From: Nitrospirota bacterium
GTDB taxonomy: Bacteria > Nitrospirota > Thermodesulfovibrionia > Thermodesulfovibrionales > Dissulfurispiraceae
Assembly (NCBI GenBank): GCA_021792185.1
Contig: JAJYVD010000007.1
Location: 1 to 64,000 of the forward strand
Direction: 5' to 3'
DNA length: 64,000 bases
The notes beneath the pieces are model-generated. The model ran no database searches. It was not told the DNA's origin and saw only the letters and a program-made list of their open reading frames with translations. The translations under genes were made by a program, and so were the position numbers. Positions within the stretch are counted from its first letter, which is position 1, and each line of letters starts with the position of its first letter. Shown here piece by piece: positions 1 through 64,000 of the stretch.

Positions 1-1
1 G

Positions 2-127
2 AAGACCATTATGGATTTCTTAAGGATACACAATGAGAATCCGAAAATATTTACATGGACAAAGGATGCAAAGACGATTTTATCAAAGGTCAAAAAGTGT
101 AAAGAAGTGTTACGGACAGGACACTAG
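2..127 (+). mobile_element. IS630-type transposase, C-terminal end (partial)
   Basis: An open frame runs in from the window edge and stops at TAG 125-127. Its last about 41 residues include MDFLRIHNENPKIFTWTKDA and a following lysine-rich stretch. This resembles the C-terminus of IS630-family DDE transposases, where a conserved P-x-x-F-x-W-T-K segment precedes the end. The catalytic part lies outside the window. The frame stops exactly where pilin-like coding sequence resumes, and the junction contains a TA, the dinucleotide target of the IS630/Tc1-mariner group. The family call rests on a short tail only, so it is moderate. Confidence 0.6.
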
Positions 128-221
128 CGGTTCATGGCTTGTGACAGGCACACCAGCTTCGGCTACATGGGACACAGCAAATGTAAAAGCTTTGGTTTAT
201 TACTTTGACAGAAAACCTTAA
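126..221 (+). pseudogene. Pilin-like gene remnant (3' end) disrupted by IS
   Basis: About 31 codons encode a tail with TGTPASATWDTANVKAL and the ending YYFDRKP. The intact pilin-like protein at 572-1222 ends similarly, with TGTPSSAKW and AYFFDRKL. The fragment has no N-terminal prepilin segment and joins directly to transposase coding sequence. I read it as the 3' remnant of a paralogous pilin gene cut by insertion. The other part would lie upstream, beyond the window edge. Confidence 0.65.
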
Positions 222-229
222 ATAGCGAT

Positions 230-271
230 GCTATAAAAAAGGGGGGATAGCTATCCCCCCTTTTTTATAGC
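230..271. terminator. Perfect 42-nt palindrome, bidirectional terminator
   Basis: The segment 230-271 is a perfect inverted repeat. An A-run and six G are mirrored by six C and a T-run around an ATAGCTAT centre. Each strand therefore gives a GC-rich stem followed by T residues, as in intrinsic terminators. It follows the pilin remnant. Confidence 0.85.
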
Positions 272-320
272 GGCTTCATGTAAAAACCCTTGCGAAACGA
301 ATAGTTCAGGGGGGATAAAA

Positions 321-554
321 ATGAATTTATTTGCCATGTATTTTCTATACGCGGCGGCAGTTTCAGCCTTTTTATTAGGCGCTTTGCTTCTTTTTTTCCC
401 GAAGACATTGGCAAAAATAAATGAAGTGACGAGCAAGCTCATTGTGGGAACCGAGCAGTATATGTTCGCATACCGCATAATTGCAGGGATAGTTCTGCTT
501 ATCTTCGGACTGTTCGCAATCTACGTTATACGCACCACGCCGCTGAAACTATAA
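321..554 (+). CDS. Small two-helix membrane protein
   Basis: Not recognised. The 77-residue product has a hydrophobic helix at about 4-26 and a second at about 50-70, joined by a charged loop. It therefore probably crosses the inner membrane twice. A G-rich Shine-Dalgarno stretch at 309-314 sits upstream of ATG 321. It lies between a pilin remnant and an intact pilin-like gene on the same strand and could be co-transcribed with the latter, but nothing in the sequence shows a pilus function. Confidence 0.65.
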   Translation: MNLFAMYFLYAAAVSAFLLGALLLFFPKTLAKINEVTSKLIVGTEQYMFAYRIIAGIVLLIFGLFAIYVIRTTPLKL

Positions 555-571
555 TCTTGTAAACAGCAAAA

Positions 572-1222
572 ATGAAAAACGCGAATAGGCAAAATTCATG
601 GTTCAGGGGTCAGGCCGGTTTTACTCTCATTGAACTGGCGATAGTCCTGGTTATTATCGGTATCATAATCGGCGCTGTGCTTAAAGGGCAAGACCTTGTA
701 GAAAACGGAAGGCATAAAAGGCTCGGCGCGGAAATAAAGCAGTGGGAAGTCCTTATATGGACATATTTTGACAGGGAGAGGAGATTTCCCGGAGATGGTG
801 ATAATAGTGGCAAAGGTGACGGCACAATTGGGGAGAACGGTGAGGCCAACGACAATGCTAAAAGCGATTTTACGACCGCAGCTTTTGCGAGCCAGCCTTC
901 TACAAATACGCTTACCCTCGGATCTTCGACATTCTACATCTATTTTGGAAATGCGGGCACGAAAAAGAACGCTATTATAGTTTGTACTTCCGAACTGTGT
1001 GATGCAACATTTTCAGAGCCTGAAGAAACTGGTTATGCTAAGTTCTTTGACGGAGCTATCGACGATACTGTAAGCGCATCGGATGGAAGGGTGAGAGCAT
1101 TCAATGGTTTTACAGGAACTCCCTCATCTGCTAAATGGACAGCAACGCTAACCGCTACAAGCACTACAGGCTACACCTCCGCTATGAAGGCTTTCGCTTA
1201 TTTCTTCGACAGGAAGCTATAG
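572..1222 (+). CDS. Type IV pilin-like / pseudopilin protein
   Basis: The 216-residue product has a class III prepilin leader. A basic N-terminus ends in Gly, followed by FTLIELAIVLVIIGIIIG with Glu at mature position 5, the PilD cleavage and N-methylation pattern. The following hydrophobic helix continues into an amphipathic stretch. The soluble head (about 60-216) has two Cys near residues 138 and 143 (VCTSELC) that could form a small disulfide loop. The ending AYFFDRKL matches the remnant at 126-221. It could be a structural pilin or a minor/type II pseudopilin. An O-oligosaccharyltransferase-like gene lies just downstream. Confidence 0.85.
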   Translation: MKNANRQNSWFRGQAGFTLIELAIVLVIIGIIIGAVLKGQDLVENGRHKRLGAEIKQWEVLIWTYFDRERRFPGDGDNSGKGDGTIGENGEANDNAKSDFTTAAFASQPSTNTLTLGSSTFYIYFGNAGTKKNAIIVCTSELCDATFSEPEETGYAKFFDGAIDDTVSASDGRVRAFNGFTGTPSSAKWTATLTATSTTGYTSAMKAFAYFFDRKL

Positions 1223-1250
1223 CAGCGAATGAGTGTATGAGTAATGACAG

Positions 1251-1278
1251 AAAAGGGAGGCAAACGCCTCCTTTTTTT
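1251..1278 (+). terminator. Intrinsic terminator after pilin gene
   Basis: An A/G-rich arm ending GGAGGC pairs with GCCTCC across an AAAC loop, followed by eight T. One G is bulged. It lies 29 nt after the pilin stop codon. Confidence 0.85.
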
Positions 1279-1307
1279 TGACAACTATATCCTTAATATG
1301 ATACATT
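1278..1307 (+). promoter_or_regulatory. Sigma70-type promoter, probably leaderless
   Basis: TTGACA at 1278-1283 and TACATT at 1302-1307 have an 18-nt spacer. ATG 1314 starts 6 nt after the -10 box, so the transcript probably begins at or next to the start codon. No Shine-Dalgarno is present. Confidence 0.65.
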
Positions 1308-1313
1308 TTAACC

Positions 1314-1595
1314 ATGCAGACAGTAGCGATAAAACTTTATGAACGACTGAAAGAAAAGCTTGGCAGCGAAGAAGCTACCCTGCTGATTGATTTTATTGAC
1401 GAGAGAGTTAAAGGCGAGGTTGCCACAAAAGAAGATATACATGGGCTTAAAGAGGAAATACACCGGCTTGATAAAAGAATCTCAGATTTAGAATGGAAGC
1501 TAAAGCTTTACTTTATACTGCTTGCTGTCTTGATTGTTATAACCAATCCAGGCGCATTGGAATTTTTCGGCAAAATTATTGGTGTGGTTAAATGA
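1314..1595 (+). CDS. Small coiled-coil membrane protein (DUF1640-like)
   Basis: The 93-residue product begins with a helical segment (about 1-40) and continues into a heptad-patterned coiled coil (about 40-62, containing KEEIHRLDKRISDLEWKL). It then has one transmembrane helix (about 63-82, YFILLAVLIVITNP). This is the layout of short CCDC90/DUF1640-like proteins in bacteria, whose function is unknown. It has its own promoter directly upstream and lies ahead of an O-antigen-ligase-like gene. The family call is by architecture only. Confidence 0.7.
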   Translation: MQTVAIKLYERLKEKLGSEEATLLIDFIDERVKGEVATKEDIHGLKEEIHRLDKRISDLEWKLKLYFILLAVLIVITNPGALEFFGKIIGVVK

Positions 1596-1608
1596 TTCCG
1601 TGGGCAAA

Positions 1609-1701
1609 ATGAGTGAGCTTACAATTCTTTTTATAATACTTGCAATAATCGGGTTTGCAGGCGCTGCATGGACATACTATAAACAGAAGCACAGCCGTTA
1701 A
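1609..1701 (+). CDS. Putative 30-residue membrane miniprotein
   Basis: The reading frame from ATG 1609 encodes MSELTILFIILAIIGFAGAA followed by a basic tail WTYYKQKHSR. One hydrophobic helix with positive residues after it fits a small inner-membrane protein. It lies tightly between the coiled-coil protein (stop 1595) and the ligase-like gene (start 1708). There is no strong ribosome-binding site, so translation is uncertain. Confidence 0.4.
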   Translation: MSELTILFIILAIIGFAGAAWTYYKQKHSR

Positions 1702-1707
1702 AAATGG

Positions 1708-3525
1708 ATGACTTTTAACCGCTATCTCTTAGCTATTCTATCAGTAACCTTTCTTTTTATCATGCATATATTCCTCCCCAATATCGGAGGGGTGCTCGCG
1801 CAGCAACGGGAATACATCATATGGCTTGCCATAGGCACGATTATCCTTATCGGAATATTAAACGCCCTCATTAAAAGACGGCTGATAGAATCCCCGCTTA
1901 GAATATACGTATTCTTATTCGCGGCGCTGCTGCTTTCAAGCATTATATTCAATCCCGTTAAAAACATGGATCTTTTTATTGTCAGTTCGGCGAGGCTTGT
2001 TGCCGGGATCCTTTTATGGCTTGCCCTCCTTCAATTTGATTTAACCCCTAAAGAAAAAATTTCCATTCTGTTTCTAATATTCGTTTCCGCCGTCATAGAA
2101 TCAGTCATAGGAATAATGCAGTTTTTCGGCCTTTACAGATATATCCCGATTACTCCGGCGCCTGATGTAGGAATGGCAGGAGGGGCATTCCAGCAGAAAA
2201 ACCTTTTTGCCTCGTGGACTGCTACAGGGCTTATTCTCAGCCTTTATTTAATAACCACAAATAGGTTTAAGCGCTATTATTCAAAGGAAAAAACATTATT
2301 TTGGGTATGTGTAGCTTTGCTGTCTTTGAGCCTTATTATCGCAAGCTCGCGGGCAGGGCTTCTCGGCGCCACAATTGCAATGATGATAATCTTTCCTGCA
2401 AGGAGGCGGCAGTATTCGGCTGTCAGAAAAAATCTGACAATCTGGCTTATGGTATTCCTTATCGGCACGGCAGGCGGGTTTTATCTGCTCGCAATAAAAG
2501 ATAGACTCGGCATAGAAAAGCTGACCGTTAAACAAATAGAGTGGTTTTCCGATACAGGGCAGACATCATATGCCGAGCGAATACTTATGTATAAGACTTC
2601 CATTGAAATGTTTAAGGAAAAACCATTGGTCGGTCAGGGATTCTCTAATTTCGGCAGCCTTTATATGTATTATCAGGGAAAAGTTAAAAAAGCCGATCCC
2701 CAATATAAAGACGTCGGGCACAGTTATACGTCACATCCGCATAATGAATTGTTCCTCATGCTGTCGGAGAGCGGCATTGCGGGTATTATAGGAGTTTTAA
2801 TCCTTTTATACGGCTTTATCAGGCTGATCATGAAATACGGCAAAGAACGCGCCGGCTTGTATATAGCGCTTCTAATACCTCTCCTTGTCCACATGCTTGT
2901 GGAATATCCGCTGCACCTTTCAACCGCTCATTATCTTGCATTTATAATATTGCTCTATCTATCAACTTCGCATTTCTTAAAGGCATCCGAACTGAAACTG
3001 TCTCAAACAGCTTCCAAAGTCCTTGTAATATTGTTATCTTGCGCGTATATAACCTTCGCAGCGTATACGATAAAGACATTTGTAGCCTATAATCAACTCG
3101 TAATATGGTATATAGACAATACAGAGGGCAGAAAAGGCGGCATGGAAAACATAATGCCGGCCGTCAAAAATCTCTACCTTAGAAACTGGGCTAAGCCCAT
3201 GTATATGTTCGTAAAGACCGAAGAAGCCGTTAAAGACATCGAGAAAAACAAAGACTTCTTAGGAGATTTTGCAAAATGGAGCGGCGCCGAGAAGCGGCGC
3301 CTGCCTGTATTGCCGGCCTTCCAATACGACGCCCTTGTTTTACTGAATTTAGGTATCCATGACGGGCGATACGAATATTTCGATGAGGCCATGAGGACTG
3401 TAGAAGAAGGGCTTTTGCTTTATCCGGATGCCGAATATTTGAAGGAATTGAAACCCAAAATAGTCGGACAGGCATTCAAGGCGCTCTTTCAGGGATTCCA
3501 GCGGCCGGAAAAACCACGGCAATAG
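1708..3525 (+). CDS. O-antigen ligase / PglL-like oligosaccharyltransferase
   Basis: The 605-residue protein has roughly a dozen membrane helices in its first 440 residues and a soluble C-terminal region. The Wzy_C (O-antigen ligase) core lies at about 190-370. Its large periplasmic loop carries the conserved HPHNELFLMLSESG motif near residue 340, preceded by ERILMYKTSIEMFKEKPLVG. The further membrane part and soluble tail fit the Wzy_C_2 arrangement of PglL/PilO-type enzymes, which move lipid-linked glycan to pilin. Pilin-like genes just upstream support pilin or surface glycosylation, but WaaL-like lipid A ligation is possible. ATG 1704 gives only a four-residue frame, so 1708 is chosen. 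Confidence 0.75.
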   Translation: MTFNRYLLAILSVTFLFIMHIFLPNIGGVLAQQREYIIWLAIGTIILIGILNALIKRRLIESPLRIYVFLFAALLLSSIIFNPVKNMDLFIVSSARLVAGILLWLALLQFDLTPKEKISILFLIFVSAVIESVIGIMQFFGLYRYIPITPAPDVGMAGGAFQQKNLFASWTATGLILSLYLITTNRFKRYYSKEKTLFWVCVALLSLSLIIASSRAGLLGATIAMMIIFPARRRQYSAVRKNLTIWLMVFLIGTAGGFYLLAIKDRLGIEKLTVKQIEWFSDTGQTSYAERILMYKTSIEMFKEKPLVGQGFSNFGSLYMYYQGKVKKADPQYKDVGHSYTSHPHNELFLMLSESGIAGIIGVLILLYGFIRLIMKYGKERAGLYIALLIPLLVHMLVEYPLHLSTAHYLAFIILLYLSTSHFLKASELKLSQTASKVLVILLSCAYITFAAYTIKTFVAYNQLVIWYIDNTEGRKGGMENIMPAVKNLYLRNWAKPMYMFVKTEEAVKDIEKNKDFLGDFAKWSGAEKRRLPVLPAFQYDALVLLNLGIHDGRYEYFDEAMRTVEEGLLLYPDAEYLKELKPKIVGQAFKALFQGFQRPEKPRQ

Positions 3526-3536
3526 AGAACCTCCAT

Positions 3537-5249
3537 CTACTTTTTAAACATCTTCCTCAATTCATTCATCGGCATAAATATCCTTGTAGGTCTTCCATGA
3601 GGACAGTGTTCCGGGTCTTCCATCGTATCGAGGTCTTTAAGCAGTTGCGCTATCCTCATACCGTCGGGGACTTCCTTGCCCCTGATGGATGAATGGCACG
3701 CCAGTCTTGCCGCAAGCGCTTTTTTTATAGAATCTATGGTCTCTATACTTTCTGAGGCATCGGAAATATGATATCTGAGGTCTGAAATCAAAAAATTTGC
3801 CGTATCGCTCATCAATGAATTAACATCGGCGTCTTTGAGGAAATCAGGAAGGCTTCTCACTACTATTGTTCCGTGACCGAAATCTTCTGCCTCGATTCCC
3901 AAATCGCTTAACACCTTTCGGTTATTAAGTATTATCCTGTATTCGCTGCTCTGCAATTTTACCTGCCGGGGGAAAAGAAGCCTGACTGCTGACTCCTGAC
4001 CGTTGACTTCCGATTGCTTTAAGAGCCTTTCGTAATTTATCCTCTCATGGGCGGCATGATAATCGATTATTGCAAGGCCGTTTTTATCCGGGATCGCGAC
4101 AAGCGTATCGCCGAGGTAGAGAAACGGGATGCTGTCAATATGCGAAATAGCGTCATAGAGCGAAGCAGGCTCGGAAACCGTATCGGCGTGTCGGGGTGTT
4201 GGAGTGTCGGCGTATGACTTATACGCAGGCATAATTTCTCCGACACTCCGATACTCCGTTACTCCCATACTACTGTTTAACGATTCTTTCGCCGCTTGAT
4301 ATATAAAATTGAACACGCCGGTTTTGTCCTTAAACCTCACCTCTCTTTTTGCGGGATGGACATTGAAATCGACATCGGAGGGATCTATCTCCATAAAAAG
4401 CAAAAATACGGGATGCTTATCCTTCGGTATCAATCCTTCATATGCCTTATAAACGGCATAGGTTATGGATTGGTCTTTGACCGGCCTTCTATTGATAAAG
4501 AGGAATTGGTTATTCCTATTATTCCTTAAATGTGAAACATTACCTAAAAACGCCTTAATGCCCATCACGCCGTCTTCCGTCCAGGTTTCAGTGAGTTCTT
4601 CGGCAAACTCCTTGCCGAATATCTGGACAATCCTTTCCCTGTATGACACTGCCGCAGGCAGATCAAGCGCATAATCTCCGTCCATCCTTAAAACAAATCC
4701 TATCATCGGGTGAGACAGTGCTGCCCTTGTCACCGTATCGACGATGTGATAATTCTCGGTGCCGTCCGACTTAAGGAATTTGCGCCTTGCAGGGGTGTTG
4801 AAAAACAGGTCTTTTATCTCGATAGCAGTCCCGACGGTCATGCAGTCCTTTACTTCCTTTGTATCTCCTCCTGCTATTTCGATGCATGTCCCTGTTTCAT
4901 TTTGAATGGAAGTAAATAAGCGAACCTTTGAAACCGATGCAATGGACGAAAGCGCCTCTCCCCGAAAGCCCATAGTCTTTATATGGAAAAGGTCATTATC
5001 ATCCCTGATCTTGCTTGTTGCATATCTCTCGAAAGCGAGCAGGGCATCTTCCCTGTCCATGCCGCCGCCGTTATCGGAGACCTTGATAAGCCTCCTGCCG
5101 GCCTTTGCAACGTCGATCTCTATCTTCAAAGCGCCGGCATCAATGGAGTTTTCTATGAGTTCTTTGACTACGGACGAAGGGCGTTCTACTACCTCGCCAG
5201 CAGCGATCTTATTTCGAAGATTTAATGGAAGGATGCTTATACGCGGCAT
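3537..5249 (-). CDS. mutL: DNA mismatch repair protein MutL
   Basis: The 570-residue MutL has the N-terminal GHKL ATPase with conserved IAAGEVVERPSSVVKELIEN and DNGGGM motifs and a ribosomal-S5-like domain ending in NVHPAKREVRF. The C-terminal dimerisation domain carries DYHAAHERINYE, resembling the DQHA-x2-E-x4-E metal motif of endonuclease-type MutL, plus CPHGRPT. It probably nicks DNA rather than only bridging MutS and MutH. The interdomain linker (about 325-356) and a C-domain loop (about 410-423) are encoded by short repeat-rich sequence. It is divergent from vorB, 36 nt away. Confidence 0.97.
   Translation of the reverse strand: MPRISILPLNLRNKIAAGEVVERPSSVVKELIENSIDAGALKIEIDVAKAGRRLIKVSDNGGGMDREDALLAFERYATSKIRDDNDLFHIKTMGFRGEALSSIASVSKVRLFTSIQNETGTCIEIAGGDTKEVKDCMTVGTAIEIKDLFFNTPARRKFLKSDGTENYHIVDTVTRAALSHPMIGFVLRMDGDYALDLPAAVSYRERIVQIFGKEFAEELTETWTEDGVMGIKAFLGNVSHLRNNRNNQFLFINRRPVKDQSITYAVYKAYEGLIPKDKHPVFLLFMEIDPSDVDFNVHPAKREVRFKDKTGVFNFIYQAAKESLNSSMGVTEYRSVGEIMPAYKSYADTPTPRHADTVSEPASLYDAISHIDSIPFLYLGDTLVAIPDKNGLAIIDYHAAHERINYERLLKQSEVNGQESAVRLLFPRQVKLQSSEYRIILNNRKVLSDLGIEAEDFGHGTIVVRSLPDFLKDADVNSLMSDTANFLISDLRYHISDASESIETIDSIKKALAARLACHSSIRGKEVPDGMRIAQLLKDLDTMEDPEHCPHGRPTRIFMPMNELRKMFKK
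3981..4018. repeat. In-frame microrepeat island in mutL C-domain
   Basis: Iterated CTGACTGCTGACTCCTGACC-like units encode residues about 410-423 of MutL on the minus strand. The same unit type occurs in nrnA at 7016-7052. Confidence 0.5.
4180..4275. repeat. Hairpin microrepeat island in mutL linker
   Basis: The unit GGAGTGTCGG and its complement CCGACACTCC are repeated in opposite orientation around a TATACG centre. They form an imperfect hairpin that encodes the MutL linker in frame. Confidence 0.6.
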
Positions 5250-5272
5250 GGATTATTTTAACACAGCCCTGT

Positions 5273-5278
5273 TATAAT
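5273..5278 (+). promoter_or_regulatory. -10 box of vorB, leaderless arrangement
   Basis: A consensus TATAAT ends 7 nt before ATG 5286. No convincing -35 hexamer is visible and no Shine-Dalgarno precedes the gene, which suggests an mRNA starting at the AUG. Confidence 0.55.
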
Positions 5279-5285
5279 TATTTTT

Positions 5286-6335
5286 ATGAAAAAAATCCTC
5301 ATGAGAGGCAATGAGGCGATCGCCGAGGCTGCGGTTCAAGCCGGATGCGCTTTCTATGCCGGTTATCCTATAACCCCACAAAACGAGATCCCCGAATACA
5401 TGTCATGGCGTCTGCCTGAAGCAGGCGGCACATTCATTCAGGCCGAAAGCGAGCTTTCCGCAATAAATATGGTCTACGGCGCTTCTGCATGCGGCGCGCG
5501 GGCTATGACATCATCGAGCAGTCCTGGAATAAGCCTGAAACAGGAAGGCATATCTTTCCTTGCAGGTGCGGAATTACCTGCGGTTATCGTGAACATGCAG
5601 AGGGGCGGCCCCGGCCTCGGTAATATCTCCGCGAGCCAGGCCGATTATTTTCAGGCCGTCAAGGGAGGAGGACACGGCGATTACCGTCTTTTGGTTTACG
5701 CGCCCTATAACCTTCAAGAACTCTGGGATTTAACCATGCTCGCGTTCGACAAGGCGGACGAATACAGGAATCCGGCCATGATACTGGGCGACGGCATACT
5801 CGGACAGATGATGGAACCCTTTACCCCTACGCCGTACGTAAAACCCGACCTCCCTGAAAAAACATGGGCTCTCAATACATGCAAGGACGGGAAGCCGAAC
5901 GTAATAAAATCCCTTTTTATGGGCGAAGGCGAACTGGAACAGAGAAATTATATGCTGCAGGCCAAATATCAAAAGATGAAAAACAAAGAAATAAGGTTTC
6001 AGGTTTACGATATAGAGGACGCGGAATTAATTGTAGTCGCGTTCGGCATCGCCGCGCGGATCGCGACGGCTGCCGTCAGAAAACTAAGAAGCGAAGGACG
6101 TAAAGCCGGACTCTTCAGACCGGTAACATTGTTTCCATTTCCCGAAGAACAACTGAATGATTTAGCCGGTTCCGGCAGAAAATTCATTGCCGTTGAATTG
6201 AACGCAGGCCAGATGGTGGAGGATGTAAAACTCGCGGTGAACGGAAAATCGGAAGTGCTTTTTTACGGCAGACCGGGCGGCGGAATCATAACGCCCGAGG
6301 AATTGTATGAAAAGCTTTCAGGACTTCTCTCTTAG
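5286..6335 (+). CDS. vorB: 2-oxoacid:ferredoxin oxidoreductase alpha subunit (VorB/KorA type)
   Basis: The 349-residue protein has the alpha-subunit architecture of 2-ketoisovalerate/2-oxoglutarate ferredoxin oxidoreductases. The pyrimidine-binding domain starts with GNEAIAEAAVQAGCAFYAGYP and ITPQNEIPEYM and includes MTSSSSPGISLKQEG. It is followed by the PNMQRGGPGLG-like segment and a C-terminal transketolase-type domain. Such enzymes make acyl-CoA, CO2 and reduced ferredoxin and need a TPP-binding beta and an iron-sulfur subunit. Neither is adjacent. The neighbours are mutL (divergent) and nrnA (convergent, overlapping by 50 nt). Substrate specificity cannot be read from the sequence. Confidence 0.88.
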   Translation: MKKILMRGNEAIAEAAVQAGCAFYAGYPITPQNEIPEYMSWRLPEAGGTFIQAESELSAINMVYGASACGARAMTSSSSPGISLKQEGISFLAGAELPAVIVNMQRGGPGLGNISASQADYFQAVKGGGHGDYRLLVYAPYNLQELWDLTMLAFDKADEYRNPAMILGDGILGQMMEPFTPTPYVKPDLPEKTWALNTCKDGKPNVIKSLFMGEGELEQRNYMLQAKYQKMKNKEIRFQVYDIEDAELIVVAFGIAARIATAAVRKLRSEGRKAGLFRPVTLFPFPEEQLNDLAGSGRKFIAVELNAGQMVEDVKLAVNGKSEVLFYGRPGGGIITPEELYEKLSGLLS

Positions 6336-7272
6336 CCGTTTCAAAATCAGCCCGTATCCTGCAGCCTGCCGCGTTTTTATGCCCGCCCCCGCCGAACTCC
6401 TCCGCTACATGCGCCACATTGATATCGTCCTTTGACCTCAGGCTGAGTTTATAATAATCGTTCTCTATCTCCCTGAAAAGGATCGAGACCTTTATATCTT
6501 TCATAATCCTCGGAAAATCCACAAAGTGTTCCGTGTCGTCGGGAAAAGTTGCCGTCTCCTCGAACATCTTCTTTGTGACCCTGACAAAGGCAATACCGTC
6601 TTTCATTTCTAATGTATTAAGCACCTTCATAAAAAGATTAAAACGACCTTCCGACCATGACTCAAACAGTTCCCTATAAATTGCGTGCGTTCTTGCGCCC
6701 GCCTTTTTCAATTCTGCTGCAACGCTGAAGACCTCGTGCGTCGTGTTTTCATACCTGAAGTTGCCCGTATCGACCGATATGGCTGCGTAAAGGTTTATCG
6801 CCATTTCTTCGGTCATTTCTACGCCGAGTTCTTTTATGATATGAAAAACCATCAATCCGGTAGCCGCCGCTTCCGGCGTCACCCACCTTATGTCGCCGAA
6901 CGGTTTTTCGGACTCATGATGGTCTATAACCGCCGAGATTTGAAATTTAAGATTTGAGATCTGAGATACCTCTGTAGAAATACGGTCGATATCATTGCAA
7001 TCAACAAGGATTAAATTTTTAAAAGACTGATGGCTGACGGCTGACAACTGAAGGGTGTCAAAATTATGAAACCTTTCATGCCCCGGCATAAATTTGCACT
7101 GCTGCGGCACGGAGTCTCTGCATAAAAGAATTGTCTCTTTTCCGATCTTCTGAAGGGCCGTTGAAAGGGCGATCGCGGAGCCGAGGCCGTCGCCGTCAGG
7201 ACTCATATGGGTAGCGATAACAAACTTTTCTTCTTTTTTTAGAAAATTTAGCAATTCAGTCGGTGGCAGCAT
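6286..7272 (-). CDS. nrnA: DHH-family phosphoesterase NrnA (nanoRNase / pAp phosphatase)
   Basis: This protein of about 328 residues has the DHH/DHHA1 pattern: THMSPDGDGLGSAIAL, a second Asp motif (DCND), the DHHES signature and the C-terminal GGGGHKNAAG. NrnA degrades short oligoribonucleotides and dephosphorylates pAp. It follows rbfA in the usual infB-rbfA-nrnA order. GTG 7278 is an alternative start; ATG 7272 is preferred. Two loops, about residues 73-85 and 101-113, are encoded by repeat-rich islands. The 3' end overlaps vorB by 50 nt on the opposite strand. Confidence 0.9.
   Translation of the reverse strand: MLPPTELLNFLKKEEKFVIATHMSPDGDGLGSAIALSTALQKIGKETILLCRDSVPQQCKFMPGHERFHNFDTLQLSAVSHQSFKNLILVDCNDIDRISTEVSQISNLKFQISAVIDHHESEKPFGDIRWVTPEAAATGLMVFHIIKELGVEMTEEMAINLYAAISVDTGNFRYENTTHEVFSVAAELKKAGARTHAIYRELFESWSEGRFNLFMKVLNTLEMKDGIAFVRVTKKMFEETATFPDDTEHFVDFPRIMKDIKVSILFREIENDYYKLSLRSKDDINVAHVAEEFGGGGHKNAAGCRIRADFETAKREVLKAFHTIPRAL
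6932..6968. repeat. In-frame microrepeat island in nrnA
   Basis: Repeated GAAATTTAAGATTTGAGAT-like units encode a stretch read as QISNLKFQIS on the minus strand, just before the DHH motif. A similar unit recurs in leuS (62726-62760) and between genes at 31009-31030. Confidence 0.5.
7016..7052. repeat. In-frame microrepeat island in nrnA
   Basis: Iterated CTGATGGCTGACGGCTGACA units are translated in frame. They are related to the mutL island at 3981-4018. Confidence 0.5.
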
Positions 7273-7298
7273 AATCACTTATTGGAACAGCAACTCCA

Positions 7299-7646
7299 TC
7301 ACTCCTTTGTTTCTTTTATCTCCTTGAGCAGCCTGTCTATTCTGTCGCCGTGCTCTACGGATTTGTCGATCCTGAACTCGATTGCCGGAATGAACTTCAC
7401 CTTTATCCTCTTTGACACCTCGCTCCTGATAAGTCCCCTTGCCGAATTCAGGATTTCCATCGTTAAATCCTTATCGCCTTCATAAACGCTGACGTATATC
7501 CATGCGGTCTTCAGGTCTTCCGACATCCCCACGTCGGTAACCGTAACAAAACCGAGACGGGGGTCTTTGACCTTTCTCATTATGATATCGGCAACCTCTT
7601 CTCTCAGGAGGATGCTTAATCTCTGTGATCTTTTGTATGGATGCAT
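7299..7646 (-). CDS. rbfA: Ribosome-binding factor A
   Basis: The 115-residue KH-like protein is close to the usual RbfA length. It begins HPYKRSQRLSILLREEVADI and has the conserved KDPRLGFVTVTDV and FIPAIEFRIDKSVEHGDRID motifs. RbfA helps mature the 5' end of 16S rRNA in the 30S subunit. It lies between infB and nrnA, the standard translation cluster order, separated from infB by a microrepeat hairpin. Confidence 0.95.
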   Translation of the reverse strand: MHPYKRSQRLSILLREEVADIIMRKVKDPRLGFVTVTDVGMSEDLKTAWIYVSVYEGDKDLTMEILNSARGLIRSEVSKRIKVKFIPAIEFRIDKSVEHGDRIDRLLKEIKETKE

Positions 7647-7746
7647 GGTTTTTTAGGCTATAGGTTATAGGTAATAGGCTATAGATTAAAGACTATAGAT
7701 GTCCGTTTTCATTGCCTTTCGCCTATAGCCTCTTGCCTATTGCCTA
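7647..7746. repeat. Intergenic microrepeat hairpin
   Basis: Six- to eight-base units of the type GGCTATAGGTTATAGGTAAT are mirrored by CGCCTATAGCCTCTTGCCTA, giving an imperfect hairpin of about 100 nt between infB and rbfA. No coding signal is seen. Confidence 0.7.
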
Positions 7747-7748
7747 AC

Positions 7749-10211
7749 TTACAGCTTCGTCGCTATTTTCTCTATGACGTAATTCTCGATTATATCCCCG
7801 ACTTTGATGTCATTGAAATTCTCTATCATGATCCCGCACTCGTAGCCTGTCTGCACATCCCTGACATCTTCTTTAAAACGCTTCAATGACCCTATCTTGC
7901 CCTCATAAACAACTATATTATCCCTGATAATCCTAATCCCGTCGCTTGCGCGGCTTATTGAGCCGTCTATAACGTAACATCCTGCGATCGTGCCGAGCCT
8001 TGACACCTGAAATGTATTTCTTACCTCCGCCCTGCCCAAAACCTTTTCCTTAAGCGTAGGCTCAAGCATTCCCTCAAGGGCCTTCTTTACGTCTTCTATG
8101 GCGTTATAAATGATGTTATACAACCGGATATCGACGCCCTCTTTCTCCGCAAGCTGCGACGCCTTAAGCTCAGGACGGACATTAAAACCTATTATTATCC
8201 CGTTTGAAGCCGCGGCCAGCATCACGTCCGATTCGTTTATGCCTCCGACAGCGGCATGAATAACCCTTACTTTCACTTCAGGATGAATTATGCCTTCAAG
8301 AGAACCCCTCATAGCCTCGACCGATCCCTGCACATCGCCTTTTATCACAATACCGAGCTCTTTTACCTGTCCTTCCTGTATCTTCGCGTACAACTCGTCG
8401 AGCGTTAATTTCTTATGCCGCGCAGCCTCCGCAAGCCTCTGTTTCTGGAGCCGCGCAAGGGCTACCTGTCGGGCTCTCTTCTCGTCCTCGACACAGGTAA
8501 ACGCATCTCCGGCAGTAGGGACTTCCGAAAAACCGATTATCTCCACGGGGGTCGAAGGCCCTGCATGGCTTATCCTCTTACCCGTATCATCGATCAATGC
8601 CCTTACCTTGCCTGACGTGGTTCCGGCGACAAAGGCATCTCCTATCTTTAATGTCCCTGAGTGAACAAGCACCGTCGCCACCGGTCCCCTTCCCCTATCG
8701 AGCTTTGCCTCGACAATAGTTCCAAGGGCGGGCCTGTTCGGATTTGCCTTTAATTCCATAACCTCCGCCTGAAGCAGTATCATCTCAAGCAGGTGCTCAA
8801 TGCCGATCTTCTGTTTTGCGGAAACCTCGACAAAAATATTCTGGCCTCCCCATTCTTCCGATATGATCCCGCGTTCGGACAGTTCGTTCCTGACCCTTGT
8901 AAGATTCGCTTCCGGCTTGTCTATTTTATTGACCGCCACAACGATAGGCACGTTAGCGGCCTTTGAATGGTCTATGGCCTCAACCGTCTGCGGCATAACG
9001 CCGTCATCGGCAGCTACGACGAGGACTACAATATCGGTAATCTTTGCCCCTCTTGCCCTGAGCGCAGTAAAAGCCTCGTGACCGGGGGTATCGAGAAATG
9101 TTATGTCCTTTCCCTGAAGGGATACTTTATACGCGCCTATATGCTGCGTAATGCCGCCTGCCTCGGTCTCGGTAACCTTGGTCCGGCGTATCGCATCGAG
9201 CAGCGAAGTCTTTCCGTGGTCTACATGCCCCATTATCGTAACTACAGGCGGCCTTGGCCCAAGATTTGACGCATCCTCCGTGACCTCTTCAATAATATCG
9301 AGATGCTCGGCCGTTACAGCATCAACCTTCACACCAAAGCCTTCGGCGACGATCATGGCCGCATCCATATCAACGGGCTGGTTAAGGGTAGCCATGTATC
9401 CGAGTTCCATAAACTTCTTAATGACATCCGGAATCTTCTGGCCTATCAACTCGGCAAATTCCTTAACCGTCGTACCTTCTTCCAGTTTTATGGACTTCTT
9501 TCTCGGCGCTGTTATCGGAGGGGGAGCCGCCGGTTCGGCCTTCCTGAATTTATCTTTTATTTTCCTTCCGGACCTCTGTTCGACCCACTTCTTGGGCTCG
9601 ATCTTTTTGATTGCCTGAAACGCCTTCTGCATCCCCGGCTTAACCTTGAACTTCTCTACCTTCTCGACCTCTATTTCCTTTTTGAACCTATCGGGTATCT
9701 TTATCTCTTCCTCTTCAGGAAGCGCAACAGCAGGCGCCTTTTCTTCTACTGCGGGCGCTTCTTCAGGCGCAAGTTCTATCTCCGGTTCCTTTATCTCAAC
9801 CGCTGCTTCAGCCGCTGCGGGTACTGCCGGTTGAGGCGGTCTCTCTGCCTTCTCCGGTCTTTCCTCTTTTTCTATCTTTTCAGGCTTTTCGGCAGGTTTT
9901 TCTATCGGCTTTTCCGCCTTCTTAGGCTCTTCTATCTTCTCTATCTTCTTAACCTTTTCGACTCTTTCAGGTTTTTTCGCCTCTTTTGCGGGAACGGCCT
10001 TCGCCTTGGGTTTTGCGGCCTTCTTCTGCTTGAATATCTGCCTTATCCTGTCCGCTTCTTCGACGGTAAGCTTGACGAGAGTCGTGCCCCTTTTAAACTC
10101 CACGCTTCTGAGCCGCGCAAGTTCCTTAACGATATCGGTGGCTTTCACATCTATCTTAGCTTCTTTTAATTCCTTCGCCAGTTCAGTGCTTTTTATTTCC
10201 TTATCGGGCAT
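7749..10211 (-). CDS. infB: Translation initiation factor IF-2
   Basis: The 820-residue IF-2 has an N-terminal IF2_N domain, then a long Lys/Glu/Pro/Ala-rich linker (about 70-230) and a second IF2_N-like segment ([19 protein letters not shown]). The GTPase domain carries GHVDHGKTS (G1), DTPGHEAF (G3) and NKID (G4), followed by domains II-IV. It delivers fMet-tRNA to the 30S subunit. The start has a good ribosome-binding site (GGAGGTTGA). It leads the leftward infB-rbfA-nrnA cluster. Confidence 0.97.
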
Positions 10212-10246
10212 TCAACCTCCGTTTTTTCGATCACTTTCATGCGGGC

Positions 10247-10275
10247 TTGTAACATTATTCCTAAAATGTTATCAT
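10247..10275 (+). promoter_or_regulatory. rpmB promoter with embedded inverted repeat
   Basis: TTGTAA at 10247-10252 and TATCAT at 10270-10275 are spaced by 17 nt. A 7-bp inverted repeat (TAACATT at 10250-10256, AATGTTA at 10265-10271) lies inside and could be an operator. Confidence 0.5.
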
Positions 10276-10317
10276 AAAAGACTTTTTTTATGCAATGAAA
10301 CAAAGGAGGACTTGATT

Positions 10318-10506
10318 ATGGCAAGCTGTTCCGTATGCGGAAAGAAAAAAACAGTCGGCAACAACGTAAGCCATGCGAACAATAGGACAAAGCGAGTCAT
10401 GATGCCGAATATACAGCAAATCAGGATCGCAACGCCCGGAGGCACAAAAAGGGCATATGTATGCACTCGCTGCATCCGCTCCAAGAAAGTAGTAAAAGCG
10501 GCCTAA
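10318..10506 (+). CDS. rpmB: 50S ribosomal protein L28
   Basis: The 62-residue protein starts [20 protein letters not shown] and contains [11 protein letters not shown] and [10 protein letters not shown]. The paired CxxC motifs (C4/C7 and C51/C54) mark a zinc-binding L28 variant. ATG 10318 follows a strong AGGAGG site at 10304-10309. It is monocistronic or leads the rightward DUF721-trpC genes, after a microrepeat spacer. Confidence 0.96.
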
Positions 10507-10593
10507 TCGCGTAAAGCGCCGAGGGTTATAGCGTTATAGCGTAAAAAAAGAAAATTCGCAATAACCCTTCACGCTATAACACAATAACGCTTT
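10507..10593. repeat. Intergenic microrepeat hairpin
   Basis: Units AGGGTTATAGCGTTATAGCG face CAATAACCC and ACGCTATAACACAATAACGC, giving alternative hairpins between rpmB and the DUF721 gene. Confidence 0.65.
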
Positions 10594-11058
10594 ATGAAAT
10601 CAGTCGGCTCTCTGCTCTCATCTCTTCTCAAGAACCTCGGCATCGAGGATAAAATTGCGTTGAGTTCCTTGCAAAAGGAGTGGCGCAGCCTGTTCAACGA
10701 ACCTCTCTCCCTCCACACCTATCCGACGGACATGAAAAACGGCGAATTGTCCGTCAATGTGGACTCTCCTGCATGGCTCGCGCAGCTTAAATTTTTCAAG
10801 CAGGAAATGACAAAAAAACTTGCCGCCTACGGCATTAAAGAGATAAGATTTAAACACGGAACGGTCTATCATAAAAGCGGGCAAGGGACTAAGGGCAAGA
10901 GACAGAACGATTTCGAACAAAAGTCTAAACATATAGCCCCTTCCGACCTCCAATGGATCGATGAAACAGTCTCCGCCGTAGCCGATACCGAATTAAAGGA
11001 AGACATAAAAAGGGCGATCGAAAGCACGCTCCGAAGCCGGAAAAACAAATCGTTATGA
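10594..11058 (+). CDS. DUF721 / DciA-like protein
   Basis: The 154-residue protein has an N-terminal DUF721 domain (about 5-95). It contains the aromatic-basic pattern LQKEWRSLFNEPLSLHTYP, a SPAWLAQLKF stretch and an IKEIRFKHG strand. DUF721 includes DciA, the ancestral loader of the DnaB helicase. The C-terminal third is charged and less conserved. ATGA overlap with trpC at 11055-11058 indicates translational coupling. Whether it loads helicase here is inferred from family only. Confidence 0.75.
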   Translation: MKSVGSLLSSLLKNLGIEDKIALSSLQKEWRSLFNEPLSLHTYPTDMKNGELSVNVDSPAWLAQLKFFKQEMTKKLAAYGIKEIRFKHGTVYHKSGQGTKGKRQNDFEQKSKHIAPSDLQWIDETVSAVADTELKEDIKRAIESTLRSRKNKSL

Positions 11059-11837
11059 ATATATTGACAAAAATAATCGACAAAAAGGCCGAACGTTTAT
11101 CATACGCTAAAAGCGCTGTCCCGATTCACGAACTCAAAAAACACATGACGGACATGGAAGGCGCGAGGAATTTCAAAAAAGCGGTAACAGGCGGCGGGAA
11201 GATAAGGCTCATAGCGGAGATAAAAAAGGCGTCGCCCTCAAAAGGCATTATCAGAAAAGATTTCGACCCTGTAAGGATAGCGGCCGTCTATGAAGAAAAA
11301 CCGGTCAGTGCCGTATCCGTTCTGACGGAAGAAGACTTTTTCCATGGACATCTCTCTTATATCAAGACGGTAAAAGAGATAACCTCAAAGCCGGTATTGA
11401 GAAAGGACTTCGTCTTCGACGAATACCAGATATACGAGTCGAGGATGAATCATGCGGACGCTATATTGCTGATCGCGGCTGCGCTTGAAAAAAATCAGGC
11501 TCAAGAATACCTGCATCTCGCAAAAGAGATAGGGCTTCATGTATTGTTCGAGGTTCACGATGAAGACGACCTCGAAAAGGCGCTTTCAATAGATGCGGAT
11601 ATAATAGGAATAAACAACCGCAATCTCAGGACATTAAAGATAGATCTCTCCACAACCTTTACGCTCAAAAAAGAAATACCAAAGGATAAAATAGTTGTAA
11701 GCGAAAGCGGAATAAAAAATAGAGATGATGTTATCAGGCTTCTGGACGCTGGCATCGACGCGATGCTCATCGGCACTTCATTGATGGAAGCGGAAGACAT
11801 AGGAAAAAAGATAGATGAATTAATCGAAGACCGCTGA
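11055..11837 (+). CDS. trpC: Indole-3-glycerol phosphate synthase
   Basis: The 260-residue TIM barrel has the IGPS signatures LIAEIKKASPSKGIIRKDFD, SVLTEEDFFHG, PVLRKDFVFDEYQ, GINNRNLRTL and VSESGIKNRDDV. The length is normal for a monofunctional TrpC. It closes the ring in tryptophan synthesis, converting CdRP to indole-3-glycerol phosphate. No other trp gene is in the window. The gene is coupled to the DUF721 gene upstream. Confidence 0.95.
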   Translation: MNILTKIIDKKAERLSYAKSAVPIHELKKHMTDMEGARNFKKAVTGGGKIRLIAEIKKASPSKGIIRKDFDPVRIAAVYEEKPVSAVSVLTEEDFFHGHLSYIKTVKEITSKPVLRKDFVFDEYQIYESRMNHADAILLIAAALEKNQAQEYLHLAKEIGLHVLFEVHDEDDLEKALSIDADIIGINNRNLRTLKIDLSTTFTLKKEIPKDKIVVSESGIKNRDDVIRLLDAGIDAMLIGTSLMEAEDIGKKIDELIEDR

Positions 11838-11844
11838 ACAAAAA

Positions 11845-11868
11845 GGGCGAACCGTGGGAGGTTCGCCC
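11845..11868 (-). terminator. Intrinsic terminator of the leftward sulfur operon
   Basis: A nine-base stem (GGGCGAACC paired with GGTTCGCCC) is followed on the minus strand by five T (11840-11844). It lies 41 nt past the usp stop codon. A second stem (GGCGGGG/CCCCGCC, 11874-11903) precedes it. Confidence 0.8.
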
Positions 11869-11909
11869 AAAGAGGCGGGGATGGAGGGTGGGGAGGCCCC
11901 GCCTATCTC

Positions 11910-12365
11910 TTATCGATGCACCAACACAGAAATCTTTGAACCGGCTAAAACCTTTGTCGTTACGCTGCCCAGGAAAGCGCCTATGCCTCCCCTGCCGTGG
12001 GATGCCATAATAATAAGGTCACAGCCCTTATCTTGCGCTGCCTTTATTATCTCATCGGAGGGTGATTCGCCTCTTACATAAAAACACTCACAGGGCACCC
12101 CTGCTTCCTTTGCGGTATTCTCGATCACCGAAATATACCTCGCTGCCGCGCACTCAAAGGATGCCTCGAATTTAGTCCTGAACATCTTGCCTTCCTCCGT
12201 GTTTTCAGGCGCCCATACGTCCCATATATCGCCGGGGGTGGGCTTCGGTATTACATAAAGCCCGGTTATCTTTGCATTAATGGATTTAGCGAGTTCTACC
12301 CCTCTCTTTACAGCTTCTTCAGACAGCTTTGAGCCGTCCGTAGACAATAGAATATTCCTATACAT
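11910..12365 (-). CDS. Universal stress protein (UspA family)
   Basis: The 151-residue protein starts MYRNILLSTDGSKLSEEAVK and ends with the ATP-binding signature MASHGRGGIGAFLGSVTTKV (G-2x-G-9x-G-S/T). This places it with nucleotide-binding Usp proteins. It is the last gene of the leftward sulfur operon, preceded by a clear GGAGG site, and is followed by a strong terminator. Its role in sulfur handling is unknown. Confidence 0.9.
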   Translation of the reverse strand: MYRNILLSTDGSKLSEEAVKRGVELAKSINAKITGLYVIPKPTPGDIWDVWAPENTEEGKMFRTKFEASFECAAARYISVIENTAKEAGVPCECFYVRGESPSDEIIKAAQDKGCDLIIMASHGRGGIGAFLGSVTTKVLAGSKISVLVHR

Positions 12366-12376
12366 ATATCCTCCGA

Positions 12377-12613
12377 TTACTTCTGGATTACAAAGCTGAT
12401 GCTGCCGCTTTCGTCTTTCGTTTCCAGAAGTTTATAGCCGCTCCTCTCGCAGAGGGCTGGAATACTGTGCTTGGTGCTGCTGTCATTCGCCATAACATGT
12501 AGAACCTGACCCTTTTCCATGCTCTTTAACGTACTCATGGTCATCACCATCGGCCTCGGGCATACCAGACCTTTAACATCAAGGACTTTATCGATTTTGA
12601 TTTCCGTTGTCAT
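12377..12613 (-). CDS. TusA-family sulfur carrier protein
   Basis: The 78-residue protein has the TusA signature VKGLVCPRPMVMTMSTLKSM, in which Cys18 of the CPxP motif carries persulfide. The C-terminal beta strand ends SGSISFVIQK. The gene directly follows a YedE permease, the common pairing in which YedE imports a reduced sulfur species and TusA accepts it. The start has GGAGG upstream. A second, unusual TusA paralogue is encoded at 23390-23668. Confidence 0.92.
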   Translation of the reverse strand: MTTEIKIDKVLDVKGLVCPRPMVMTMSTLKSMEKGQVLHVMANDSSTKHSIPALCERSGYKLLETKDESGSISFVIQK

Positions 12614-12622
12614 TTTACCCTC

Positions 12623-14029
12623 CTATTCTTCCATATATTTTTTGAATGTTCTGCCTGCAAACCATGTCATCACAAGTGCCCATATAAGCACGACACTTAT
12701 GGTAAAAACGACAGCTATGGGATAGCTCCCGAATATTTGAGGCAGATATACATCCGTTATATTCTTTGAACCGTACGGTGCGAATATGGTCTTAAACCAT
12801 GCCTCCTCCCTCATCGGGAAGAGCCATGAGGAAACACATATGAGCGTTAAGAGCCCTACCCATATTTTCACCTGCCCTTCGGCAGTTCTCCAGAGGCTGT
12901 CGCTGACGCATGCGCCGTTGAGCGCCATGCCGAGCCCGAACAAGGCTGAACCGATGAGTATCCCTATACCTGCAGGGCTTATGGCGAATATCTCGGCATA
13001 GGCAATATCAGGGGACACGGAGCCAAGGAGCTTGAATGGAAGAAAACCTATTACCAACAGTGCGTAGAGAAGCGCCATTGCCCTCGACATATCGCTGAAG
13101 CCTGTTAAAAAGGGCTCCCTGTATGCATAAGCAAAGCACATGCCTCCCCTCTGCATGGCAAACCCTGTAAGTGTTGCTGCCAGAAATGACATGGAGAGGG
13201 CAGGGTAGCCGATTTTGGTAAACCGTGCCAAAACAATGAACATGATAAGCGTAAGGATTACTGCCGTTACCGGCTGAAATCTTATACCGAAAGGCTCTCC
13301 TCCGTCCGCATTAGCCGGCATTTTAGGCCATATGGTCTTTGTCTTTTCAAAATGCATTAACGGCACATAGCCTGCTCCGTCGGCAGCGCATGACAGGGAT
13401 GCAAGCCTTCGCTTCTCAAGCCAGACGATTATCTTTGCCCCAAAGAATGAACCTATGGTCATGCCTATAACCATTTCGATAGCCTGAACACCCATAGCGC
13501 CTATATTGGTAGTGCTCACAAGGGGACAACCGAACATAAAGACCGCGCCTATTCCCATCATTACGCCGCCGGAAAGCGCAAGTCCATACTCTGTCTTGTC
13601 AAGCGGCACCTTGAGCGAGAACTCCTTTGCTAAAAGCGCTGCAATAAGCCCCCCGAATAGTATGCCGAGCATCGTCCCTGCCGTCGGCTCAAGGAACGGA
13701 TTTGGATACTGGACAAAATAATTTATGGTCTGACCGTCGGGCCATATATAACCGTTGAAAGGATAGTGGGGCAGCCCTATCTTGCCGAGGAAGCTGTTGA
13801 TAATGCCGCCGAGTTCTTTGAGTCCGAGGAATGTTCCCAGAGGTTTTGCCTGATCATAGGGATTCTCGCCCGTCACTGTCCTCGACAGTGACCATACGGC
13901 TACTCCGTATGCTATTATCCCCGAAAGCGCCATAAATATAGCCGCTATCCAGAGTGGCCATTTTTCTCTGAAAAATTTTTTATACCACGAGTCCCACCAG
14001 CCTTTTATACCGAAATCGAAATCGCCCAT
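12623..14029 (-). CDS. YeeE/YedE-family sulfur-compound permease
   Basis: The 468-residue polytopic protein contains paired sulf_transp (DUF395) repeats with the family's Gly-rich helices and single cysteines: MFGCPLVSTTN, QRGGMCFAYAYREPFLTG and ALNGACVSDSLWR. In thiosulfate transporters of this family (TsuA/YeeE) such in-line cysteines relay the substrate across the membrane. Adjacent TusA and rhodanese genes fit uptake of thiosulfate or another sulfane donor. The substrate is not determined. The protein is longer than the second YedE at 23668-24795. Confidence 0.88.
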   Translation of the reverse strand: MGDFDFGIKGWWDSWYKKFFREKWPLWIAAIFMALSGIIAYGVAVWSLSRTVTGENPYDQAKPLGTFLGLKELGGIINSFLGKIGLPHYPFNGYIWPDGQTINYFVQYPNPFLEPTAGTMLGILFGGLIAALLAKEFSLKVPLDKTEYGLALSGGVMMGIGAVFMFGCPLVSTTNIGAMGVQAIEMVIGMTIGSFFGAKIIVWLEKRRLASLSCAADGAGYVPLMHFEKTKTIWPKMPANADGGEPFGIRFQPVTAVILTLIMFIVLARFTKIGYPALSMSFLAATLTGFAMQRGGMCFAYAYREPFLTGFSDMSRAMALLYALLVIGFLPFKLLGSVSPDIAYAEIFAISPAGIGILIGSALFGLGMALNGACVSDSLWRTAEGQVKIWVGLLTLICVSSWLFPMREEAWFKTIFAPYGSKNITDVYLPQIFGSYPIAVVFTISVVLIWALVMTWFAGRTFKKYMEE

Positions 14030-14058
14030 TTTATCTCTCCTCCCTTTTCAGACTTAAA

Positions 14059-14535
14059 TTAACAACCTCCGACACCCGGCGGCAAAAGCATAAACTGTAT
14101 TGTGCCTTTACCTATCTCTTTACCTGTTGCGGCATCCTTTGCCGTAACTGCCATGTCGAACTTGCCGAGCGGTTTCCCCGGCGGCACCGTGAACAATACG
14201 GATGACGAAGCCTTACCGCCCTTAACGGCAACCTCATCTTCCATTACATCGATACCGAGATCCGCAAATTTCTTCGGTATCTCAAACTTCACCTTTTTCA
14301 CATTTCCTGTAACAGTAAATTCGAAAGGCAATGTAACAGCCCTTCCGAGGGCTATCTGCGCCCTTGTAATCCCGGGCCTTCTCGGAATCCATTTAAAACC
14401 CTTGACATCCTCGGCATGTGCTTCGGATACCAATGAAACCGTAGTCTGTGCATTTTTAAATCCGCTTAATAAAGGCATTGTTAAAAATGCCAACGCCACC
14501 ATAACCGCCAACACCGTTCTCTTTTTAGTTTTCAC
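14059..14535 (-). CDS. Exported protein ending in Gly-Gly-Cys, candidate sulfur carrier
   Basis: Not recognised as a named family. The 158-residue product has a signal peptide ending near AHA41 and an Ig-like beta-rich region with strands such as TLPFEFTVTGNVKKVKFEIP. It ends exactly PPGVGGC. Cys158, the last residue, is the only cysteine. The ending recalls the SoxY swinging arm (GGCGG), where a terminal Cys binds thiosulfate sulfur. Neighbours are a YedE permease, TusA, DsrE/F/H-like proteins and a secreted rhodanese. A periplasmic sulfur-carrier role is inferred. The start is GTG 14535 with GGAGG upstream. Confidence 0.7.
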   Translation of the reverse strand: MKTKKRTVLAVMVALAFLTMPLLSGFKNAQTTVSLVSEAHAEDVKGFKWIPRRPGITRAQIALGRAVTLPFEFTVTGNVKKVKFEIPKKFADLGIDVMEDEVAVKGGKASSSVLFTVPPGKPLGKFDMAVTAKDAATGKEIGKGTIQFMLLPPGVGGC

Positions 14536-14578
14536 CTCTTACACCTCCATATTGAATTAATGTTTTGCCTAAAAAGTC

Positions 14579-14743
14579 TTATTGAGAAACAGGTTCCTGT
14601 GCCGCCTTCATCTGCTCTGCCTGCTTAGCAAGGTCCCTTAACGGTTTGTCAAGCGGCGGCAGTATAAAACCCAGAGACAAAAGGGCAATAATAACCGACA
14701 CCCACAGCCACGGTAATGTAAGACCACCTTTTACCTCACCCAT
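14579..14743 (-). CDS. Small 54-residue membrane protein of the sulfur operon
   Basis: The frame from ATG 14743 encodes one transmembrane helix (about 11-30, WLWVSVIIALLSLGFILPP) and a charged helical tail (DKPLRDLAKQAEQMKAAQ). It lies between the DsrH-like gene and the GGC-ending exported protein on the same strand, and a G-run precedes the start. The helix could anchor a relay complex or partner the YedE permease, but this is only an inference from position. Confidence 0.65.
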   Translation of the reverse strand: MGEVKGGLTLPWLWVSVIIALLSLGFILPPLDKPLRDLAKQAEQMKAAQEPVSQ

Positions 14744-14795
14744 TTTTACCCCCTATCCTTTAACGAAGTCTTTAATAAAGGCCGCAAAGAGCCTT

Positions 14796-14966
14796 TCACC
14801 AGGATATAACCCTGTCATAATTAAATATGTCTTCCACGAGACTCTCATAAGAAAAATCACCATTTGCAAGGTCGATGACCTTCACATCATATTTCGCTTT
14901 ATGAACATCTATTACTCCGTTTGCGGTTTCATCCGGCTCGGATTTAAGCAAATGCAAGACCTTCAT
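14796..14966 (-). CDS. Short DsrH/TusB-like protein
   Basis: The 56-residue product starts MKVLHLLKSEPDET and ends with DRVISW. The beta-strand start and terminal Trp resemble TusB/DsrH, though it is shorter than the usual about 95 residues and lacks a cysteine. It directly follows DsrF-like and DsrE-like genes, completing a DsrEFH/TusBCD-type order. In such complexes the D/E subunit accepts sulfur from TusA. A GAGGAGG site precedes the start. The family call relies on context and a short match. Confidence 0.65.
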   Translation of the reverse strand: MKVLHLLKSEPDETANGVIDVHKAKYDVKVIDLANGDFSYESLVEDIFNYDRVISW

Positions 14967-14984
14967 AATCCTCCTCGATACGGC

Positions 14985-15266
14985 TCAATACGGCAGGATA
15001 TTGTCATATTCAAGAAGTTTTCTTGCCATATCTTCCATGGTTATATATTGAAAATCCGTCCCCTGCCGCATTGTGAAAACTTTTATAACGCCCAGTTCCG
15101 CCATTTCTTTCATCCCCTCAAGCTGAACAACTGTCTCATCGTCATTCTTAACAGGTTGAGTTATGAATACGTCTATTGTGTCATCGAGGACAGTGAGACC
15201 GACGCTCATTCTGAACGCCTCTGCCTGTCTGTCCCTAACGACTACCGCTATTATCTTCGCACCCAC
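14985..15266 (-). CDS. DsrF/TusC-like DsrE-family protein
   Basis: The 93-residue product has an alpha/beta DsrE-family start (GAKIIAVVVRDRQAEAFRMS, VGLTVLDDTIDVF) and ends with a helical segment and DNILPY. It has no cysteine, as is normal for the non-catalytic F/C subunit. It is the second gene of an E-F-H-like set. GTG 15266 is chosen because GGAGG lies 7 nt upstream. Confidence 0.75.
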   Translation of the reverse strand: MGAKIIAVVVRDRQAEAFRMSVGLTVLDDTIDVFITQPVKNDDETVVQLEGMKEMAELGVIKVFTMRQGTDFQYITMEDMARKLLEYDNILPY

Positions 15267-15280
15267 TTATTTCCTCCTTC

Positions 15281-15583
15281 CTATAAAACAATAACCCTGT
15301 CCGCATCGTGGTTCATGGCTGCGTTGTTGTACTGGCTGCCGCAGATTATATCTTCTGGAACGCCTTCTTTCGAGACGTTGAAGACATGGGTGCTGTGGTC
15401 GCAAAAACTCATAGACACGCCCTTTGCATTACAGAGATCTCTGAAGGCAGGCTCGCCGAGAAGCCTGACGCCTTCGTCCATATTAAATATCATGACCTCA
15501 TGCCCTTTTTCTACAGCCGCCTTTGTAATGCCCAATATATGTCCGAGGTTCTTATCTGTATTCACTAAAATGCCCAGTTTCAT
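15281..15583 (-). CDS. DsrE/TusD-like sulfur-relay protein
   Basis: The 100-residue protein starts MKLGILVNTDKNLGHILGIT and carries Cys61 in GVSMSFCDHSTHV, near the position of the sulfur-accepting cysteine of TusD/DsrE. A second Cys51 is nearby. The fold is the DsrE alpha/beta type. It overlaps the archaemetzincin gene by ATGA at 15580-15583. The in-frame GTG at 15589 is less well placed relative to GAGGTG. It is the probable catalytic member of the E/F/H-like trio. Confidence 0.8.
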   Translation of the reverse strand: MKLGILVNTDKNLGHILGITKAAVEKGHEVMIFNMDEGVRLLGEPAFRDLCNAKGVSMSFCDHSTHVFNVSKEGVPEDIICGSQYNNAAMNHDADRVIVL

Positions 15584-16152
15584 GCGCACATCACCTCTTT
15601 AATATGTTCATCCCGTATTTTCACTTTGTCTCTATCGGACGGGATCCTTGTATCCAATGCCTTTCGGCATTTGATGCAGAATTCTTTACCTTTGTAATCG
15701 GTATCCGAAAGGTTATATGAGAAATACATTACGCACCTGTTATTATTGCAATGGGCAAGCCCGTATGTGTGTCCGAGTTCGTGAATTGCGGTTTTAACGG
15801 CCCTTTCAACCGACCGGCCGCTTCCCTTTTTGAACCGCGCGATGGAGACAAGGGCAACAGAACCGGCTTCATCAGCAAGGCCGAATACATAATTCAAGTC
15901 AGGGATATAGAGGTCGACATCGGTGATGCCGAGCAGCCTGTGAGGAGTTTCCCCTCGAACCCCTTCCATGAATCTCAGGAAGGCTTCGGCAGAATATTGG
16001 TTCCTCTGGCGATTATAGGCGGATTCATGGTATTGCTGCATCTCATTAACTATTGCAGTTGTTCCGAAACTCATGCTCACCTGAGTTGCAACTTCCATAA
16101 TAAGACCGCCGTCAATATCACCGAGCGGAACTATCTTTATCCTTTCACCCAT
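15580..16152 (-). CDS. amzA: Archaemetzincin-like zinc metalloprotease
   Basis: The 190-residue protein has the archaemetzincin signature HELGHTYGLAHC (H124, E125, H128, H134, C135). It is followed by C140-V-M and the second zinc-site cysteines C159 and C162 (EFCIKC). The N-terminal part includes LLGITDVDLYIP. AMZ proteases are common in archaea and patchy in bacteria; their substrates are little known. Here the gene is translationally coupled to a DsrE-like gene and follows a secreted rhodanese, so it belongs to the sulfur operon. No signal peptide is seen. Confidence 0.88.
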   Translation of the reverse strand: MGERIKIVPLGDIDGGLIMEVATQVSMSFGTTAIVNEMQQYHESAYNRQRNQYSAEAFLRFMEGVRGETPHRLLGITDVDLYIPDLNYVFGLADEAGSVALVSIARFKKGSGRSVERAVKTAIHELGHTYGLAHCNNNRCVMYFSYNLSDTDYKGKEFCIKCRKALDTRIPSDRDKVKIRDEHIKEVMCA

Positions 16153-16172
16153 ATCGACCTCTGATAATCTCC

Positions 16173-17171
16173 TTACTTCTCTTCTTTCGGCGGCAGATTT
16201 AACTCTTTCCTGAGGTCTGCGATCTCTTTTTTCAGTTTCTTGATGTCTGCCGACATCTTCACAAGGCCTTCCATATTAATCCACTGCTCGTTTTCCACAG
16301 GGTATGGCGGATATACGCTGTTGCCGTATACTATCCATGAATCGTCATAGTTCGCAGGATCTTTAAAGCCCAGCAGCCTCAACTGAAGGTATGTGAGCGT
16401 TGACCGAGAACCTGTCTGACACAAGCCTATTGTCCTCTTGTTCTTATCCAGATTGCCGTAGAATTTTCCTGCTAAGAACTTATCCGGAAGTATTTTTCCC
16501 GTGCGTTTGTCATACGTGATGTCGTGGGATGCATTTATGGTTGTATTGGGAATGCGGCCTCCCCTTAAGGAACGGGATTCTTTGCCGTTGTATTCCTTTT
16601 CAGTCCTTGCATCTATAACCTGAATGCCTTTTGTCTCGCCCTTTGCAATCTTAACGATCTCCTCTGTTGAAGCATACCTGGATGGAACAACATTGGCCTT
16701 GAATGTTGCCTGAGGCAGTGTCTTCGGCTCTGTTGTTACAGACTTTCCAGCCGCTTTCCATTCAGTGAGGCCTCCGTCAAGAAAATGAGTCTTATCATGA
16801 CCCATGTATTCAAGTATCCAGAATCCAACACTTGCATGGACTATATCCTTTGCATCTCCATATACAACAACATGCTTGTCATTACCAATGCCTGCATTTC
16901 CGAGTATCTTTTCCAACTGTGCAGGCTTCAATATCCTTTCTGTTCCATCCCTCAAATCCTTCCTGCAATCAAGAACTATAGCTCCGGGGATATGCCCTTT
17001 CTCGTATGCCTCTTTGCCCCGGCAGTCAAGGATTACCCAGTCAGGTTTTGCAGCAACCTTCTCCAAATCATCGGGATTCATTAAGAGATCCGGATTTGCC
17101 CATCCATAGGCATTTGCGGAAACAGCCATAAAGACAGCTACCATTACCAATACTAATGTCTTCCCTCTCAT
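16173..17171 (-). CDS. Exported tandem-domain rhodanese (sulfurtransferase)
   Basis: The 332-residue protein has a signal peptide (cleavage near SANA20) and two rhodanese domains (about 30-140 and 165-285). It ends in a predicted coiled coil (about 300-325). The second domain holds the active loop LCQTGSRST with Cys251. The first has Asp in the corresponding YGDAKD loop and is probably structural. It moves sulfane sulfur from a donor such as thiosulfate to a thiol acceptor, probably in the periplasm. It is the first gene of the leftward sulfur operon, behind a sigma54-type promoter and a strong GAGGAGG site. Confidence 0.93.
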   Translation of the reverse strand: MRGKTLVLVMVAVFMAVSANAYGWANPDLLMNPDDLEKVAAKPDWVILDCRGKEAYEKGHIPGAIVLDCRKDLRDGTERILKPAQLEKILGNAGIGNDKHVVVYGDAKDIVHASVGFWILEYMGHDKTHFLDGGLTEWKAAGKSVTTEPKTLPQATFKANVVPSRYASTEEIVKIAKGETKGIQVIDARTEKEYNGKESRSLRGGRIPNTTINASHDITYDKRTGKILPDKFLAGKFYGNLDKNKRTIGLCQTGSRSTLTYLQLRLLGFKDPANYDDSWIVYGNSVYPPYPVENEQWINMEGLVKMSADIKKLKKEIADLRKELNLPPKEEK

Positions 17172-17213
17172 CTCTTTACCTCCTCAATAAATAAAGTTTC
17201 CAACCTTGGGATT

Positions 17214-17229
17214 TGCAATAGGCGTGCCA
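17214..17229 (-). promoter_or_regulatory. Sigma54-type promoter for the rhodanese operon
   Basis: On the minus strand the sequence reads TGGCACGCCTATTGCA. It matches the -24/-12 consensus TGGCAC-N5-TTGC with exact 12-nt spacing between the GG and GC pairs. It lies 43 nt upstream of the rhodanese start. Confidence 0.85.
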
Positions 17230-17273
17230 GAGGGAAAATGGTGATATTCCCATGAAGTTAAATAAATGGGATA

Positions 17274-17304
17274 TTTCAAAATGAAAGATTATTTCAAAGT
17301 GAAA
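17274..17304. promoter_or_regulatory. Two TTTCA-N3-TGAAA palindromes, shared enhancer
   Basis: Palindromes at 17274-17286 and 17292-17304 are centred 18 nt apart. They are about 77 and 95 nt from the leftward sigma54 start and about 110 and 128 nt from the rightward one, typical distances for an enhancer-binding protein. Confidence 0.75.
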
Positions 17305-17381
17305 GAAATCCCAAGCGATATTTCCGGCTTTTTCTCCGAATGTTATAGTCAGCGCTTCGAATCGAGGCTTTTGAAAGGGTC

Positions 17382-17396
17382 TGGCATTTAGTTTGC
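17382..17396 (+). promoter_or_regulatory. Sigma54-type promoter for the binding-protein/chemoreceptor genes
   Basis: TGGCATTTAGTTTGC matches TGGCAY-N5-TTGC with correct spacing. It points to the gene at 17500 and is divergent from the promoter at 17214-17229. Confidence 0.75.
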
Positions 17397-17432
17397 ACAT
17401 AAAAATATAAAATTTACACATAAAAATATAAA
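17396..17432 (+). repeat. 16-bp direct repeat with 21-bp period
   Basis: CACATAAAAATATAAA occurs at 17396-17411 and again at 17417-17432, two helical turns apart and just upstream of a TTGACA box. It could be an activator site or AT-rich UP element. Confidence 0.6.
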
Positions 17433-17434
17433 GA

Positions 17435-17463
17435 TTGACAGCAATAGCAGATTGTGTTATTAA
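17435..17463 (+). promoter_or_regulatory. Sigma70-type promoter for the binding-protein gene
   Basis: TTGACA (17435-17440) and TATTAA (17458-17463) have a 17-nt spacer. GGAGGGAGAG at 17488-17497 is the ribosome-binding site of ATG 17500. Confidence 0.7.
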
Positions 17464-17499
17464 GGTATTACTAATAAAGAAAGATATGGAGGGAGAGTT

Positions 17500-18264
17500 A
17501 TGGAACGGTATGGATTGATCCTAATAATCGCAATGACTTTTATACTAACACTGAATGTTTATGTCTTCGCACAGGAGATCAAACTGGGGGCGGGCGCTGC
17601 TCCTGTAGAGAATGTCTTAAAGCCGGTAAAAGAACCCTTTGAAAAGGCAACGGGAATAAAGCTCACCATTATTGCTTCCGGACCGAAGATCGCATTGATA
17701 GATCTGGAGAAGGGCGCTGTGGATGCAGCGGCAGCCGGTCTTTCCTTTGATGATTGGATGGGTCTTATGAAGAAAGAAGGCGCAGAGGTAAAAGATCCGT
17801 CATCCCTTCAGCAGGTGACCATAGGAAAAGACAAGATTATTGTGCTCATGCACAAAGACAATCCGATATCAAAGCTTTCAAAGGAGCAGTTGAAGGGCAT
17901 ATTTACCGGGAAAACGACTAACTGGAAAGATGTGGGCGGGAAAGACATGCCGATTATAGTTGTATGGGGCAAGCTTATTCCCAGCACGAACAGTTTGTTT
18001 ATAAAACATATCCTCGACGGGGAACCACAGACAAAGGATGTCCTTGAAGCGACCACTGCCGAGGATATAAGGCAGAATGTGGTATCGAATCAGGAAGCTG
18101 TAGGCATCGGCCCGGCAGCGGTAGTAAATGCCGCCGTAAAATCCCCCGAGACACCTGAAGTAGCAAGACCGATAATTCTGCTTACAAAGGGCAAGCCTTC
18201 TCCAAATGTCCAAAAGTTGATAGAGTTCATCAAAGGTGAGGGTCAGAAGTATATAAGGCAGTAG
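17500..18264 (+). CDS. PstS-like periplasmic substrate-binding protein
   Basis: The 254-residue protein has a signal peptide ending VFAQ and a type 2 periplasmic binding fold of the PstS/PBP-like group. It has LGAGAAPVENVLKPV at the start, a LEKGAVDAAAAGLSFDDW segment, the hinge-region DNPISKLSKEQLKGIFTGKT (with TNWKDVGG following) and a late EAVGIGPAA stretch. No ABC permease or ATPase is nearby. Only 12 nt separate it from a chemoreceptor gene, so it may present a ligand, perhaps an oxyanion, to that receptor. The ligand is unknown. Confidence 0.85.
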   Translation: MERYGLILIIAMTFILTLNVYVFAQEIKLGAGAAPVENVLKPVKEPFEKATGIKLTIIASGPKIALIDLEKGAVDAAAAGLSFDDWMGLMKKEGAEVKDPSSLQQVTIGKDKIIVLMHKDNPISKLSKEQLKGIFTGKTTNWKDVGGKDMPIIVVWGKLIPSTNSLFIKHILDGEPQTKDVLEATTAEDIRQNVVSNQEAVGIGPAAVVNAAVKSPETPEVARPIILLTKGKPSPNVQKLIEFIKGEGQKYIRQ

Positions 18265-18276
18265 GGGGAGAGATTC

Positions 18277-20730
18277 ATGAAAATAAAGACGAAACTGACA
18301 TGGAATGTCATTATTGTAATCGTGATTGTCGGCGCCGTTGCTACAACGAGCATTATAGGCATGGGGTTTGTTAAAAGCAAACTCTTTTACCTTACGGAAC
18401 GGAGCACACCTTATCAGGTAAGGACGCTCGAACTCCAACGGGCAATACAGGGAACCACTGCCGACCTCGTCAAGGTAAATGCCTCAAAGGGCATGGAAGA
18501 ATATAAGACCCATCACTCCGAAGCCGAAAAATCTCTGTCAGAGGTTAAGAATACGCAAGACGCATTGGAGTCTCTGTCAGGAGGCACAAAGATGGAGACC
18601 TACAATGAATTGAGCCGTATAGCAAAAGAGGTTTTCGAGATAACAGAAGGCAGATTAAAGGCTGAAGAAGATGCAGTTACCGCAAACAAAACCATTACTC
18701 AGAGGTTGAAAGATGCCTCGGTAAAACTGGACGATATGGATACAAAAATGAGATCTGTCCAGTTTAACCGTTCCGCAGCTTTTAACACATCGATGGAAGA
18801 CACAAAAGCAGTTACAACGAAAACGAGGAGCATAGAAAACCTAAAGGTATCATTAAAGGATGTGCAGGTCTCTATTTTTGAGATACAACGGGCTTCCGAT
18901 AAAAAAACCCTTCTAATAGCCCGCGGCAAAGCTAATTCAGCGCTGAACAAAACATTACAGAACGAATATTTGAAAGAGTCCAAACACATTCATGACGATA
19001 TAAAACTCATCGGAAATATGACAGCTAATCTTGCGGAACGCCAGATGGAACTGATGGAAAAGGCCGGCGCCGATAGAAGCAAATTCGAAGAGACTTTAAA
19101 GGGAGTAACCGAGAAACTCTCGGCTATTTTATTGAATATAGAACAGGAGATAATAGCAGCCGCCGATAAGTTTACGGCTGAGGCGGCAAAACAGGGAAGT
19201 CTGGTGGTGGAGGCAAATACAGCCAACAACGCCCTCATAAGGAGTTCAAAGCTTGTTGCGCTCAGCTTTAATGTAGAGGGTTTGACGACGAGGCTTTTCA
19301 CCGGAATATCAAGCATAAAGGAAGTTGATGTTATAGAGTCGGAGATCAGAAAGACATTTGAAAAAATAGACAATGTAATTAAACCCATTGAGACTGCGCT
19401 TAAAAAATTAGAGGTCAAAGAGGAGGCCAAGACCCTCGAGGGCGTTAAAGGGGCATTGAATTCCATTAAAGGAATGCTGCTCGCAAGGGACGGCATAATT
19501 GCAAAGATAAGACATCAGCTTACCATGAAGGAAAAGGCGCTGCAGGCTACCGAGAGATTGAGGGAAATAGTCCTGAAGCAGGCCCAAAAGGGCAAAGAGA
19601 CCGTTACCGCTGCCCAGGGAGAGCAGGAAAAATCTATCGGAACAGTGAACAAGATGGTGAGATTCAGCACCATACTTGTAATAGCGATAGGCATAGGAGC
19701 AGTTGTGTTCGGCATCTCATTCGGCACCTGGGTCTACAGATCAATAGCAAAACCTTTAAACGAACTTATAGAAATATCAAACGATGTGGCAAACGGGGAT
19801 TTGACAACAGAGATATGTGCGCGTCCTGTAGACGAGATCGGCACAGTTCAGTCATCCATGTGCACAATGGTATCAAACCTTAAAGATATAGTCGGAAAGA
19901 TACGGACATCTACTGGGAGTCTTGCAAGCAGCTCGGAGGAGTTGTCGGCTACCGCAACTACAATAGAGAAGGGCTCGCATGAACAGGGCATGCAGATAGA
20001 GCAGTCTGCAACGGCAATGACAGAGATGTCGCAGACAACACTGGATGTGGCAAAGAATGCATCCCACACGGCGGATACTGCTCAGAAGATGAAGAAAATA
20101 GCGCTTCAGGGCAAAGACGCAATGCGCATCACCATGCAGGAACTGCAAAAGTTTGCTGAAACGGTCAAGGAATCCGCAGAAAAGGTGGAATCCCTCGGAC
20201 AGAAATCGGAGGAGATAAACAATGTCATAACATTGATAAAAGATATAGCAGACCAGACAAACCTCCTCGCATTGAATGCCGCAATAGAAGCTGCACGCGC
20301 AGGTGAGCAGGGGAGAGGGTTTGCTGTCGTAGCGGACAATGTCAGACAGCTTGCGGAAAGGACAACTGTTGCAACCGGCGATATTGGAAACACTGTTAGG
20401 GCAATGCAGACTGAGGTTTCCGACTCTGTGAAGTTCATGAAGGAAGAGAGGGAATCTGTCGGAAAGGTGCTTGAGCATGTAAACAGTACATTGAAGTCCA
20501 TAGACGATATAGTCGCATACGTTGAACAGGTTGCCGACATGGTGCAGCGTATCGCAGTAGCTACCGAGGAGCAGTCTTCCGCCTCCGAGGAGGTTTCCCA
20601 CAATATGGAAAACATTGCAGTAATAACGAGGGAGTTGGGCAACTCTCTCGTTGAAATAAAGCGTGCAGCAGGAGACCTTTCAAAGCTTGCCACCGAACTA
20701 AATTCCATGGCAGGGTGGTTTAAAGTGTAA
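18277..20730 (+). CDS. Methyl-accepting chemotaxis protein
   Basis: The 817-residue receptor has TM1 (about 9-30), a very long, largely helical periplasmic region (about 30-458), TM2 (about 460-485), HAMP (about 486-540) and the cytoplasmic signalling hairpin. The CheA/CheW-binding tip [20 protein letters not shown] lies near residue 660. The sensor region is about twice the size of Tsr-type domains, which fits docking of a binding protein or multiple helical bundles. It is cotranscribed with the PstS-like gene and divergent from the sulfur operon. Chemotaxis toward a sulfur or oxyanion source is inferred. Confidence 0.95.
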
Positions 20731-20741
20731 TTAAAAAATCA

Positions 20742-20754
20742 TTTCAAAATGAAA
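20742..20754. promoter_or_regulatory. Third TTTCA-N3-TGAAA palindrome
   Basis: TTTCAAAATGAAA is identical to the palindrome at 17274-17286. It lies in the 50-nt gap between the convergent chemoreceptor and response-regulator genes. No sigma54 promoter was found nearby, so its role is unclear. Confidence 0.5.
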
Positions 20755-20780
20755 GGAATTTGCGGCGGCGAAGCAAACGA

Positions 20781-22118
20781 TTAATCGAGATTATACTTCT
20801 TAAGTTTTCTCCAGAGTGTAGCGTGACTAATGCCCAATGCGCGGGCAGCAGAGTCCCTCTTACCGTTAAAGAACCTCAATGCGGATTGGATTAACTGCCT
20901 TTCCATGTCTTCGAGTCTTACGATGCCCTTCGGCGATAACATCTCTCTCGGACGGGATATGACTTCCGCCGGAAGGGAAGAAATACCTATCTTCTTTCCA
21001 TATTCTAAGATTACGGCCCTCTCGATAACATGTTCCAGTTCCCTGACATTGCCGGGCCAATCGTATGTGAGAAGGGCATCCATCGCCTCTGTTGTGAAAC
21101 CTATAATGTCTTTACCGAATTTCCCGCGATACCTGTCGAGGAAATGGTGCGACAGGAGCGGTATATCATCGCGCCTTTCCCTAAGCGAAGGCATGGTAAT
21201 GGTCACTACCTTAAGGCGGTAGTACAGGTCCTGCCTGAACCTGCTTTCATCAATCTCTTTTTTGAGCAGTATATTACTTGCGGCAATAATGCGGACATCC
21301 ACAGGAACCGTTTCCGTAGAGCCGATCCTCATGATCCTTCCATCTTCCAGCACTTTTAGGAGTTTTATCTGCATGCCCGGGCTCGCGCTGTTTATCTCAT
21401 CGAGAAACAACGTCCCTCCATGCGCTGCCTCGAAAAGACCGTGCTTCTCTTTTATGGCTCCGGTGAAGGCTCCCTTTTCATGCCCGAAGAGTTCCGATTC
21501 AAGAAGTGTCTCTGTAAGCGCACCGCAGTTTATACTCAGGAATTTCCCTGACGCCCTTTTGCTTATCCTGTGAATCGTCTTGGCCACAAGATTTTTCCCT
21601 GTACCGGTCTCTCCTTCTATGACTACGGTAGTGTCGAGCGGCCCGATCCTCTCGACAAGCCTTTTTACTTCCATAATCCGGGGGCTTGTGCCTATCATCT
21701 CCTCTGCCTTGCATGACTCAAGCTGGCTCGAAAGCCTTAAATTTTCATCGGCAAGCCTTTTATAGTCCAGCGCTTTTTTTATAACCAGCATGAGTTCCTC
21801 GGGTTCAAAGGGTTTCTGTATATAGTCGTATGCGCCGAGTTTCATGGCCTCGATGGCTGATTCCACAGTCCCGTATGCGGTGATTACTATGACCAGACTC
21901 TCGGGATTAAGCTCCCGCGCCCTTGAGAGGATGGTAATACCGTCTATGTCCGGCATCTTAAGGTCCGTGATTACAAGGTCGAATGTCCTTCTCTCAAGGA
22001 GGTCGAGACCTTCCTCACCGTTCTTTGCCGTAAACACGGAACGGCCGTCGCCGCTCAGTATCTCCTTCAGGAGTTCCCTCATCCTAAGGTCATCTTCTAT
22101 CGCCAGGATATCAAACAT
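20781..22118 (-). CDS. NtrC-family sigma54-dependent response regulator
   Basis: The protein of about 445 residues has a receiver domain (acidic pair EDD and phospho-acceptor Asp in DLVITDLKMPD) and an AAA+ domain with Walker A GETGTGKN. The sigma54-contact loop reads ESELFGHEKGAFTGA and Walker B GGTLFLDEINSA. A Fis-type HTH ends with ALGISHATLWRKLKKY. It activates sigma54 RNA polymerase from remote sites. It overlaps the upstream kinase gene. ATG 22118 is chosen over 22133 because a G-run lies just upstream. It is the best local candidate to bind the TTTCA-N3-TGAAA sites. Confidence 0.93.
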   Translation of the reverse strand: MFDILAIEDDLRMRELLKEILSGDGRSVFTAKNGEEGLDLLERRTFDLVITDLKMPDIDGITILSRARELNPESLVIVITAYGTVESAIEAMKLGAYDYIQKPFEPEELMLVIKKALDYKRLADENLRLSSQLESCKAEEMIGTSPRIMEVKRLVERIGPLDTTVVIEGETGTGKNLVAKTIHRISKRASGKFLSINCGALTETLLESELFGHEKGAFTGAIKEKHGLFEAAHGGTLFLDEINSASPGMQIKLLKVLEDGRIMRIGSTETVPVDVRIIAASNILLKKEIDESRFRQDLYYRLKVVTITMPSLRERRDDIPLLSHHFLDRYRGKFGKDIIGFTTEAMDALLTYDWPGNVRELEHVIERAVILEYGKKIGISSLPAEVISRPREMLSPKGIVRLEDMERQLIQSALRFFNGKRDSAARALGISHATLWRKLKKYNLD

Positions 22119-23409
22119 CGACGCCCCCGTCATTTAGTCTGAAATAAAACTTGGCGCCTTTGCCCTTTTCGCTCTCGACACGGATATTACTGCCGTGTTT
22201 CTTCAATATCTCGGAACATATGCTCAGACCGAGCCCGGTGCCTTTACCTACTGGCTTTGTAGTAAAGAACGGCTCGAAAATCCTGCACAAATGCTCCCTG
22301 TGTATGCCGGGGCCGTCGTCCTTTATGGTGACCTCCACCGCGCCGTTCACGGCCTCGCTCCTTACCTCCGCGGTGCCGCCCGTTCCTTCCATAGACTGCA
22401 CCGCATTGAGGAGTATGTTGTAGACAACCTGTTCCATCTGTTTCGGATCGGCCATTACATGCGGAACCTTACCGAGTCTCTTTAAGACCTCTATATTATT
22501 GCCTTCAATCTCTCCGTTCAGGGATTGAAGTGCCCGCTCTATGCAAGTATTTATGGAAATCCTCTCAAAGACAGGCATCTTTTGGTGCGAGAATTCGAGG
22601 AGACCTTTTATGATCCCGCTTCCCATTTTCGCCTGCTCTACAATTACCTTCACCCTCTCCCTCTGGGACTCCGCGGTATTTTTATCCATAAGGAGAAGCT
22701 TTGCGTAACCGAGAATATTGCCGAGGGGATTGTTCAATTCGTGGGCGATACCAGCAGCAAGCTGTCCGACAGCGGCAAGTTTTTCGGACTGGCACATTGC
22801 ATCTTCCGCCCTTTTCTTTTCGGTTATATCCATATTTACTTCCACCACGCCGATAATATCTCCTTTTTTATCCTTCAGGGGAGACGTGGCGATCTGAAAG
22901 ACCCTGCCCTTTTTGATTACCTCCTTTAACATGCCCGCCCGTCCGGTTTCGAGCGTTTCTATGGCCGGGCACATGAGCGACGGAGAGTCTATGCCGCAAT
23001 AGACCTCATAACAGTGTTCTCCTTCTATCCGGGCAATGCCGTTTGCAAGAAGCTCTTTTTGCTTTTCATTGCATTTGATTATTCTCAGATCCCGGTCGAT
23101 AATGGATATGCCGACGCCTGCGGTATCAAAGACCGCCTGAAGATAGTCCCTCGCAATCTGCAATTGCCGGTTGCTCTCCTGTAAATGCTCCAGCACCTGT
23201 TCAAACGATTCTGCGATGATGCCGATGGGATCGACAGCAATAAGACTTTCATCGTTAAGCTCCTCTTCCCTCAGGGGCTTTGTCCCCATAATCTGCAGCA
23301 ACTGGTTTACCTTGTCCCTTATGTACCGGAGCAGAACCGTGTTCTTTCTTTCTACATCTTCCATTCCCGCCGACGGGTATGTGCGGTTGTTACGCCTGCC
23401 GGTCTTCAT
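22111..23409 (-). CDS. Soluble PAS sensor histidine kinase (NtrB-like)
   Basis: The 432-residue kinase has an N-terminal helical region, a PAS domain (about 88-205), HisKA with AAGIAHELNNPLGNILGYAK and HATPase_c with DDGPGI and [10 protein letters not shown]. No transmembrane helix is seen, so it senses a cytoplasmic signal. The PAS contains clustered cysteines (HCYEVYCG, LMCPAIET) that could bind a cofactor or respond to redox or persulfide. It sits between a TusA gene and its response-regulator gene, overlapping both, so intracellular sulfur status is a reasonable signal. Confidence 0.92.
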   Translation of the reverse strand: MKTGRRNNRTYPSAGMEDVERKNTVLLRYIRDKVNQLLQIMGTKPLREEELNDESLIAVDPIGIIAESFEQVLEHLQESNRQLQIARDYLQAVFDTAGVGISIIDRDLRIIKCNEKQKELLANGIARIEGEHCYEVYCGIDSPSLMCPAIETLETGRAGMLKEVIKKGRVFQIATSPLKDKKGDIIGVVEVNMDITEKKRAEDAMCQSEKLAAVGQLAAGIAHELNNPLGNILGYAKLLLMDKNTAESQRERVKVIVEQAKMGSGIIKGLLEFSHQKMPVFERISINTCIERALQSLNGEIEGNNIEVLKRLGKVPHVMADPKQMEQVVYNILLNAVQSMEGTGGTAEVRSEAVNGAVEVTIKDDGPGIHREHLCRIFEPFFTTKPVGKGTGLGLSICSEILKKHGSNIRVESEKGKGAKFYFRLNDGGVDV

Positions 23410-23668
23410 GTTCCCGTCCTACCGTAATCTCATAATATCCTTTTTTCTTTTCTACGGAGACCGTATATCCCATTGCTGTAGCCGCATCGGGGATAGTCCT
23501 TGTGGCGTCCCTGTGGTCGGTCTTTACAATGAGATTAGCCCCTCCGCATCTAAGGGTCTCTTTGTGTCTGTTTATCTCCTTTAAGGAAATGAGCAGGCAT
23601 GCGGGACATATCTGCCCGCGAATATCCAGGTTAATCGTATCGAGACTGATCTCTGTTTTGTCCGCCAT
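23390..23668 (-). CDS. TusA-family protein with CPAC motif
   Basis: The 92-residue protein matches the TusA fold (LDIRGQICPACLLISLKEIN and a late GYTVSVEKKKGYYEITV). The usual CPxP motif is CPAC, so a second Cys24 replaces the second proline three residues after Cys21. Another Cys follows in LRCGGANL. The start ATG overlaps the upstream YedE stop (TGATG), and the 3' end overlaps the kinase gene. It could act as a redox-active carrier or a sensor adaptor. Length and fold otherwise fit TusA. Confidence 0.8.
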   Translation of the reverse strand: MADKTEISLDTINLDIRGQICPACLLISLKEINRHKETLRCGGANLIVKTDHRDATRTIPDAATAMGYTVSVEKKKGYYEITVGREHEDRQA

Positions 23669-24795
23669 CACTGCCCCTCCGTGTCATAGTTTATAACAAA
23701 TTTCTTGAACAGATACGTTCCTACCCATGCCCCGGGCAGCATCCCGAAAACAAACAGGAACGCCTGAATGGAAAGCAGGGGAAGCCCGCTCATGAGAAAC
23801 TTTACATTGCATCCTCCTGCCATCCTCGAACCTATAGCAAGTAGTATGCCACCCATCAGGGCGGATACATTCTGCTTTGGAGGGGGGAATGTACTTAAGG
23901 TCAGTTTAAACTCCCGGAGCAGGATTGCCGATATAAAAGAGCCGAGGACGACCCCTATTATAAGTGAGATTTCGGTGGCGAACATGTGGTCAAACACGGC
24001 GCCGGGGCCGCCGACAATCGCGGCCTTGCTGACCGGATGCAGAACCGAGTATGATTCCCTTTTAAAAAAGGCTACCGTATCAAAATGTTCGGGGATCAGG
24101 ATCTTTTCGATGTATGCGGCGATCTTTGCATATCCCGTGCTGACAGCCATCGGCATGTCGGAGCCTATATAGATGATAAGATTCAAAACGGCAATGATGA
24201 CCGCAACCTTCCACGGATGGATGTATCCCTCCGCATAAGCCTTTTGAGATAGTCTTTTGAGGTTTATCCATCTGAAAATAATGAACGATGAAACGATCAG
24301 GACGGGTATTATGAGAAGATTCTCGCCGGCAAGCTGGGATAAGAGCACGGCGTCCGATACGGCGGTTTTTCTGGTGATCTGTAACCACGCCGGATAAAAC
24401 TCCGCGAAAATCGCGCTCCCTATTATGAGACCCGCAAAGGCGATGATGCTGATAATGCTTCCCGACCCCATTTTATAGAGAGTCCCCATTACGCATCCGC
24501 CTGCCAATACCATCCCCGCTCCGAATACTACGCCGCCCGCAATGGTTCCTAATGATGCGAGGCCGAGGTTAGGAGGGGGATACAGGCCGATAACTCCTAA
24601 CTTCTTTGCGATAAAAAAGAATGCCATCGTAACAACTACCTGCAAAAAAAGGATCCTTAATAGGAACGTGCGTTTGAGCAGAAAAATATCCCTGAACATC
24701 CCTGCCATACAAAGATCTGACCTATGGAAGGCAAAGCCCAATATTGCGCCCAACGCAAGGTTAAGGAAAAAAATTTGAGAAAGGTTGTCGGACAC
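23668..24795 (-). CDS. YeeE/YedE-family sulfur-compound permease (second copy)
   Basis: The 375-residue membrane protein has two sulf_transp repeats and three conserved cysteines: C29 in HRSDLCMAGM, C101 in GMVLAGGCVMGTLYKMG and C329 in GSRMAGGCNVKF. These match the membrane relay cysteines of thiosulfate-transporting family members. GTG 24795 is preceded by a GGGGGAAG site. It heads a tightly overlapping YedE-TusA-kinase-regulator operon, so permease, carrier and sensor are made together. Confidence 0.88.
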   Translation of the reverse strand: MSDNLSQIFFLNLALGAILGFAFHRSDLCMAGMFRDIFLLKRTFLLRILFLQVVVTMAFFFIAKKLGVIGLYPPPNLGLASLGTIAGGVVFGAGMVLAGGCVMGTLYKMGSGSIISIIAFAGLIIGSAIFAEFYPAWLQITRKTAVSDAVLLSQLAGENLLIIPVLIVSSFIIFRWINLKRLSQKAYAEGYIHPWKVAVIIAVLNLIIYIGSDMPMAVSTGYAKIAAYIEKILIPEHFDTVAFFKRESYSVLHPVSKAAIVGGPGAVFDHMFATEISLIIGVVLGSFISAILLREFKLTLSTFPPPKQNVSALMGGILLAIGSRMAGGCNVKFLMSGLPLLSIQAFLFVFGMLPGAWVGTYLFKKFVINYDTEGQ

Positions 24796-24922
24796 CGCAT
24801 CTTCCCCCTTTTCTTAATATTACAATAAACCCATCACTTATATATAGATGAATAGAGTTTCTTGTCTCTTGTAAAGGCTTTGAAGCATGTCAGTCATGCT
24901 GTCCATGCAACCTTAAGGATTC

Positions 24923-24951
24923 TTGACAAACATATCAAATTTTGTTTATAT
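24923..24951 (+). promoter_or_regulatory. arsR promoter / operator region
   Basis: TTGACA at 24923-24928 and TTATAT at 24946-24951 have a 17-nt spacer. The spacer holds the short dyad CAAATTTTG, a possible ArsR operator. Confidence 0.55.
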
Positions 24952-24989
24952 ATTCCTACAGCTTGAAAAACACGGCAGGAGAGATAGCC

Positions 24990-25382
24990 ATGCAAACCTT
25001 ATCAAATCTCTTTAAGGCGCTGTCTGACGAGACGAGGCTCAGGATATTGAAACTCCTCGAACACGGCGAGCTTTGCGTCTGCGACATCGTGGCAGCCCTC
25101 GGCATGATTCAGCCCAAGGTTTCATTCCATTTAGGGGTAATGAAAGACGCCGGATTGATAAAAGACCGCAAACAGGGCAGATGGATACATTACCGCATCG
25201 ATGATTCCGATATGTTCAAACGACTCATCCTCCTCTCGGTTCTGGAACGGATTCCCGACACTGTGGTGGCGGAAAACAGAAAAAGGCTCAAAAAATTTTT
25301 AACGGATAAAAATGGAAGGCAGGAGATGAGGCAGAAAACTGCGGCAGCCGCATGCCTCTGTGAAAGGCAGACAGGCGGGTAA
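24990..25382 (+). CDS. arsR: ArsR-family arsenic-responsive repressor
   Basis: The 130-residue winged-helix protein starts MQTLSNLFKALSDETRLRIL. The metal site ELCVCD (C29 and C31) lies in the DNA-recognition region, as in ArsR repressors that sense arsenite. The tail has two more cysteines (AACLCERQ) that may complete a third ligand. ATG 24990 is chosen because CAGGAGAG lies upstream. An in-frame ATG at 24942 would overlap the promoter. It leads the ars operon and probably represses it. Confidence 0.92.
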   Translation: MQTLSNLFKALSDETRLRILKLLEHGELCVCDIVAALGMIQPKVSFHLGVMKDAGLIKDRKQGRWIHYRIDDSDMFKRLILLSVLERIPDTVVAENRKRLKKFLTDKNGRQEMRQKTAAAACLCERQTGG

Positions 25383-26434
25383 TGCTCAAAAGACTTCTTG
25401 GAAAACTGCACGACTTCAGGCTGCTGCCGGTTTTTGTAATCATCAGCATGGTCATAGGTGTTGCAATAGGAAAATGGTATGGGATTTCCGATTTTGCGCT
25501 CACGCCGCCTATTGATGCGATCAAATCCATCTTTCACGGCACATATGAATTCAATGTCCCCAATACCATTGTGCTCGGCGTTGTCGTCGGGCTATTCATG
25601 ATGATGTACCCTGCAATGGCAAACATCAGGTTCGAAGATTTGGGAAAGGCCACGCGCTCGCCGAAACAGCTTCTTATTGTGGCATTTTTCAACTATGCCA
25701 TCGCCCCGTTCTTCATGCTCCTTCTCGCAAAGATATTCTTAAGCGGTGAGCCCGACCTTTACACAGGGCTCGTCCTTTACGGCCTTGCGCCCTGCATCGC
25801 AATGGTTATAGTCTTTACATATCTTTCTGCAGGCAGCGGCCCTCTCGCGATAATCCTTGTTGCCTTAAACTCAATAATCCAGATGATACTCATACCTGTA
25901 TATGCAAAACTGCTTCTTGGAGGGGTTCATTTTGATGTATGGGTGGTGGGTGAAAGCGTTCTTCTCTACCTCGGCATTCCCCTTGTCGCAGGAATGCTCA
26001 CGAGGTTCCTCGGCGTGAAAAGGTTCGGAGAGGAATGGTTTCATAAGCTGAAATTTTATCTGGACACACTTTCGATAGTAGGACTGCTTTTTACCCTTAT
26101 CGTAATGTTTGCCCTTAAAGGCGATTTGATACTCAAAAAGCCGATGTTTATCGTTCAGCTCGCGATACCCATGACGCTGTTTTTCTGGACAATGTTTGTA
26201 GTCGTTTATCTCGTCGGATGGAAGTTGAGGCTGAATTATAAAGATGCCGTGGCTGTAGGATTCAACGCAACAGGGAGGGACTTTGAGATAGCAATAGCGA
26301 TTGCGATCACTGCATTCAACCCTACTGTGGCCCTTGCAACTGTTATCGGACCACTCATAGAAGTGCCGGTAATGCTCGCCCTTGTATGGTTTGCAAAAAA
26401 AACGGAATATAAACTCTTTAAGGGGAGGGAATAA
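25382..26434 (+). CDS. acr3: Arsenite efflux transporter of the ACR3 family
   Basis: The 350-residue protein has ten predicted helices and the ACR3 hallmarks: LYGLAPCIAMVIVFTYL with the essential Cys138, and GFNATGRDFEIAIAIAI in a later helix. It exports arsenite using the proton gradient. It overlaps arsR by TAATG, so it is translationally coupled. A Usp, ArsD and ArsA follow, suggesting an ATP-boosted efflux system, although ArsA partners are better known for ArsB than Acr3. Confidence 0.92.
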   Translation: MLKRLLGKLHDFRLLPVFVIISMVIGVAIGKWYGISDFALTPPIDAIKSIFHGTYEFNVPNTIVLGVVVGLFMMMYPAMANIRFEDLGKATRSPKQLLIVAFFNYAIAPFFMLLLAKIFLSGEPDLYTGLVLYGLAPCIAMVIVFTYLSAGSGPLAIILVALNSIIQMILIPVYAKLLLGGVHFDVWVVGESVLLYLGIPLVAGMLTRFLGVKRFGEEWFHKLKFYLDTLSIVGLLFTLIVMFALKGDLILKKPMFIVQLAIPMTLFFWTMFVVVYLVGWKLRLNYKDAVAVGFNATGRDFEIAIAIAITAFNPTVALATVIGPLIEVPVMLALVWFAKKTEYKLFKGRE

Positions 26435-26436
26435 TC

Positions 26437-27333
26437 ATGTATAAAAAAATACTTTATCCTATCAAATTCGAAGAGTTTTCCCTCGATGTGCTCTCCTGCG
26501 TCCTGCACTTTAAGAAAGTCGGCGTCAAAGAGATCATATTGCTCCATGTGATAGATGTGGCAAGGCTGCCGATGGACAAATATGAGGGATACAACTCCGA
26601 TGACGTGAAGCGGTTAACGGAAATCGCATCTTTAAAAATGGACGAGGCGGTCAGGATGGTCAAAGATGCAGGACTTAGGGCGAAAAAAAAGATAGAAACC
26701 GGAGTGCCTTACAGGGAGATACTAAAAGCCGCATTAAAGGAAAAAGTCTCGCTTATCGCCTCCGGCAAACAGAAAAAGGGAATTATCGGAGAGATATTCA
26801 TCGGCTCCACCACGGATAAGATTATCCGCTACGGCAATATTCCTGTTTATATAGCAAAACATCCGGCGGTGTTCGGCGGCGGCAAAGAGACATGCGCTAA
26901 ATATTGTGAAATACCTTTCCGCAGGGTGCTGTATCCGACGGACTGGTCGGACTGCGCGGAAACCGCATTGGCGCAAGTCAAGGGACTTAAAAACACAGGC
27001 ATCGAAGAAGTGGTTATCGCACACATAATGGACGAAAAGGCCATGAGAATGCAGACTCCTAAAAAACTGAAAGAATTCTGGAATGCGGACAAAGAAAAGA
27101 TGGAGTCCGTTAAGCATGAACTTGAAAAAAATGGTTTTAAAGTAAAGATGCATATCCGCATCGGCAAGCCCAATACGGATCTGATAAGGATCGCCAGAGA
27201 AGAAAACATTTCCCTTATCGTAATGGGCTCTCACGGGAAAAGCTATATTGAAGGCGTCCTATGGGGTTCCGTCTCAAAGAATGTGGCGGAATACAGCGAC
27301 AGGCCTGTCCTGCTTGTAAGCTGCAAAAAATAA
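26437..27333 (+). CDS. Tandem universal stress protein
   Basis: The 298-residue protein contains two Usp domains (about 1-143 and 165-297). The second has the full nucleotide-binding pattern MGSHGKSYIEGVLWGSVSKN; the first has a degenerate loop (ASGKQKKGIIGEIFIGSTTD). It starts 3 nt after acr3 and precedes arsD, so it is a member of the arsenic operon. Its function there is unknown. Confidence 0.9.
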   Translation: MYKKILYPIKFEEFSLDVLSCVLHFKKVGVKEIILLHVIDVARLPMDKYEGYNSDDVKRLTEIASLKMDEAVRMVKDAGLRAKKKIETGVPYREILKAALKEKVSLIASGKQKKGIIGEIFIGSTTDKIIRYGNIPVYIAKHPAVFGGGKETCAKYCEIPFRRVLYPTDWSDCAETALAQVKGLKNTGIEEVVIAHIMDEKAMRMQTPKKLKEFWNADKEKMESVKHELEKNGFKVKMHIRIGKPNTDLIRIAREENISLIVMGSHGKSYIEGVLWGSVSKNVAEYSDRPVLLVSCKK

Positions 27334-27361
27334 AGTTAATTGCAAAAAGAAGGCTGCAGAA

Positions 27362-27700
27362 ATGAAAGTCGAAATTTACGATCCTGCCATGTGCTGCCCC
27401 AGCGGGCTTTGCGGGCCTGCTATAGACCCGGCGCTGGTCAAAATAAACGATGCCGTGTTGGCCTTAAAGAAACAGGGAGTGGAAGTTGAACGGTTCAGCC
27501 TTGCGCAGCAGACTAAGGCGTTTATGGATAACAAGAAAGTGGCGGATATGCTTCATAAGAACGGCAAGAAGGCGCTGCCGGTTACAATCGTCAACGGCGA
27601 AGTGTTAAAGACAGGCTCTTATCCGTCTTATGAAGAATTGTGCGGGGCGCTCGGAATCGAGCCTCTGAAGGCAAAACCGATTTCATTGCAAATGGGATAG
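27362..27700 (+). CDS. arsD: Arsenic metallochaperone ArsD
   Basis: The 112-residue thioredoxin-like protein has the ArsD metal site DPAMCCPSGLCGP (C11, C12, C17) and the conserved ALPVTIVNGEVLKTGSYPSY. ArsD passes arsenite to ArsA and raises its affinity. It lies upstream of arsA but is separated from it by a structured repeat of about 130 nt. Confidence 0.93.
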   Translation: MKVEIYDPAMCCPSGLCGPAIDPALVKINDAVLALKKQGVEVERFSLAQQTKAFMDNKKVADMLHKNGKKALPVTIVNGEVLKTGSYPSYEELCGALGIEPLKAKPISLQMG

Positions 27701-27715
27701 GGAATGACCGTCAAA

Positions 27716-27846
27716 GACTATAGGGCATTGTATTGTAGCGGTTTCAGCAACTCGAAGTTTCGCCGTGATGGCGAAACCGAGTTGGTGCCTCGGAGACGGA
27801 CAAGGATGTCCGGCGAGAATGAGCGGAAATACTGTGCCTTATAGTC
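27716..27846 (+). repeat. Structured repeat family 2, full copy
   Basis: Terminal arms GACTATAGGGCATTGTATT and AATACTGTGCCTTATAGTC pair imperfectly, mostly allowing G-U. Inside are a strong hairpin (AACTCG AA GTTTCGCC / GGCGAAAC CGAGTT) and a second one (CGGAC/GTCCG). It lies between arsD and arsA. A shorter relative is at 53473-53543. Confidence 0.7.
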
Positions 27847-27886
27847 TCACTCCCATACAAACTTTAATTAATTCAGAGGTTATAAC

Positions 27887-28750
27887 ATGACAAAATATAT
27901 ATTCTTCTCAGGCAAGGGCGGCGTGGGCAAAACGACCGTATCGTGCATAGCCGCGCTTTATACGGCGCAAAAAGGACTTAAGACGCTTCTTGTAACAACA
28001 GACCCCGCAGCGCATATAGGAGAAGTGCTGGATGTTGAAGTCGGCAGCAAACCCGTAAAGATAACCGAAAACCTCTACGCTGTTATGGTAGATCAGGAAG
28101 AAGCATTCAGGGAATATAAAGAGAAAGTGTTGAACGACGCACGCGGCAAATATTCCGAGGATATGATTGCAGCTATGGGGGAGGAATTGAACTCTCCCTG
28201 CACCGAAGAAATGGCTGCATTCGATAAATTCATTCAATTCATAGAGAGCAAAGATTACAGCGTGGTGGTATTCGACACGGCGCCTACCGGCCATACGCTC
28301 AGGTTACTCGACCTTCCTTTTGATTACGCAAAGCAGGTGGAGATGATGGTATCTGCCGCGGAAAGCTCGGAAGTTAAAGAGACCGCCAAGAGCAGGTTCG
28401 GACAGATCATAGATATATTGAGAGACAAAAGCCGCACTATCTTCAGCCTTGTGCTCTATCCCGAATCGACGCCTATAATGGAGTCCTACCGCGCCATGCT
28501 CGATTTAAGAGATGCCGGTATCGAAACACAACTCGTCGTCGCCAATATGATACTGCCGGAAGAGGTCTGCACGAACGATTTCTTCAAAAACCGGCGCGCT
28601 ATGCAAATGCGCTACTTGACCGAGATTAATGACAGATTTAACCTTCCGGTGCTTCAAATTCCTTTAACTCAGGATGAGATAAAAGGACTTGCTTCGATAA
28701 ACGGAGTCCTGAAAAATATATTGAACGGCTTAACAGCCCGACGCCCCTGA
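27887..28750 (+). CDS. arsA: ArsA-family arsenite-stimulated ATPase (single domain)
   Basis: The 287-residue ATPase has the deviant Walker A FSGKGGVGKTTVSC, the TTDPAAH switch I, a Cys in NSPCTEEMAAFDKF and the switch II DTAPTGHTLRLLDLP. E. coli ArsA is a fused double-length protein; this is one half and must dimerise, as Get3 does. It energises arsenite export with the membrane transporter. Its stop codon abuts that of the convergent hybrid kinase (28750/28751). Confidence 0.92.
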   Translation: MTKYIFFSGKGGVGKTTVSCIAALYTAQKGLKTLLVTTDPAAHIGEVLDVEVGSKPVKITENLYAVMVDQEEAFREYKEKVLNDARGKYSEDMIAAMGEELNSPCTEEMAAFDKFIQFIESKDYSVVVFDTAPTGHTLRLLDLPFDYAKQVEMMVSAAESSEVKETAKSRFGQIIDILRDKSRTIFSLVLYPESTPIMESYRAMLDLRDAGIETQLVVANMILPEEVCTNDFFKNRRAMQMRYLTEINDRFNLPVLQIPLTQDEIKGLASINGVLKNILNGLTARRP

Positions 28751-30247
28751 CTATTCCTTATCGAGAGACTCTCTTACCTTTTTTAAAAGCACATCGGGAG
28801 GGACCGGCTTGGAGATAAATTCTATTCCTCCTTCAAAGACTCCCTTCTTGTGGATAATATCGGCGGTATATCCGCTCATGAAAATGGTCTTTATGCCGGG
28901 GTTTATTTTCTTTATCTCTTCATAGGCGGCTTTGCCGTCCTTTTTCGGCATTATTACATCGAAAAGGAGAAGACGCACGGTATCCTTATTATCCATGAAT
29001 TTGCTTACCGCGTCTTCCCCGTCAACGGCCTCTATAATCTTATATCCGAACTTCTCCAGCACTTTTTTAGCGAGTTTTCTTACCTCGACATCATCCTCTG
29101 CTGCAAGTATCGTCTCTGAGCCGCCTTTTATCTCCGCTGTTTTAATCCTTTCTTCGGATTGCATTTCTGCATTCCTTCCTATCAGAGGCAGGTATATCAT
29201 GAATGTAGTGCCTTTTCCGGGCTCGCTGTAAACGGATATATAACCGTTATGCTGCCTGATGCTGCCGTATGTGGTAGCCAGTCCCAACCCCGTTCCTTTT
29301 CCGACCTCTTTTGTGGTGAAGAACGGTTCGAATATCTTTTCTTTTGTCTTTTCGTCCATGCCGGCTCCTGTATCGGAAACCGACACAAAGGCATACATGC
29401 CCGGCTTCCCGTATTCATGCGCCTTCATATAGTTTTCATCCAACTCGGCAAGGCCGGTCTCTATGGTCAGAATACCGCCGTCCGGCATGGCGTCCCGCGC
29501 GTTAGTAACGAGATTCATCAATACCTGCTCTATCTGCCCCCTGTCAGCCATCACCGTAAGTTCTTTGTCCGCAGCGTCAACCCTAAACTCTATGTCCTCG
29601 CTTATCAGCCTTGCAAGCATCTTCTTCATCCCGATTATTATGTCATTGACGTTAACCGGCTTCAGGCTCATTATCTGCTTTCTGCTGAAGGCTAAAAGGC
29701 TGTTCACAAGATGGGCCGCCTTCTCCGCGGAAACAAGCACCTCTTTTATATACGGGTTGCCGGGGTCGTCTTCCCGCATCTTCATCTGCAATAGATTGGC
29801 ATAGCCTATTATGGTCGTCAATATGTTATTGAAATCATGTGCGACGCCGCCCGCCAGAGTGCCGACTGCCTCCATCTTTTGCGCGTGGCGTAATTGTTCC
29901 TCTAATCTGCGCTGATCTTCTTCATGGCGCTTCAGTTCGGCCTGAGATTTTTCAAGCTCTAAAACCCGATGCTCAAGCTCCTCGTTAAGTACGCAGATTT
30001 TTCCCTCGCTGCTTTTTGCTTCTTCGCTTGAACGATATAGTTTTTCCGTATAGCCGGAGATAAGCCTGTGGAGCACTACAGCGGTAACAGCAACGTAAAG
30101 CCATTCCTTGTATGTCTGGAACCACGTAAGGGTTTCGTGATCTTTTATCGCCTTAGCCAGCAGCGAGTCAGAGAGAAAAATCCAGAGAGCGCCTACGATC
30201 GCGTAAATAAGTACGATCTTTATGGGAATCAGATTATCTTTTGTCAT
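28751..30247 (-). CDS. Hybrid histidine kinase with C-terminal receiver
   Basis: The 498-residue protein has two N-terminal membrane helices (about 9-28 and 45-62) with a short loop and then a long coiled coil. HisKA ([20 protein letters not shown]) and HATPase_c ([13 protein letters not shown]) follow, and a receiver domain has acceptor Asp in [13 protein letters not shown]. No PAS or large sensor domain is present, so the signal may be sensed in or near the membrane. A TATAAT lies 6 nt upstream of the start codon, suggesting a leaderless mRNA. Confidence 0.92.
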
Positions 30248-30253
30248 AAAAGC

Positions 30254-30259
30254 ATTATA
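30254..30259 (-). promoter_or_regulatory. -10 box of the hybrid kinase gene
   Basis: On the minus strand TATAAT lies 6 nt before the ATG at 30247. The -35 region is weak. Confidence 0.5.
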
Positions 30260-30343
30260 GCATCAGATGCAACATATTGAAAATTCAAATGCAATTTATG
30301 CACAACCGTGCGCAAATTTTGCACTCGCTTTTCCTTGTTTATT

Positions 30344-30366
30344 TCAAAAATATAAAATATTTTTGA
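30344..30366. promoter_or_regulatory. Perfect 10-bp inverted repeat, possible enhancer
   Basis: TCAAAAATAT and ATATTTTTGA flank AAA. The centre is about 113 nt upstream of the -12 element at 30466-30469, a usual enhancer distance. The region is AT-rich. Confidence 0.5.
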
Positions 30367-30454
30367 TTCATTAACCTGCCTTATGTTTGATTATCTTTTA
30401 TTTTTCTTATATAAATTCAGAATTCCAAAGAACATATAAAAAATTATTATTAAC

Positions 30455-30469
30455 TGGCATAGCAATTGC
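30455..30469 (+). promoter_or_regulatory. Sigma54-type promoter candidate
   Basis: TGGCATAGCAATTGC fits TGGCAY-N5-TTGC with correct spacing, upstream of the exported protein at 30551. Confidence 0.6.
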
Positions 30470-30483
30470 TTAAACCGCAGCAG

Positions 30484-30512
30484 TTGACAGGCACTATTTT
30501 TGGTGCTATATA
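30484..30512 (+). promoter_or_regulatory. Sigma70-type promoter candidate
   Basis: TTGACA (30484-30489) and TATATA (30507-30512) have a 17-nt spacer, 39 nt upstream of the start codon. AAGGAGG at 30539-30545 is the ribosome-binding site. Confidence 0.6.
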
Positions 30513-30550
30513 TCAGGTAAAAGATTTATTCCGGCTCTAAGGAGGTACGT

Positions 30551-31003
30551 ATGAGAGCAAAAAGAATCATAGGGTTGGCAGTAACGGTGATATTCCTATT
30601 GACCGCATCGGCAGCCCTTGCCGCGTGGCATGGGTATCGCGGAAGCGGCGGATGGGGCATGGGAACGCAGTATCAGAGGATGTACAATCCTGCGGCAGTA
30701 GAAACAATATCGGGCACAGTCGAATCCGTCGATAAAATCACGCCGATGAAAGGAATGATGTACGGCGTCCATCTTTCATTGAAAACCGACAAAGAAACAA
30801 TATCCGTTCATCTCGGTCCCGGATGGTATATCGAAAGGCTGGATACCAAAATCGAGAAAGGCGACAAGATAGAAGTTAAAGGTTCGCGGGCGACTGTTGC
30901 GGGAAAACCGGCTATCATCGCGTCAGAGGTTAAAAAAGGAGACAACGTGCTTATTCTTAGAGACGCGTCCGATATTCCGGCATGGTCCGGATGGAGGAGA
31001 TAA
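30551..31003 (+). CDS. Exported OB-fold-like protein of unknown function
   Basis: The 150-residue product has a signal peptide (cleavage near ALAA) and a Gly/Trp/Tyr-rich segment. A compact beta domain (about 53-140) follows, with SGTVESVDKITPMKGMMYG, LGPGWYIE, KGDKIEVKGSRATVAGKPAI and a terminal SGWRR. The pattern of a small periplasmic OB fold is seen in several metal- or redox-related exported proteins, but I cannot name the family. It has both sigma54-like and sigma70-like promoter candidates and lies divergent from the hybrid kinase. Confidence 0.8.
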   Translation: MRAKRIIGLAVTVIFLLTASAALAAWHGYRGSGGWGMGTQYQRMYNPAAVETISGTVESVDKITPMKGMMYGVHLSLKTDKETISVHLGPGWYIERLDTKIEKGDKIEVKGSRATVAGKPAIIASEVKKGDNVLILRDASDIPAWSGWRR

Positions 31004-31033
31004 ACTGAAATTTGAGATTTGAAATTCAAGGAT

Positions 31034-31059
31034 GCCCTGCCTTGAGCCGGAGGCAGGGC
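31034..31059. terminator. Hairpin between convergent genes
   Basis: GCCCTGCCT pairs perfectly with AGGCAGGGC across 8 nt. It lacks a strong T-run, so it is a weak intrinsic terminator at best. Confidence 0.45.
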
Positions 31060-31061
31060 TG

Positions 31062-31352
31062 TTAACTCAGGCTGTTAAGGTATTCCTCCCACTCCATAGG
31101 GAGCATGTGCTTTTTCTTGTTATTGCATTCCTTGCAGGCTGTAACAGTATTGATTTTAGTCGATCTGCCGCCCCTGATGAGGGGCACTATATGATCCATG
31201 GTAAGCTCTTTGGGATGGACTTTGGCATGGCAATAATAACATCTGCCTTGCGAACACTTTTTTTTCCACCATGCGCTTTTGCGAAGCTCGCGGGCAATGC
31301 TGCGCTCTCTTTTTATATCCTCTTCCGTAACTTCCGGGACAAACCGCATCAT
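31062..31352 (-). CDS. HNH endonuclease-type protein
   Basis: The 96-residue protein carries CYYCHAKVHP, the HNH core LTMDHIVPLIRGGRSTKINT and TACKECNNKK. The four cysteines form the structural zinc site of McrA-like HNH domains. It is small and stand-alone, typical of housekeeping-neighbour HNH proteins with unknown target. It follows two DUF507 genes downstream of rpsR on the same strand. Confidence 0.88.
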   Translation of the reverse strand: MMRFVPEVTEEDIKRERSIARELRKSAWWKKKCSQGRCYYCHAKVHPKELTMDHIVPLIRGGRSTKINTVTACKECNNKKKHMLPMEWEEYLNSLS

Positions 31353-31410
31353 ATTCTACGACAATAATTTTTTATGACAATACTCCAGTAGTACTTCATT
31401 ACTCCAGTGC

Positions 31411-31689
31411 CTATCGTCTTACCCTTTTTCCTTCCTCTTCTTCAAAATACTTCCTGTAAAGCACTTCCCATTCCGGGCTTCCTTCGACGAGTTTCTTTGA
31501 AAATGACTCGAGTTTTCTGCGCACGGCCGCGTCAATGTCTTCGCCTATCTTTAATTCGTTTGTTATCGTCCTCTTTATCTCCCTTCTCAGAAGGCCGTCG
31601 TCTTCCTTAAGGGTTATAAGACCTTTTTCCATCAATCCTTTAAGGACGATATGGGTGGTATGGGTAATCTTATCGTCGGAGAGCATCAT
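31411..31689 (-). CDS. DUF507 family protein (copy 1)
   Basis: The 92-residue DUF507 protein starts LSDDKITHTTHIVLKGLMEK and contains LRREIKRTITNELKIGEDID followed by a basic end. Its start overlaps the stop of the other DUF507 gene (ATGA), so the two are coupled and may form a heterodimer. Function is unknown. The pair follows rpsR. Confidence 0.85.
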   Translation of the reverse strand: MMLSDDKITHTTHIVLKGLMEKGLITLKEDDGLLRREIKRTITNELKIGEDIDAAVRRKLESFSKKLVEGSPEWEVLYRKYFEEEEGKRVRR

Positions 31690-31967
31690 AGCACGATATT
31701 CCGTTCCCTTACCAGTTTCTGCTTCGTCATGTCGAACAGCTTGCGGTAATCGAGCCTTCCTCTTTCGATGTCGGTTTCGTATTTTCTTAGAAGCTGGCGG
31801 ACTTCATCGTTCAGCCTGTCTTCAGCCATAAGTTCTTCGAGGAGCAGTTTTTCGGTTTCTTCGATTAGCGTGTTTGCAGGAATATTCGGCTCTATCAATT
31901 CTTTTTTGATGAGGTTTTCCACTATGTGTTTCGCCATTGACGGCACCCAGCTTTTAGGTATCCTCAT
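31686..31967 (-). CDS. DUF507 family protein (copy 2)
   Basis: The 93-residue paralogue reads SWVPSMAKHIVENLIKKELI with LLLEELMAEDRLNDEVRQLL, sharing the helical plan of the neighbouring DUF507 protein. It begins 1 nt after rpsR ends and overlaps the next gene by ATGA. Co-transcription with the rpsF-ssb-rpsR ribosomal genes is likely. Confidence 0.85.
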   Translation of the reverse strand: MRIPKSWVPSMAKHIVENLIKKELIEPNIPANTLIEETEKLLLEELMAEDRLNDEVRQLLRKYETDIERGRLDYRKLFDMTKQKLVRERNIVL

Positions 31968-31968
31968 T

Positions 31969-32193
31969 CTACCTTTCCATAAACGGAAGCAGGGCTATAT
32001 TCCTCGCCCTCTGTATTGCGACTGTCAGCTCTCTCTGGTGCGCGGAACATGCTCCGGTCATTTTACGCGAAAGTATCTTGCCGCGCTCCGTTATGTAATT
32101 CCTCAGGGTCTTAATGTCCTTGTAATCTATAAACGCTGCCTTGTCCGCGCAAAACCTGCAGAACTTTCTCCTCTGAAATCTCTTCTGCCGCAT
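31969..32193 (-). CDS. rpsR: 30S ribosomal protein S18
   Basis: The 74-residue protein has the S18 pattern KFCRFCADK (a Cys pair typical of zinc-binding S18), [20 protein letters not shown] and [20 protein letters not shown]. It binds S6 and 16S rRNA. It is in the classic rpsF-ssb-rpsR order, separated from ssb by a microrepeat hairpin. Confidence 0.97.
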
Positions 32194-32207
32194 CTTGTCT
32201 CCTTTCT

Positions 32208-32281
32208 TTTAAGGTTAAGGCTAAGGTTAAGGTTCAGAAAGTAAATTTTCCTTAACCTAAACCTAAACCTTAACCTGTCTT
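32208..32281. repeat. Intergenic microrepeat hairpin (AAGGTTAAGG type)
   Basis: AAGGTTAAGGCTAAGGTTAA units face CCTTAACCTAAACCTAAACC, forming an imperfect hairpin between ssb and rpsR. The same unit recurs at 36303-36385 and 37978-38035. Confidence 0.75.
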
Positions 32282-32284
32282 TAT

Positions 32285-32686
32285 TTAAAACGGCTCTAAA
32301 TCCGTAATTTCATCGGGCGGCGCCGTGTCGGAAATCCCCTGATCGCCCGCCGCTGCCTGCCGTGGTTCCCTCTTGGGTAAAAACCTCACGCTGCTCGCTA
32401 TTACTTCGACCTTGCTCTTCTGAGTTCCCTCGGATTCCCATTTCCTCTCCCGGAGCCTGCCTTCCACGAGCACGGGATTGCCTTTGCTCAGATACTGGCC
32501 GCAGCTTTCGGCCTGCCTCCCGAAAACAACGGCATCTATGAAAAGCGTATCGTCCTTCATCTCGTCGCCCTGCTTGTACTTAGATGTCACGGCAAGCCTC
32601 ATGGTCGTAACCGGCGTTCCTCCCGGAGTATACCGGACGTCCGGATCTTTGGTGAGATTGCCTATCAGTATTATTTTATTAAACAC
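32285..32686 (-). CDS. ssb: Single-stranded DNA-binding protein
   Basis: The 133-residue protein has the OB-fold start MFNKIILIGNLTKDPDVRYT, LFIDAVVFGRQAESCGQYL and GNPVLVEGRLRERKWES. The acidic C-terminal tip DEITDLEPF recruits replication and repair partners. GTG 32686 is the start. It lies between rpsF and rpsR. Confidence 0.96.
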   Translation of the reverse strand: MFNKIILIGNLTKDPDVRYTPGGTPVTTMRLAVTSKYKQGDEMKDDTLFIDAVVFGRQAESCGQYLSKGNPVLVEGRLRERKWESEGTQKSKVEVIASSVRFLPKREPRQAAAGDQGISDTAPPDEITDLEPF

Positions 32687-32695
32687 ATCCGTTCC

Positions 32696-33052
32696 CTACT
32701 CAGCCGCTTTCCCTTCCTGAGAAGCAGCGGTTCCTGCGGCCTCTTTAGGAAGCGCGGCAATCTGTTTTTTATCCAGCTTTATGACCATGAATTTAATAAC
32801 CGGATCGAAGACCTTAAAATACCCCTCTATCTTCTTTATAACGGATGCAGGTGCCTTGAACAAAAACAGCATATACACGCCCATTTTCTGCTTGTTGAGC
32901 TCGTATGCAAGCTTTCTCTTGCCCCAGTTGTCTGTTTTTAATATTTCCCCGCCTGCGTTCTTGATAAGGTCGGATATCTTGTCTACGGCTGACTTCAGTT
33001 CGTCTTCGCTGAGGGACGGGTTCAGGATAACTACATTTTCATAGATGTTCAT
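32696..33052 (-). CDS. rpsF: 30S ribosomal protein S6
   Basis: The 118-residue protein starts MNIYENVVILNPSLSEDELK and contains DNWGKRKLAYELNKQKMGVY and a YFKVFDPVIKFMVIKLD end. A longer upstream frame exists, but GGAGGTG lies just 5 nt ahead of ATG 33052. An Ala-rich tail follows the domain. It is first of the rpsF-ssb-rpsR-DUF507 run. Confidence 0.95.
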   Translation of the reverse strand: MNIYENVVILNPSLSEDELKSAVDKISDLIKNAGGEILKTDNWGKRKLAYELNKQKMGVYMLFLFKAPASVIKKIEGYFKVFDPVIKFMVIKLDKKQIAALPKEAAGTAASQEGKAAE

Positions 33053-33157
33053 CAAACACCTCCATCTGGATTTAAGCCCTTTCACTAAGGGAAGGGCATG
33101 GAGAAAATCTCTGCCGTAAAAACGGTCTTATTTTATACCATACGGGTTGTTATAAAA

Positions 33158-34546
33158 TCAAATAAGCCTGTACTCCTTGAGTTTTTTATAAAGAGTATTT
33201 CTGTTGATCCCCAGAACCTTTGCGGCACGCACCTGATTGCCGTTGGTCTCCTTCATGACAATGCTGAAAAGCGCCTTTTCGACTTCTGATACGACGGTCT
33301 CGTAGAGGTCGGAGTTTTCGATCTTCTTCATCTTATCGAGAAACCCGTTGAGCTTGCCTTCGAGAAATTCTTTTATAGAACACGAGTTGTAATCGTTCGG
33401 GAACATGTCCCTTCTTTCTATAAGGCTTCCCTTGGAGAGAATAGATGCCCTTTTGACGGTGTTTTCGAGTTCCCGCACATTGCCGGGCCAATTATAGCCC
33501 GTGAGTGCTTTCGCAGCATCCTTGGAAAAATCCTTCGGCGGAAGCTCGAATGTCCTGACGGATTCATCGAGAAAATGGCGGGCAAGCGGCAACACATCGT
33601 CATTCCTTTCCCTGAGCGGTGGGAGCTTTATTTCTATGACATTGAACCGGTAATACAGGTCTTCCCTGAAAAGACCGTTTTTCACGCATTCTTTAAGATC
33701 TTTATTTGTGGCTCCTATTATCCTGACATCGGCCTTTATGACCTTGCCGCTTCCGAGGGGACTGTATTCTTGCTCCTGAAGAAAGCGAAGCAGTTTCGCC
33801 TGCAGGTCTATATCGAGTTCCGATATTTCATCGAAAAAAAGAGTTCCGCCGTCGGCAGCCTGGATCTTTCCGGCAGTCTTGCCGACCGCGCCGGTAAAAG
33901 CGCCCCTTTCCCAGCCGAACAACTCCGCCTCCATAAGTTCCTTGGGAATCGATGCGGAATTTATTGCAATAAACGGCCCGAACTTCCTCCTGCTGTTATT
34001 GTGCATAGCCAGCGCGACAAGCTCTTTGCCGGTTCCGCTCTCGCCGGAGATGAGGACGGTCACGTCCTTAGGCGCAACCCGCCCTATATTCTTAAACACC
34101 TTAATCATTCCCTTGGATTTCCCGATTATCCGGAACGGCATGGATTCTTCCTTGCCCTGTCTCAGTTTGAGGAGTTCTTCCCTCATGGCTATATCCCTGA
34201 ATGCCCTTTCGACGGTTATTTTGAGCTCCTCGATGTCAAAGGGTTTTTCGAGGTAGTCGTACGCGCCTTCTTTCATCGCGTCTATGGCGCTCTCCATCCT
34301 TCCGTGAGCCGTAACCATAACTACAAGGGCGTCAGGATTGAATACCCGTATCTCTTTCAGGGCATCCAGGCCGCTGCCGTCCGGAAGCATGAGGTCAAGG
34401 AGTATCAGTTTGACCTTATCGACAGCCTTGATTCCCGACTTGATGTTGGTCTTTGCTTCTATGTCGTAACCGAGCGGTTCGAGCGCCTTTTTGACGACCC
34501 ATATTACGCCGTCATCATCGTCTATTATCAATATTTTTTTATTCAT
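33158..34546 (-). CDS. NtrC-type sigma54-dependent response regulator
   Basis: The 462-residue protein has a receiver (DDDD, KLILLDLMLPDGSG), an AAA+ core with GESGTGKE, EAELFGWERGAFTGA and GGTLFFDEIS, and a Fis HTH ending VLGINRNTLYKKLKEYRLI. The architecture and the paired upstream kinase match NtrC itself, so nitrogen regulation is plausible but not shown. It overlaps the kinase gene by 4 nt (ATGA). Confidence 0.93.
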   Translation of the reverse strand: MNKKILIIDDDDGVIWVVKKALEPLGYDIEAKTNIKSGIKAVDKVKLILLDLMLPDGSGLDALKEIRVFNPDALVVMVTAHGRMESAIDAMKEGAYDYLEKPFDIEELKITVERAFRDIAMREELLKLRQGKEESMPFRIIGKSKGMIKVFKNIGRVAPKDVTVLISGESGTGKELVALAMHNNSRRKFGPFIAINSASIPKELMEAELFGWERGAFTGAVGKTAGKIQAADGGTLFFDEISELDIDLQAKLLRFLQEQEYSPLGSGKVIKADVRIIGATNKDLKECVKNGLFREDLYYRFNVIEIKLPPLRERNDDVLPLARHFLDESVRTFELPPKDFSKDAAKALTGYNWPGNVRELENTVKRASILSKGSLIERRDMFPNDYNSCSIKEFLEGKLNGFLDKMKKIENSDLYETVVSEVEKALFSIVMKETNGNQVRAAKVLGINRNTLYKKLKEYRLI

Positions 34547-35646
34547 TGCGCTTGTCTGTTGTTTAAAACCTGAAGGGGAAGATATACGCTGAACGTCGAA
34601 CCTTCTCCTTCCCTGCTTTTGACCTTTATAATGCCCCCGTGGTCTTTTATTATCTTTTTCGATAATGAAAGGCCGAGGCCGCTGCCCCCGTCCTTTTTTG
34701 TATAAAACGGAAGAAATATCCTGTTAAGCTCATCCCTCGGCATGCCGGAGCCGCTGTCCTCTATGTTTATTACCAGCCATCTCTGTTTTTTTCTCCCGGC
34801 ATTCTTTCTGCCCGCTCCCCTGCTCTCATAGATTACCATATATTCTTCAGAAGGTCTCGTGGATATATGCAAAAGCCTATTCCGCGACGATTTCATCGCC
34901 TCAACAGCATTCTTGAGCAGGTTAATAAAGACCTGCAGCAGCTTGCTTTCGTCGCCCGCGATGCTCGGAAGGCTCGGATCGTATAATTTGGTGATCATGA
35001 TCTTTTTCTTTTCAATGTCGGCCCTCATCACCTTCAGCGCATGTTCTATCACCTCATGGACGTTCAACTGATTGAGAACAGGCCTTCTCGTCATTGTGAG
35101 ATAACTGTGCAAAACGGCATTGAGCCTGTCAGCCTCTTTCAATATCAGTCCCACGCACTCGGCAGCCTCGGCGTTCACGGCGCCTGAATTCAATATCTGG
35201 GCGGCCCCCTTTATGCCGCTCAAGGGGTTCTTTATCTCATGGGCGACCGAGCCGAGCAGATAAAGAAGCGAATCGAAATGGTAATCCTCGCGCTCGGTCA
35301 GAGAAAGGTTTTCCCTTATGCAGAGCAGCGCGCCTTCGAGCCTGTTGTCGATATAAAACGGCGAGAGGTTGAGATCTATGTTTGCCGCCCGGCCGATATC
35401 CACTTCCATTTCCTTATAATTAAACGAACGACCTTCGTCTATCGTTTTCTTTACGAGCATTACGATATCTTCCGCATCCGGAAACAAATCCTTGAACCGG
35501 ATGTGTTTTATCTCTTTGTAACTCCTGCCTATAAACTCCTCGCCGGCCTTATTCGTGAAGACAAGCCTGCCTTTTTCGTCGAACAGGAAAACACCTTCAT
35601 CGAGATTATTGACTACAGCCTCAAGAGACACCATGAAATACAGCAT
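34543..35646 (-). CDS. NtrB-like PAS histidine kinase
   Basis: This kinase of about 367 residues has a PAS domain (about 8-115), a HisKA domain with GSVAHEIKNPLSGIKGAAQI and HATPase_c with EDSGSGMP and GGSGLGLSLSKKI. No clear membrane helix is present, as in NtrB/GlnL. ATG 35646 is preferred; a TTG at 35664 extends it. It lies between nadD and its response regulator on the same strand. A nitrogen-sensing role is inferred from architecture only. Confidence 0.9.
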   Translation of the reverse strand: MLYFMVSLEAVVNNLDEGVFLFDEKGRLVFTNKAGEEFIGRSYKEIKHIRFKDLFPDAEDIVMLVKKTIDEGRSFNYKEMEVDIGRAANIDLNLSPFYIDNRLEGALLCIRENLSLTEREDYHFDSLLYLLGSVAHEIKNPLSGIKGAAQILNSGAVNAEAAECVGLILKEADRLNAVLHSYLTMTRRPVLNQLNVHEVIEHALKVMRADIEKKKIMITKLYDPSLPSIAGDESKLLQVFINLLKNAVEAMKSSRNRLLHISTRPSEEYMVIYESRGAGRKNAGRKKQRWLVINIEDSGSGMPRDELNRIFLPFYTKKDGGSGLGLSLSKKIIKDHGGIIKVKSREGEGSTFSVYLPLQVLNNRQAQ

Positions 35647-35672
35647 AAAACAGGCCGCAGGCAATAGGCAAG

Positions 35673-36302
35673 TTATTGCCTGTATAGATCATGGCCGTAT
35701 ATATACCTTTCAACCGGTTCCGGCAAAAGGTATTTTATGCTCAGCCCTTCCCTCAAAAGCCTCCTTATCTCTGTTGACGATATATCCATTGGCGTAACCT
35801 GAACGGGAATGACCTTCTTGCCGCTCACTAACCTCAAAAAATCTTCGCCTGCCCTTTGACCATCTTCTATATACGGCGACTTCGCGACATCCGCCATATC
35901 GAAGCCGGGCCTTGTCACCAGTATAAAATCCACCATACTCATGAGCACATCCGGCAGCCACCAATTAGGCATATCCATAAAGGCATCTACACCGAGTATA
36001 AAGAAAAGTTCGTCCTCCGGATAAATCTCGCGCAGCCTCTGAATGGTGTTTACCGTATATGATTTTTCTTCCTGCCTTAATTCGACATCCGAAACGACAA
36101 AATCCACATTCGAATCCGTGGCGAGCTTTGTCATTATATACCGGTGCGAGGCGTCTATCGTATCCGCGGTCTTAAGGGGAGGATTGCCCGACGGCACAAA
36201 AACAACCTTATCGAGACCCGCTTTATCCCTCGTCTCTTCGGCAGCCCGCAAATGTCCGAAATGAATGGGATTGAATGTGCCGCCAAGGATTCCAAGTTTC
36301 AT
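35673..36302 (-). CDS. nadD: Nicotinate-nucleotide adenylyltransferase
   Basis: The 209-residue nucleotidyltransferase has GILGGTFNPIHFGHL with the (T/H)xGH motif and the late DISSTEIRRLLREG (ISSTxxR). It adenylates nicotinate mononucleotide in NAD synthesis. The usual rsfS neighbour is absent. Instead a kinase/regulator pair follows and an unknown gene plus proA precede, with a microrepeat hairpin just upstream. Confidence 0.96.
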   Translation of the reverse strand: MKLGILGGTFNPIHFGHLRAAEETRDKAGLDKVVFVPSGNPPLKTADTIDASHRYIMTKLATDSNVDFVVSDVELRQEEKSYTVNTIQRLREIYPEDELFFILGVDAFMDMPNWWLPDVLMSMVDFILVTRPGFDMADVAKSPYIEDGQRAGEDFLRLVSGKKVIPVQVTPMDISSTEIRRLLREGLSIKYLLPEPVERYIYGHDLYRQ

Positions 36303-36385
36303 AATAACTACAGGCTAAGGTCGAGGTTGAGGTTAAGGATAAAAAGCAAAGCCTGTTTAATTCTTAGCCTTAGCCTTAACCTTTC
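36303..36385. repeat. Intergenic microrepeat hairpin (AAGGTTAAGG type)
   Basis: GGCTAAGGTCGAGGTTGAGG and GTTAAGGAT units face TTAGCCTTAGCCTTAACC. It lies between an unknown gene and nadD. Confidence 0.7.
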
Positions 36386-36387
36386 CT

Positions 36388-36666
36388 TTATAGCCCCATT
36401 TTCTCCAATGCGTCTTCTCCCCGCGTCCTCGATGCAGGGGCTTCTTCCGGGAGATAAAGCATTACCCCTCCCTTCACCGGCCTTATCACTATCTTGCCTT
36501 CCGCTGCAAGCTGGTTGGTTGTCTTTATAGGGTCTTCCCCCTCGAAATATTTCTTAAACGCGTCGTTAAAACCGGAATATACCGTGTGTATACCCTTATA
36601 CCCGTCTTTCCTCAGGCTCACTATCGCCTTTTTTACAAACTCTTCGGAACTCAATTTTTCGGACAT
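36388..36666 (-). CDS. Hypothetical protein, winged-helix-like
   Basis: Not recognised. The 92-residue product contains EEFVKKAIVSLRKDGYKGIH, a YSGFNDAFKKYFEGEDPIKT segment and a beta-hairpin-like stretch KIVIRPVKGGVMLYLPEE. The helix-helix-helix-hairpin order resembles a small winged-helix domain. It has a good AGGAGG site and sits between proA and nadD, so it is likely expressed with them. Confidence 0.75.
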   Translation of the reverse strand: MSEKLSSEEFVKKAIVSLRKDGYKGIHTVYSGFNDAFKKYFEGEDPIKTTNQLAAEGKIVIRPVKGGVMLYLPEEAPASRTRGEDALEKMGL

Positions 36667-36702
36667 AACTCCCTCCTTTGTCCCCTTGATTTGTATCTAT
36701 AA

Positions 36703-37959
36703 TTATTCTCTAAGTTGGCCGCTCCCCAATACTATGAACTTCGTGCAGGTCAATTCTTCGAGTCCCATCGGCCCCCGCGCGTGTATCTTATCGGTCGATA
36801 TTCCTATTTCAGCGCCGAGCCCGAACTGGAATCCGTCATTCAGTCTGGTCGATGCATTAACCAACACCGCAGAGGAATCGACCTCCCTCAAAAACCTCAT
36901 GGCCCTGTCGTAATTCATGGTGACTATGGAATCGGAATGCGCGGAGCCGTATTTCGCGATGTGATCCATCGCGTCGTCCATATTCTTTACGACCTTCACA
37001 TTTAATACAAGGTCGAGATATTCGTTATGAAAGTCTTCTTCCTTTACCCCCTCAATATCCGGATATATGGCCATAGTCTTCGGACAGCCCTTTAATGCGA
37101 CCCCGGCGTCTTTAAACCTCTTAAGCATCTTTGGTAAAAAAAACCCGGCAACGGCTTCGTCAACGAGCATTGTCTCCATCGCGTTGCAGGTTCCGGGCCT
37201 CTGCACCTTTGCATTAAAGCATATATCTTCGGCCATGCCAAGATCCGCATCCCTGTCCACAAAAACATGGCAGACACCTTTGTAATGTTTAAGCACGGGA
37301 ATCCTCGAATTCTCGGTAACCGTCCTTATAAGCCCCTCTCCGCCGCGCGGAATTATAAGATCTACTATACCCTCGAGCTTCAACATCTCCATGACCGCTT
37401 CCCTGTCAGGGATGTCTATAAAAGTAACAGCGCCTTCATGAATGCCTTCGGCCTTAGCGACATCCCTGAGGATGCCGACAACCGCCCTGTTGGAATTGAT
37501 CGCCTCCGAGCCGCCGCGCAGTATGACCGCATTCCCGGCCTTAAGGCACAGGCTTGTCGCGTCCGCCGTGACATTCGGACGCGCCTCATAGATTATCCCG
37601 ATAACTCCTATCGGAACCCTCATCCTGCCTACAGTCATGCCGTTTGGACGCCGCCACATCTTTGTTATTTCGCCCGCGGGGTCGGGCAGTTGGGCTACCT
37701 CTACAAGCCCCTGCGCCATCTCATCAATGCGCTTTTCATTAAGGGTCAGCCTGTCTATCATCGCCTTGGAGAGCCCTTTCTTTTCAGCGTATTCTATATC
37801 CTTCTTATTCTCCGAGACGAGTTCTCCGGCCCTGTCCTTAAGCGCCGCTGCCATTTTTATAAGGGCTGCGTTCTTCTGTGCCGATGATGCCCTTGCAAGG
37901 CTTCTTGCGCCTTCCTTCGCTTCCTTTGCCTTTGCAAGAACAAACTGCTTTATATCCAT
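36703..37959 (-). CDS. proA: Gamma-glutamyl phosphate reductase
   Basis: The 418-residue aldehyde-dehydrogenase-fold enzyme has GVIGIIYEARPNVTADATSL, CLKAGNAVILRGGSEA and the catalytic Cys region KVQRPGTCNAMETMLVD. It reduces gamma-glutamyl phosphate to the semialdehyde in proline synthesis. proB is not adjacent. The start follows GGAGGTTGT, and a microrepeat hairpin lies upstream. Confidence 0.97.
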   Translation of the reverse strand: MDIKQFVLAKAKEAKEGARSLARASSAQKNAALIKMAAALKDRAGELVSENKKDIEYAEKKGLSKAMIDRLTLNEKRIDEMAQGLVEVAQLPDPAGEITKMWRRPNGMTVGRMRVPIGVIGIIYEARPNVTADATSLCLKAGNAVILRGGSEAINSNRAVVGILRDVAKAEGIHEGAVTFIDIPDREAVMEMLKLEGIVDLIIPRGGEGLIRTVTENSRIPVLKHYKGVCHVFVDRDADLGMAEDICFNAKVQRPGTCNAMETMLVDEAVAGFFLPKMLKRFKDAGVALKGCPKTMAIYPDIEGVKEEDFHNEYLDLVLNVKVVKNMDDAMDHIAKYGSAHSDSIVTMNYDRAMRFLREVDSSAVLVNASTRLNDGFQFGLGAEIGISTDKIHARGPMGLEELTCTKFIVLGSGQLRE

Positions 37960-37977
37960 ACAACCTCCGCCTTTAAA

Positions 37978-38035
37978 ACAGGTTAAGGAATGATTAGTTT
38001 TTTTCTAAACCTTAACCTCAACCTTGACCTGTTTT
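37978..38035. repeat. Intergenic microrepeat hairpin (AAGGTTAAGG type)
   Basis: CAGGTTAAGGAATGATTAG faces CTAAACCTTAACC and two further repeat units, ending in CAACCTTGACCTG. It lies upstream of proA, downstream of the LivK-type gene's end. Confidence 0.7.
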
Positions 38036-38110
38036 TAATTATCCTCGAAATGAGTTTTAAAATCAATAAATTTTTAAGGGCCTGAGACACGCTGCCGTGT
38101 TGTATATTAG

Positions 38111-39226
38111 TTACGGCTTCCAGTATTCCTCGAATTTGCCGTTCTTAGTGGTCCAGATGACATATGGAGAGCCTGCCACGTCTCCCTTTTCGGTAAACTT
38201 AACTTTTCCGAGCGCCCCGGAAAACTCCATGGAATGAAGCTTTTCTATAACAACCTTCCCGTCCGTAGTGCCCGATTCTTTTATGGCGGCAAGGAGAATA
38301 TTCATCGCCTCATACGCGTATATTGAATACGGACCGAGTTCTCCGAATTTACCGTTATATTTTTCTATAAAACCCTTTGCCGCTGGAATATTCTTCGGAT
38401 CCGGACTGAATGTTAGATATGTGCCTTCGGCAGCCTTGTCTCCTGCTATTTCAACAAACTTCGGGTCGATGCTGCCGTCCCCGCTCATGAAGGGCACAAT
38501 CATGTTTATCTCGCGGGACTGTTTTACAAGGAGTCCGGTCTCAGGATAAATGCCTCCGAAATATATGAGGTCGGGCTTTTTTTCTTTAATAGATGTAAGC
38601 ACTGTCTTGAAATCCTTGTCTCCCTGCGTTATGCCCCCGTAATAAACGATCTCTGCCGCGCTTCCGAGATGCTTTTTGAACTCATCAGCAAGTCCCTGTC
38701 CGTATGTGGTCTTGTCGTGGATTATAGCCACCTTTTTTATCTTGAGTTTATCTTTTGCAAAATCCGCGCCTACCTTGCCCTGCTGGTCGTCCCTGCCGCA
38801 GACCCTGAAAACGCCCCTGTATCCCCTCTCTGTAAGCTGCGGGTTTGTGGAAGCCGGGGTTATCATCGGAATGCCCGCCCTGTTATAAACATCCGAGGCC
38901 GGGATCGAACAGCTTGAATTAAAATGGCCGATTATACCGACCGCTCCTTCATTGACGACCTTGTTAGCCACAGACACCGCTTGTTTGGGATCAGCCGCGT
39001 CGTCTCCGACTATTATTTCTATTTTTTTGCCGAGGACGCCGCCCTTAGCGTTCCATTCCTCCATCGCGATGGTCACGCCGTTTTTGAAGTCTGTGCCCAT
39101 CTTTGCCTGAGCGCCTGTCATGGGCCCGGCTATTCCGACCTTAATTACATCCTCTTTCTTTTTACAGCCTGCAAATAAAACTACCAACGATAAAACCACT
39201 GCCAAAAAAATGATAAATCGCCTCAT
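38111..39226 (-). CDS. LivJ/K-type substrate-binding lipoprotein
   Basis: The 371-residue protein has a lipoprotein signal (VVLFAGC lipobox) and a type 1 periplasmic binding fold (VGIAGPMTGAQAKMGTDFKN, DDAADPKQAVSVANK, GHFNSSCSIPASDVY, PMITPASTNPQLTERGYRGV). Family members bind branched-chain amino acids or other small acids for LivHMGF transporters. No permease or ATPase gene is next to it, so it may serve a transporter elsewhere. AGGAGG precedes the start. Confidence 0.92.
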   Translation of the reverse strand: MRRFIIFLAVVLSLVVLFAGCKKKEDVIKVGIAGPMTGAQAKMGTDFKNGVTIAMEEWNAKGGVLGKKIEIIVGDDAADPKQAVSVANKVVNEGAVGIIGHFNSSCSIPASDVYNRAGIPMITPASTNPQLTERGYRGVFRVCGRDDQQGKVGADFAKDKLKIKKVAIIHDKTTYGQGLADEFKKHLGSAAEIVYYGGITQGDKDFKTVLTSIKEKKPDLIYFGGIYPETGLLVKQSREINMIVPFMSGDGSIDPKFVEIAGDKAAEGTYLTFSPDPKNIPAAKGFIEKYNGKFGELGPYSIYAYEAMNILLAAIKESGTTDGKVVIEKLHSMEFSGALGKVKFTEKGDVAGSPYVIWTTKNGKFEEYWKP

Positions 39227-39250
39227 TCCCTAACCTCCTATATAAGTGAT

Positions 39251-39404
39251 AGCAGATGTGCTGAAAAGCCTTTTGTCTACGATACCTTATTAAGAACCCT
39301 CCCGCTATTTAAAGGCAATTTCAGTATTACCTCTCCATTAAACTTAACTGCAATCGACTATAATTAATCCCATCGTTTACAAAAGGCTTTGAGGCATATT
39401 TGCT
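39251..39404 (+). repeat. Structured repeat family 1, copy 1
   Basis: This 154-bp element has arms AGCAGATGTG and CATATTTGCT (paired with two G-U) that continue into GCCTTTTGT/ACAAAAGGC. The core AACCCTCC...TTTAAAGGCAATTTCAG is shared with copies 2 and 3. It lies between thiE and the LivK-type gene. Confidence 0.75.
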
Positions 39405-39406
39405 GT

Positions 39407-40018
39407 TCATAAACCCTTTGCAATCCGGGATAAAAATTTTTCAGCATTCTCTTTTATATTCCCTTTATTCCCTTTCATGAGCCCCGACGAAACTGCAACT
39501 CCATAGCACCCCGTTTCAAACACCGGCTTTACGTTATCCGCATTTATACCGCCTATCGCTATCACAGGAATTTTAACGGATTGTTTTACTTCTCTGAGGG
39601 CATCGATCCCCTGCAATATCACATCCTCTTTCGTTGCCGTAGGAAAGATAGAGCCGAACCCGATATAATCCGCGCCTTCCTTTTCGGCCTCCGCTGCTTC
39701 AGCTATGTTATGCGTCGATACGCCGATAATCTTACTGCCCATTATTTTTCTTGCTTCTTTTATTGGAAGGTCGTCCTGCCCCAGATGCACGCCGTCCGCA
39801 CCGACGGCAAGGGCTATGTCCGCATAATCATTCACGATAAAACAGGCGTCAAACTCTTTCGTAATCTCTCTCAGTTTCCGCGCGTCATGGAACATCTCTC
39901 TTCTTGTCCTGTTTTTTTCGCGGTACTGAATCCATTTTACGCCTGCTTTTAGAAGTACGGGAACCGCATTTTCAATGCCGCCGGAATCCGATATGAAACA
40001 AATACGGTTAAGCCTCAT
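39407..40018 (-). CDS. thiE: Thiamine phosphate synthase
   Basis: This TIM barrel of about 203 residues has WIQYREKNRTRREM, FIVNDYADIALAVGADGVHL, GQDDLP, IGVSTHN, YIGFGSIFPTATK and VIAIGGINADNV. It joins HMP-PP and thiazole phosphate to thiamine phosphate. ATG 40018 lies inside the accC 3' end, an 11-nt overlap suggesting coupling. It is the last gene of the long leftward operon. Confidence 0.95.
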   Translation of the reverse strand: MRLNRICFISDSGGIENAVPVLLKAGVKWIQYREKNRTRREMFHDARKLREITKEFDACFIVNDYADIALAVGADGVHLGQDDLPIKEARKIMGSKIIGVSTHNIAEAAEAEKEGADYIGFGSIFPTATKEDVILQGIDALREVKQSVKIPVIAIGGINADNVKPVFETGCYGVAVSSGLMKGNKGNIKENAEKFLSRIAKGL

Positions 40019-41438
40019 CAATGCCGGCGGCCGCTTCCGACAGTTTATTACCGTTCTTATGGCCGTTGCCGTTACCGTTGTTATTGCCGTTTGTCCGGCC
40101 GTTCATTTTCTCTATGAAGTCGGTATTGAAATTCCCTTTTATGAAATCGGGGTGGTTGAGCACTTTTTTATGGAAAGGGATTGTGGTCTTTATTCCCTCG
40201 ATGATGAATTCATCCAGCGCCCTTTTCATTTTCACGATGGCCTCTTCCCTGTTCCTGCCGCGGACTATCAGTTTCGCGATCATCGAATCATATTGGGACG
40301 GAACAACCCATCCGGCGTAGGCGGCGGTATCTACCCTCACTCCGGGGCCGCCGGAAGGCGAGAAAAACGTCAGTTTTCCGGGGGAGGGAATAAAGCGCTC
40401 CGGATCTTCCGCATTTATCCTGCATTCTATGACATGCCCGGAGGGTTTAATCTGATTCTGCCTGTATGACAACGGGAAGCCGGCTGCTATGCGTATCTGT
40501 TCCTTTATGATGTCGATGCCGGTAAGTTCCTCGGTAATGGCATGTTCCACCTGAACCCTCGTGTTTACTTCCATGAAATAGATATTTTGGTCTTGATCCA
40601 CGATGAATTCAATGGTTCCTACGTTTTGGTATTTCATTGCCTTTGCGGCCTTAACGGCAAGTTCGCCTATCCTTTTGCGGAATTTTTCGGTGGAGATAGG
40701 CGAAGGCGCCTCTTCTATCAGTTTTTGATGTCTTCTTTGAACGGAGCAGTCGCGCTCTCCAAGGTGAACGATATTGCCTTTGCCGTCCGAGATTATCTGG
40801 ACTTCGATATGCCGTATCGAAGGAAGATATTTTTCAACGTATACCTCGCTGTTGCCGAATGCGGCGAGGGATTCACGCTGCGCCATGTGAAATGCCTGAG
40901 AAAGCTCGCCGTCCTCCCTCACAATTCTCATGCCGCGGCCGCCTCCTCCGGCAGACGCCTTTATAATGACCGGAAATCCTATTTTTTTTGCCGTCTTCAA
41001 TACCGCATCTTCCGACGCAACCGGGCCGTCGCTGCCCGGAACAACAGGAATGCCGCGCCGCTTAAGCACCTGGCGCGCCTTTGCCTTATCGCCTCCGATC
41101 CTTATGTTTTCCGGGGTCGGGCCTATGAACGTAATGCCCGATGTGGCGCATGCCTCTGCAAACTGCGGATTCTCGGATAAAAACCCGTATCCGGGATGGA
41201 TCGCCTCTGAGTCGGTGACTTCCGCGGCGCTTAATATAGCCGGTATATTCAGATAGCTGTGCTTTGAACTTGCGGGACCTATGCAAATCGACTCGTCAGC
41301 GAGCCGTACATGGAGGGCATCCTTTTCTATGTCGGAAAATACGGCTACAGTCTTAATGCCGAGTTCCCTGCACGCGCGGATAATCCTTACGGCTATTTCA
41401 CCGCGATTGGCTATAAGTATTTTTTTGAAAAGATTCAT
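40008..41438 (-). CDS. accC: Acetyl-CoA carboxylase, biotin carboxylase subunit
   Basis: The 476-residue protein has ATP-grasp motifs (KASAGGGGRGMRIV, HIEVQIISDGKGNIVHLGER, FMEVNTRVQVEHAITE) and follows accB. It carboxylates biotin on AccB for fatty acid synthesis. Beyond the normal end at about 445 it has an Asn/Gly-rich extension (TNGNNNGNGNGHKNGNK) encoded by a short tandem repeat, absent from typical AccC. The end overlaps thiE. Confidence 0.96.
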   Translation of the reverse strand: MNLFKKILIANRGEIAVRIIRACRELGIKTVAVFSDIEKDALHVRLADESICIGPASSKHSYLNIPAILSAAEVTDSEAIHPGYGFLSENPQFAEACATSGITFIGPTPENIRIGGDKAKARQVLKRRGIPVVPGSDGPVASEDAVLKTAKKIGFPVIIKASAGGGGRGMRIVREDGELSQAFHMAQRESLAAFGNSEVYVEKYLPSIRHIEVQIISDGKGNIVHLGERDCSVQRRHQKLIEEAPSPISTEKFRKRIGELAVKAAKAMKYQNVGTIEFIVDQDQNIYFMEVNTRVQVEHAITEELTGIDIIKEQIRIAAGFPLSYRQNQIKPSGHVIECRINAEDPERFIPSPGKLTFFSPSGGPGVRVDTAAYAGWVVPSQYDSMIAKLIVRGRNREEAIVKMKRALDEFIIEGIKTTIPFHKKVLNHPDFIKGNFNTDFIEKMNGRTNGNNNGNGNGHKNGNKLSEAAAGIDEA

Positions 41439-41446
41439 GCCTTCAC

Positions 41447-41887
41447 CTAACCTATAGGTTCCACTAAGAAAAGGGGCTCGCCGTACTCCACCGGGTGTCC
41501 GTTTTCCACGAGAATCCTCGCAACAACACCGTCGGCCTCGCTTTCTATTTCGTTCATCAGTTTCATTGCCTCTATAATGCAGATTACCTGCCCTTTCTTA
41601 ACTCTGGTGCCCACATTAACAAAAGGTTCCACCTCAGGAGAAGCCGCCCTGTAAAACGTTCCTACTATCGGAGAGGTTACGGTAATCAGCCTCCCCTCGG
41701 CTTCCGTCTCTGCGGGCTCTTCCTTTATCTCCTTTTTTTCGTGGACAACGGATTTCTGAATCTCCAGATGACCGAAGAACTTCTCGCGCTTTATCCTTAC
41801 CTTAACCCCGTCTTTCTCCACCTGCAGTTCGGTTATATCGGTATCCTTCAAAAGCCCCATCAATTCCTTTAAATTTTCAAGTTCCAT
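41447..41887 (-). CDS. accB: Biotin carboxyl carrier protein of acetyl-CoA carboxylase
   Basis: The 146-residue protein has an N-terminal helical region, a Glu-rich linker and a biotinyl domain with the EAMKLM motif (biotinyl-lysine Lys109) and [13 protein letters not shown]. It carries CO2 from AccC to the carboxyltransferase. It lies between efp and accC. Confidence 0.97.
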
Positions 41888-41897
41888 AATGGCCTCC

Positions 41898-42458
41898 CTA
41901 CTTCACCTTCTCTATATATTCCGATGTCCTTGTATCTATCTTCAATACGTCACCTACCTGAATATGGAAAGGCACCTTGACCACAGCCCCTGTTTCGAGG
42001 GTTGCCGGCTTGCTTCCGCCCGAAGCGGTATCGCCCTTAAACGCAGGCTCTGTTTCGGCCACGGCAAGCTCCACAAACATCGGCGGCTCTACGCTCATAG
42101 GCGCGCCCTTGTAATAAAGGATTTTAACTGTCATATTTTCCTTGATAAACTTTTTCGTATCGTCGAGCTGTGCGGAAGTCAGTGGAATCTGCTCGTATGA
42201 TTCCATGTCCATGAAATAGTGCATGTCATCCTGCTCGTAAAGATATTGCATGTTTTTTTCTTCAAGGCTCGGCGCTTCGAATTTCTCGCCCGACCTGAAA
42301 GTATCTTCGAGGACACTGCCTGTCCTGAGACTTTTCAGCTTTGTCCGCACCACGGCGCCGCCGCGTCCCATCTTTACATGCTGAAAGTCGACAATCTCGC
42401 AAGGATCTCCTTTGTATTCTATTTTTTTACCTTTCCTGAAGTCTCCGGTGGTAATCAA
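41898..42458 (-). CDS. efp: Elongation factor P
   Basis: The 186-residue three-domain protein starts [16 protein letters not shown]. Its tip loop reads [14 protein letters not shown], with Arg32 where E. coli EF-P has the modified lysine, so it may be of the arginine type or unmodified. It rescues ribosomes stalled at polyproline. TTG 42458 is the start, preceded by AGGAGGTG. It lies in the pepP-efp-accB-accC order common in bacteria. Confidence 0.95.
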
Positions 42459-42469
42459 TACCGCACCTC

Positions 42470-43540
42470 CTAATTAATTATCTCCAAATCCCTGCTTAAA
42501 CCTGTTAAGAGTTCCGCCTTTCCGTTTTTAACCAGTATCATATCCTCTATTCTCACGCCGCCCAGTTCAGGGACATATATTCCAGGCTCTACGGTAAAGA
42601 CCATGCCGTTGCGCACCCTTTCGCTCCCCGTCCATGATACACGGGGATGCTCATGAACATCAAGCCCTACCCCGTGCCCTGTCCCGTGTCCGAAAAACTC
42701 GCCATAGCCGGCCTTCCTTATTGCATCTCTGGCTGCGGCGTCTATGTCCTGTGTTTTAATCCCTTCTTTTACGGATACCACGGCCTTCTTACGGGCATTA
42801 TTAACTGTTTCGTAAATCCTTATCTTGTCCGAAAGCCCTTTGCCGTTCATAAGGAGCGTGCGCGTCATATCCGAATAATATCCGTCAGCCTCCCCGCCCC
42901 AGTCGATTATAACAAAATCGCCTCTTTCTATCTTTTTTTCGCTCGGTCTCGCATGGGGCATCGAGGAGTTCTTTCCGGAGGCTGTTATTATATCAAAAGC
43001 CGGGCACTTGCATCCTCTTTTTTTAAGCTGCTCTTCAATCTTCAGGGCTATATATCTCTCTCTTGCTCCCGGCCTTATTCCCGGCTTTACGGCTAAAAAC
43101 GCCCCTTCAGCCCTCTCGATCGCCTTCTTAATGCTCTCGATCTCTTCTTTGTCCTTTATCTTTCGAAGGTTCTCGACAATGTTTTTCTGAGGCGCTAAAA
43201 CAGCGGAGAGTTTAGCCCTTAAAAGATCGTAGAACTCGTAAGTAATGGACTGCTCGAACCCCAAGCGCTTAATCGCCAGCTTCCTTATAAGGCCGGTGAT
43301 AAGTTTTGTCCTCCTGCCGTTTTCTATGGTTATTTCCCATCCGGTTACCTCTGCCTCGGCCTGTTCCTTGTAGCGGAAGTCGGTAAAAAAGAGATTCTTG
43401 TTTTTAGTGATGATTAAAAACCCTGAAGAGCCGGTAAAGCCGGTCAGATAGCGTATGTTTTTAATGTTGGTTATCAGAAGGCCGTCCAGTTTTCTAAAAC
43501 CGATAATTCGCCGGATATTTATTGTTCTTTCGTTTGTCAC
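42470..43540 (-). CDS. pepP: Xaa-Pro aminopeptidase (M24)
   Basis: This peptidase of about 356 residues has a creatinase-like N-domain and the pita-bread catalytic domain: HARPSEKKIERGDFVIIDWG, DMTRT, GHGTGHGVGLDVHEHP and MVFTVEPGIYVPELGGVRIED. These include the Asp, Asp, His, Glu, Glu metal ligands. It removes N-terminal residues before proline. GTG 43540 is favoured since it gives normal length; a TTG at 43597 would overlap the upstream TPR gene. Confidence 0.92.
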   Translation of the reverse strand: MTNERTINIRRIIGFRKLDGLLITNIKNIRYLTGFTGSSGFLIITKNKNLFFTDFRYKEQAEAEVTGWEITIENGRRTKLITGLIRKLAIKRLGFEQSITYEFYDLLRAKLSAVLAPQKNIVENLRKIKDKEEIESIKKAIERAEGAFLAVKPGIRPGARERYIALKIEEQLKKRGCKCPAFDIITASGKNSSMPHARPSEKKIERGDFVIIDWGGEADGYYSDMTRTLLMNGKGLSDKIRIYETVNNARKKAVVSVKEGIKTQDIDAAARDAIRKAGYGEFFGHGTGHGVGLDVHEHPRVSWTGSERVRNGMVFTVEPGIYVPELGGVRIEDMILVKNGKAELLTGLSRDLEIIN

Positions 43541-43556
43541 AGGAGATGCCTGATTA

Positions 43557-44090
43557 TCAGTCTTTATATGACGGAGCGGCAGGCGGAGGGGCAGCAAAAC
43601 GGATATTTATCGCCTTCAACATCCTGCCTAAACGGTCTTTGACCGCGTCCTTTCTGCTGACGGCAAACCTGCCCTTGACCATCTCTAAAAACAGATTCAA
43701 CCGGTCTACGACATCCTTTTTTGAATCTGTCGCGACAGTCGCCGGGAACTCTGAAACTTCCGCCTCTTCAGGAGGTTCCACGCCCATCCTTTTATATACT
43801 TCCGCGAGCCCTTTGCGGGCAAAAAGGTTATCAGGCGATTTCTCCGCCGCTTCTAAAAACTCCTTTTTAGCCTCCGGCAGCATGTCGCTCGAAAGGTACC
43901 ACCGTCCGAGAGTAAGATGGGCGGTGATGAATCCAGGATTTTTTTTGATCCCCTCCAGAAGAGCGGCTATGGCCTCGTCGATCATATCCCTTCTCCTTAA
44001 CTCTTCCGCGAAAGACAGGGACAGTTTTGAATCAGGCTTCCGACGCAGCCTCTCCTTAAGCCTCTTTAGATATGCGCTGTCTTCCATCAT
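43557..44090 (-). CDS. TPR-repeat protein
   Basis: The 177-residue protein has about three tetratricopeptide-like helix pairs (SAYLKRLKERLRRKPD; ALLEGIKKNPGFITAHLTLG; EAAEKSPDNLFARKGLAEVY), then a linker and a helical end with a Pro/Ala-rich tail. It is probably a scaffold or adaptor, cytoplasmic since no signal is seen. ATGA overlap with coaBC shows coupling. Confidence 0.85.
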   Translation of the reverse strand: MMEDSAYLKRLKERLRRKPDSKLSLSFAEELRRRDMIDEAIAALLEGIKKNPGFITAHLTLGRWYLSSDMLPEAKKEFLEAAEKSPDNLFARKGLAEVYKRMGVEPPEEAEVSEFPATVATDSKKDVVDRLNLFLEMVKGRFAVSRKDAVKDRLGRMLKAINIRFAAPPPAAPSYKD

Positions 44091-45289
44091 TCACTCAATC
44101 CTTCGTTCTTCAACGAGACTATCATGTCGAACAGAGCCGACGCGACATCTTCTTTGGACATAAGCTGCAAAGGCTGTTCATGGATTTCCCCTTCTTTGTC
44201 CCTGTGAATGATCACAACTTCATTGGTGTCGGCATCGAAGCCGGAACCCGCCTTTGACACGTCGTTAAATACGATCATGTCTATATTTTTGTTGACGAGT
44301 TTCTTCCGCGCCCTGTCGAGCCTGTTCCCCGTTTCCGCGGAAAAACCGGCGATAAAGGGCTTGTTTTTAAACCTTCCTGCCTCTTCGAGGATATCGGAGG
44401 TTTTTACGAGATTGAGCGAAAACTTCTCTTTCTTTTCGATCTTGCTGTTTTTCGTTTCAGCCGGAACGAAATCGGCAACGGCAGCGGACATGATGAATAT
44501 CGAAGACATGGGGACATTGTCCATTACCGAGGCGTGCATCTCGTCGGCTGTCTCGACATTGATAACCTCAACGCCGTCCGGCGGTTTTATGGCGGTCGGC
44601 CCGCTTATGAGAGTTACGTCGGCGCCCCGTCTTTTTGCAATCTTCGCGATAGCGTAGCCCATTTTGCCCGAAGACCGGTTCGAAATATATCTAACAGGAT
44701 CTATATATTCCCTTGTCGGACCGGCCGTAACAAGCACCTGCTCTCCGGCCAGATCCTGCTTTGAGAGGGAAGTCCTTACGGCCTCGATTATTTTTTCGAC
44801 GTCGGCCATTCTTCCCATGCCTTCTTCGCCGCAGGCGAGGCTTCCACGTTCGGGCCCTACGGTCTTTACGCCGAGAGAAAGAAGATAATGGAGGTTTTTC
44901 TGGAATACCGCGTTTTCGTACATCCTCCAGTTCATGGCAGGCGCTATAATTACCCGGCCGTTGAAGGCGAGCAGCGAAGTGCTGAGGAGATTATCCGCTA
45001 TCCCGTTGGCGTATTTGCTTATGATATTCGCGGTTGCGGGTGCTATAACAAAAAGGTCGGCGTCGGCAGGAAGGCTCACATGGGAGAGTGGAGATTCAAA
45101 CATATCGCAGTAAACGTTTCCGCCCGACGCAATCTCTACGGACATGGGGGTGATAAAACGCTTCGCGGCCTCGGTCATGATAACCTTAACAGAAGCGCCA
45201 TCCTTAACAAATCCTTTAATGAGTTCGAGGGATTTATAGGCAGCTACGCTTCCGGTAATTCCCAGCAGTATGGACCTGTCTTTCAACAC
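44087..45289 (-). CDS. coaBC: CoaBC, phosphopantothenoylcysteine synthetase/decarboxylase
   Basis: The 400-residue fusion has a flavin decarboxylase half (LLGITGSVAAYKSLELIKGF, APAMNWRMYENAVFQKNL) and a synthetase half (VLVTAGPTREYIDPVRYISN, then RSSGKMGYAIA). It makes 4'-phosphopantetheine for CoA. GTG 45289 is the start. It follows rpoZ, the usual gmk-rpoZ-coaBC order. Confidence 0.96.
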   Translation of the reverse strand: MLKDRSILLGITGSVAAYKSLELIKGFVKDGASVKVIMTEAAKRFITPMSVEIASGGNVYCDMFESPLSHVSLPADADLFVIAPATANIISKYANGIADNLLSTSLLAFNGRVIIAPAMNWRMYENAVFQKNLHYLLSLGVKTVGPERGSLACGEEGMGRMADVEKIIEAVRTSLSKQDLAGEQVLVTAGPTREYIDPVRYISNRSSGKMGYAIAKIAKRRGADVTLISGPTAIKPPDGVEVINVETADEMHASVMDNVPMSSIFIMSAAVADFVPAETKNSKIEKKEKFSLNLVKTSDILEEAGRFKNKPFIAGFSAETGNRLDRARKKLVNKNIDMIVFNDVSKAGSGFDADTNEVVIIHRDKEGEIHEQPLQLMSKEDVASALFDMIVSLKNEGLSE

Positions 45290-45356
45290 CGTTACAGCCC
45301 AAAAAGGTCACGAATTTTTTGGGCCACCCCCTTTGAAAAGGTTACAGAGTATATAA

Positions 45357-45749
45357 TTACTCCCCGGTCTCTTCTTCCCCTTCAGATTCGGCGAAAAGTT
45401 CTTCGAGCGCCTTTTCCGTGGCTCCTTTTTCGTGGAGATATACCTTTAGGTCTTTTTCAAGCTCAGACAGATCTTCTATGGGTTTTCTTTTCTCTTCTAT
45501 GAGCTTTTTGTAATCTATTTTATCCGCCTTCTCTCTCGCGGCAACAGCATCTTCTCCGGTTATGTATTCGATGTTGCCGGAAATGGCCTCGAGAACCGAG
45601 GTTGTGGTTACCTTCTTGGCCTTTGTCTGAACCTTCTGCGCCGCGCCCAGGGAAAGTTCCCGGGCCCTCTGAGACGCGATTACGACAAGCCTGTATCTGC
45701 TCTCTATCTTCTTTTTGTCGTATTCTACGGGAAGCGATATGATATCCAT
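45357..45749 (-). CDS. rpoZ: RNA polymerase omega subunit
   Basis: The 130-residue protein has the omega pattern ESRYRLVVIASQRARELSLG and later KKVTTTSVLEAISGNIEYI. An acidic C-terminal extension (SESEGEEETGE-like) makes it longer than the 91 residues of E. coli omega. It assists assembly of RNA polymerase around beta'. It lies between gmk and coaBC. Confidence 0.92.
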   Translation of the reverse strand: MDIISLPVEYDKKKIESRYRLVVIASQRARELSLGAAQKVQTKAKKVTTTSVLEAISGNIEYITGEDAVAAREKADKIDYKKLIEEKRKPIEDLSELEKDLKVYLHEKGATEKALEELFAESEGEEETGE

Positions 45750-45767
45750 GAAGTTCCTCCTTGTATT

Positions 45768-46385
45768 CTATATTATCAAAAAGTTTTCTTTTATCCAGTC
45801 CCGTTCCATCTTCGATATCCTCACCCTTTCGGCTATGACAATAGAGGATAGCTCTTTTAAGGCGGTATCGAGGGAGTCATTTACTATAACATAATCGTAA
45901 TTTTTATACTCCCCTATTTCGCCTATTGCGTTCCGGAGCCTCGTCTTAATAACATCTTCAGAATCGGTCTTCCTGCCCGCAAGCCTCTCTTTAAGCGCTT
46001 CCATTGAAGGGGGCAGGACAAAAATCAATACACTGTCCGGGGAATGCTCTTTTATCTGTCTGGCGCCGTGGACATCGATATCGAGTATGACATCGCAGCC
46101 CTCATTGGTCATGTCCTCTATCCTTTTTTTAGACGTTCCGTAAAAATTGCCGTGCACCTCAGCCCATTCTACGAACTCTCCTTCGGTTATCATGGAGCGA
46201 AACTCGTCTTCGTCCACAAAGGTATAGTGAACTCCGTTTATCTCTCCATGCCTCGGACTGCGGGTAGTATAAGATATTGAATGCTTTATCCCGGCAAGGG
46301 AATCGCAGAGCTTCCAACAAAGCGTGGTCTTTCCGGCTCCTGAAGGAGCGGATACCACGAACAGGCTACCTTTTCTTTGTTTCAT
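45768..46385 (-). CDS. gmk: Guanylate kinase
   Basis: The 205-residue kinase has the P-loop [32 protein letters not shown] and [16 protein letters not shown]. It phosphorylates GMP to GDP. Its start overlaps the RemA-like gene by 20 nt. Confidence 0.97.
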
Positions 46386-46659
46386 CCGTTTCCTCGTTTC
46401 CTTTTAGTTCGGCGGTTTTTTGGCCGGAGACCCTCTGTGCTATCGTCTCAACCTGAATGGCGGAGAGGATGATGTGATCGCTGTCGGTCACTATTATCGA
46501 GCGCGTTTTCTTCCCTTCCGTGGCGTCTATGAGTTTGCCTTGCTCTCTCGCCTCGTCTCTTAATTTTTTTATCGGAGAAGATCCGGGGTTCACGACAGCC
46601 ACAACTCTGCCCGCGGATACCACATTCCCGAACCCTATATTTATAAGTGAATTTTTCAT
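46366..46659 (-). CDS. DUF370 / RemA-like regulatory protein
   Basis: The 97-residue protein starts [20 protein letters not shown] and contains [20 protein letters not shown] and [21 protein letters not shown]370 includes RemA, a DNA-binding activator of matrix genes in Bacillus, and members are usually beside yicC and gmk as here. The charged tail is extra. The function outside Bacillus is unclear. Confidence 0.9.
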
Positions 46660-46667
46660 CGTATGGT

Positions 46668-47516
46668 TTATTGTATGTTTTGGGCCTGTTCTCTGAGCTT
46701 TTCAATCTCCGTCTTCATTTCGATAGTCCGGTTTATTATTTTAATATCGTCGCTTTTCGACGCGATGGTATTGACCTCACGGTGCATCTCCTGAATGATG
46801 AAATCGAATTTTCTGCCAGCATTGCCTCCTTCGGACAGGAGGGACGCAAATTGCTGAATATGGCTCCTTAGCCTTGCAAGTTCTTCGGTGATGTCGCTTT
46901 TCTGCGCTAAAAACGCTATCTCCTGCGCCAGCCTGCTTTCGTCAACGGGTATGTCCGGAATAAGGTCCCTTATCTTTTTCTGAAGGCTTTCCTTACGGCG
47001 CAAAGAGGCTTCTTTTGCCTCAGTCTCTATCTCATCCGGGAGTTTTTGCAACCCTTTTATCCGTGCCGACAATTCGCTTTTGAGACTTTCCCCTTCCGTA
47101 TTTCTCATGTCTTGAAGTTTTGACAATGCATCCGAAACAGCCTGATACAGGGCTTCGCTGCTGTATTCCGGCTCTTCGGTTATTATAAGCTCCCTGTAGC
47201 CGGAAAAGAAATCAATGCCGATGCTTCCCGGCAGCGACAGATTTTTTTGGAGTTCCGAAAATGCTCGGTGGATCTTTTCGGCAAGCTCCAGATTGACGCC
47301 TACCTTAGTCTGCTGCCTGTCAGATATGGATATGCCGACATCAAATTTGCCCCTCGCGAAACAATCTTTGATAATATTTCTTATCGCCATGTCATGCTCC
47401 ATCAGGGCTGACGGCATTTTTATGTTGATATCGATATGCTTGTGGTTCAGTGAGCGGATTTCGACCTTAAACCCGTCCTTCTCCGATGCCCCGAAACCTG
47501 TCATGCTTTGAATCAA
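46668..47516 (-). CDS. yicC: YicC-family endoribonuclease-like protein
   Basis: The 282-residue protein begins [34 protein letters not shown] and ends with [20 protein letters not shown] and [13 protein letters not shown], all family signatures. YicC/YloC proteins are implicated in RNA turnover. The TTG start 47516 overlaps the DUF167 stop (TTGA). It leads remA-like, gmk and rpoZ. Confidence 0.93.
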
Positions 47517-47779
47517 AGTCCCACCCCGGTTATCTTCACTGTTTTCCTTTTAGACGACTCGCCCTTTATGATCGTTATGCTGCTCTTTCTTATCTTCAAC
47601 TTCTCTGACAAAAGCTCTATAAGCTGTTCGTTGGCCGCTCCGTCAACAGGAGGCGCAGTAAGTTTTACCTTTACGATATTGTCCGCAGCGCCCGCGATTT
47701 CCTTTTTCGAGGAGCGCGGAACGACCTTAACCTCTATCAGTATGCCGTCCTTAATCCTGCTGTATGGTAAGTCTATCAT
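47513..47779 (-). CDS. DUF167 (YggU) family protein
   Basis: This protein of about 88 residues has EVKVVPRSSKKEIAG, VKLTAPPVDGAANEQLIELL and KIRKSSITIIKGESSKRKTV, the compact DUF167 alpha/beta fold. Function is unknown. ATG 47779 follows AAGG and overlaps the 3' end of the PAP2 gene. A longer frame to 47812 is less likely. Confidence 0.88.
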   Translation of the reverse strand: MIDLPYSRIKDGILIEVKVVPRSSKKEIAGAADNIVKVKLTAPPVDGAANEQLIELLSEKLKIRKSSITIIKGESSKRKTVKITGVGL

Positions 47780-48626
47780 GCCTTGAATGAAGTTTATAGT
47801 ATACTTCACCAACGGCTATCGTGACAACAGTAAGCAATACGCCGCCTATGACATCCACGACATAATGATACCTGCAATAGACGGTTGCGACAATCAGAAG
47901 CATTACCGGCGTCAGCATTGCCCAAAAGAGACCCCTTGCATATCTATAGGCAAGAAAAAGCACGGTGAGGGCTATGCCTGTATGCCCGCTCGGGAATGCA
48001 TCCCTTTTAACGCCTTCAAGCATGTTCAGGATATCCTGAATCGGCTTTGATACGAGAAACCCGCCGAGTGTGGTTTCATGCAGGTGATCCATCGCATACC
48101 TCGGCCCGAGCGCAGGAAAGAGAATGTAGCCCGCATAAGAAAGATAAAAACAGAGCAGTATGAAGAAAAGCGATTTTTCGAAGTCTTCGTTTTGTTTTTT
48201 TATTTTCAGAGCAATACCCAAGGCTATGGGCAGAAAATAGTATGTTGAATACGCGACCTGCAGAATATCGGTAATAAGCGGATTCATTATCTTTTCGAAT
48301 TCGACGGTCGGATATGTTCCGAAAATGAGATAATCGAGCCTTATGAGAAGATAATCCAAATCCTGAGGATTGATATTATGGACGACAGGCCCAAGGCTGT
48401 CGAAGATTATGAGCACACTTATTACGGGGAATATTATGTCCTTCGTCAAGTTGAGAAAGGAGTTGAGCCTGCTAAGATGAATGAGGATAAGCTGAAAAAA
48501 TATCAACGATGCGTAAATGAGAATGAGATAAGGAGCGGAGGGAATTTTGTTGTAAAAAAATGCGGTCAGAACTAAAAGGAGAAAGCTGAACAAAGCGGTG
48601 ACGGAATCAGCGGGGCGGAGTTTCAT
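47751..48626 (-). CDS. PAP2-superfamily membrane phosphatase
   Basis: The 291-residue protein has about seven membrane helices and PAP2 motifs: LGPRYAMDH (motif 1-like), RDAFPSGHTGIAL (catalytic His) and CRYHYVVDVIGG (second catalytic His and Asp). Substrates may be undecaprenyl pyrophosphate, lipid A or other lipid phosphates. It is the first gene of the long leftward run and starts soon after a truncated PIN toxin frame. Confidence 0.88.
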   Translation of the reverse strand: MKLRPADSVTALFSFLLLVLTAFFYNKIPSAPYLILIYASLIFFQLILIHLSRLNSFLNLTKDIIFPVISVLIIFDSLGPVVHNINPQDLDYLLIRLDYLIFGTYPTVEFEKIMNPLITDILQVAYSTYYFLPIALGIALKIKKQNEDFEKSLFFILLCFYLSYAGYILFPALGPRYAMDHLHETTLGGFLVSKPIQDILNMLEGVKRDAFPSGHTGIALTVLFLAYRYARGLFWAMLTPVMLLIVATVYCRYHYVVDVIGGVLLTVVTIAVGEVYYKLHSRHDRLTIQQD

Positions 48627-48647
48627 GTTTAGTTTTTGACGATCTTC

Positions 48648-48731
48648 CTAAGCCGTCTTATGTTTTTTATCTTCTGATTTGTCAAACAGATAAACAATAA
48701 CATTAGTATCTAAGAAGACCTTATCTCTCAT
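48648..48731 (-). pseudogene. Truncated PIN-domain (VapC-like) toxin
   Basis: The frame from ATG 48731 reads VFLDTNVIVYLFDKSEDKKH and stops after 27 residues. The DTN motif with first catalytic Asp is a VapC hallmark, but the rest of the about 130-residue domain is missing. It overlaps the antitoxin gene by 11 nt, the normal arrangement. PAP2 begins 21 nt later. I read it as a deletion or frameshift remnant. Confidence 0.8.
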
Positions 48732-48951
48732 ACAATTCATCTCTGCTCGTGAAAAGTCTCTCTCCCATTTTCCAGCTCAGTTTTTCAACAGTCCGACCAA
48801 GACTAACTCTCTGTATTTTTTTTCTTTTGCCGCGATACTTATAAACCAAAAAATCATAAAAATGCTGAAGCTCCTCTTTAGCCTCGGCAGGCAATTTATT
48901 AAAATTAATAACATTATTTGTAATATTTGCTTTTTGCGTCTTTATAGGCAT
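48721..48951 (-). CDS. DUF2281/VapB-like antitoxin
   Basis: The 76-residue protein contains INFNKLPAEAKEELQHFYDF, a DUF2281-like segment found in antitoxins paired with PIN toxins, and a basic stretch KYRGKRKKIQ. The overlapping toxin frame is truncated, so the antitoxin is probably a left-over. Confidence 0.78.
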   Translation of the reverse strand: MPIKTQKANITNNVINFNKLPAEAKEELQHFYDFLVYKYRGKRKKIQRVSLGRTVEKLSWKMGERLFTSRDELYER

Positions 48952-48987
48952 AAGAACCTCCCTGTCTGATTATTTCAAGTAATTATA

Positions 48988-49536
48988 TCATAATTTGCCC
49001 AATGCCCTTCTAATCGTTTTTTCTTTTTTTGAAAGCCTATAGGGGTTTCCTTTTTGAGCATTTGGATAATCATCGTATTCGGAGTCTTTATACGAAAGAT
49101 CGGCATCGTGGTATTCCCTTGTCCAGGAAACCGCCTGTCCTGAGCGCTTCGATACGATTTCAAAGAATTTTTCGGACGGGACGGGGATGGAATCGGCAGA
49201 CCACGCGTGATTAACAATGTCCCTGTCGTTGCTTACAACGATCCACTCTTTACGCTCATTTGAAACGATTCGTTTAATTACATCGTCAGCCCTCTCTCCG
49301 AGCCTGGAATAAATAACCTTAACTCCGCCGCTTACTGACATATTTTCTGTGCCCCCGCCGCTTTTATGCCCGTCAAAAACAACCGTTATATCATGCGACT
49401 TTATTTTTTTATAGCGCATCAAAAGATCGATAAACGAATCCCTTGCCTTTTCCATGTCTTTATGAAAAATACCTATGACATTGTATCCGTCGATAATTAT
49501 ATGAGAAATAGCATACCTCCCTATGCCCGGTTGCAC
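48988..49536 (-). CDS. YacP-like NYN-domain nuclease
   Basis: This protein of about 182 residues has HIIIDGYNVIGIFHKD, ITVVFDGHKSGGG and WIVVSNDRDIVNHAWS, the acidic metal ligands of NYN/PIN-like RNases (YacP/Rae1-type). GTG 49536 is the first in-frame start, but GGGAGG sits just ahead of an ATT at about 49515, so the true start may be there. It lies beside an interrupted zinc-ribbon gene on the same strand. Confidence 0.85.
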   Translation of the reverse strand: MQPGIGRYAISHIIIDGYNVIGIFHKDMEKARDSFIDLLMRYKKIKSHDITVVFDGHKSGGGTENMSVSGGVKVIYSRLGERADDVIKRIVSNERKEWIVVSNDRDIVNHAWSADSIPVPSEKFFEIVSKRSGQAVSWTREYHDADLSYKDSEYDDYPNAQKGNPYRLSKKEKTIRRALGKL

Positions 49537-49688
49537 GGCCTCAGCGCTATTTTATCCCATGTCTCGGCGTCTATCTCATTGACATATTCCGAAACTTTGA
49601 ATTCCTTGCCGCATTCCATGCAGCGGAAATACACGGTCTTTCAGCCGATAATGAGCTTGAGTTCGCCCTTGCAGTTTTTGCAGTTCAT
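49521..49688 (-). pseudogene. Zinc-ribbon protein interrupted by in-frame TGA
   Basis: From ATG 49688 the frame reads MNCKNCKGELKLIIG, then TGA (49641-49643), then KTVYFRCMECGKEFKVSEYV and ends LRPCNRA before TAG 49521-49523. Two CxxC pairs flanking the TGA form a zinc ribbon, so both halves clearly belong together. An Arg CGA-to-TGA nonsense change, readthrough or selenocysteine could explain it. The 3' end overlaps the NYN gene's GTG start. Confidence 0.7.
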
Positions 49689-49713
49689 GGTATTTTTAAT
49701 ATACCATACAAAC

Positions 49714-50244
49714 ATGACTCTATTGAATTTGCTGAATTACGAACTCTCATGGCATGACAGGGAGAAGTGGGATAACACCATACGACTGCTAAAAGAATTT
49801 TCCGGAGAGCGCAACAGCGAGCTTTCCCATGTTAAAGACACGGCAAGGATAATAAAATACAGGATCGACGGAATAGACTCCTTTATCCAGAAAAACACCG
49901 CCGAGGTCTGTCCGTCCTGCAAAAATGTCTGCTGCGTGAACAAGCACGGATTTTATGATTACGAAGACCTCATATACGTCTATGCCCTCGGCCTCACGCC
50001 TCCTTCTTATAAAGAGGGCATGAAAGACACGGAACCTTGCCAGTTTTTATCCGAATCCGGATGCAACATAGAAAGATCGATAAGGCCGTTCAGGTGCAAC
50101 TGGTATTTCTGTGACGCGCTTCTGAAACATATAGAAAACGGCCCCGCAAAACCGTACCGCGCATTCATAAAACAACTCGATGAAATCGTAGACCTCAGAA
50201 AAGATATGCTCGACGAGTTTTTCAGGATATTGAAAACCGCTTAG
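49714..50244 (+). CDS. Cysteine-rich YkgJ-like protein
   Basis: The 176-residue protein has a helical N-half and a cysteine cluster CPSCKNVCCVNKHG, then EPCQFLSESGCNIERSIRPF and CNWYFC. This fits the CxxCxxxCC-type YkgJ-like zinc/iron-binding family of unknown function. ATG 49714 is chosen: the earlier frame overlaps the opposite zinc-ribbon gene and is not coding-like. A TATACC box lies 8 nt upstream, suggesting a leaderless mRNA. Confidence 0.8.
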   Translation: MTLLNLLNYELSWHDREKWDNTIRLLKEFSGERNSELSHVKDTARIIKYRIDGIDSFIQKNTAEVCPSCKNVCCVNKHGFYDYEDLIYVYALGLTPPSYKEGMKDTEPCQFLSESGCNIERSIRPFRCNWYFCDALLKHIENGPAKPYRAFIKQLDEIVDLRKDMLDEFFRILKTA

Positions 50245-50262
50245 GTTTTTAATATAGGCATG

Positions 50263-50291
50263 TTGACATATCCGGCTGATGGTGGTATATT
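50263..50291 (+). promoter_or_regulatory. Toxin-antitoxin promoter, leaderless
   Basis: TTGACA (50263-50268), a 17-nt spacer and TATATT (50286-50291) lie 6 nt before ATG 50298. There is no Shine-Dalgarno. The antitoxin probably represses here. Confidence 0.7.
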
Positions 50292-50297
50292 GGTAGT

Positions 50298-50528
50298 ATG
50301 AAAGTGAAGACATCTATAACACTATCGGAAGATATAGTAAAGTATATCGATGTGACTGCAGGCAGCGCTCAAACAAGGTCGGAGTTTATCGAAAATGCGT
50401 TGAGGGACTTCATTGCAAAGCAGCAGCAGAAAGAGCGCGACCTTAAAGACCTCTCCATTATCAACCGAAGAGCCGAGAAGCTTAACAAAGAAGCCGAAGA
50501 CGTACTTTCCTATCAAGTAGAGCTATGA
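50298..50528 (+). CDS. Ribbon-helix-helix antitoxin (CopG/MazE-like)
   Basis: The 76-residue protein starts [20 protein letters not shown] and [13 protein letters not shown]-like residues, the RHH DNA-binding strand plus helices. The C-terminal helix is charged and should bind the toxin. Its stop overlaps the toxin start by ATGA. Confidence 0.88.
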
Positions 50529-50851
50529 ACCGCGGCGACCTGTACAGGGTTTATAAAGGCTCTGTTCATGACCCAAAACGGTTTCGGGTCTTTGTAGTGA
50601 TCAGCCGGCAGGTGCTTATCGATTCCCGTTTTTCAACGGTTATATGCGCCCCTGTGTATTCGAGCTACGACGGGCTTTCCACTCAGGTAAAAATCGGAGT
50701 TGACGAGGGGCTGAAACACGAGAGCAGCATCCATTGCGACGAACTCGTAAGCATTCCGAAGGCCATGCTTACGCACTATGTCGGCTCTCTTTCATTTGAA
50801 AAGATGCAGGAACTCGATGAGGCTTTAAAGATTGCGGTCGGGGCGGATTGA
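50525..50851 (+). CDS. MazF/PemK-family toxin
   Basis: The 108-residue protein has the MazF start [12 protein letters not shown], the beta-barrel segments [29 protein letters not shown] and the late [20 protein letters not shown]. MazF-type toxins are mRNA interferases. It is complete and translationally coupled to its RHH antitoxin, so this is probably a working module. Confidence 0.9.
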
Positions 50852-50877
50852 AATGCTGAGGACTTATTGCCCATAGC

Positions 50878-52125
50878 TTAACGCGCCAAAGATTTAATAT
50901 TTTTTATCCTCTCCACCACCGGTGGATGGGAATAGTATAAAGCAACATATAGCGGATGTGGATAGAGATTTGAGAGGTTCTCCTTTGAGAGTTTTACAAG
51001 CGCGCTCACCATGCTCTCTGCGTCATTCGTCAACTCATACGAAACCCTGTCGGCCTGCCTTTCATGCCTCCTGCTGAAGAAATTCGCAATAGGCTCTAAT
51101 GCCAGAGAAAGAATGCCTGCGATGAATCCGAGGATTATGAATTTTGCGAAGATGGTATTTGTATCGATTGCGAAGATACTTAAAAGAAAATCGCTTTGGA
51201 TGAGCTTGAATGAAATGTAAAGGGCTATGAGCGAGAGCGCTTCAAATACGATAAGCGTTTTCAATAAATGTTTCTTTTTCCAGTGGCCTATCTCATGCGC
51301 GAGCACGGCAAGGATTTCGTCATGGCTCATTCCTTCAAGCAGGGTATCATAAAGCACGATCCTCTTTGTCCTGCCGATGCCGGTAAAATAAGCGTTTGTA
51401 TGTTTGCTCCTCTTTGACGCGTCTATTCTCAATATCCTGCTCGCATGGATGCCGGCTTTTTCCGCCAGCCTGACGATCTTTTCTTTCAAGGATTCGTCCT
51501 CTATGGGAGTGAATTTGTTGAAAAGGGGTTCAATAACATACGGCGATATGTACATCATGAAGATACTGAACATGAAAAGAAAGCCCCAAACCCAGAACCA
51601 CCAGTATTCCGGACTCCATTTTATAAGCCAAAGGCCTGAAATTATCATCAGGGACATCAGGATTGTAGAGATGATAATAGATTTTACGAAATCGGATATC
51701 CACAGCTTTATGGTCATAGTATTGAAGCCGTATTTGTTCTCGATCTTAAAAGTGCTATAGAGACTGAACGGTATTGAAATAAATTCTCCGGCATAGATTA
51801 AAAGCAGAAAAAAGAGCCAGCCCGAAACGATAAAGGAAAGATTAAGAGACGCAGCCCACGAATTATAAATATTCAGCAATCCTCCGAATACAAACGCGAT
51901 AGTAACGATATTGCCGAATACCGAAGATATAAAACTGAATTTTGTCTTATCCGCTTCGTATGCTTGAGCCTTTTTCAGCAAGGCTTCATCAATCAGCCCC
52001 TCGAATTCAGGCGGTATTTTCGCGCCCGCCTTCTGCATGTGTTTTAGGTTGAGATATTGGACGATGTATTCGAATGTCTCTTTGAGGATGTAAAGGCAGA
52101 GAATAATAAAGGGATATGTGTTCAA
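50878..52125 (-). CDS. M48-family (Ste24/HtpX-like) membrane metallopeptidase
   Basis: The 415-residue protein has about seven membrane helices, an N-terminal CAAX-protease-1-type region and the zinc motif AVLAHEIGHWKKKHLLK (HExxH). The third ligand is in the RRHERQADRVSYEL stretch, with an NAYFTG motif upstream (HTNAYFTGIGRTKRIVLYDT). Bacterial members act in membrane protein quality control. TTG 52125 is the start, with AAGG nearby. It is divergent from pfk. Confidence 0.92.
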   Translation of the reverse strand: MNTYPFIILCLYILKETFEYIVQYLNLKHMQKAGAKIPPEFEGLIDEALLKKAQAYEADKTKFSFISSVFGNIVTIAFVFGGLLNIYNSWAASLNLSFIVSGWLFFLLLIYAGEFISIPFSLYSTFKIENKYGFNTMTIKLWISDFVKSIIISTILMSLMIISGLWLIKWSPEYWWFWVWGFLFMFSIFMMYISPYVIEPLFNKFTPIEDESLKEKIVRLAEKAGIHASRILRIDASKRSKHTNAYFTGIGRTKRIVLYDTLLEGMSHDEILAVLAHEIGHWKKKHLLKTLIVFEALSLIALYISFKLIQSDFLLSIFAIDTNTIFAKFIILGFIAGILSLALEPIANFFSRRHERQADRVSYELTNDAESMVSALVKLSKENLSNLYPHPLYVALYYSHPPVVERIKNIKSLAR

Positions 52126-52197
52126 ATATGCCTTGTCCTCCTAAAGTTTATTATAATGAGCTACAATATGAAATATAACATACATAGGGGGAACTTT

Positions 52198-53292
52198 ATG
52201 GAAAAGGTGATGAGGATAGCTATTAATACCGGCGGGGGAGACGCACCGGGGCTTAATGCGGTTATCGAGGCGGTCGTGCTTTCCGCTTACAACAGGAATT
52301 GGGAGGTGTACGGAATCAAAAACGGCTATGCAGGACTTTTAAACACGGACGAGATTATCCGTTTGACACCCGAGAATGTGCGCCGCATTTCGAGCATCGG
52401 CGGGACGATTCTCGGAACGACAAATAAAGGCAATCCTTTTCAGATGCCCTTAAAAAACGCGGCGGGAGAGGTCGAAGTGCGAGATGTTTCGGACAAGGTT
52501 GTCGAGAACTTCAAACGTCTCCGTCTCGACTGCCTGATAGCAGTAGGAGGCGACGGAAGCCTTAAGATAGCCCACGATTTTTACAAAAAAGGAATTCCTA
52601 TTATCGGCGTTCCGAAGACCATAGACAATGACCTCGCCGCAACAGTAATCACATTCGGCTTCGACACCGCAGTCAGCATTGCGACAGAGGCCATAGACCG
52701 TCTCCATTCAACGGCAAAATCCCATGACAGGGTAATGGTTGTGGAAGTCATGGGAAGGCACGCGGGTTGGATCGCCCTTAACAGCGGCATCTCAGGAAGT
52801 GCCGATGTCATTCTTATTCCGGAAATTCCCTTCGATATCGAAAAAGTCTGCGACTACATCATGGGACTCGACCTGCATGGACAGCATTATGCCATAGTAG
52901 TCGCGGCAGAAGGATCTGCGCCTGCCGGAGGGCGGCAGATCGACAAAGGCAAGGGAGAAGCTGGCCGTCAGGATGTTGTGCTGGGCGGCATCGGCGAGTA
53001 TGTCGCAAAAGAAATAGCAAAAAAGACAGGGAAAGATACTCGTTCATTGGTCTTGGGGCATTTGCAGCGCGGTGGTTCTCCGACTACATTCGACAGGCTT
53101 CTCGCCCTTCGTTTCGGCGCGGCTGCTGTCCGCATGATCGAAAAGAAAAGCTTCGGGGTGATGATCGCCCTCGATCCGCCTGACGTAAAGGCGGTTCCGC
53201 TCGAAAAGGTTATCGATAAGATGAAAAAGGTTCCGATTGACGGCGATACCGTGAAGACAGCGCGTGAAATCGGGATATGTTTCGGAGACTGA
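52198..53292 (+). CDS. pfkA: 6-phosphofructokinase
   Basis: The 364-residue enzyme has INTGGGDAPGLNAVIEAV, AVGGDGSLKIAHDF and VPKTIDNDLAATVITFGFDT, then MVVEVMGRHAGWIAL. The glycine in GGDGS is usual for ATP-PFK, while the lysine in PKTIDND is shared with PPi-dependent enzymes, so phosphoryl donor use is ambiguous (mixed class). It is longer than E. coli PfkA. ATG 52198 follows AGGGGGA; a longer upstream frame is non-coding. It phosphorylates fructose 6-phosphate. Confidence 0.92.
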   Translation: MEKVMRIAINTGGGDAPGLNAVIEAVVLSAYNRNWEVYGIKNGYAGLLNTDEIIRLTPENVRRISSIGGTILGTTNKGNPFQMPLKNAAGEVEVRDVSDKVVENFKRLRLDCLIAVGGDGSLKIAHDFYKKGIPIIGVPKTIDNDLAATVITFGFDTAVSIATEAIDRLHSTAKSHDRVMVVEVMGRHAGWIALNSGISGSADVILIPEIPFDIEKVCDYIMGLDLHGQHYAIVVAAEGSAPAGGRQIDKGKGEAGRQDVVLGGIGEYVAKEIAKKTGKDTRSLVLGHLQRGGSPTTFDRLLALRFGAAAVRMIEKKSFGVMIALDPPDVKAVPLEKVIDKMKKVPIDGDTVKTAREIGICFGD

Positions 53293-53306
53293 AAAGTTGC
53301 ATAGAT

Positions 53307-53472
53307 AGGTTAGGCAAACACACCTCAAAGCCTTTACTAATGCGATAACATTTATTAAATGGCTGTCTATTTCGTTGAATGTATTTGTGATACTGAAATT
53401 GCCTTTAAATGGCTGGAGGGTTCGCCGCTTAGGTATCGCTACTAAAGGCTTTTCAGCATATTCGCCTAACCT
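53307..53472 (-). repeat. Structured repeat family 1, copy 2
   Basis: This 166-bp element has arms AGGTTAGGC/GCCTAACCT that extend into AAAGCCTTTA/TAAAGGCTTT. The conserved core CCTCCAGCCATTTAAAGGCA reads on the minus strand. The arms differ in sequence from copies 1 and 3. It lies between the convergent pfk and methyltransferase genes. Confidence 0.75.
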
Positions 53473-53543
53473 TAAAATCGTATTTCAGTTTCGCCATCAC
53501 GGCGAAACTTCGAGCTGCTAAAGCCGCTACAATACAATGTCTT
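53473..53543 (-). repeat. Structured repeat family 2, short copy
   Basis: On the minus strand CATTGTATTGTAGCGG and CTCGAAGTTTCGCCGTGATG with GGCGAAAC match the element at 27716-27846. The second hairpin of the full copy is missing. It abuts family 1 copy 2. Confidence 0.65.
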
Positions 53544-53544
53544 A

Positions 53545-54165
53545 TCATTTTATTAACTTATTCGATTCCTTATACACAAACATCGTGAAATCGTAATTCA
53601 TCCGGTCGTGCCTGAGCGAAACATAGGGTGAAAGGTTTTTTACCGCGAAACCGAAAATATCTTCCGGAGAGGTGTAGTGCAGTTCAAAACTCTTTTTGGG
53701 GTTATGGGATGAAAGGGCATTGAAGGCAAGGCCGGCACGGCAGCGCTGAAAAAGTTTTATCAGTGTGCTTTTGATATCCTCATCAATGCCATGGACTTGC
53801 AGATTGAACACGCCGCATAAAAAGACATAATCGAAGTCTTCTGCAAGCGCGGCAATATCAATATCGAAGACCCTGAAATCAATATCCGGAAACTTTTGTT
53901 TTGCAAGTGCGATGAGCTTTTCGTTTATATCATATCCGTGATACTCCACCTTAATATTTTTGTCTTTTAGGAATTGATAAAAATCCCCCTTGCCGCAGCC
54001 GAAGTCGAGGATTTTACTGCCATTGATGTCTCCGATATCGAGCATTGCCAGGTAACGTGATATCTGCCCTGCTGGCGACCACCTCACAGCCTCCGGCGTG
54101 TCACCGTGAAGCATCAGGCTTTTGTCGAAAAAAGAGATAACGTATTCTTTGGAAAGCTTGTCCAT
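53545..54165 (-). CDS. Class I SAM-dependent methyltransferase
   Basis: The 206-residue protein has the SAM motif KILDFGCGKGDFYQFL, followed by YHGYDINEKLIALAKQKF (acidic ribose-binding) and DYVFLCGVFNLQ. It begins with a helical region and has no membrane segment. The substrate is unknown. A TATAAT lies 5 nt ahead of the ATG, which suggests a leaderless start, although an unknown gene ends just upstream on the same strand. Confidence 0.88.
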   Translation of the reverse strand: MDKLSKEYVISFFDKSLMLHGDTPEAVRWSPAGQISRYLAMLDIGDINGSKILDFGCGKGDFYQFLKDKNIKVEYHGYDINEKLIALAKQKFPDIDFRVFDIDIAALAEDFDYVFLCGVFNLQVHGIDEDIKSTLIKLFQRCRAGLAFNALSSHNPKKSFELHYTSPEDIFGFAVKNLSPYVSLRHDRMNYDFTMFVYKESNKLIK

Positions 54166-54176
54166 ATCGGATTATA

Positions 54177-54509
54177 TTACGAAATCTTTTCGAGGATCGA
54201 CTTCGATAATTTCACATAACAGACGCCTTCGGGCATTTTGCAGTTTCCTGCCTTTTTCTGTCCAACGGCGTCTTCTATAGTCTTCAATCCGGCCAGAATC
54301 TTTTTTGATTCGGAGAGAATGTCCGATAACTCCGGTGGGAGCGATTTCATATCGGCATCGTATTGCCGCTCGAATTCCGCGAGGTCTTCTCGCACATTTC
54401 TAACGCTGTTCGTAAATGCCTTGCATATGCCGCACATCGGATCTGACTGCTGATTCGCGAACACTCCGGCAATGTAGCGATAGTAACGTATTCGATTAGA
54501 GAATTCCAT
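54177..54509 (-). CDS. Hypothetical helical protein with Cys pairs
   Basis: Not recognised. The 110-residue product is mostly helical and has two cysteine pairs (MCGIC and CKMPEGVC) that could bind metal or form disulfides. It has AAGGAG upstream of the ATG and precedes a methyltransferase gene on the same strand. Nothing indicates its function. Confidence 0.75.
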   Translation of the reverse strand: MEFSNRIRYYRYIAGVFANQQSDPMCGICKAFTNSVRNVREDLAEFERQYDADMKSLPPELSDILSESKKILAGLKTIEDAVGQKKAGNCKMPEGVCYVKLSKSILEKIS

Positions 54510-54583
54510 AGCATCTCCTTGGAAGCCGAACTGTCATTATATTAAGTTAGAGTTCATTTTTTTTGCAAAGCATCCCCAATACT

Positions 54584-54611
54584 TTGTCTTTCCGCCCAGC
54601 TTTGTTATAAT
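54584..54611 (+). promoter_or_regulatory. mnmE promoter, leaderless
   Basis: TTGTCT (54584-54589), a 16-nt spacer and TATAAT (54606-54611) lie 6 nt before ATG 54618. No ribosome-binding site is seen. Confidence 0.6.
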
Positions 54612-54617
54612 CGTTAA

Positions 54618-55997
54618 ATGAATTATCTCGACGACACTATTGCTGCCATATCCACTGCCACCGGCGAGGGAGGAATAGGCATAGTCCGTCTCAGCGGCAA
54701 AGATGCGATTGCTGTAGTCGATAAAATATTTTCATCTCCCAAAAACAAGAGGCTTAAGGATGCTAAATCACATACAGTTGTTTACGGTTTCATAATCGAC
54801 CCTTCCGGCAATGAAAGAATAGACGAGGTTCTTGTTACCGTCATGAGAGCGCCCATGACTTACACAAAAGAGGACGTGGTAGAGATCAACTGCCACGGAG
54901 GGATGCTTCCGCTGCGTAAAACTCTTGAGATGCTTTTGAAGGAAGGCGCGCGGCTTGCGGAGCCCGGCGAATTTACGAAAAGGGCGTTCCTGAACGGAAG
55001 GATCGACCTTTCTCAGGCAGAGGCCGTTATCGACGTGATAAGGGCTAAGACAGAGCAGGCAGAGAGGCTGGCGCTCCAACAGCTTGAGGGAAGATTGTCC
55101 TCAAGGATAGCGGGTATAAAGGAAAGAATCGCGAATGTCTGCGCTCATGTGGAGGCGTATATAGATTTCCCTGAAGAGGAGATAGAGACTCCAGCGAAAG
55201 ATGAAATAATCGGTTCAATGAGGGGCATAATTGGAGATTTGGCGGCCCTTTCAAGAGGCTATGACGAGGGAAGATTTTTCAGGGAAGGCGTTTCCACGGC
55301 TATCGTTGGCAAACCGAATGTCGGCAAGTCGTCTCTTTTAAACGCTCTTTTGCAAAAGGACAGGGCGATAGTCACCGAGATGCCGGGAACCACGAGGGAT
55401 GTGATAGAGGATTATCTGAATATTAAAGGCCTGCCTTTAAAGATAATGGATACAGCGGGAATAAGGGAAACTCACGACTTGGCAGAAATGGAGGGGGTGA
55501 GACGGAGCCTGTGCGCGATAGAAGGCGCGGATATTGTTATTGCTGTTTTTGACGGAAGCAGACCGCTTGATGAGGCCGATGCCGAAGTTGTCGAAAAAGT
55601 AAAGGATAAGAAAACGGTATTTGTAATAAACAAATCGGATATCGCTAATCCTGCATTTCAGTCTTCGGCTCTCATTCAGCCCATTATCAATGTTTCCTCA
55701 TTAACAGGCATGGGCGTAGATGCTTTAAAGGATGCGGTCTATTCTCTCTGCATATCGTCAGGAAGCGCAGCCGGAGTGGAGGATGTGATAATAACTAAAA
55801 TAAGGCATAAGCAGTCCATAGACAATGCCTTGAAGTCCATCAAAGAGGCGGCAGAGGCATTAAGGGGCGGTCAACCGCTTGAGGTTGCGGCGCTATTTCT
55901 CCGCGAATCGCTCGACAGTCTTGGAGAAATAGTCGGAGTTGTTACCACAGAAGACATTCTGAACAGGATATTCAGCGAGTTCTGCATCGGAAAGTAA
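54618..55997 (+). CDS. mnmE: tRNA modification GTPase MnmE
   Basis: The 459-residue protein has the formyl-THF-binding N-domain ([45 protein letters not shown]) and an inserted G domain ([37 protein letters not shown]). It ends with the catalytic FCIGK motif. With MnmG it modifies wobble uridine 34. It is preceded by a leaderless promoter. rnpA, yidC and mnmG, often neighbours, are not here. Confidence 0.97.
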
Positions 55998-56028
55998 GAA
56001 TGTCTGAAGCGTGCGGTGCGAGGATTTG

Positions 56029-56334
56029 TTATTTAATAATTTTTAAGTATCTTTCAATCTCCATTGCCCCATGAAAAACACCCAGAATATCAATTGATTC
56101 CTTGTTTCTTATGAGATAGGCAATACGATAGTGCCCAAATAGCAGTATTCTTATATCTCCCTCCGGTTCCGACCTGTACTTATATCCAATTTCAGGAAAA
56201 TCTTTCAGAATCTGTGCCTTTTTATAAACTGCAGTTACAACCTGCTGTGCTGCGTTCGTATTGTCTTGGGCGATATAGTCATAAATATCTCTAAGCCACT
56301 TTTCTGCTTCTAATGTCCATCTTATTTTTGCCAT
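56029..56334 (-). CDS. ParE/RelE-family toxin
   Basis: The 101-residue protein reads KIRWTLEAEKWLRDIYDYIA, ILKDFPEIGYKYRSEPEGDI and LLFGHYRIAYLIRNKESIDI, the ParE/RelE fold with basic residues and a late GVFHGAMEIERYLK. ParE members inhibit gyrase and RelE members cut mRNA; this looks ParE-like. It overlaps its antitoxin gene by 13 nt. Confidence 0.9.
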   Translation of the reverse strand: MAKIRWTLEAEKWLRDIYDYIAQDNTNAAQQVVTAVYKKAQILKDFPEIGYKYRSEPEGDIRILLFGHYRIAYLIRNKESIDILGVFHGAMEIERYLKIIK

Positions 56335-56507
56335 GAATGGATGCGCTGCTCTACTTCCTCGTTGCTGATAATTCTGCCTTTCCGTAAATCTTCCAATCCC
56401 CGCTCAATCATTCGCTCAAATGCGAGTTCGCGCATTATTTCGTCATATGACGCATCTTCAGGTTGTTCTTGAATAACTTTTGTCATTACCTCTTTTGCAA
56501 TAGCCAT
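56322..56507 (-). CDS. Antitoxin for ParE-type toxin
   Basis: The 61-residue protein is helical, with EDASYDEIMRELAFERMIER, GLEDLRKGRIISNEEVEQRI and HSW, the pattern of small ParD-like (StbD/addiction module) antitoxins that precede ParE. AAAGGGGG lies before the ATG. The gene is complete. Confidence 0.85.
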   Translation of the reverse strand: MAIAKEVMTKVIQEQPEDASYDEIMRELAFERMIERGLEDLRKGRIISNEEVEQRIHSWQK

Positions 56508-56672
56508 AGCGTACCCCCTTTATGCCTGTATATAGTTTAACAAATTAATAAGGCTTTCTTCTCAAAAGTTCTGCATGAAGTAGCAAGAAGTGTCAGGTCT
56601 TGAAATTTGAGTCAAGACCGCTGCCTTCCTTTCTTCTTAAATTCAAGTCACTCTCCACTCCGCTTAATATCC

Positions 56673-56993
56673 TTAATCCACAAGCAATAACCAAATCGCA
56701 AGCCCAAGGGTAATCACGGTCATCACCATATTAGCTTTTAACCAAAACTTGATTACCTTCCAATTGTCATTATGCGTAATTTCGCAGGCTCTAATATCAA
56801 AAGCTGTTAGAGAAGAGGGAAATTGTGTATCACGAACGGCTTGGCGGACTGTTGCAGCCGTCAATAAACTTATAATCGTCGATACCATCAGCATCCACCA
56901 AAGGAATAGATAATTAGAAGATGACTGGCGATAAAGTGCCACGGCTGCAATTATATATATCGCTATTTTACCTACTCGGACTAATAGAGCCAT
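56673..56993 (-). CDS. Small three-helix membrane protein
   Basis: Not recognised. The 106-residue product has hydrophobic helices at about 5-20, 29-48 and 85-104 and a short charged loop (VRQAVRDTQFPS, CEITHNDNWK) between. It stands alone between a toxin-antitoxin pair and a terminator, with GGAG ahead of the start. Confidence 0.65.
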   Translation of the reverse strand: MALLVRVGKIAIYIIAAVALYRQSSSNYLFLWWMLMVSTIISLLTAATVRQAVRDTQFPSSLTAFDIRACEITHNDNWKVIKFWLKANMVMTVITLGLAIWLLLVD

Positions 56994-57109
56994 ATAGCAA
57001 CTCCACAGTATAATATACCAACTTGGTATTTTCTCCCCATATGACGAGAATATAGCATATTTAACGATATTTGAGAAGGGAAATGCAGCAGCAAAATTAT
57101 GGTAATGAA

Positions 57110-57143
57110 GACGAGGCGAATATTTTAAGATATTCGCCTCGTC
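57110..57143 (-). terminator. Long-stem hairpin after the PpiC-like gene
   Basis: A perfect 14-bp stem (GACGAGGCGAATAT with ATATTCGCCTCGTC) has a 6-nt loop. It lies 9 nt past the stop codon of the leftward gene. The T-run is weak. Confidence 0.7.
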
Positions 57144-57151
57144 GAAAGGTG

Positions 57152-58027
57152 CTATTTCTGCTGCGTTGCCGGAGGCGCTTGCGCCGGCTCGAAGGTCAGC
57201 TTTGAAAGCGCGTCCTTGTTTATATCTATCTTGTAACTCTTTTTGAGGTTCTCGATGAACTTATCAAAGGTTTCCCTCTGTTTCTCGGCGATCATCTTCT
57301 GCCGGACAAAGCCCTTTACCTTCTCAAATTCCATGACCGAGCCCTTTGCGTCTATTACCTTGATTATATGTATCCCGTCTTTCAGTTTTATAGGCATGCT
57401 TACCTGGCCCTTTTTAAGCCTGAACGCAGCATCTTCGAGTTCCGGTCTCATATCGCCTTTTTTGAAAATTCCGATGTCTCCGCCCGATTTCGCGGTAGCC
57501 TTATCTATAGACGCATCGGAAGCTATCTTTGCAAAATCCTCTCCCTTCTGAAGTCTTTCGTATACCTTTTTAGCATCTTCTTCGGTTTTAACCAATATAT
57601 GGCTCAACCTCATCTGGCTGTTTACCATAAAATCTTCTTTGTGCTTGTCGTAATAATCTTTTACGTCCTTGTCGGTAAATTTCGACGCGGCTTCTATTTC
57701 CTTTTCAAGAAGCTGATTGATGAGGGTGATCTTTTTAAACTCTTCAACTTTTTTCTGAAAATCCTTGTTTTTGTCCAGTCCCCTCTTCTGGGCCTCGAGA
57801 TACAGCATCTCCTTTTTCACAAGTTCGTCCATAAAGCGGCCCATGCCTTCAGTCCCCTGGAAGAATGCCTTTGCCATATCAGGGACAGTGTTCATTTCCG
57901 CCTGAACGTCTTCTTTTGTCAGGGTCTTGCCGCCTACTTTAGCCACATAGCTGCCTTTGAGGCCTCCGTCCTTCGAACAGGAAATCACAAAAACAACGGC
58001 GATAAACGCCACTAAAATTTTTTTCAT
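57152..58027 (-). CDS. PpiC/SurA-like peptidyl-prolyl isomerase lipoprotein
   Basis: This protein of about 291 residues has a lipoprotein signal (VVFVISC lipobox), a SurA-N-like region (LTKEDVQAEMNTVPDMAKAF) and one rotamase domain: MRLSHILVKTEEDAKKVYER, GGDIGIFKKGDMRPELEDA and PIKLKDGIHIIKVIDAK. It probably folds outer-membrane or exported proteins. ATG 58027 is preferred over 58045 as AGGAG precedes it. A Gln/Pro-rich tail follows. Confidence 0.9.
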   Translation of the reverse strand: MKKILVAFIAVVFVISCSKDGGLKGSYVAKVGGKTLTKEDVQAEMNTVPDMAKAFFQGTEGMGRFMDELVKKEMLYLEAQKRGLDKNKDFQKKVEEFKKITLINQLLEKEIEAASKFTDKDVKDYYDKHKEDFMVNSQMRLSHILVKTEEDAKKVYERLQKGEDFAKIASDASIDKATAKSGGDIGIFKKGDMRPELEDAAFRLKKGQVSMPIKLKDGIHIIKVIDAKGSVMEFEKVKGFVRQKMIAEKQRETFDKFIENLKKSYKIDINKDALSKLTFEPAQAPPATQQK

Positions 58028-58141
58028 CGTATTGCTCCTTATCATGGTTTTTGAGTTTCATCAATCTAACATATTTGAAAAACAAAAGTAAAAAGCGATA
58101 CGTCCATTCATAATCCTTAATCCGCATGCAAATATTTCTAA

Positions 58142-58309
58142 CACGGATGGCGGGTATGCCGAAAAGCCTTTAATAGCGATACCTTAATGCCGAACCCTCC
58201 AGCCGTTTAAGGGCAATTTCAGCACCACTTATCCATTAAGCAAATAAACAGGCTATCGAATGATTCTATCGCATTATTAAAGGCTTTGAGGTATGCGTGT
58301 CATCCGTGA
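58142..58309 (+). repeat. Structured repeat family 1, copy 3
   Basis: This 168-bp element has arms CACGGATG/CATCCGTG and then GCCTTTAATA/TATTAAAGGC. Core: CCTCCAGCCGTTTAAGGGCA. It ends 25 nt before mnmA. Most arm differences are compatible with G-U pairs on the plus strand. Confidence 0.75.
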
Positions 58310-58334
58310 TTACATAGTATGGTATGCTACGAAT

Positions 58335-59444
58335 ATGAAAAAAGTAATTGTCGGCATGAGCGGGGGCGTGGATTCGTCCGTAACCGCGTATCTGCTTAAG
58401 GAGCAGGGTTATGAGGTCGAAGGCGTGAGCTTTATCCTTTACGAGGCGAGGATGAAGAATACGTTTACAGGATGCTGTTCGATTGAGGTCATAAACGACG
58501 CGCGGCGCACTGCCGAACACATGGGCGTAAAACACACAGCCGTTGATCTGCGTAATGAATTCATGGAAAAGGTGATAGAACCCTTTATCGAGGCGTATTC
58601 GAAGGGAATGACGCCTAATCCCTGCATTCTCTGCAACAGGCATATAAAGTTCCCATACCTTTTGAAAATAGCCGGCGAAAAGGGCGCTGATTTCATAGCC
58701 ACAGGGCATTACGCAAGGGTCGTTAGTGCAGAAGCGCAGAAGTACGGAAGCGCAGAAGCTACAAGACGTAAAACTTCCGAGTTTCCGAGTTTCCGAGCTT
58801 CCGTACTTAAAAAAGGAATAGACAATAAAAAAGACCAATCCTATGTCCTTTATGTTTTGAGAAAGGAAGAATTGAACAGGCTCTTGCTTCCTCTTGGAGA
58901 TAAAAGAAAGGATGAGGTCAGGGAAATAGCAAGGACATTGAACCTGCCTGCCGCGAAGAGGCCGGAGAGTCAGGAGATTTGCTTTATTGAGGACAGGAAT
59001 TATTTCAGGTTTTTGGAAAATCTGACCGGATCTAAAGAGGGGCCGATCATCGATGTTGAGACAGGAGAAACGCTCGGCACTCACAAGGGAATATATCTGT
59101 ATACTGTCGGGCAGAGGAAAAGGCTCGGCATTGCGGCCGGGAAGCCTTTATTTGTAGCAAAAATAGACCCTTCAAAGAATGCGGTTTATGCGGGCCCAAA
59201 AGAGGCGGCAATGATAAGGGAGTTCGATGTTTTTGATATTAACTGGCTGATGAGCGTAGGCCCGGAATTCAGGGCTACGGTAAAGGTGCGCTCTATGATG
59301 AATGACGAGCCGGCGTCTATTAGAGTCCTTGACGATAATAAAGTTAACGTCGTTTATGACGAGCCCCAGTGGGCGCCTGCGCCGGGACAGAGCGCGGTTT
59401 TTTATGACGGCGAAGCCGTAATCGGCGGCGGGATTATACAGTGA
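58335..59444 (+). CDS. mnmA: tRNA-specific 2-thiouridylase MnmA
   Basis: The 369-residue protein has the PP-loop VIVGMSGGVDSSVTAYLL, TPNPCILCNRHIKF with catalytic Cys100 and ESQEICFIEDRNYF with Cys216. It thiolates uridine 34 using sulfur relayed, in other bacteria, by TusA/TusBCD, so it may connect with the carriers at 12377-15583. A stretch at about 131-157 is encoded by repeat sequence absent from typical members. ATG 58335 is chosen; the upstream ATG would lie in the repeat. Confidence 0.95.
   Translation: MKKVIVGMSGGVDSSVTAYLLKEQGYEVEGVSFILYEARMKNTFTGCCSIEVINDARRTAEHMGVKHTAVDLRNEFMEKVIEPFIEAYSKGMTPNPCILCNRHIKFPYLLKIAGEKGADFIATGHYARVVSAEAQKYGSAEATRRKTSEFPSFRASVLKKGIDNKKDQSYVLYVLRKEELNRLLLPLGDKRKDEVREIARTLNLPAAKRPESQEICFIEDRNYFRFLENLTGSKEGPIIDVETGETLGTHKGIYLYTVGQRKRLGIAAGKPLFVAKIDPSKNAVYAGPKEAAMIREFDVFDINWLMSVGPEFRATVKVRSMMNDEPASIRVLDDNKVNVVYDEPQWAPAPGQSAVFYDGEAVIGGGIIQ
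58724..58812. repeat. In-frame microrepeat island in mnmA
   Basis: GCAGAAGCGCAGAAGTACGG and ACGGAAGCGC units face TTCCGAGTTTCCGAGTTTCC and GAGCTTCCGTAC, forming an imperfect hairpin. Translation remains open. Confidence 0.65.
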
Positions 59445-59498
59445 TATTTCTCAATTATTTATGTTATTTTAAAAGATAAAACTCAGGAGAGGTTTGAA

Positions 59499-59963
59499 AT
59501 GGCGGGAAAGATTGTTTCGATAAATATCAGCGAGAAGAAGGGCATGAGAAAAAAACCTGTCGATGAGGCTGTTATAAACGAAAATTCAGGCATTGAGGGG
59601 GACGCCCATGCCTCGTCTCAATGGCACAGGCAGGTAAGTCTCCTTGCCCTCGAGAGCATAAAAAAGATGCAGGCGATGGGTCTCGATGTGAAGGCCGGAG
59701 ACTTTGCGGAAAACATAACAACAGAAGGGCTTGATCTTCTTTCGCTCCCTATCGGCACAAGAATGAAGATGGGCAAAGATGTAATAGGAGAGGTAAGCCA
59801 GATAGGAAAGGAATGCCACACGAGGTGCGCCATATATTATCAGGCCGGAGACTGCGTCATGCCTAAAGAAGGAATCTTCATAAAAGTCCTGAAGGGCGGC
59901 AAAATAAAGATCGGAGACGAGGTCTCCGTAATGCTGAGAAAGCCGATCGAGGAATACTCCTGA
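59499..59963 (+). CDS. MOSC-domain protein
   Basis: The 154-residue protein has GKIVSINISEKKGMRKKPV, GDAHASSQWHRQVSLLA, GDFAENITTEGLDLLSLP and KECHTRC with the conserved MOSC cysteine. MOSC domains of this short type often sit beside MogA and are linked to molybdenum cofactor or sulfur transfer. It has AGGAGAGG upstream and precedes mogA by 7 nt. Confidence 0.9.
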   Translation: MAGKIVSINISEKKGMRKKPVDEAVINENSGIEGDAHASSQWHRQVSLLALESIKKMQAMGLDVKAGDFAENITTEGLDLLSLPIGTRMKMGKDVIGEVSQIGKECHTRCAIYYQAGDCVMPKEGIFIKVLKGGKIKIGDEVSVMLRKPIEEYS

Positions 59964-59970
59964 CCCCAAT

Positions 59971-60450
59971 ATGATTACCGTTGCTGTCTTGACATTGAGC
60001 GATAAAGGTTCGAGAGGCGAGAGGGAAGACAAGAGCGGGCCTGCTATCTCCGAAATGCTTAAAGGCATCGGAGAAGTTAAATATTACGACATTTTGCCTG
60101 ACGAAAAGGATTTGATAAAAAATAAACTGCTCGAATATGTGAATAAGGTAGACCTGATTTTGACTACAGGAGGCACCGGGCTTTCTCCGAGGGACGTTAC
60201 GCCGGAGGCTACGATTGATGTGATAGACAGGGAAATACCGGGCATAACGGAGGCCATGAGGATGGAAGGATTGAAAAAGACCGACAGGGCGATGCTTTCA
60301 AGGGCTGTCGCCGGAGTGAAGGGGCAGACATTGATAATAAACATGCCCGGAAGCCCGAAGGCTGTAAAGGAGCATATGGAAGTAATTCTGAATGTGATAC
60401 CTCATGCTATAGAGAAAATTAAAGGCGATACAGGAGAGTGCGCGAGATGA
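59971..60450 (+). CDS. mogA: MogA/MoaB-family molybdopterin adenylyltransferase
   Basis: The 159-residue protein has TVAVLTLSDKGSRGEREDKS, LILTTGGTGLSPRDVTPEAT and INMPGSPKAVKEHMEVIL. It adenylates molybdopterin before molybdenum insertion. It lies between a MOSC gene and ccdA in a likely molybdoenzyme-support operon, and its stop overlaps the ccdA start by ATGA. Confidence 0.93.
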   Translation: MITVAVLTLSDKGSRGEREDKSGPAISEMLKGIGEVKYYDILPDEKDLIKNKLLEYVNKVDLILTTGGTGLSPRDVTPEATIDVIDREIPGITEAMRMEGLKKTDRAMLSRAVAGVKGQTLIINMPGSPKAVKEHMEVILNVIPHAIEKIKGDTGECAR

Positions 60451-61157
60451 AGGATGTATCTTTCCCGTTGGCGTTTATGGCAGGTATTTTGTCCTTCCTC
60501 TCTCCATGTGTTTTGCCTCTTGTCCCTGCCTATGTTTCATTCATAACAGGATTGTCTCTGGAAGAACTTAAATCCTCGCCCCGCATAACAAAGGCTCTGG
60601 GGAACACTTTTGCCTTTGTCCTCGGTTTTTCGACGGTATTCGTATCTCTCGGAGCGTCATCTTCTTTGCTCGGCAACCTTCTTATCAAATATCAGGATTA
60701 TCTGAGGATTGCCGGGGGAATTATTACGATAATATTCGGCTTATTCATAGCGGGCTTTATAAAATTGGATTTTCTCATGAGGGAAAAGAGGTTCCATATC
60801 AATAAAGGCCCTGCCGGCTATGTAGGCTCGTTTTTCATAGGGATGAGTTTTGCGGCCGGATGGACGCCTTGCATAGGCCCGATACTCGGAACGATTCTTA
60901 TCTATGCAAGTTCTCAGGCGTCCGCATCTTACGGATTCAAACTCCTCTCGGTTTACTCGCTCGGACTCGCAATCCCGTTCATACTATCTACGCTTGCCAT
61001 AAACGTATTTTTTACCTATACGAGGAAGCTCAATAAATTCATGAAGGGCATAATGGTCGTCAGCGGTTTTGTTTTAATAGCCTTCGGCATTATGCTTTTG
61101 ACCAACAGGATGGGGCAGTTTTCGGCATTGTTCCCCGACCTGGGGGTTAAATTCTGA
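60447..61157 (+). CDS. ccdA: CcdA-type cytochrome c biogenesis protein
   Basis: This membrane protein of about 236 residues has six helices with paired cysteines: C21 in SFLSPCVLPLVPAYVSFITG and C142 in GWTPCIGPILGT. It moves reducing equivalents from cytosolic thioredoxin to the periplasm for cytochrome c or disulfide reduction. ATG 60447 (ATGA overlap) is chosen over GTG 60438. It could also keep periplasmic sulfur-carrier cysteines reduced. Confidence 0.93.
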   Translation: MKDVSFPLAFMAGILSFLSPCVLPLVPAYVSFITGLSLEELKSSPRITKALGNTFAFVLGFSTVFVSLGASSSLLGNLLIKYQDYLRIAGGIITIIFGLFIAGFIKLDFLMREKRFHINKGPAGYVGSFFIGMSFAAGWTPCIGPILGTILIYASSQASASYGFKLLSVYSLGLAIPFILSTLAINVFFTYTRKLNKFMKGIMVVSGFVLIAFGIMLLTNRMGQFSALFPDLGVKF

Positions 61158-61177
61158 ACGATCATGCACATGTAATC

Positions 61178-63754
61178 ATGAAAGAACGTTACGACTTCGA
61201 CGAAATAGAGATAAAGTGGCAGAAATACTGGTCTGAACGAGGGCTGCACAAAGCCGAAACCGACGCCTCCAAAAAGAAATTCTACTGTCTCGAAATGTTC
61301 CCCTATCCCTCCGGAAAAATACACATGGGGCATGTCCGCAATTACGCCATCGGAGACGTCATTGCGAGATATAAGAGGATGCGCGGCTTCAATGTGCTTC
61401 ACCCTATGGGATGGGACGCATTCGGCCTGCCTGCCGAGAACGCGGCCATCAAGCACGGAGTTCATCCGGCCAAGTGGACATACGAAAATATCGGCTACAT
61501 GAAAAAACAGCTCGACCGCATGGGCCTGAGCTATGACTGGGGCAGGGAAGTAACGACCTGCAGCCCGGACTATTACAAATGGAACCAATGGTTCTTCCTT
61601 AAGCTTTACGAAAAAGGTTTAGCCTATAAGAAGGCGTCGTTTGTGAACTGGTGCCCGTCGTGCGCTACCGTTTTAGCTAACGAGCAGGTCATAGACGGCG
61701 CGTGCTGGAGATGCGACAGCGCTGTCGTCCAGAAAGAGCTCGAGCAGTGGTTTTTCAAAATTACCGCTTACGCGGAGGAGCTTCTTCAAGGATGCGACGA
61801 ACTCAAAGGCTGGCCTGAGCGCGTTGTCGCTATGCAGAAGAACTGGATAGGAAAGAGCGAAGGCGTTGAAGTGGATTTCCCATTGGCCGATGCCGGCGGT
61901 ATTACCGATGAAAAACTGAGGATATATACAACAAGACCGGATACAATTTTCGGCGTTACATATATGTGCATTGCGCCCGGACATCCTCTGACTGAAAGGC
62001 TTGTAACCGATAAAGATAGTCTCGAAACCATAAAAAATAAATACGGAAACCAGGAAGAAAAAGAAGGACTCTTTACGGGGCATCACTCCGTTAACCCGCT
62101 GACAGGCGAAAAGATACCGGTGTATGTCGCTAATTTTGTCCTTATGGAATACGGGACAGGCGCTATCATGTCCGTGCCGGCTCATGACCAGAGGGACTTT
62201 GAGTTCGCAAAAAAATACGGACTTCCTATAAAGACCGTAATAATTCCAGAAGACAGAGCAGAAGAGCAGAAGAGCGGAAGAGCAGAAGAAAAGGAAATGA
62301 ATGAGGCATTTGAAGGAGAGGGCGTTCTCATCAATTCAGGAAAATTTAACGGGCTTAAGAGCGAGGAAGCAAAGAGAGAGATTGCCGGATTTATCGAAGA
62401 AAAGGCGTTCGGCAAACGGATGGTCAACTATAAAATCAGGGATTGGGGCATTTCGAGACAGAGGTATTGGGGGACCCCCATCCCGATAATCTATTGCGAT
62501 AAGTGCGGCATAGTTCCTGTCCCTGAAAAGGACCTTCCCGTTGTATTGCCCGAAGATGTAAGTTTTACGGGCAAGGGAGGCTCTCCTCTTTTAGAGTCGG
62601 ACAGGTTCCTGAATGTTAAATGTCCCTCATGCGGCGGCAATGCGAAAAGAGAGACGGACACAATGGATACGTTTGTCGATTCTTCGTGGTATTTTATCGC
62701 TTATTGCCTGAAAGATGATATCGATTTGAAATTTCAAATTTCAAATTTCAAATCACTTATAGATTACTGGATGCCTGTGGACCAATACATAGGCGGCATC
62801 GAACACGCTGTTCTGCATCTGCTTTATTCGAGGTTTTTTACGAGGTGCGTGAGAGACTTCGGTGTTGTTTCCGCCGGAGAACCCTTTCGCAACCTGCTGA
62901 CGCAGGGGATGGTCTGCAAGGAGACATGGAAGTGTCCCGATCACGACTGGCTTTTTCCGGAGGAGGTCAAAGACGGCAAGTGCGTCCATTGCGGCAAGCA
63001 GGTCGAAAAAGGCCGCATAGAAAAAATGTCCAAATCAAAAAAGAATGTAATAGACCCCGATGCCCTTATAAAAAAATACGGCGCAGATACCATGAGGCTT
63101 TTCTCGCTTTTCGCAGCGCCTCCAGAGAGGGACCTCGAATGGTCGGATAAGGGCGTGGAAGGGGCATACAGGTTTTTGAATAAGGTGTGGGGAATCGTCT
63201 ATAAAAACAAGGGCAAGGGGCAAGAATTAAGCTCTCTTATTGCCCATAGCCTATCGCCTATCGCCTCGTCCTTGTTAAGAAAGACCCATCAGACAATAAG
63301 AAAGGTGACCGATGACATAGAAAAGGACTACCATTTCAATACGGCTATAGCGGCTCTTATGGAACTGGTGAACGAGATTTCGTCCTTTAATCCGGAGAGA
63401 GAAGAAGACCGAGCCGCGCTCGACTTTGCCGTCAGAAACACTTTAATGATGTTAGCTCCATTCGCGCCTCATTTCGCAGAGGAATTATGGGAGGCAGCCG
63501 GCGGAAATCCGAGCGTACTCGAGCAGCCGTGGCCGGAATGGGATGAAACCCTTGCAAAGGACGAAGAGATAGAACTTGTGGTGCAGATAAACGGTAAGTT
63601 GAGGGCGAGGATGCTCGCCCCTGCCGGTTTGACGGACGAAGACGCGAGGCAAAGGGCATTGCAGGAGGAGCGCGTAAAAGAGATGCTTGACGGCAGGGAG
63701 ATAAAAAAAGTTATCGTTGTTAAGGGCAAACTGGTCAATATTGTGTTAGGATAA
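61178..63754 (+). CDS. leuS: Leucyl-tRNA synthetase
   Basis: The 858-residue class I enzyme has the HIGH-type PYPSGKIHMGHVRNYAIGD, the editing domain with TTRPDTIFGVTYM and YGTGAIMSVPAHDQRDFEFA, and EKMSKSKKNVIDPDALI. Three stretches (about 358-373, 516-527 and 677-700) are encoded by microrepeat sequence. The zinc-type cysteines CDKCG and CPSCGG are present. It charges tRNA-Leu. It precedes lptE, a common order. Confidence 0.97.
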   Translation: MKERYDFDEIEIKWQKYWSERGLHKAETDASKKKFYCLEMFPYPSGKIHMGHVRNYAIGDVIARYKRMRGFNVLHPMGWDAFGLPAENAAIKHGVHPAKWTYENIGYMKKQLDRMGLSYDWGREVTTCSPDYYKWNQWFFLKLYEKGLAYKKASFVNWCPSCATVLANEQVIDGACWRCDSAVVQKELEQWFFKITAYAEELLQGCDELKGWPERVVAMQKNWIGKSEGVEVDFPLADAGGITDEKLRIYTTRPDTIFGVTYMCIAPGHPLTERLVTDKDSLETIKNKYGNQEEKEGLFTGHHSVNPLTGEKIPVYVANFVLMEYGTGAIMSVPAHDQRDFEFAKKYGLPIKTVIIPEDRAEEQKSGRAEEKEMNEAFEGEGVLINSGKFNGLKSEEAKREIAGFIEEKAFGKRMVNYKIRDWGISRQRYWGTPIPIIYCDKCGIVPVPEKDLPVVLPEDVSFTGKGGSPLLESDRFLNVKCPSCGGNAKRETDTMDTFVDSSWYFIAYCLKDDIDLKFQISNFKSLIDYWMPVDQYIGGIEHAVLHLLYSRFFTRCVRDFGVVSAGEPFRNLLTQGMVCKETWKCPDHDWLFPEEVKDGKCVHCGKQVEKGRIEKMSKSKKNVIDPDALIKKYGADTMRLFSLFAAPPERDLEWSDKGVEGAYRFLNKVWGIVYKNKGKGQELSSLIAHSLSPIASSLLRKTHQTIRKVTDDIEKDYHFNTAIAALMELVNEISSFNPEREEDRAALDFAVRNTLMMLAPFAPHFAEELWEAAGGNPSVLEQPWPEWDETLAKDEEIELVVQINGKLRARMLAPAGLTDEDARQRALQEERVKEMLDGREIKKVIVVKGKLVNIVLG
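62253..62296 (+). repeat. In-frame microrepeat island in leuS editing domain
   Basis: AGCAGAAGAGCAGAAGAGCG units encode EEQKSGRAEE-type residues next to the editing domain. Confidence 0.55.
62726..62760 (+). repeat. In-frame microrepeat island in leuS
   Basis: GAAATTTCAAATTTCAAATT units encode KFQISNFK. The complement occurs in nrnA (6932-6968). Confidence 0.6.
63207..63277 (+). repeat. In-frame microrepeat hairpin in leuS
   Basis: GGGCAAGGGGCAAGAATTA faces TTATTGCCC, and CATAGCCTATCGCCTATCGC units follow. They encode QELSSLIAHSLSPIASSLL, before the anticodon-binding region. Confidence 0.6.
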
Positions 63755-63770
63755 TAGGCGAGAGGCGATA

Positions 63771-64000
63771 ATGAAAAATTTAAAATCAAGGCGCTTTTTA
63801 TTGCTGTTCACGGTTTGTTGTTCGCTGTTCGCTGTTTACGGCTGCAGCGGCTACACTATTCAGACAAAAGCCAATCTGCCGTTCGATACAATAGCGGTCG
63901 GAAGGATAGAGAATAAGACGCTCGAACCTAAGCTGCAGGACAGGTTCATCAGATCCCTTGCGGAGACCTTTGCGGAATACGGTTTTTCCGTCAGCCGGTC
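63771..64000 (+). CDS. lptE: LptE-like LPS-assembly lipoprotein (5' part)
   Basis: The frame from ATG 63771 runs off the window. It has a lipoprotein signal (LFAVYGC lipobox), a following GYTIQTKANLPFDTIAVGRI and LEPKLQDRFIRSLAETFAEY, as in LptE-type lipoproteins encoded after leuS. LptE plugs the LptD outer-membrane channel, so the cell should have LPS. The signal peptide is encoded by a GTTCGCTGTTCGCTGTTTAC microrepeat. Confidence 0.82.
   Translation, partial: MKNLKSRRFLLLFTVCCSLFAVYGCSGYTIQTKANLPFDTIAVGRIENKTLEPKLQDRFIRSLAETFAEYGFSVSR
63796..63840 (+). repeat. In-frame microrepeat in lptE signal peptide
   Basis: Units TGTTCACGGTTTGTTGTTC and GCTGTTCGCTGTTTACGG encode the hydrophobic core of the signal. 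Confidence 0.55.

Follow-up and report, generated by a model that had tools for sequence, protein, structure and literature searches.

The window analysed here, a stretch of 64,000 nucleotides from a Nitrospirota bacterium (contig JAJYVD010000007.1), carries on its minus strand, at 14059 to 14535, a gene with a GTG start and a TAA stop for a 158-residue member of a conserved family, which we call the GVGGC protein and regard as a candidate periplasmic sulfur carrier. The translation from 14535 to 14059 ends in LLPPGVGGC, and its single cysteine is residue 158, the last one, just as an earlier note on this DNA had claimed. A ribosome-binding-like GGAGGTG stands immediately 5' of the GTG, and a close relative has ATG at the equivalent position. 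The codons of the Gly-Val-Gly-Gly-Cys tail occupy 14062 to 14076 (minus strand). Residues 1 to 41 (14413 to 14535, minus strand) form a hydrophobic N-terminal stretch, predicted from the sequence only to be an export signal, whose AxA motif (AHA, residues 39 to 41) is common to close relatives and found at the same place in orthologues; because of this stretch and the conserved motif, export of the GVGGC protein is likely.

The gene belongs to an operon encoded on one strand (minus) with short gaps, in the order rhodanese, archaemetzincin, DsrE/F/H, 54-aa membrane protein, GVGGC protein, YedE, TusA, and universal stress protein. The catalytic residue of the exported tandem rhodanese (16173 to 17171) is Cys251 (LCQTGSR), which in an alignment coincides with the active site of solved thiosulfate sulfurtransferases. 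The rhodanese is followed by an archaemetzincin-family metalloprotease (15580 to 16152; NF033823, 164.9 bits against a cut-off of 145), which is conserved in the cluster and present in most clusters with a GVGGC gene; we know of no role for archaemetzincins in sulfur transfer. The DsrE-like subunit (15281 to 15589), whose PF02635 match is a weak one (E 2.7e-4, just under the cut-off), carries Cys63 in SFCDHS, the likely active site, which is invariant in 14 sequences. The next two genes have no Pfam match and are assigned to DsrEFH type II, by position for the DsrF-like subunit (14985 to 15266; 93 aa, no Cys) and by position and same-order homologues for the DsrH-like subunit (14796 to 14966; 56 aa) (PMC13293266). 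From its position, Cys63 would be the counterpart of the Cys67 described for DsrEFH type II (PMC13293266). The 54-aa membrane protein (14579 to 14743; GLTLPWLWVA..ALGFMLPPLD), with one helix, no Cys, and no Pfam match, is strongly conserved beside the GVGGC gene, which it adjoins in most relatives. The possibility that it is Eyh, a short protein associated with sulfur disproportionation, was rejected, Eyh being an FlhB-like protein of 89 to 122 aa (PMC8780430).

On the other side of the GVGGC gene, the 468-aa YedE/YeeE-family sulfur transporter (12623 to 14029) starts 29 bp downstream, and TusA (12377 to 12613; Cys18) comes next, so that the neighborhood announced in the earlier note is confirmed by the matches of both proteins (PF04143, E 1e-34 and 120.6 bits against a cut-off of 27; PF01206, E 2e-21). 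The operon ends with a universal stress protein (11910 to 12365; PF00582). The cysteines Cys168, Cys298, and Cys374 of YedE align with those of TsuA (6leo), and the protein has the defining features of YeeE/YedE transporters. Its halves match TsuA in swapped order (282-394 on TsuA 6-111 and 117-171 on TsuA 242-296), which may be a real permutation or a cross-matching, since the halves are repeats. The cysteines that could form a relay around the GVGGC protein, namely, C251 of the rhodanese, C168/C298/C374 of YedE, C18 of TusA, and C63 of DsrE, are invariant among the aligned relatives, where the exported rhodanese, YedE, and TusA are the constant surroundings of GVGGC genes.

Part of this gene set is already known. 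YTD clusters are composed of yedE, tusA, dsrE, and two small genes (PMC9751629, PMC8780430, PMC12998232), and a dsrE-like gene with its two small neighbors (two CHPs, corresponding to DsrF and DsrH) was shown in 2026 to be DsrEFH type II, which in vitro accepts sulfur from TusA and hands it on to DsrC (PMC13293266). Substrate specificity was ascribed to a still unknown uptake system (PMC13293266), and the periplasmic donor to YedE is left open in these studies (PMC9751629, PMC8780430, PMC12998232, PMC13293266). The synteny as defined there (PMC13293266, PMC9751629) is present in the window, with yedE, tusA, and dsrE accompanied by two small Dsr-like genes as in Dsr-carrying Nitrospirota (PMC13293266, PMC9751629, PMC12998232), but the window cluster adds the GVGGC gene, the 54-aa membrane protein, the exported rhodanese, and the archaemetzincin. 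Since published DsrEFH-type-II/YTD clusters from elsewhere contain no such protein, the GVGGC protein is not essential to the pathway. We found no description of it in the literature (CHP3 of PMC12998232 could not be compared), and it is a real, conserved, and apparently undescribed component of an already known gene cluster.

The earlier note had proposed an alignment of homologues as a check, with same-context homologues devoid of the terminal cysteine as the contrary case. All 17 aligned full-length orthologues of the GVGGC type keep the terminal GGC (16 with GVGGC, one with GAGGC), down to distant ones with 47 to 58% identity to the protein of the window. As these residues are retained while their synonymous codons differ (GGT, GGC, or GGA for glycine; TGT or TGC for cysteine), the terminal GGC cannot be attributed to chance. 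The terminal cysteine is the sole one of the mature domain in 11/17 orthologues, and the other six have one more. Homologues of the family were found in 23/230 genomes of the same class and, in a sample drawn evenly from the phylum, in none outside the class. When 84,980 species were scanned with a strict motif, 13 loci were returned, all titled Nitrospirae or Thermodesulfovibrionales except for one unclassified record, which comes from a genome of that order, and no relative was found in plasmid and viral collections.

Paralogues, often encoded directly upstream of the GVGGC gene, end in CxC (ECLC, ECMC, or KCSC), several of them with 20 to 30 additional residues beyond this motif. Two genomes also have a paralogue ending in AGGD, which groups among the GVGGC forms on the tree with weak support, a position that fits a secondary loss of the cysteine. 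It was rejected as a refutation of the conservation of the terminal cysteine because an intact GVGGC copy is retained alongside; no orthologue lacks the cysteine. The mature domain of the AGGD paralogue (L008:1185-1538, L010:1199-1552, also G067) has no Cys, and the gene lies beside those of ECLC and GVGGC paralogues, so its product could be a silent partner comparable to SoxZ.

The GVGGC gene is linked to one particular group of transporters. The orthologue group of the window's YedE, delimited at E 1e-60 with no match between E 1e-249 and 1e-60, is present in 16/230 genomes of the class with 76 to 100% identity, and in 16/16 of them a GVGGC gene adjoins yedE or is separated from it solely by the rhodanese and DsrEFH genes. 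In three genomes, the YedE encoded near a GVGGC or GAGGC gene is a different one. The co-occurrence with dsrB was discarded as support for the link: dsrB is found in 22/23 genomes with the family versus 200/230 in the class, and a gene nearly universal in the class provides no test.

The AlphaFold2 model of the mature domain, built from 29 sequences, is an Ig-like beta-sandwich followed by a 7-residue tail. Its mean pLDDT of 91 supports the beta-rich mature protein anticipated in the earlier note, with a pLDDT of 73 in the last block, which covers the tail. Searches of the PDB with Foldseek and VIA-align returned many generic Ig-like domains, the best being WxLIP (Z 10.0, rmsd 2.9 over 107 residues); SoxY or SoxYZ chains were not among the matches listed, which excludes nothing. 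The predicted Ig-like fold, being common, gives no functional lead. Pfam and NCBIfam scans of the GVGGC protein and 29 family members identified no credible family, and the family profile gave chance matches only against the sequences of solved structures (E 0.73 and above).

The tail had been likened in the earlier note to a SoxY arm without the two final glycines. SoxY folds as an Ig-like sandwich, which would be of the same general class as the fold predicted here, and the predicted export, beta-sandwich, and GGC-bearing C-terminal arm of the GVGGC protein are all reminiscent of SoxY (PF13501). The comparison is apt for the tail, since the invariant GGC of the 17 orthologues corresponds to the GGC(GG) arm of SoxY, and true SoxY proteins of Nitrospirota have two tail forms, GGCGG and a bare terminal GGC. 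Kinship is another matter: hhalign gave a probability of 0.2% for SoxY and of 0.7% for SoxZ (PF08770) against the GVGGC family, versus 98.2% for the SoxY-SoxZ positive control, so that SoxY membership is unsupported. We therefore consider a strongly diverged SoxY or SoxZ descendant, having retained the fold class and the GGC arm, to be quite improbable even though SoxYs with a bare terminal GGC exist in the phylum; Pfam SoxY or SoxZ matches were obtained for 0/29 family members, and the Sec-like leader of the GVGGC protein lacks the Tat-like RR motif that the leaders in the SoxY set have. Moreover, neither SoxY nor SoxZ was found in the host genome, SoxZ occurs in 9/23 genomes with the family (SoxY in the same 9), and the GVGGC gene lies in a DsrEFH/YedE cluster, not in a sox cluster. 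By analogy, the GVGGC protein probably works like SoxY. The SoxYs that stop at GGC and lack the usual final GG are encoded at L090:12926-13903 and at loci L117-L122 and L126-L128, and in one genome (G005) the contig with the GVGGC gene also carries a GGC-ending SoxY, SoxZ, a second SoxY-like protein, and DUF302 and DsrE genes.

A second point of comparison is the SoxT1A module of Hyphomicrobium denitrificans, in which SoxYZ is the proposed sulfur donor to the YeeE-like SoxT1A (PMC11582611), a role close to the one considered here. Among the genes neighboring that of SoxT1A, one encodes a membrane protein of 56 aa without Cys and another a periplasmic protein whose extreme C terminus bears a Cys pair (PMC11582611). 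Both modules combine a YeeE-like transporter and a rhodanese with a periplasmic partner that has a cysteine motif at its C terminus and with a Cys-less one-helix membrane protein of ~55 aa (PMC11582611), the 54-aa and 56-aa proteins being alike in size, predicted topology, and absence of Cys, the features by which they were compared. In contrast, the partner in the SoxT1A module is DsbA-like with a thioredoxin fold, its rhodanese is cytoplasmic, and its sulfur comes on SoxYZ (PMC11582611).

This comparison bears on the main rival to a carrier. The lone conserved terminal cysteine is also compatible with a redox role or a disulfide-linked dimer, and the GVGGC protein could be a periplasmic thiol-redox or structural partner whose Cys158 would form a disulfide, be it with itself, a CxC paralogue, or the rhodanese, without carrying sulfur, and which would reduce or release sulfur from another carrier or hold a complex together. 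Paralogues of the same cluster ending in CxC (ECLC, ECMC, or KCSC) could cycle as a disulfide, and the DsbA-like protein with the C-terminal Cys pair was proposed to release the sulfur of SoxYZ (PMC11582611). However, the GVGGC protein of the window has a single Cys and, in its model, no thioredoxin fold, and several genomes, including the host, have neither a CxC paralogue nor SoxYZ as a target, so we regard such a role as unlikely.

In the reading that we favor as probable, the GVGGC protein acts in the periplasm as a carrier or adaptor that delivers sulfane sulfur to YedE. The Ig-like beta-sandwich would hold a short flexible C-terminal arm, whose Cys158 would take sulfane sulfur as a persulfide, polysulfide, or thiosulfonate, with either the exported rhodanese or, directly, polysulfide or thiosulfate as its source, and would offer it at the periplasmic mouth of the neighboring YedE. 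Sulfur would then pass from YedE to TusA, DsrE(FH), and DsrC, feeding Dsr-based sulfur oxidation or disproportionation. We infer the loading of Cys158, the contacts with its partners, and a flow directed from rhodanese to YedE. The Cys-less AGGD paralogue and the residues beyond CxC in several paralogues count against this reading. A cysteine on a flexible C-terminal arm also serves sulfur transfer in DsrC/TusE. In contrast, DsrC/TusE proteins are cytoplasmic, differ in fold, and have a penultimate Cys. The new periplasmic sulfur carrier for rhodanese or YedE suggested by the earlier note is partly supported, by the conserved terminal Cys, the constant rhodanese/YedE/TusA neighborhood, and a YedE group never found without a GVGGC gene, while its likeness to SoxY holds as an analogy only. 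In Dsr-based sulfur oxidation and disproportionation, it is an open question how sulfane sulfur arrives at YeeE/YedE transporters, and a dedicated carrier beside YedE would, if confirmed, fill the uptake gap in bacteria without SoxYZ. The mass shift of a single cysteine would then serve as a simple assay, and the carrier gene would mark this branch of sulfur uptake in the genomes of uncultured Nitrospirota.

Relatives with a different cluster rhodanese have a lipoprotein of 435 to 475 aa with a Gly-rich tail and a terminal Cys (NIGC, KTGC, KVGC, QVGC, or HVGC), followed in the clusters checked by a Porin_O_P porin. These tandem-rhodanese lipoproteins are encoded at L094:8086-9507, L101:7821-9245, L024:8953-10347, L023:12250-13554, L022:2830-4152, L102:10570-11943, L027:12181-13593, and L028:12094-13485. 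Their terminal-Cys arm is independent of that of the unrelated GVGGC protein, and because two unrelated proteins of one cluster end in this way, which is otherwise hard to explain, a role for a Gly-rich terminal-Cys arm is indicated. A broader proposal, to which we give slightly less than an even chance, is that the GVGGC protein represents a new SoxYZ-independent class of terminal-Cys carriers dedicated to one YedE group, within an outer-to-inner relay of porin, rhodanese lipoprotein, GVGGC protein, YedE, TusA, and DsrEFH, and that unrelated proteins acquired Gly-rich C-terminal Cys arms on at least two occasions.

One relative has a rhodanese (L093:1937-3328, minus strand) with an in-frame TGA (2357-2359) at the position of the catalytic Cys (VY[TGA]RTGVIAS), and since its genome encodes SelB, this is probably a selenocysteine rhodanese. 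This gene also speaks for a role in selenium trafficking, in which the GVGGC protein would carry selenide or perselenide; relatives of YedE and of TusA/YedF act in selenium metabolism, and the best score of the window's YedE is with the selenium YedE/FdhT model (96.8 bits). Such a role appears highly improbable to us, with both proteins far below the cut-offs of the selenium models (96.8 of 350 bits for YedE; 58.6 of 79 for TusA with YedF) and with DsrEFH neighbors indicative of Dsr sulfur metabolism.

Beyond the operon, the plus strand of the window encodes at 17500 to 20730 a phosphate-binding-like protein and a chemoreceptor, located between the rhodanese and a sigma-54-type response regulator (20781 to 22133). 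In a sister genome, the sigma-54-type response regulator (L017:5913-7262) directly precedes the rhodanese.
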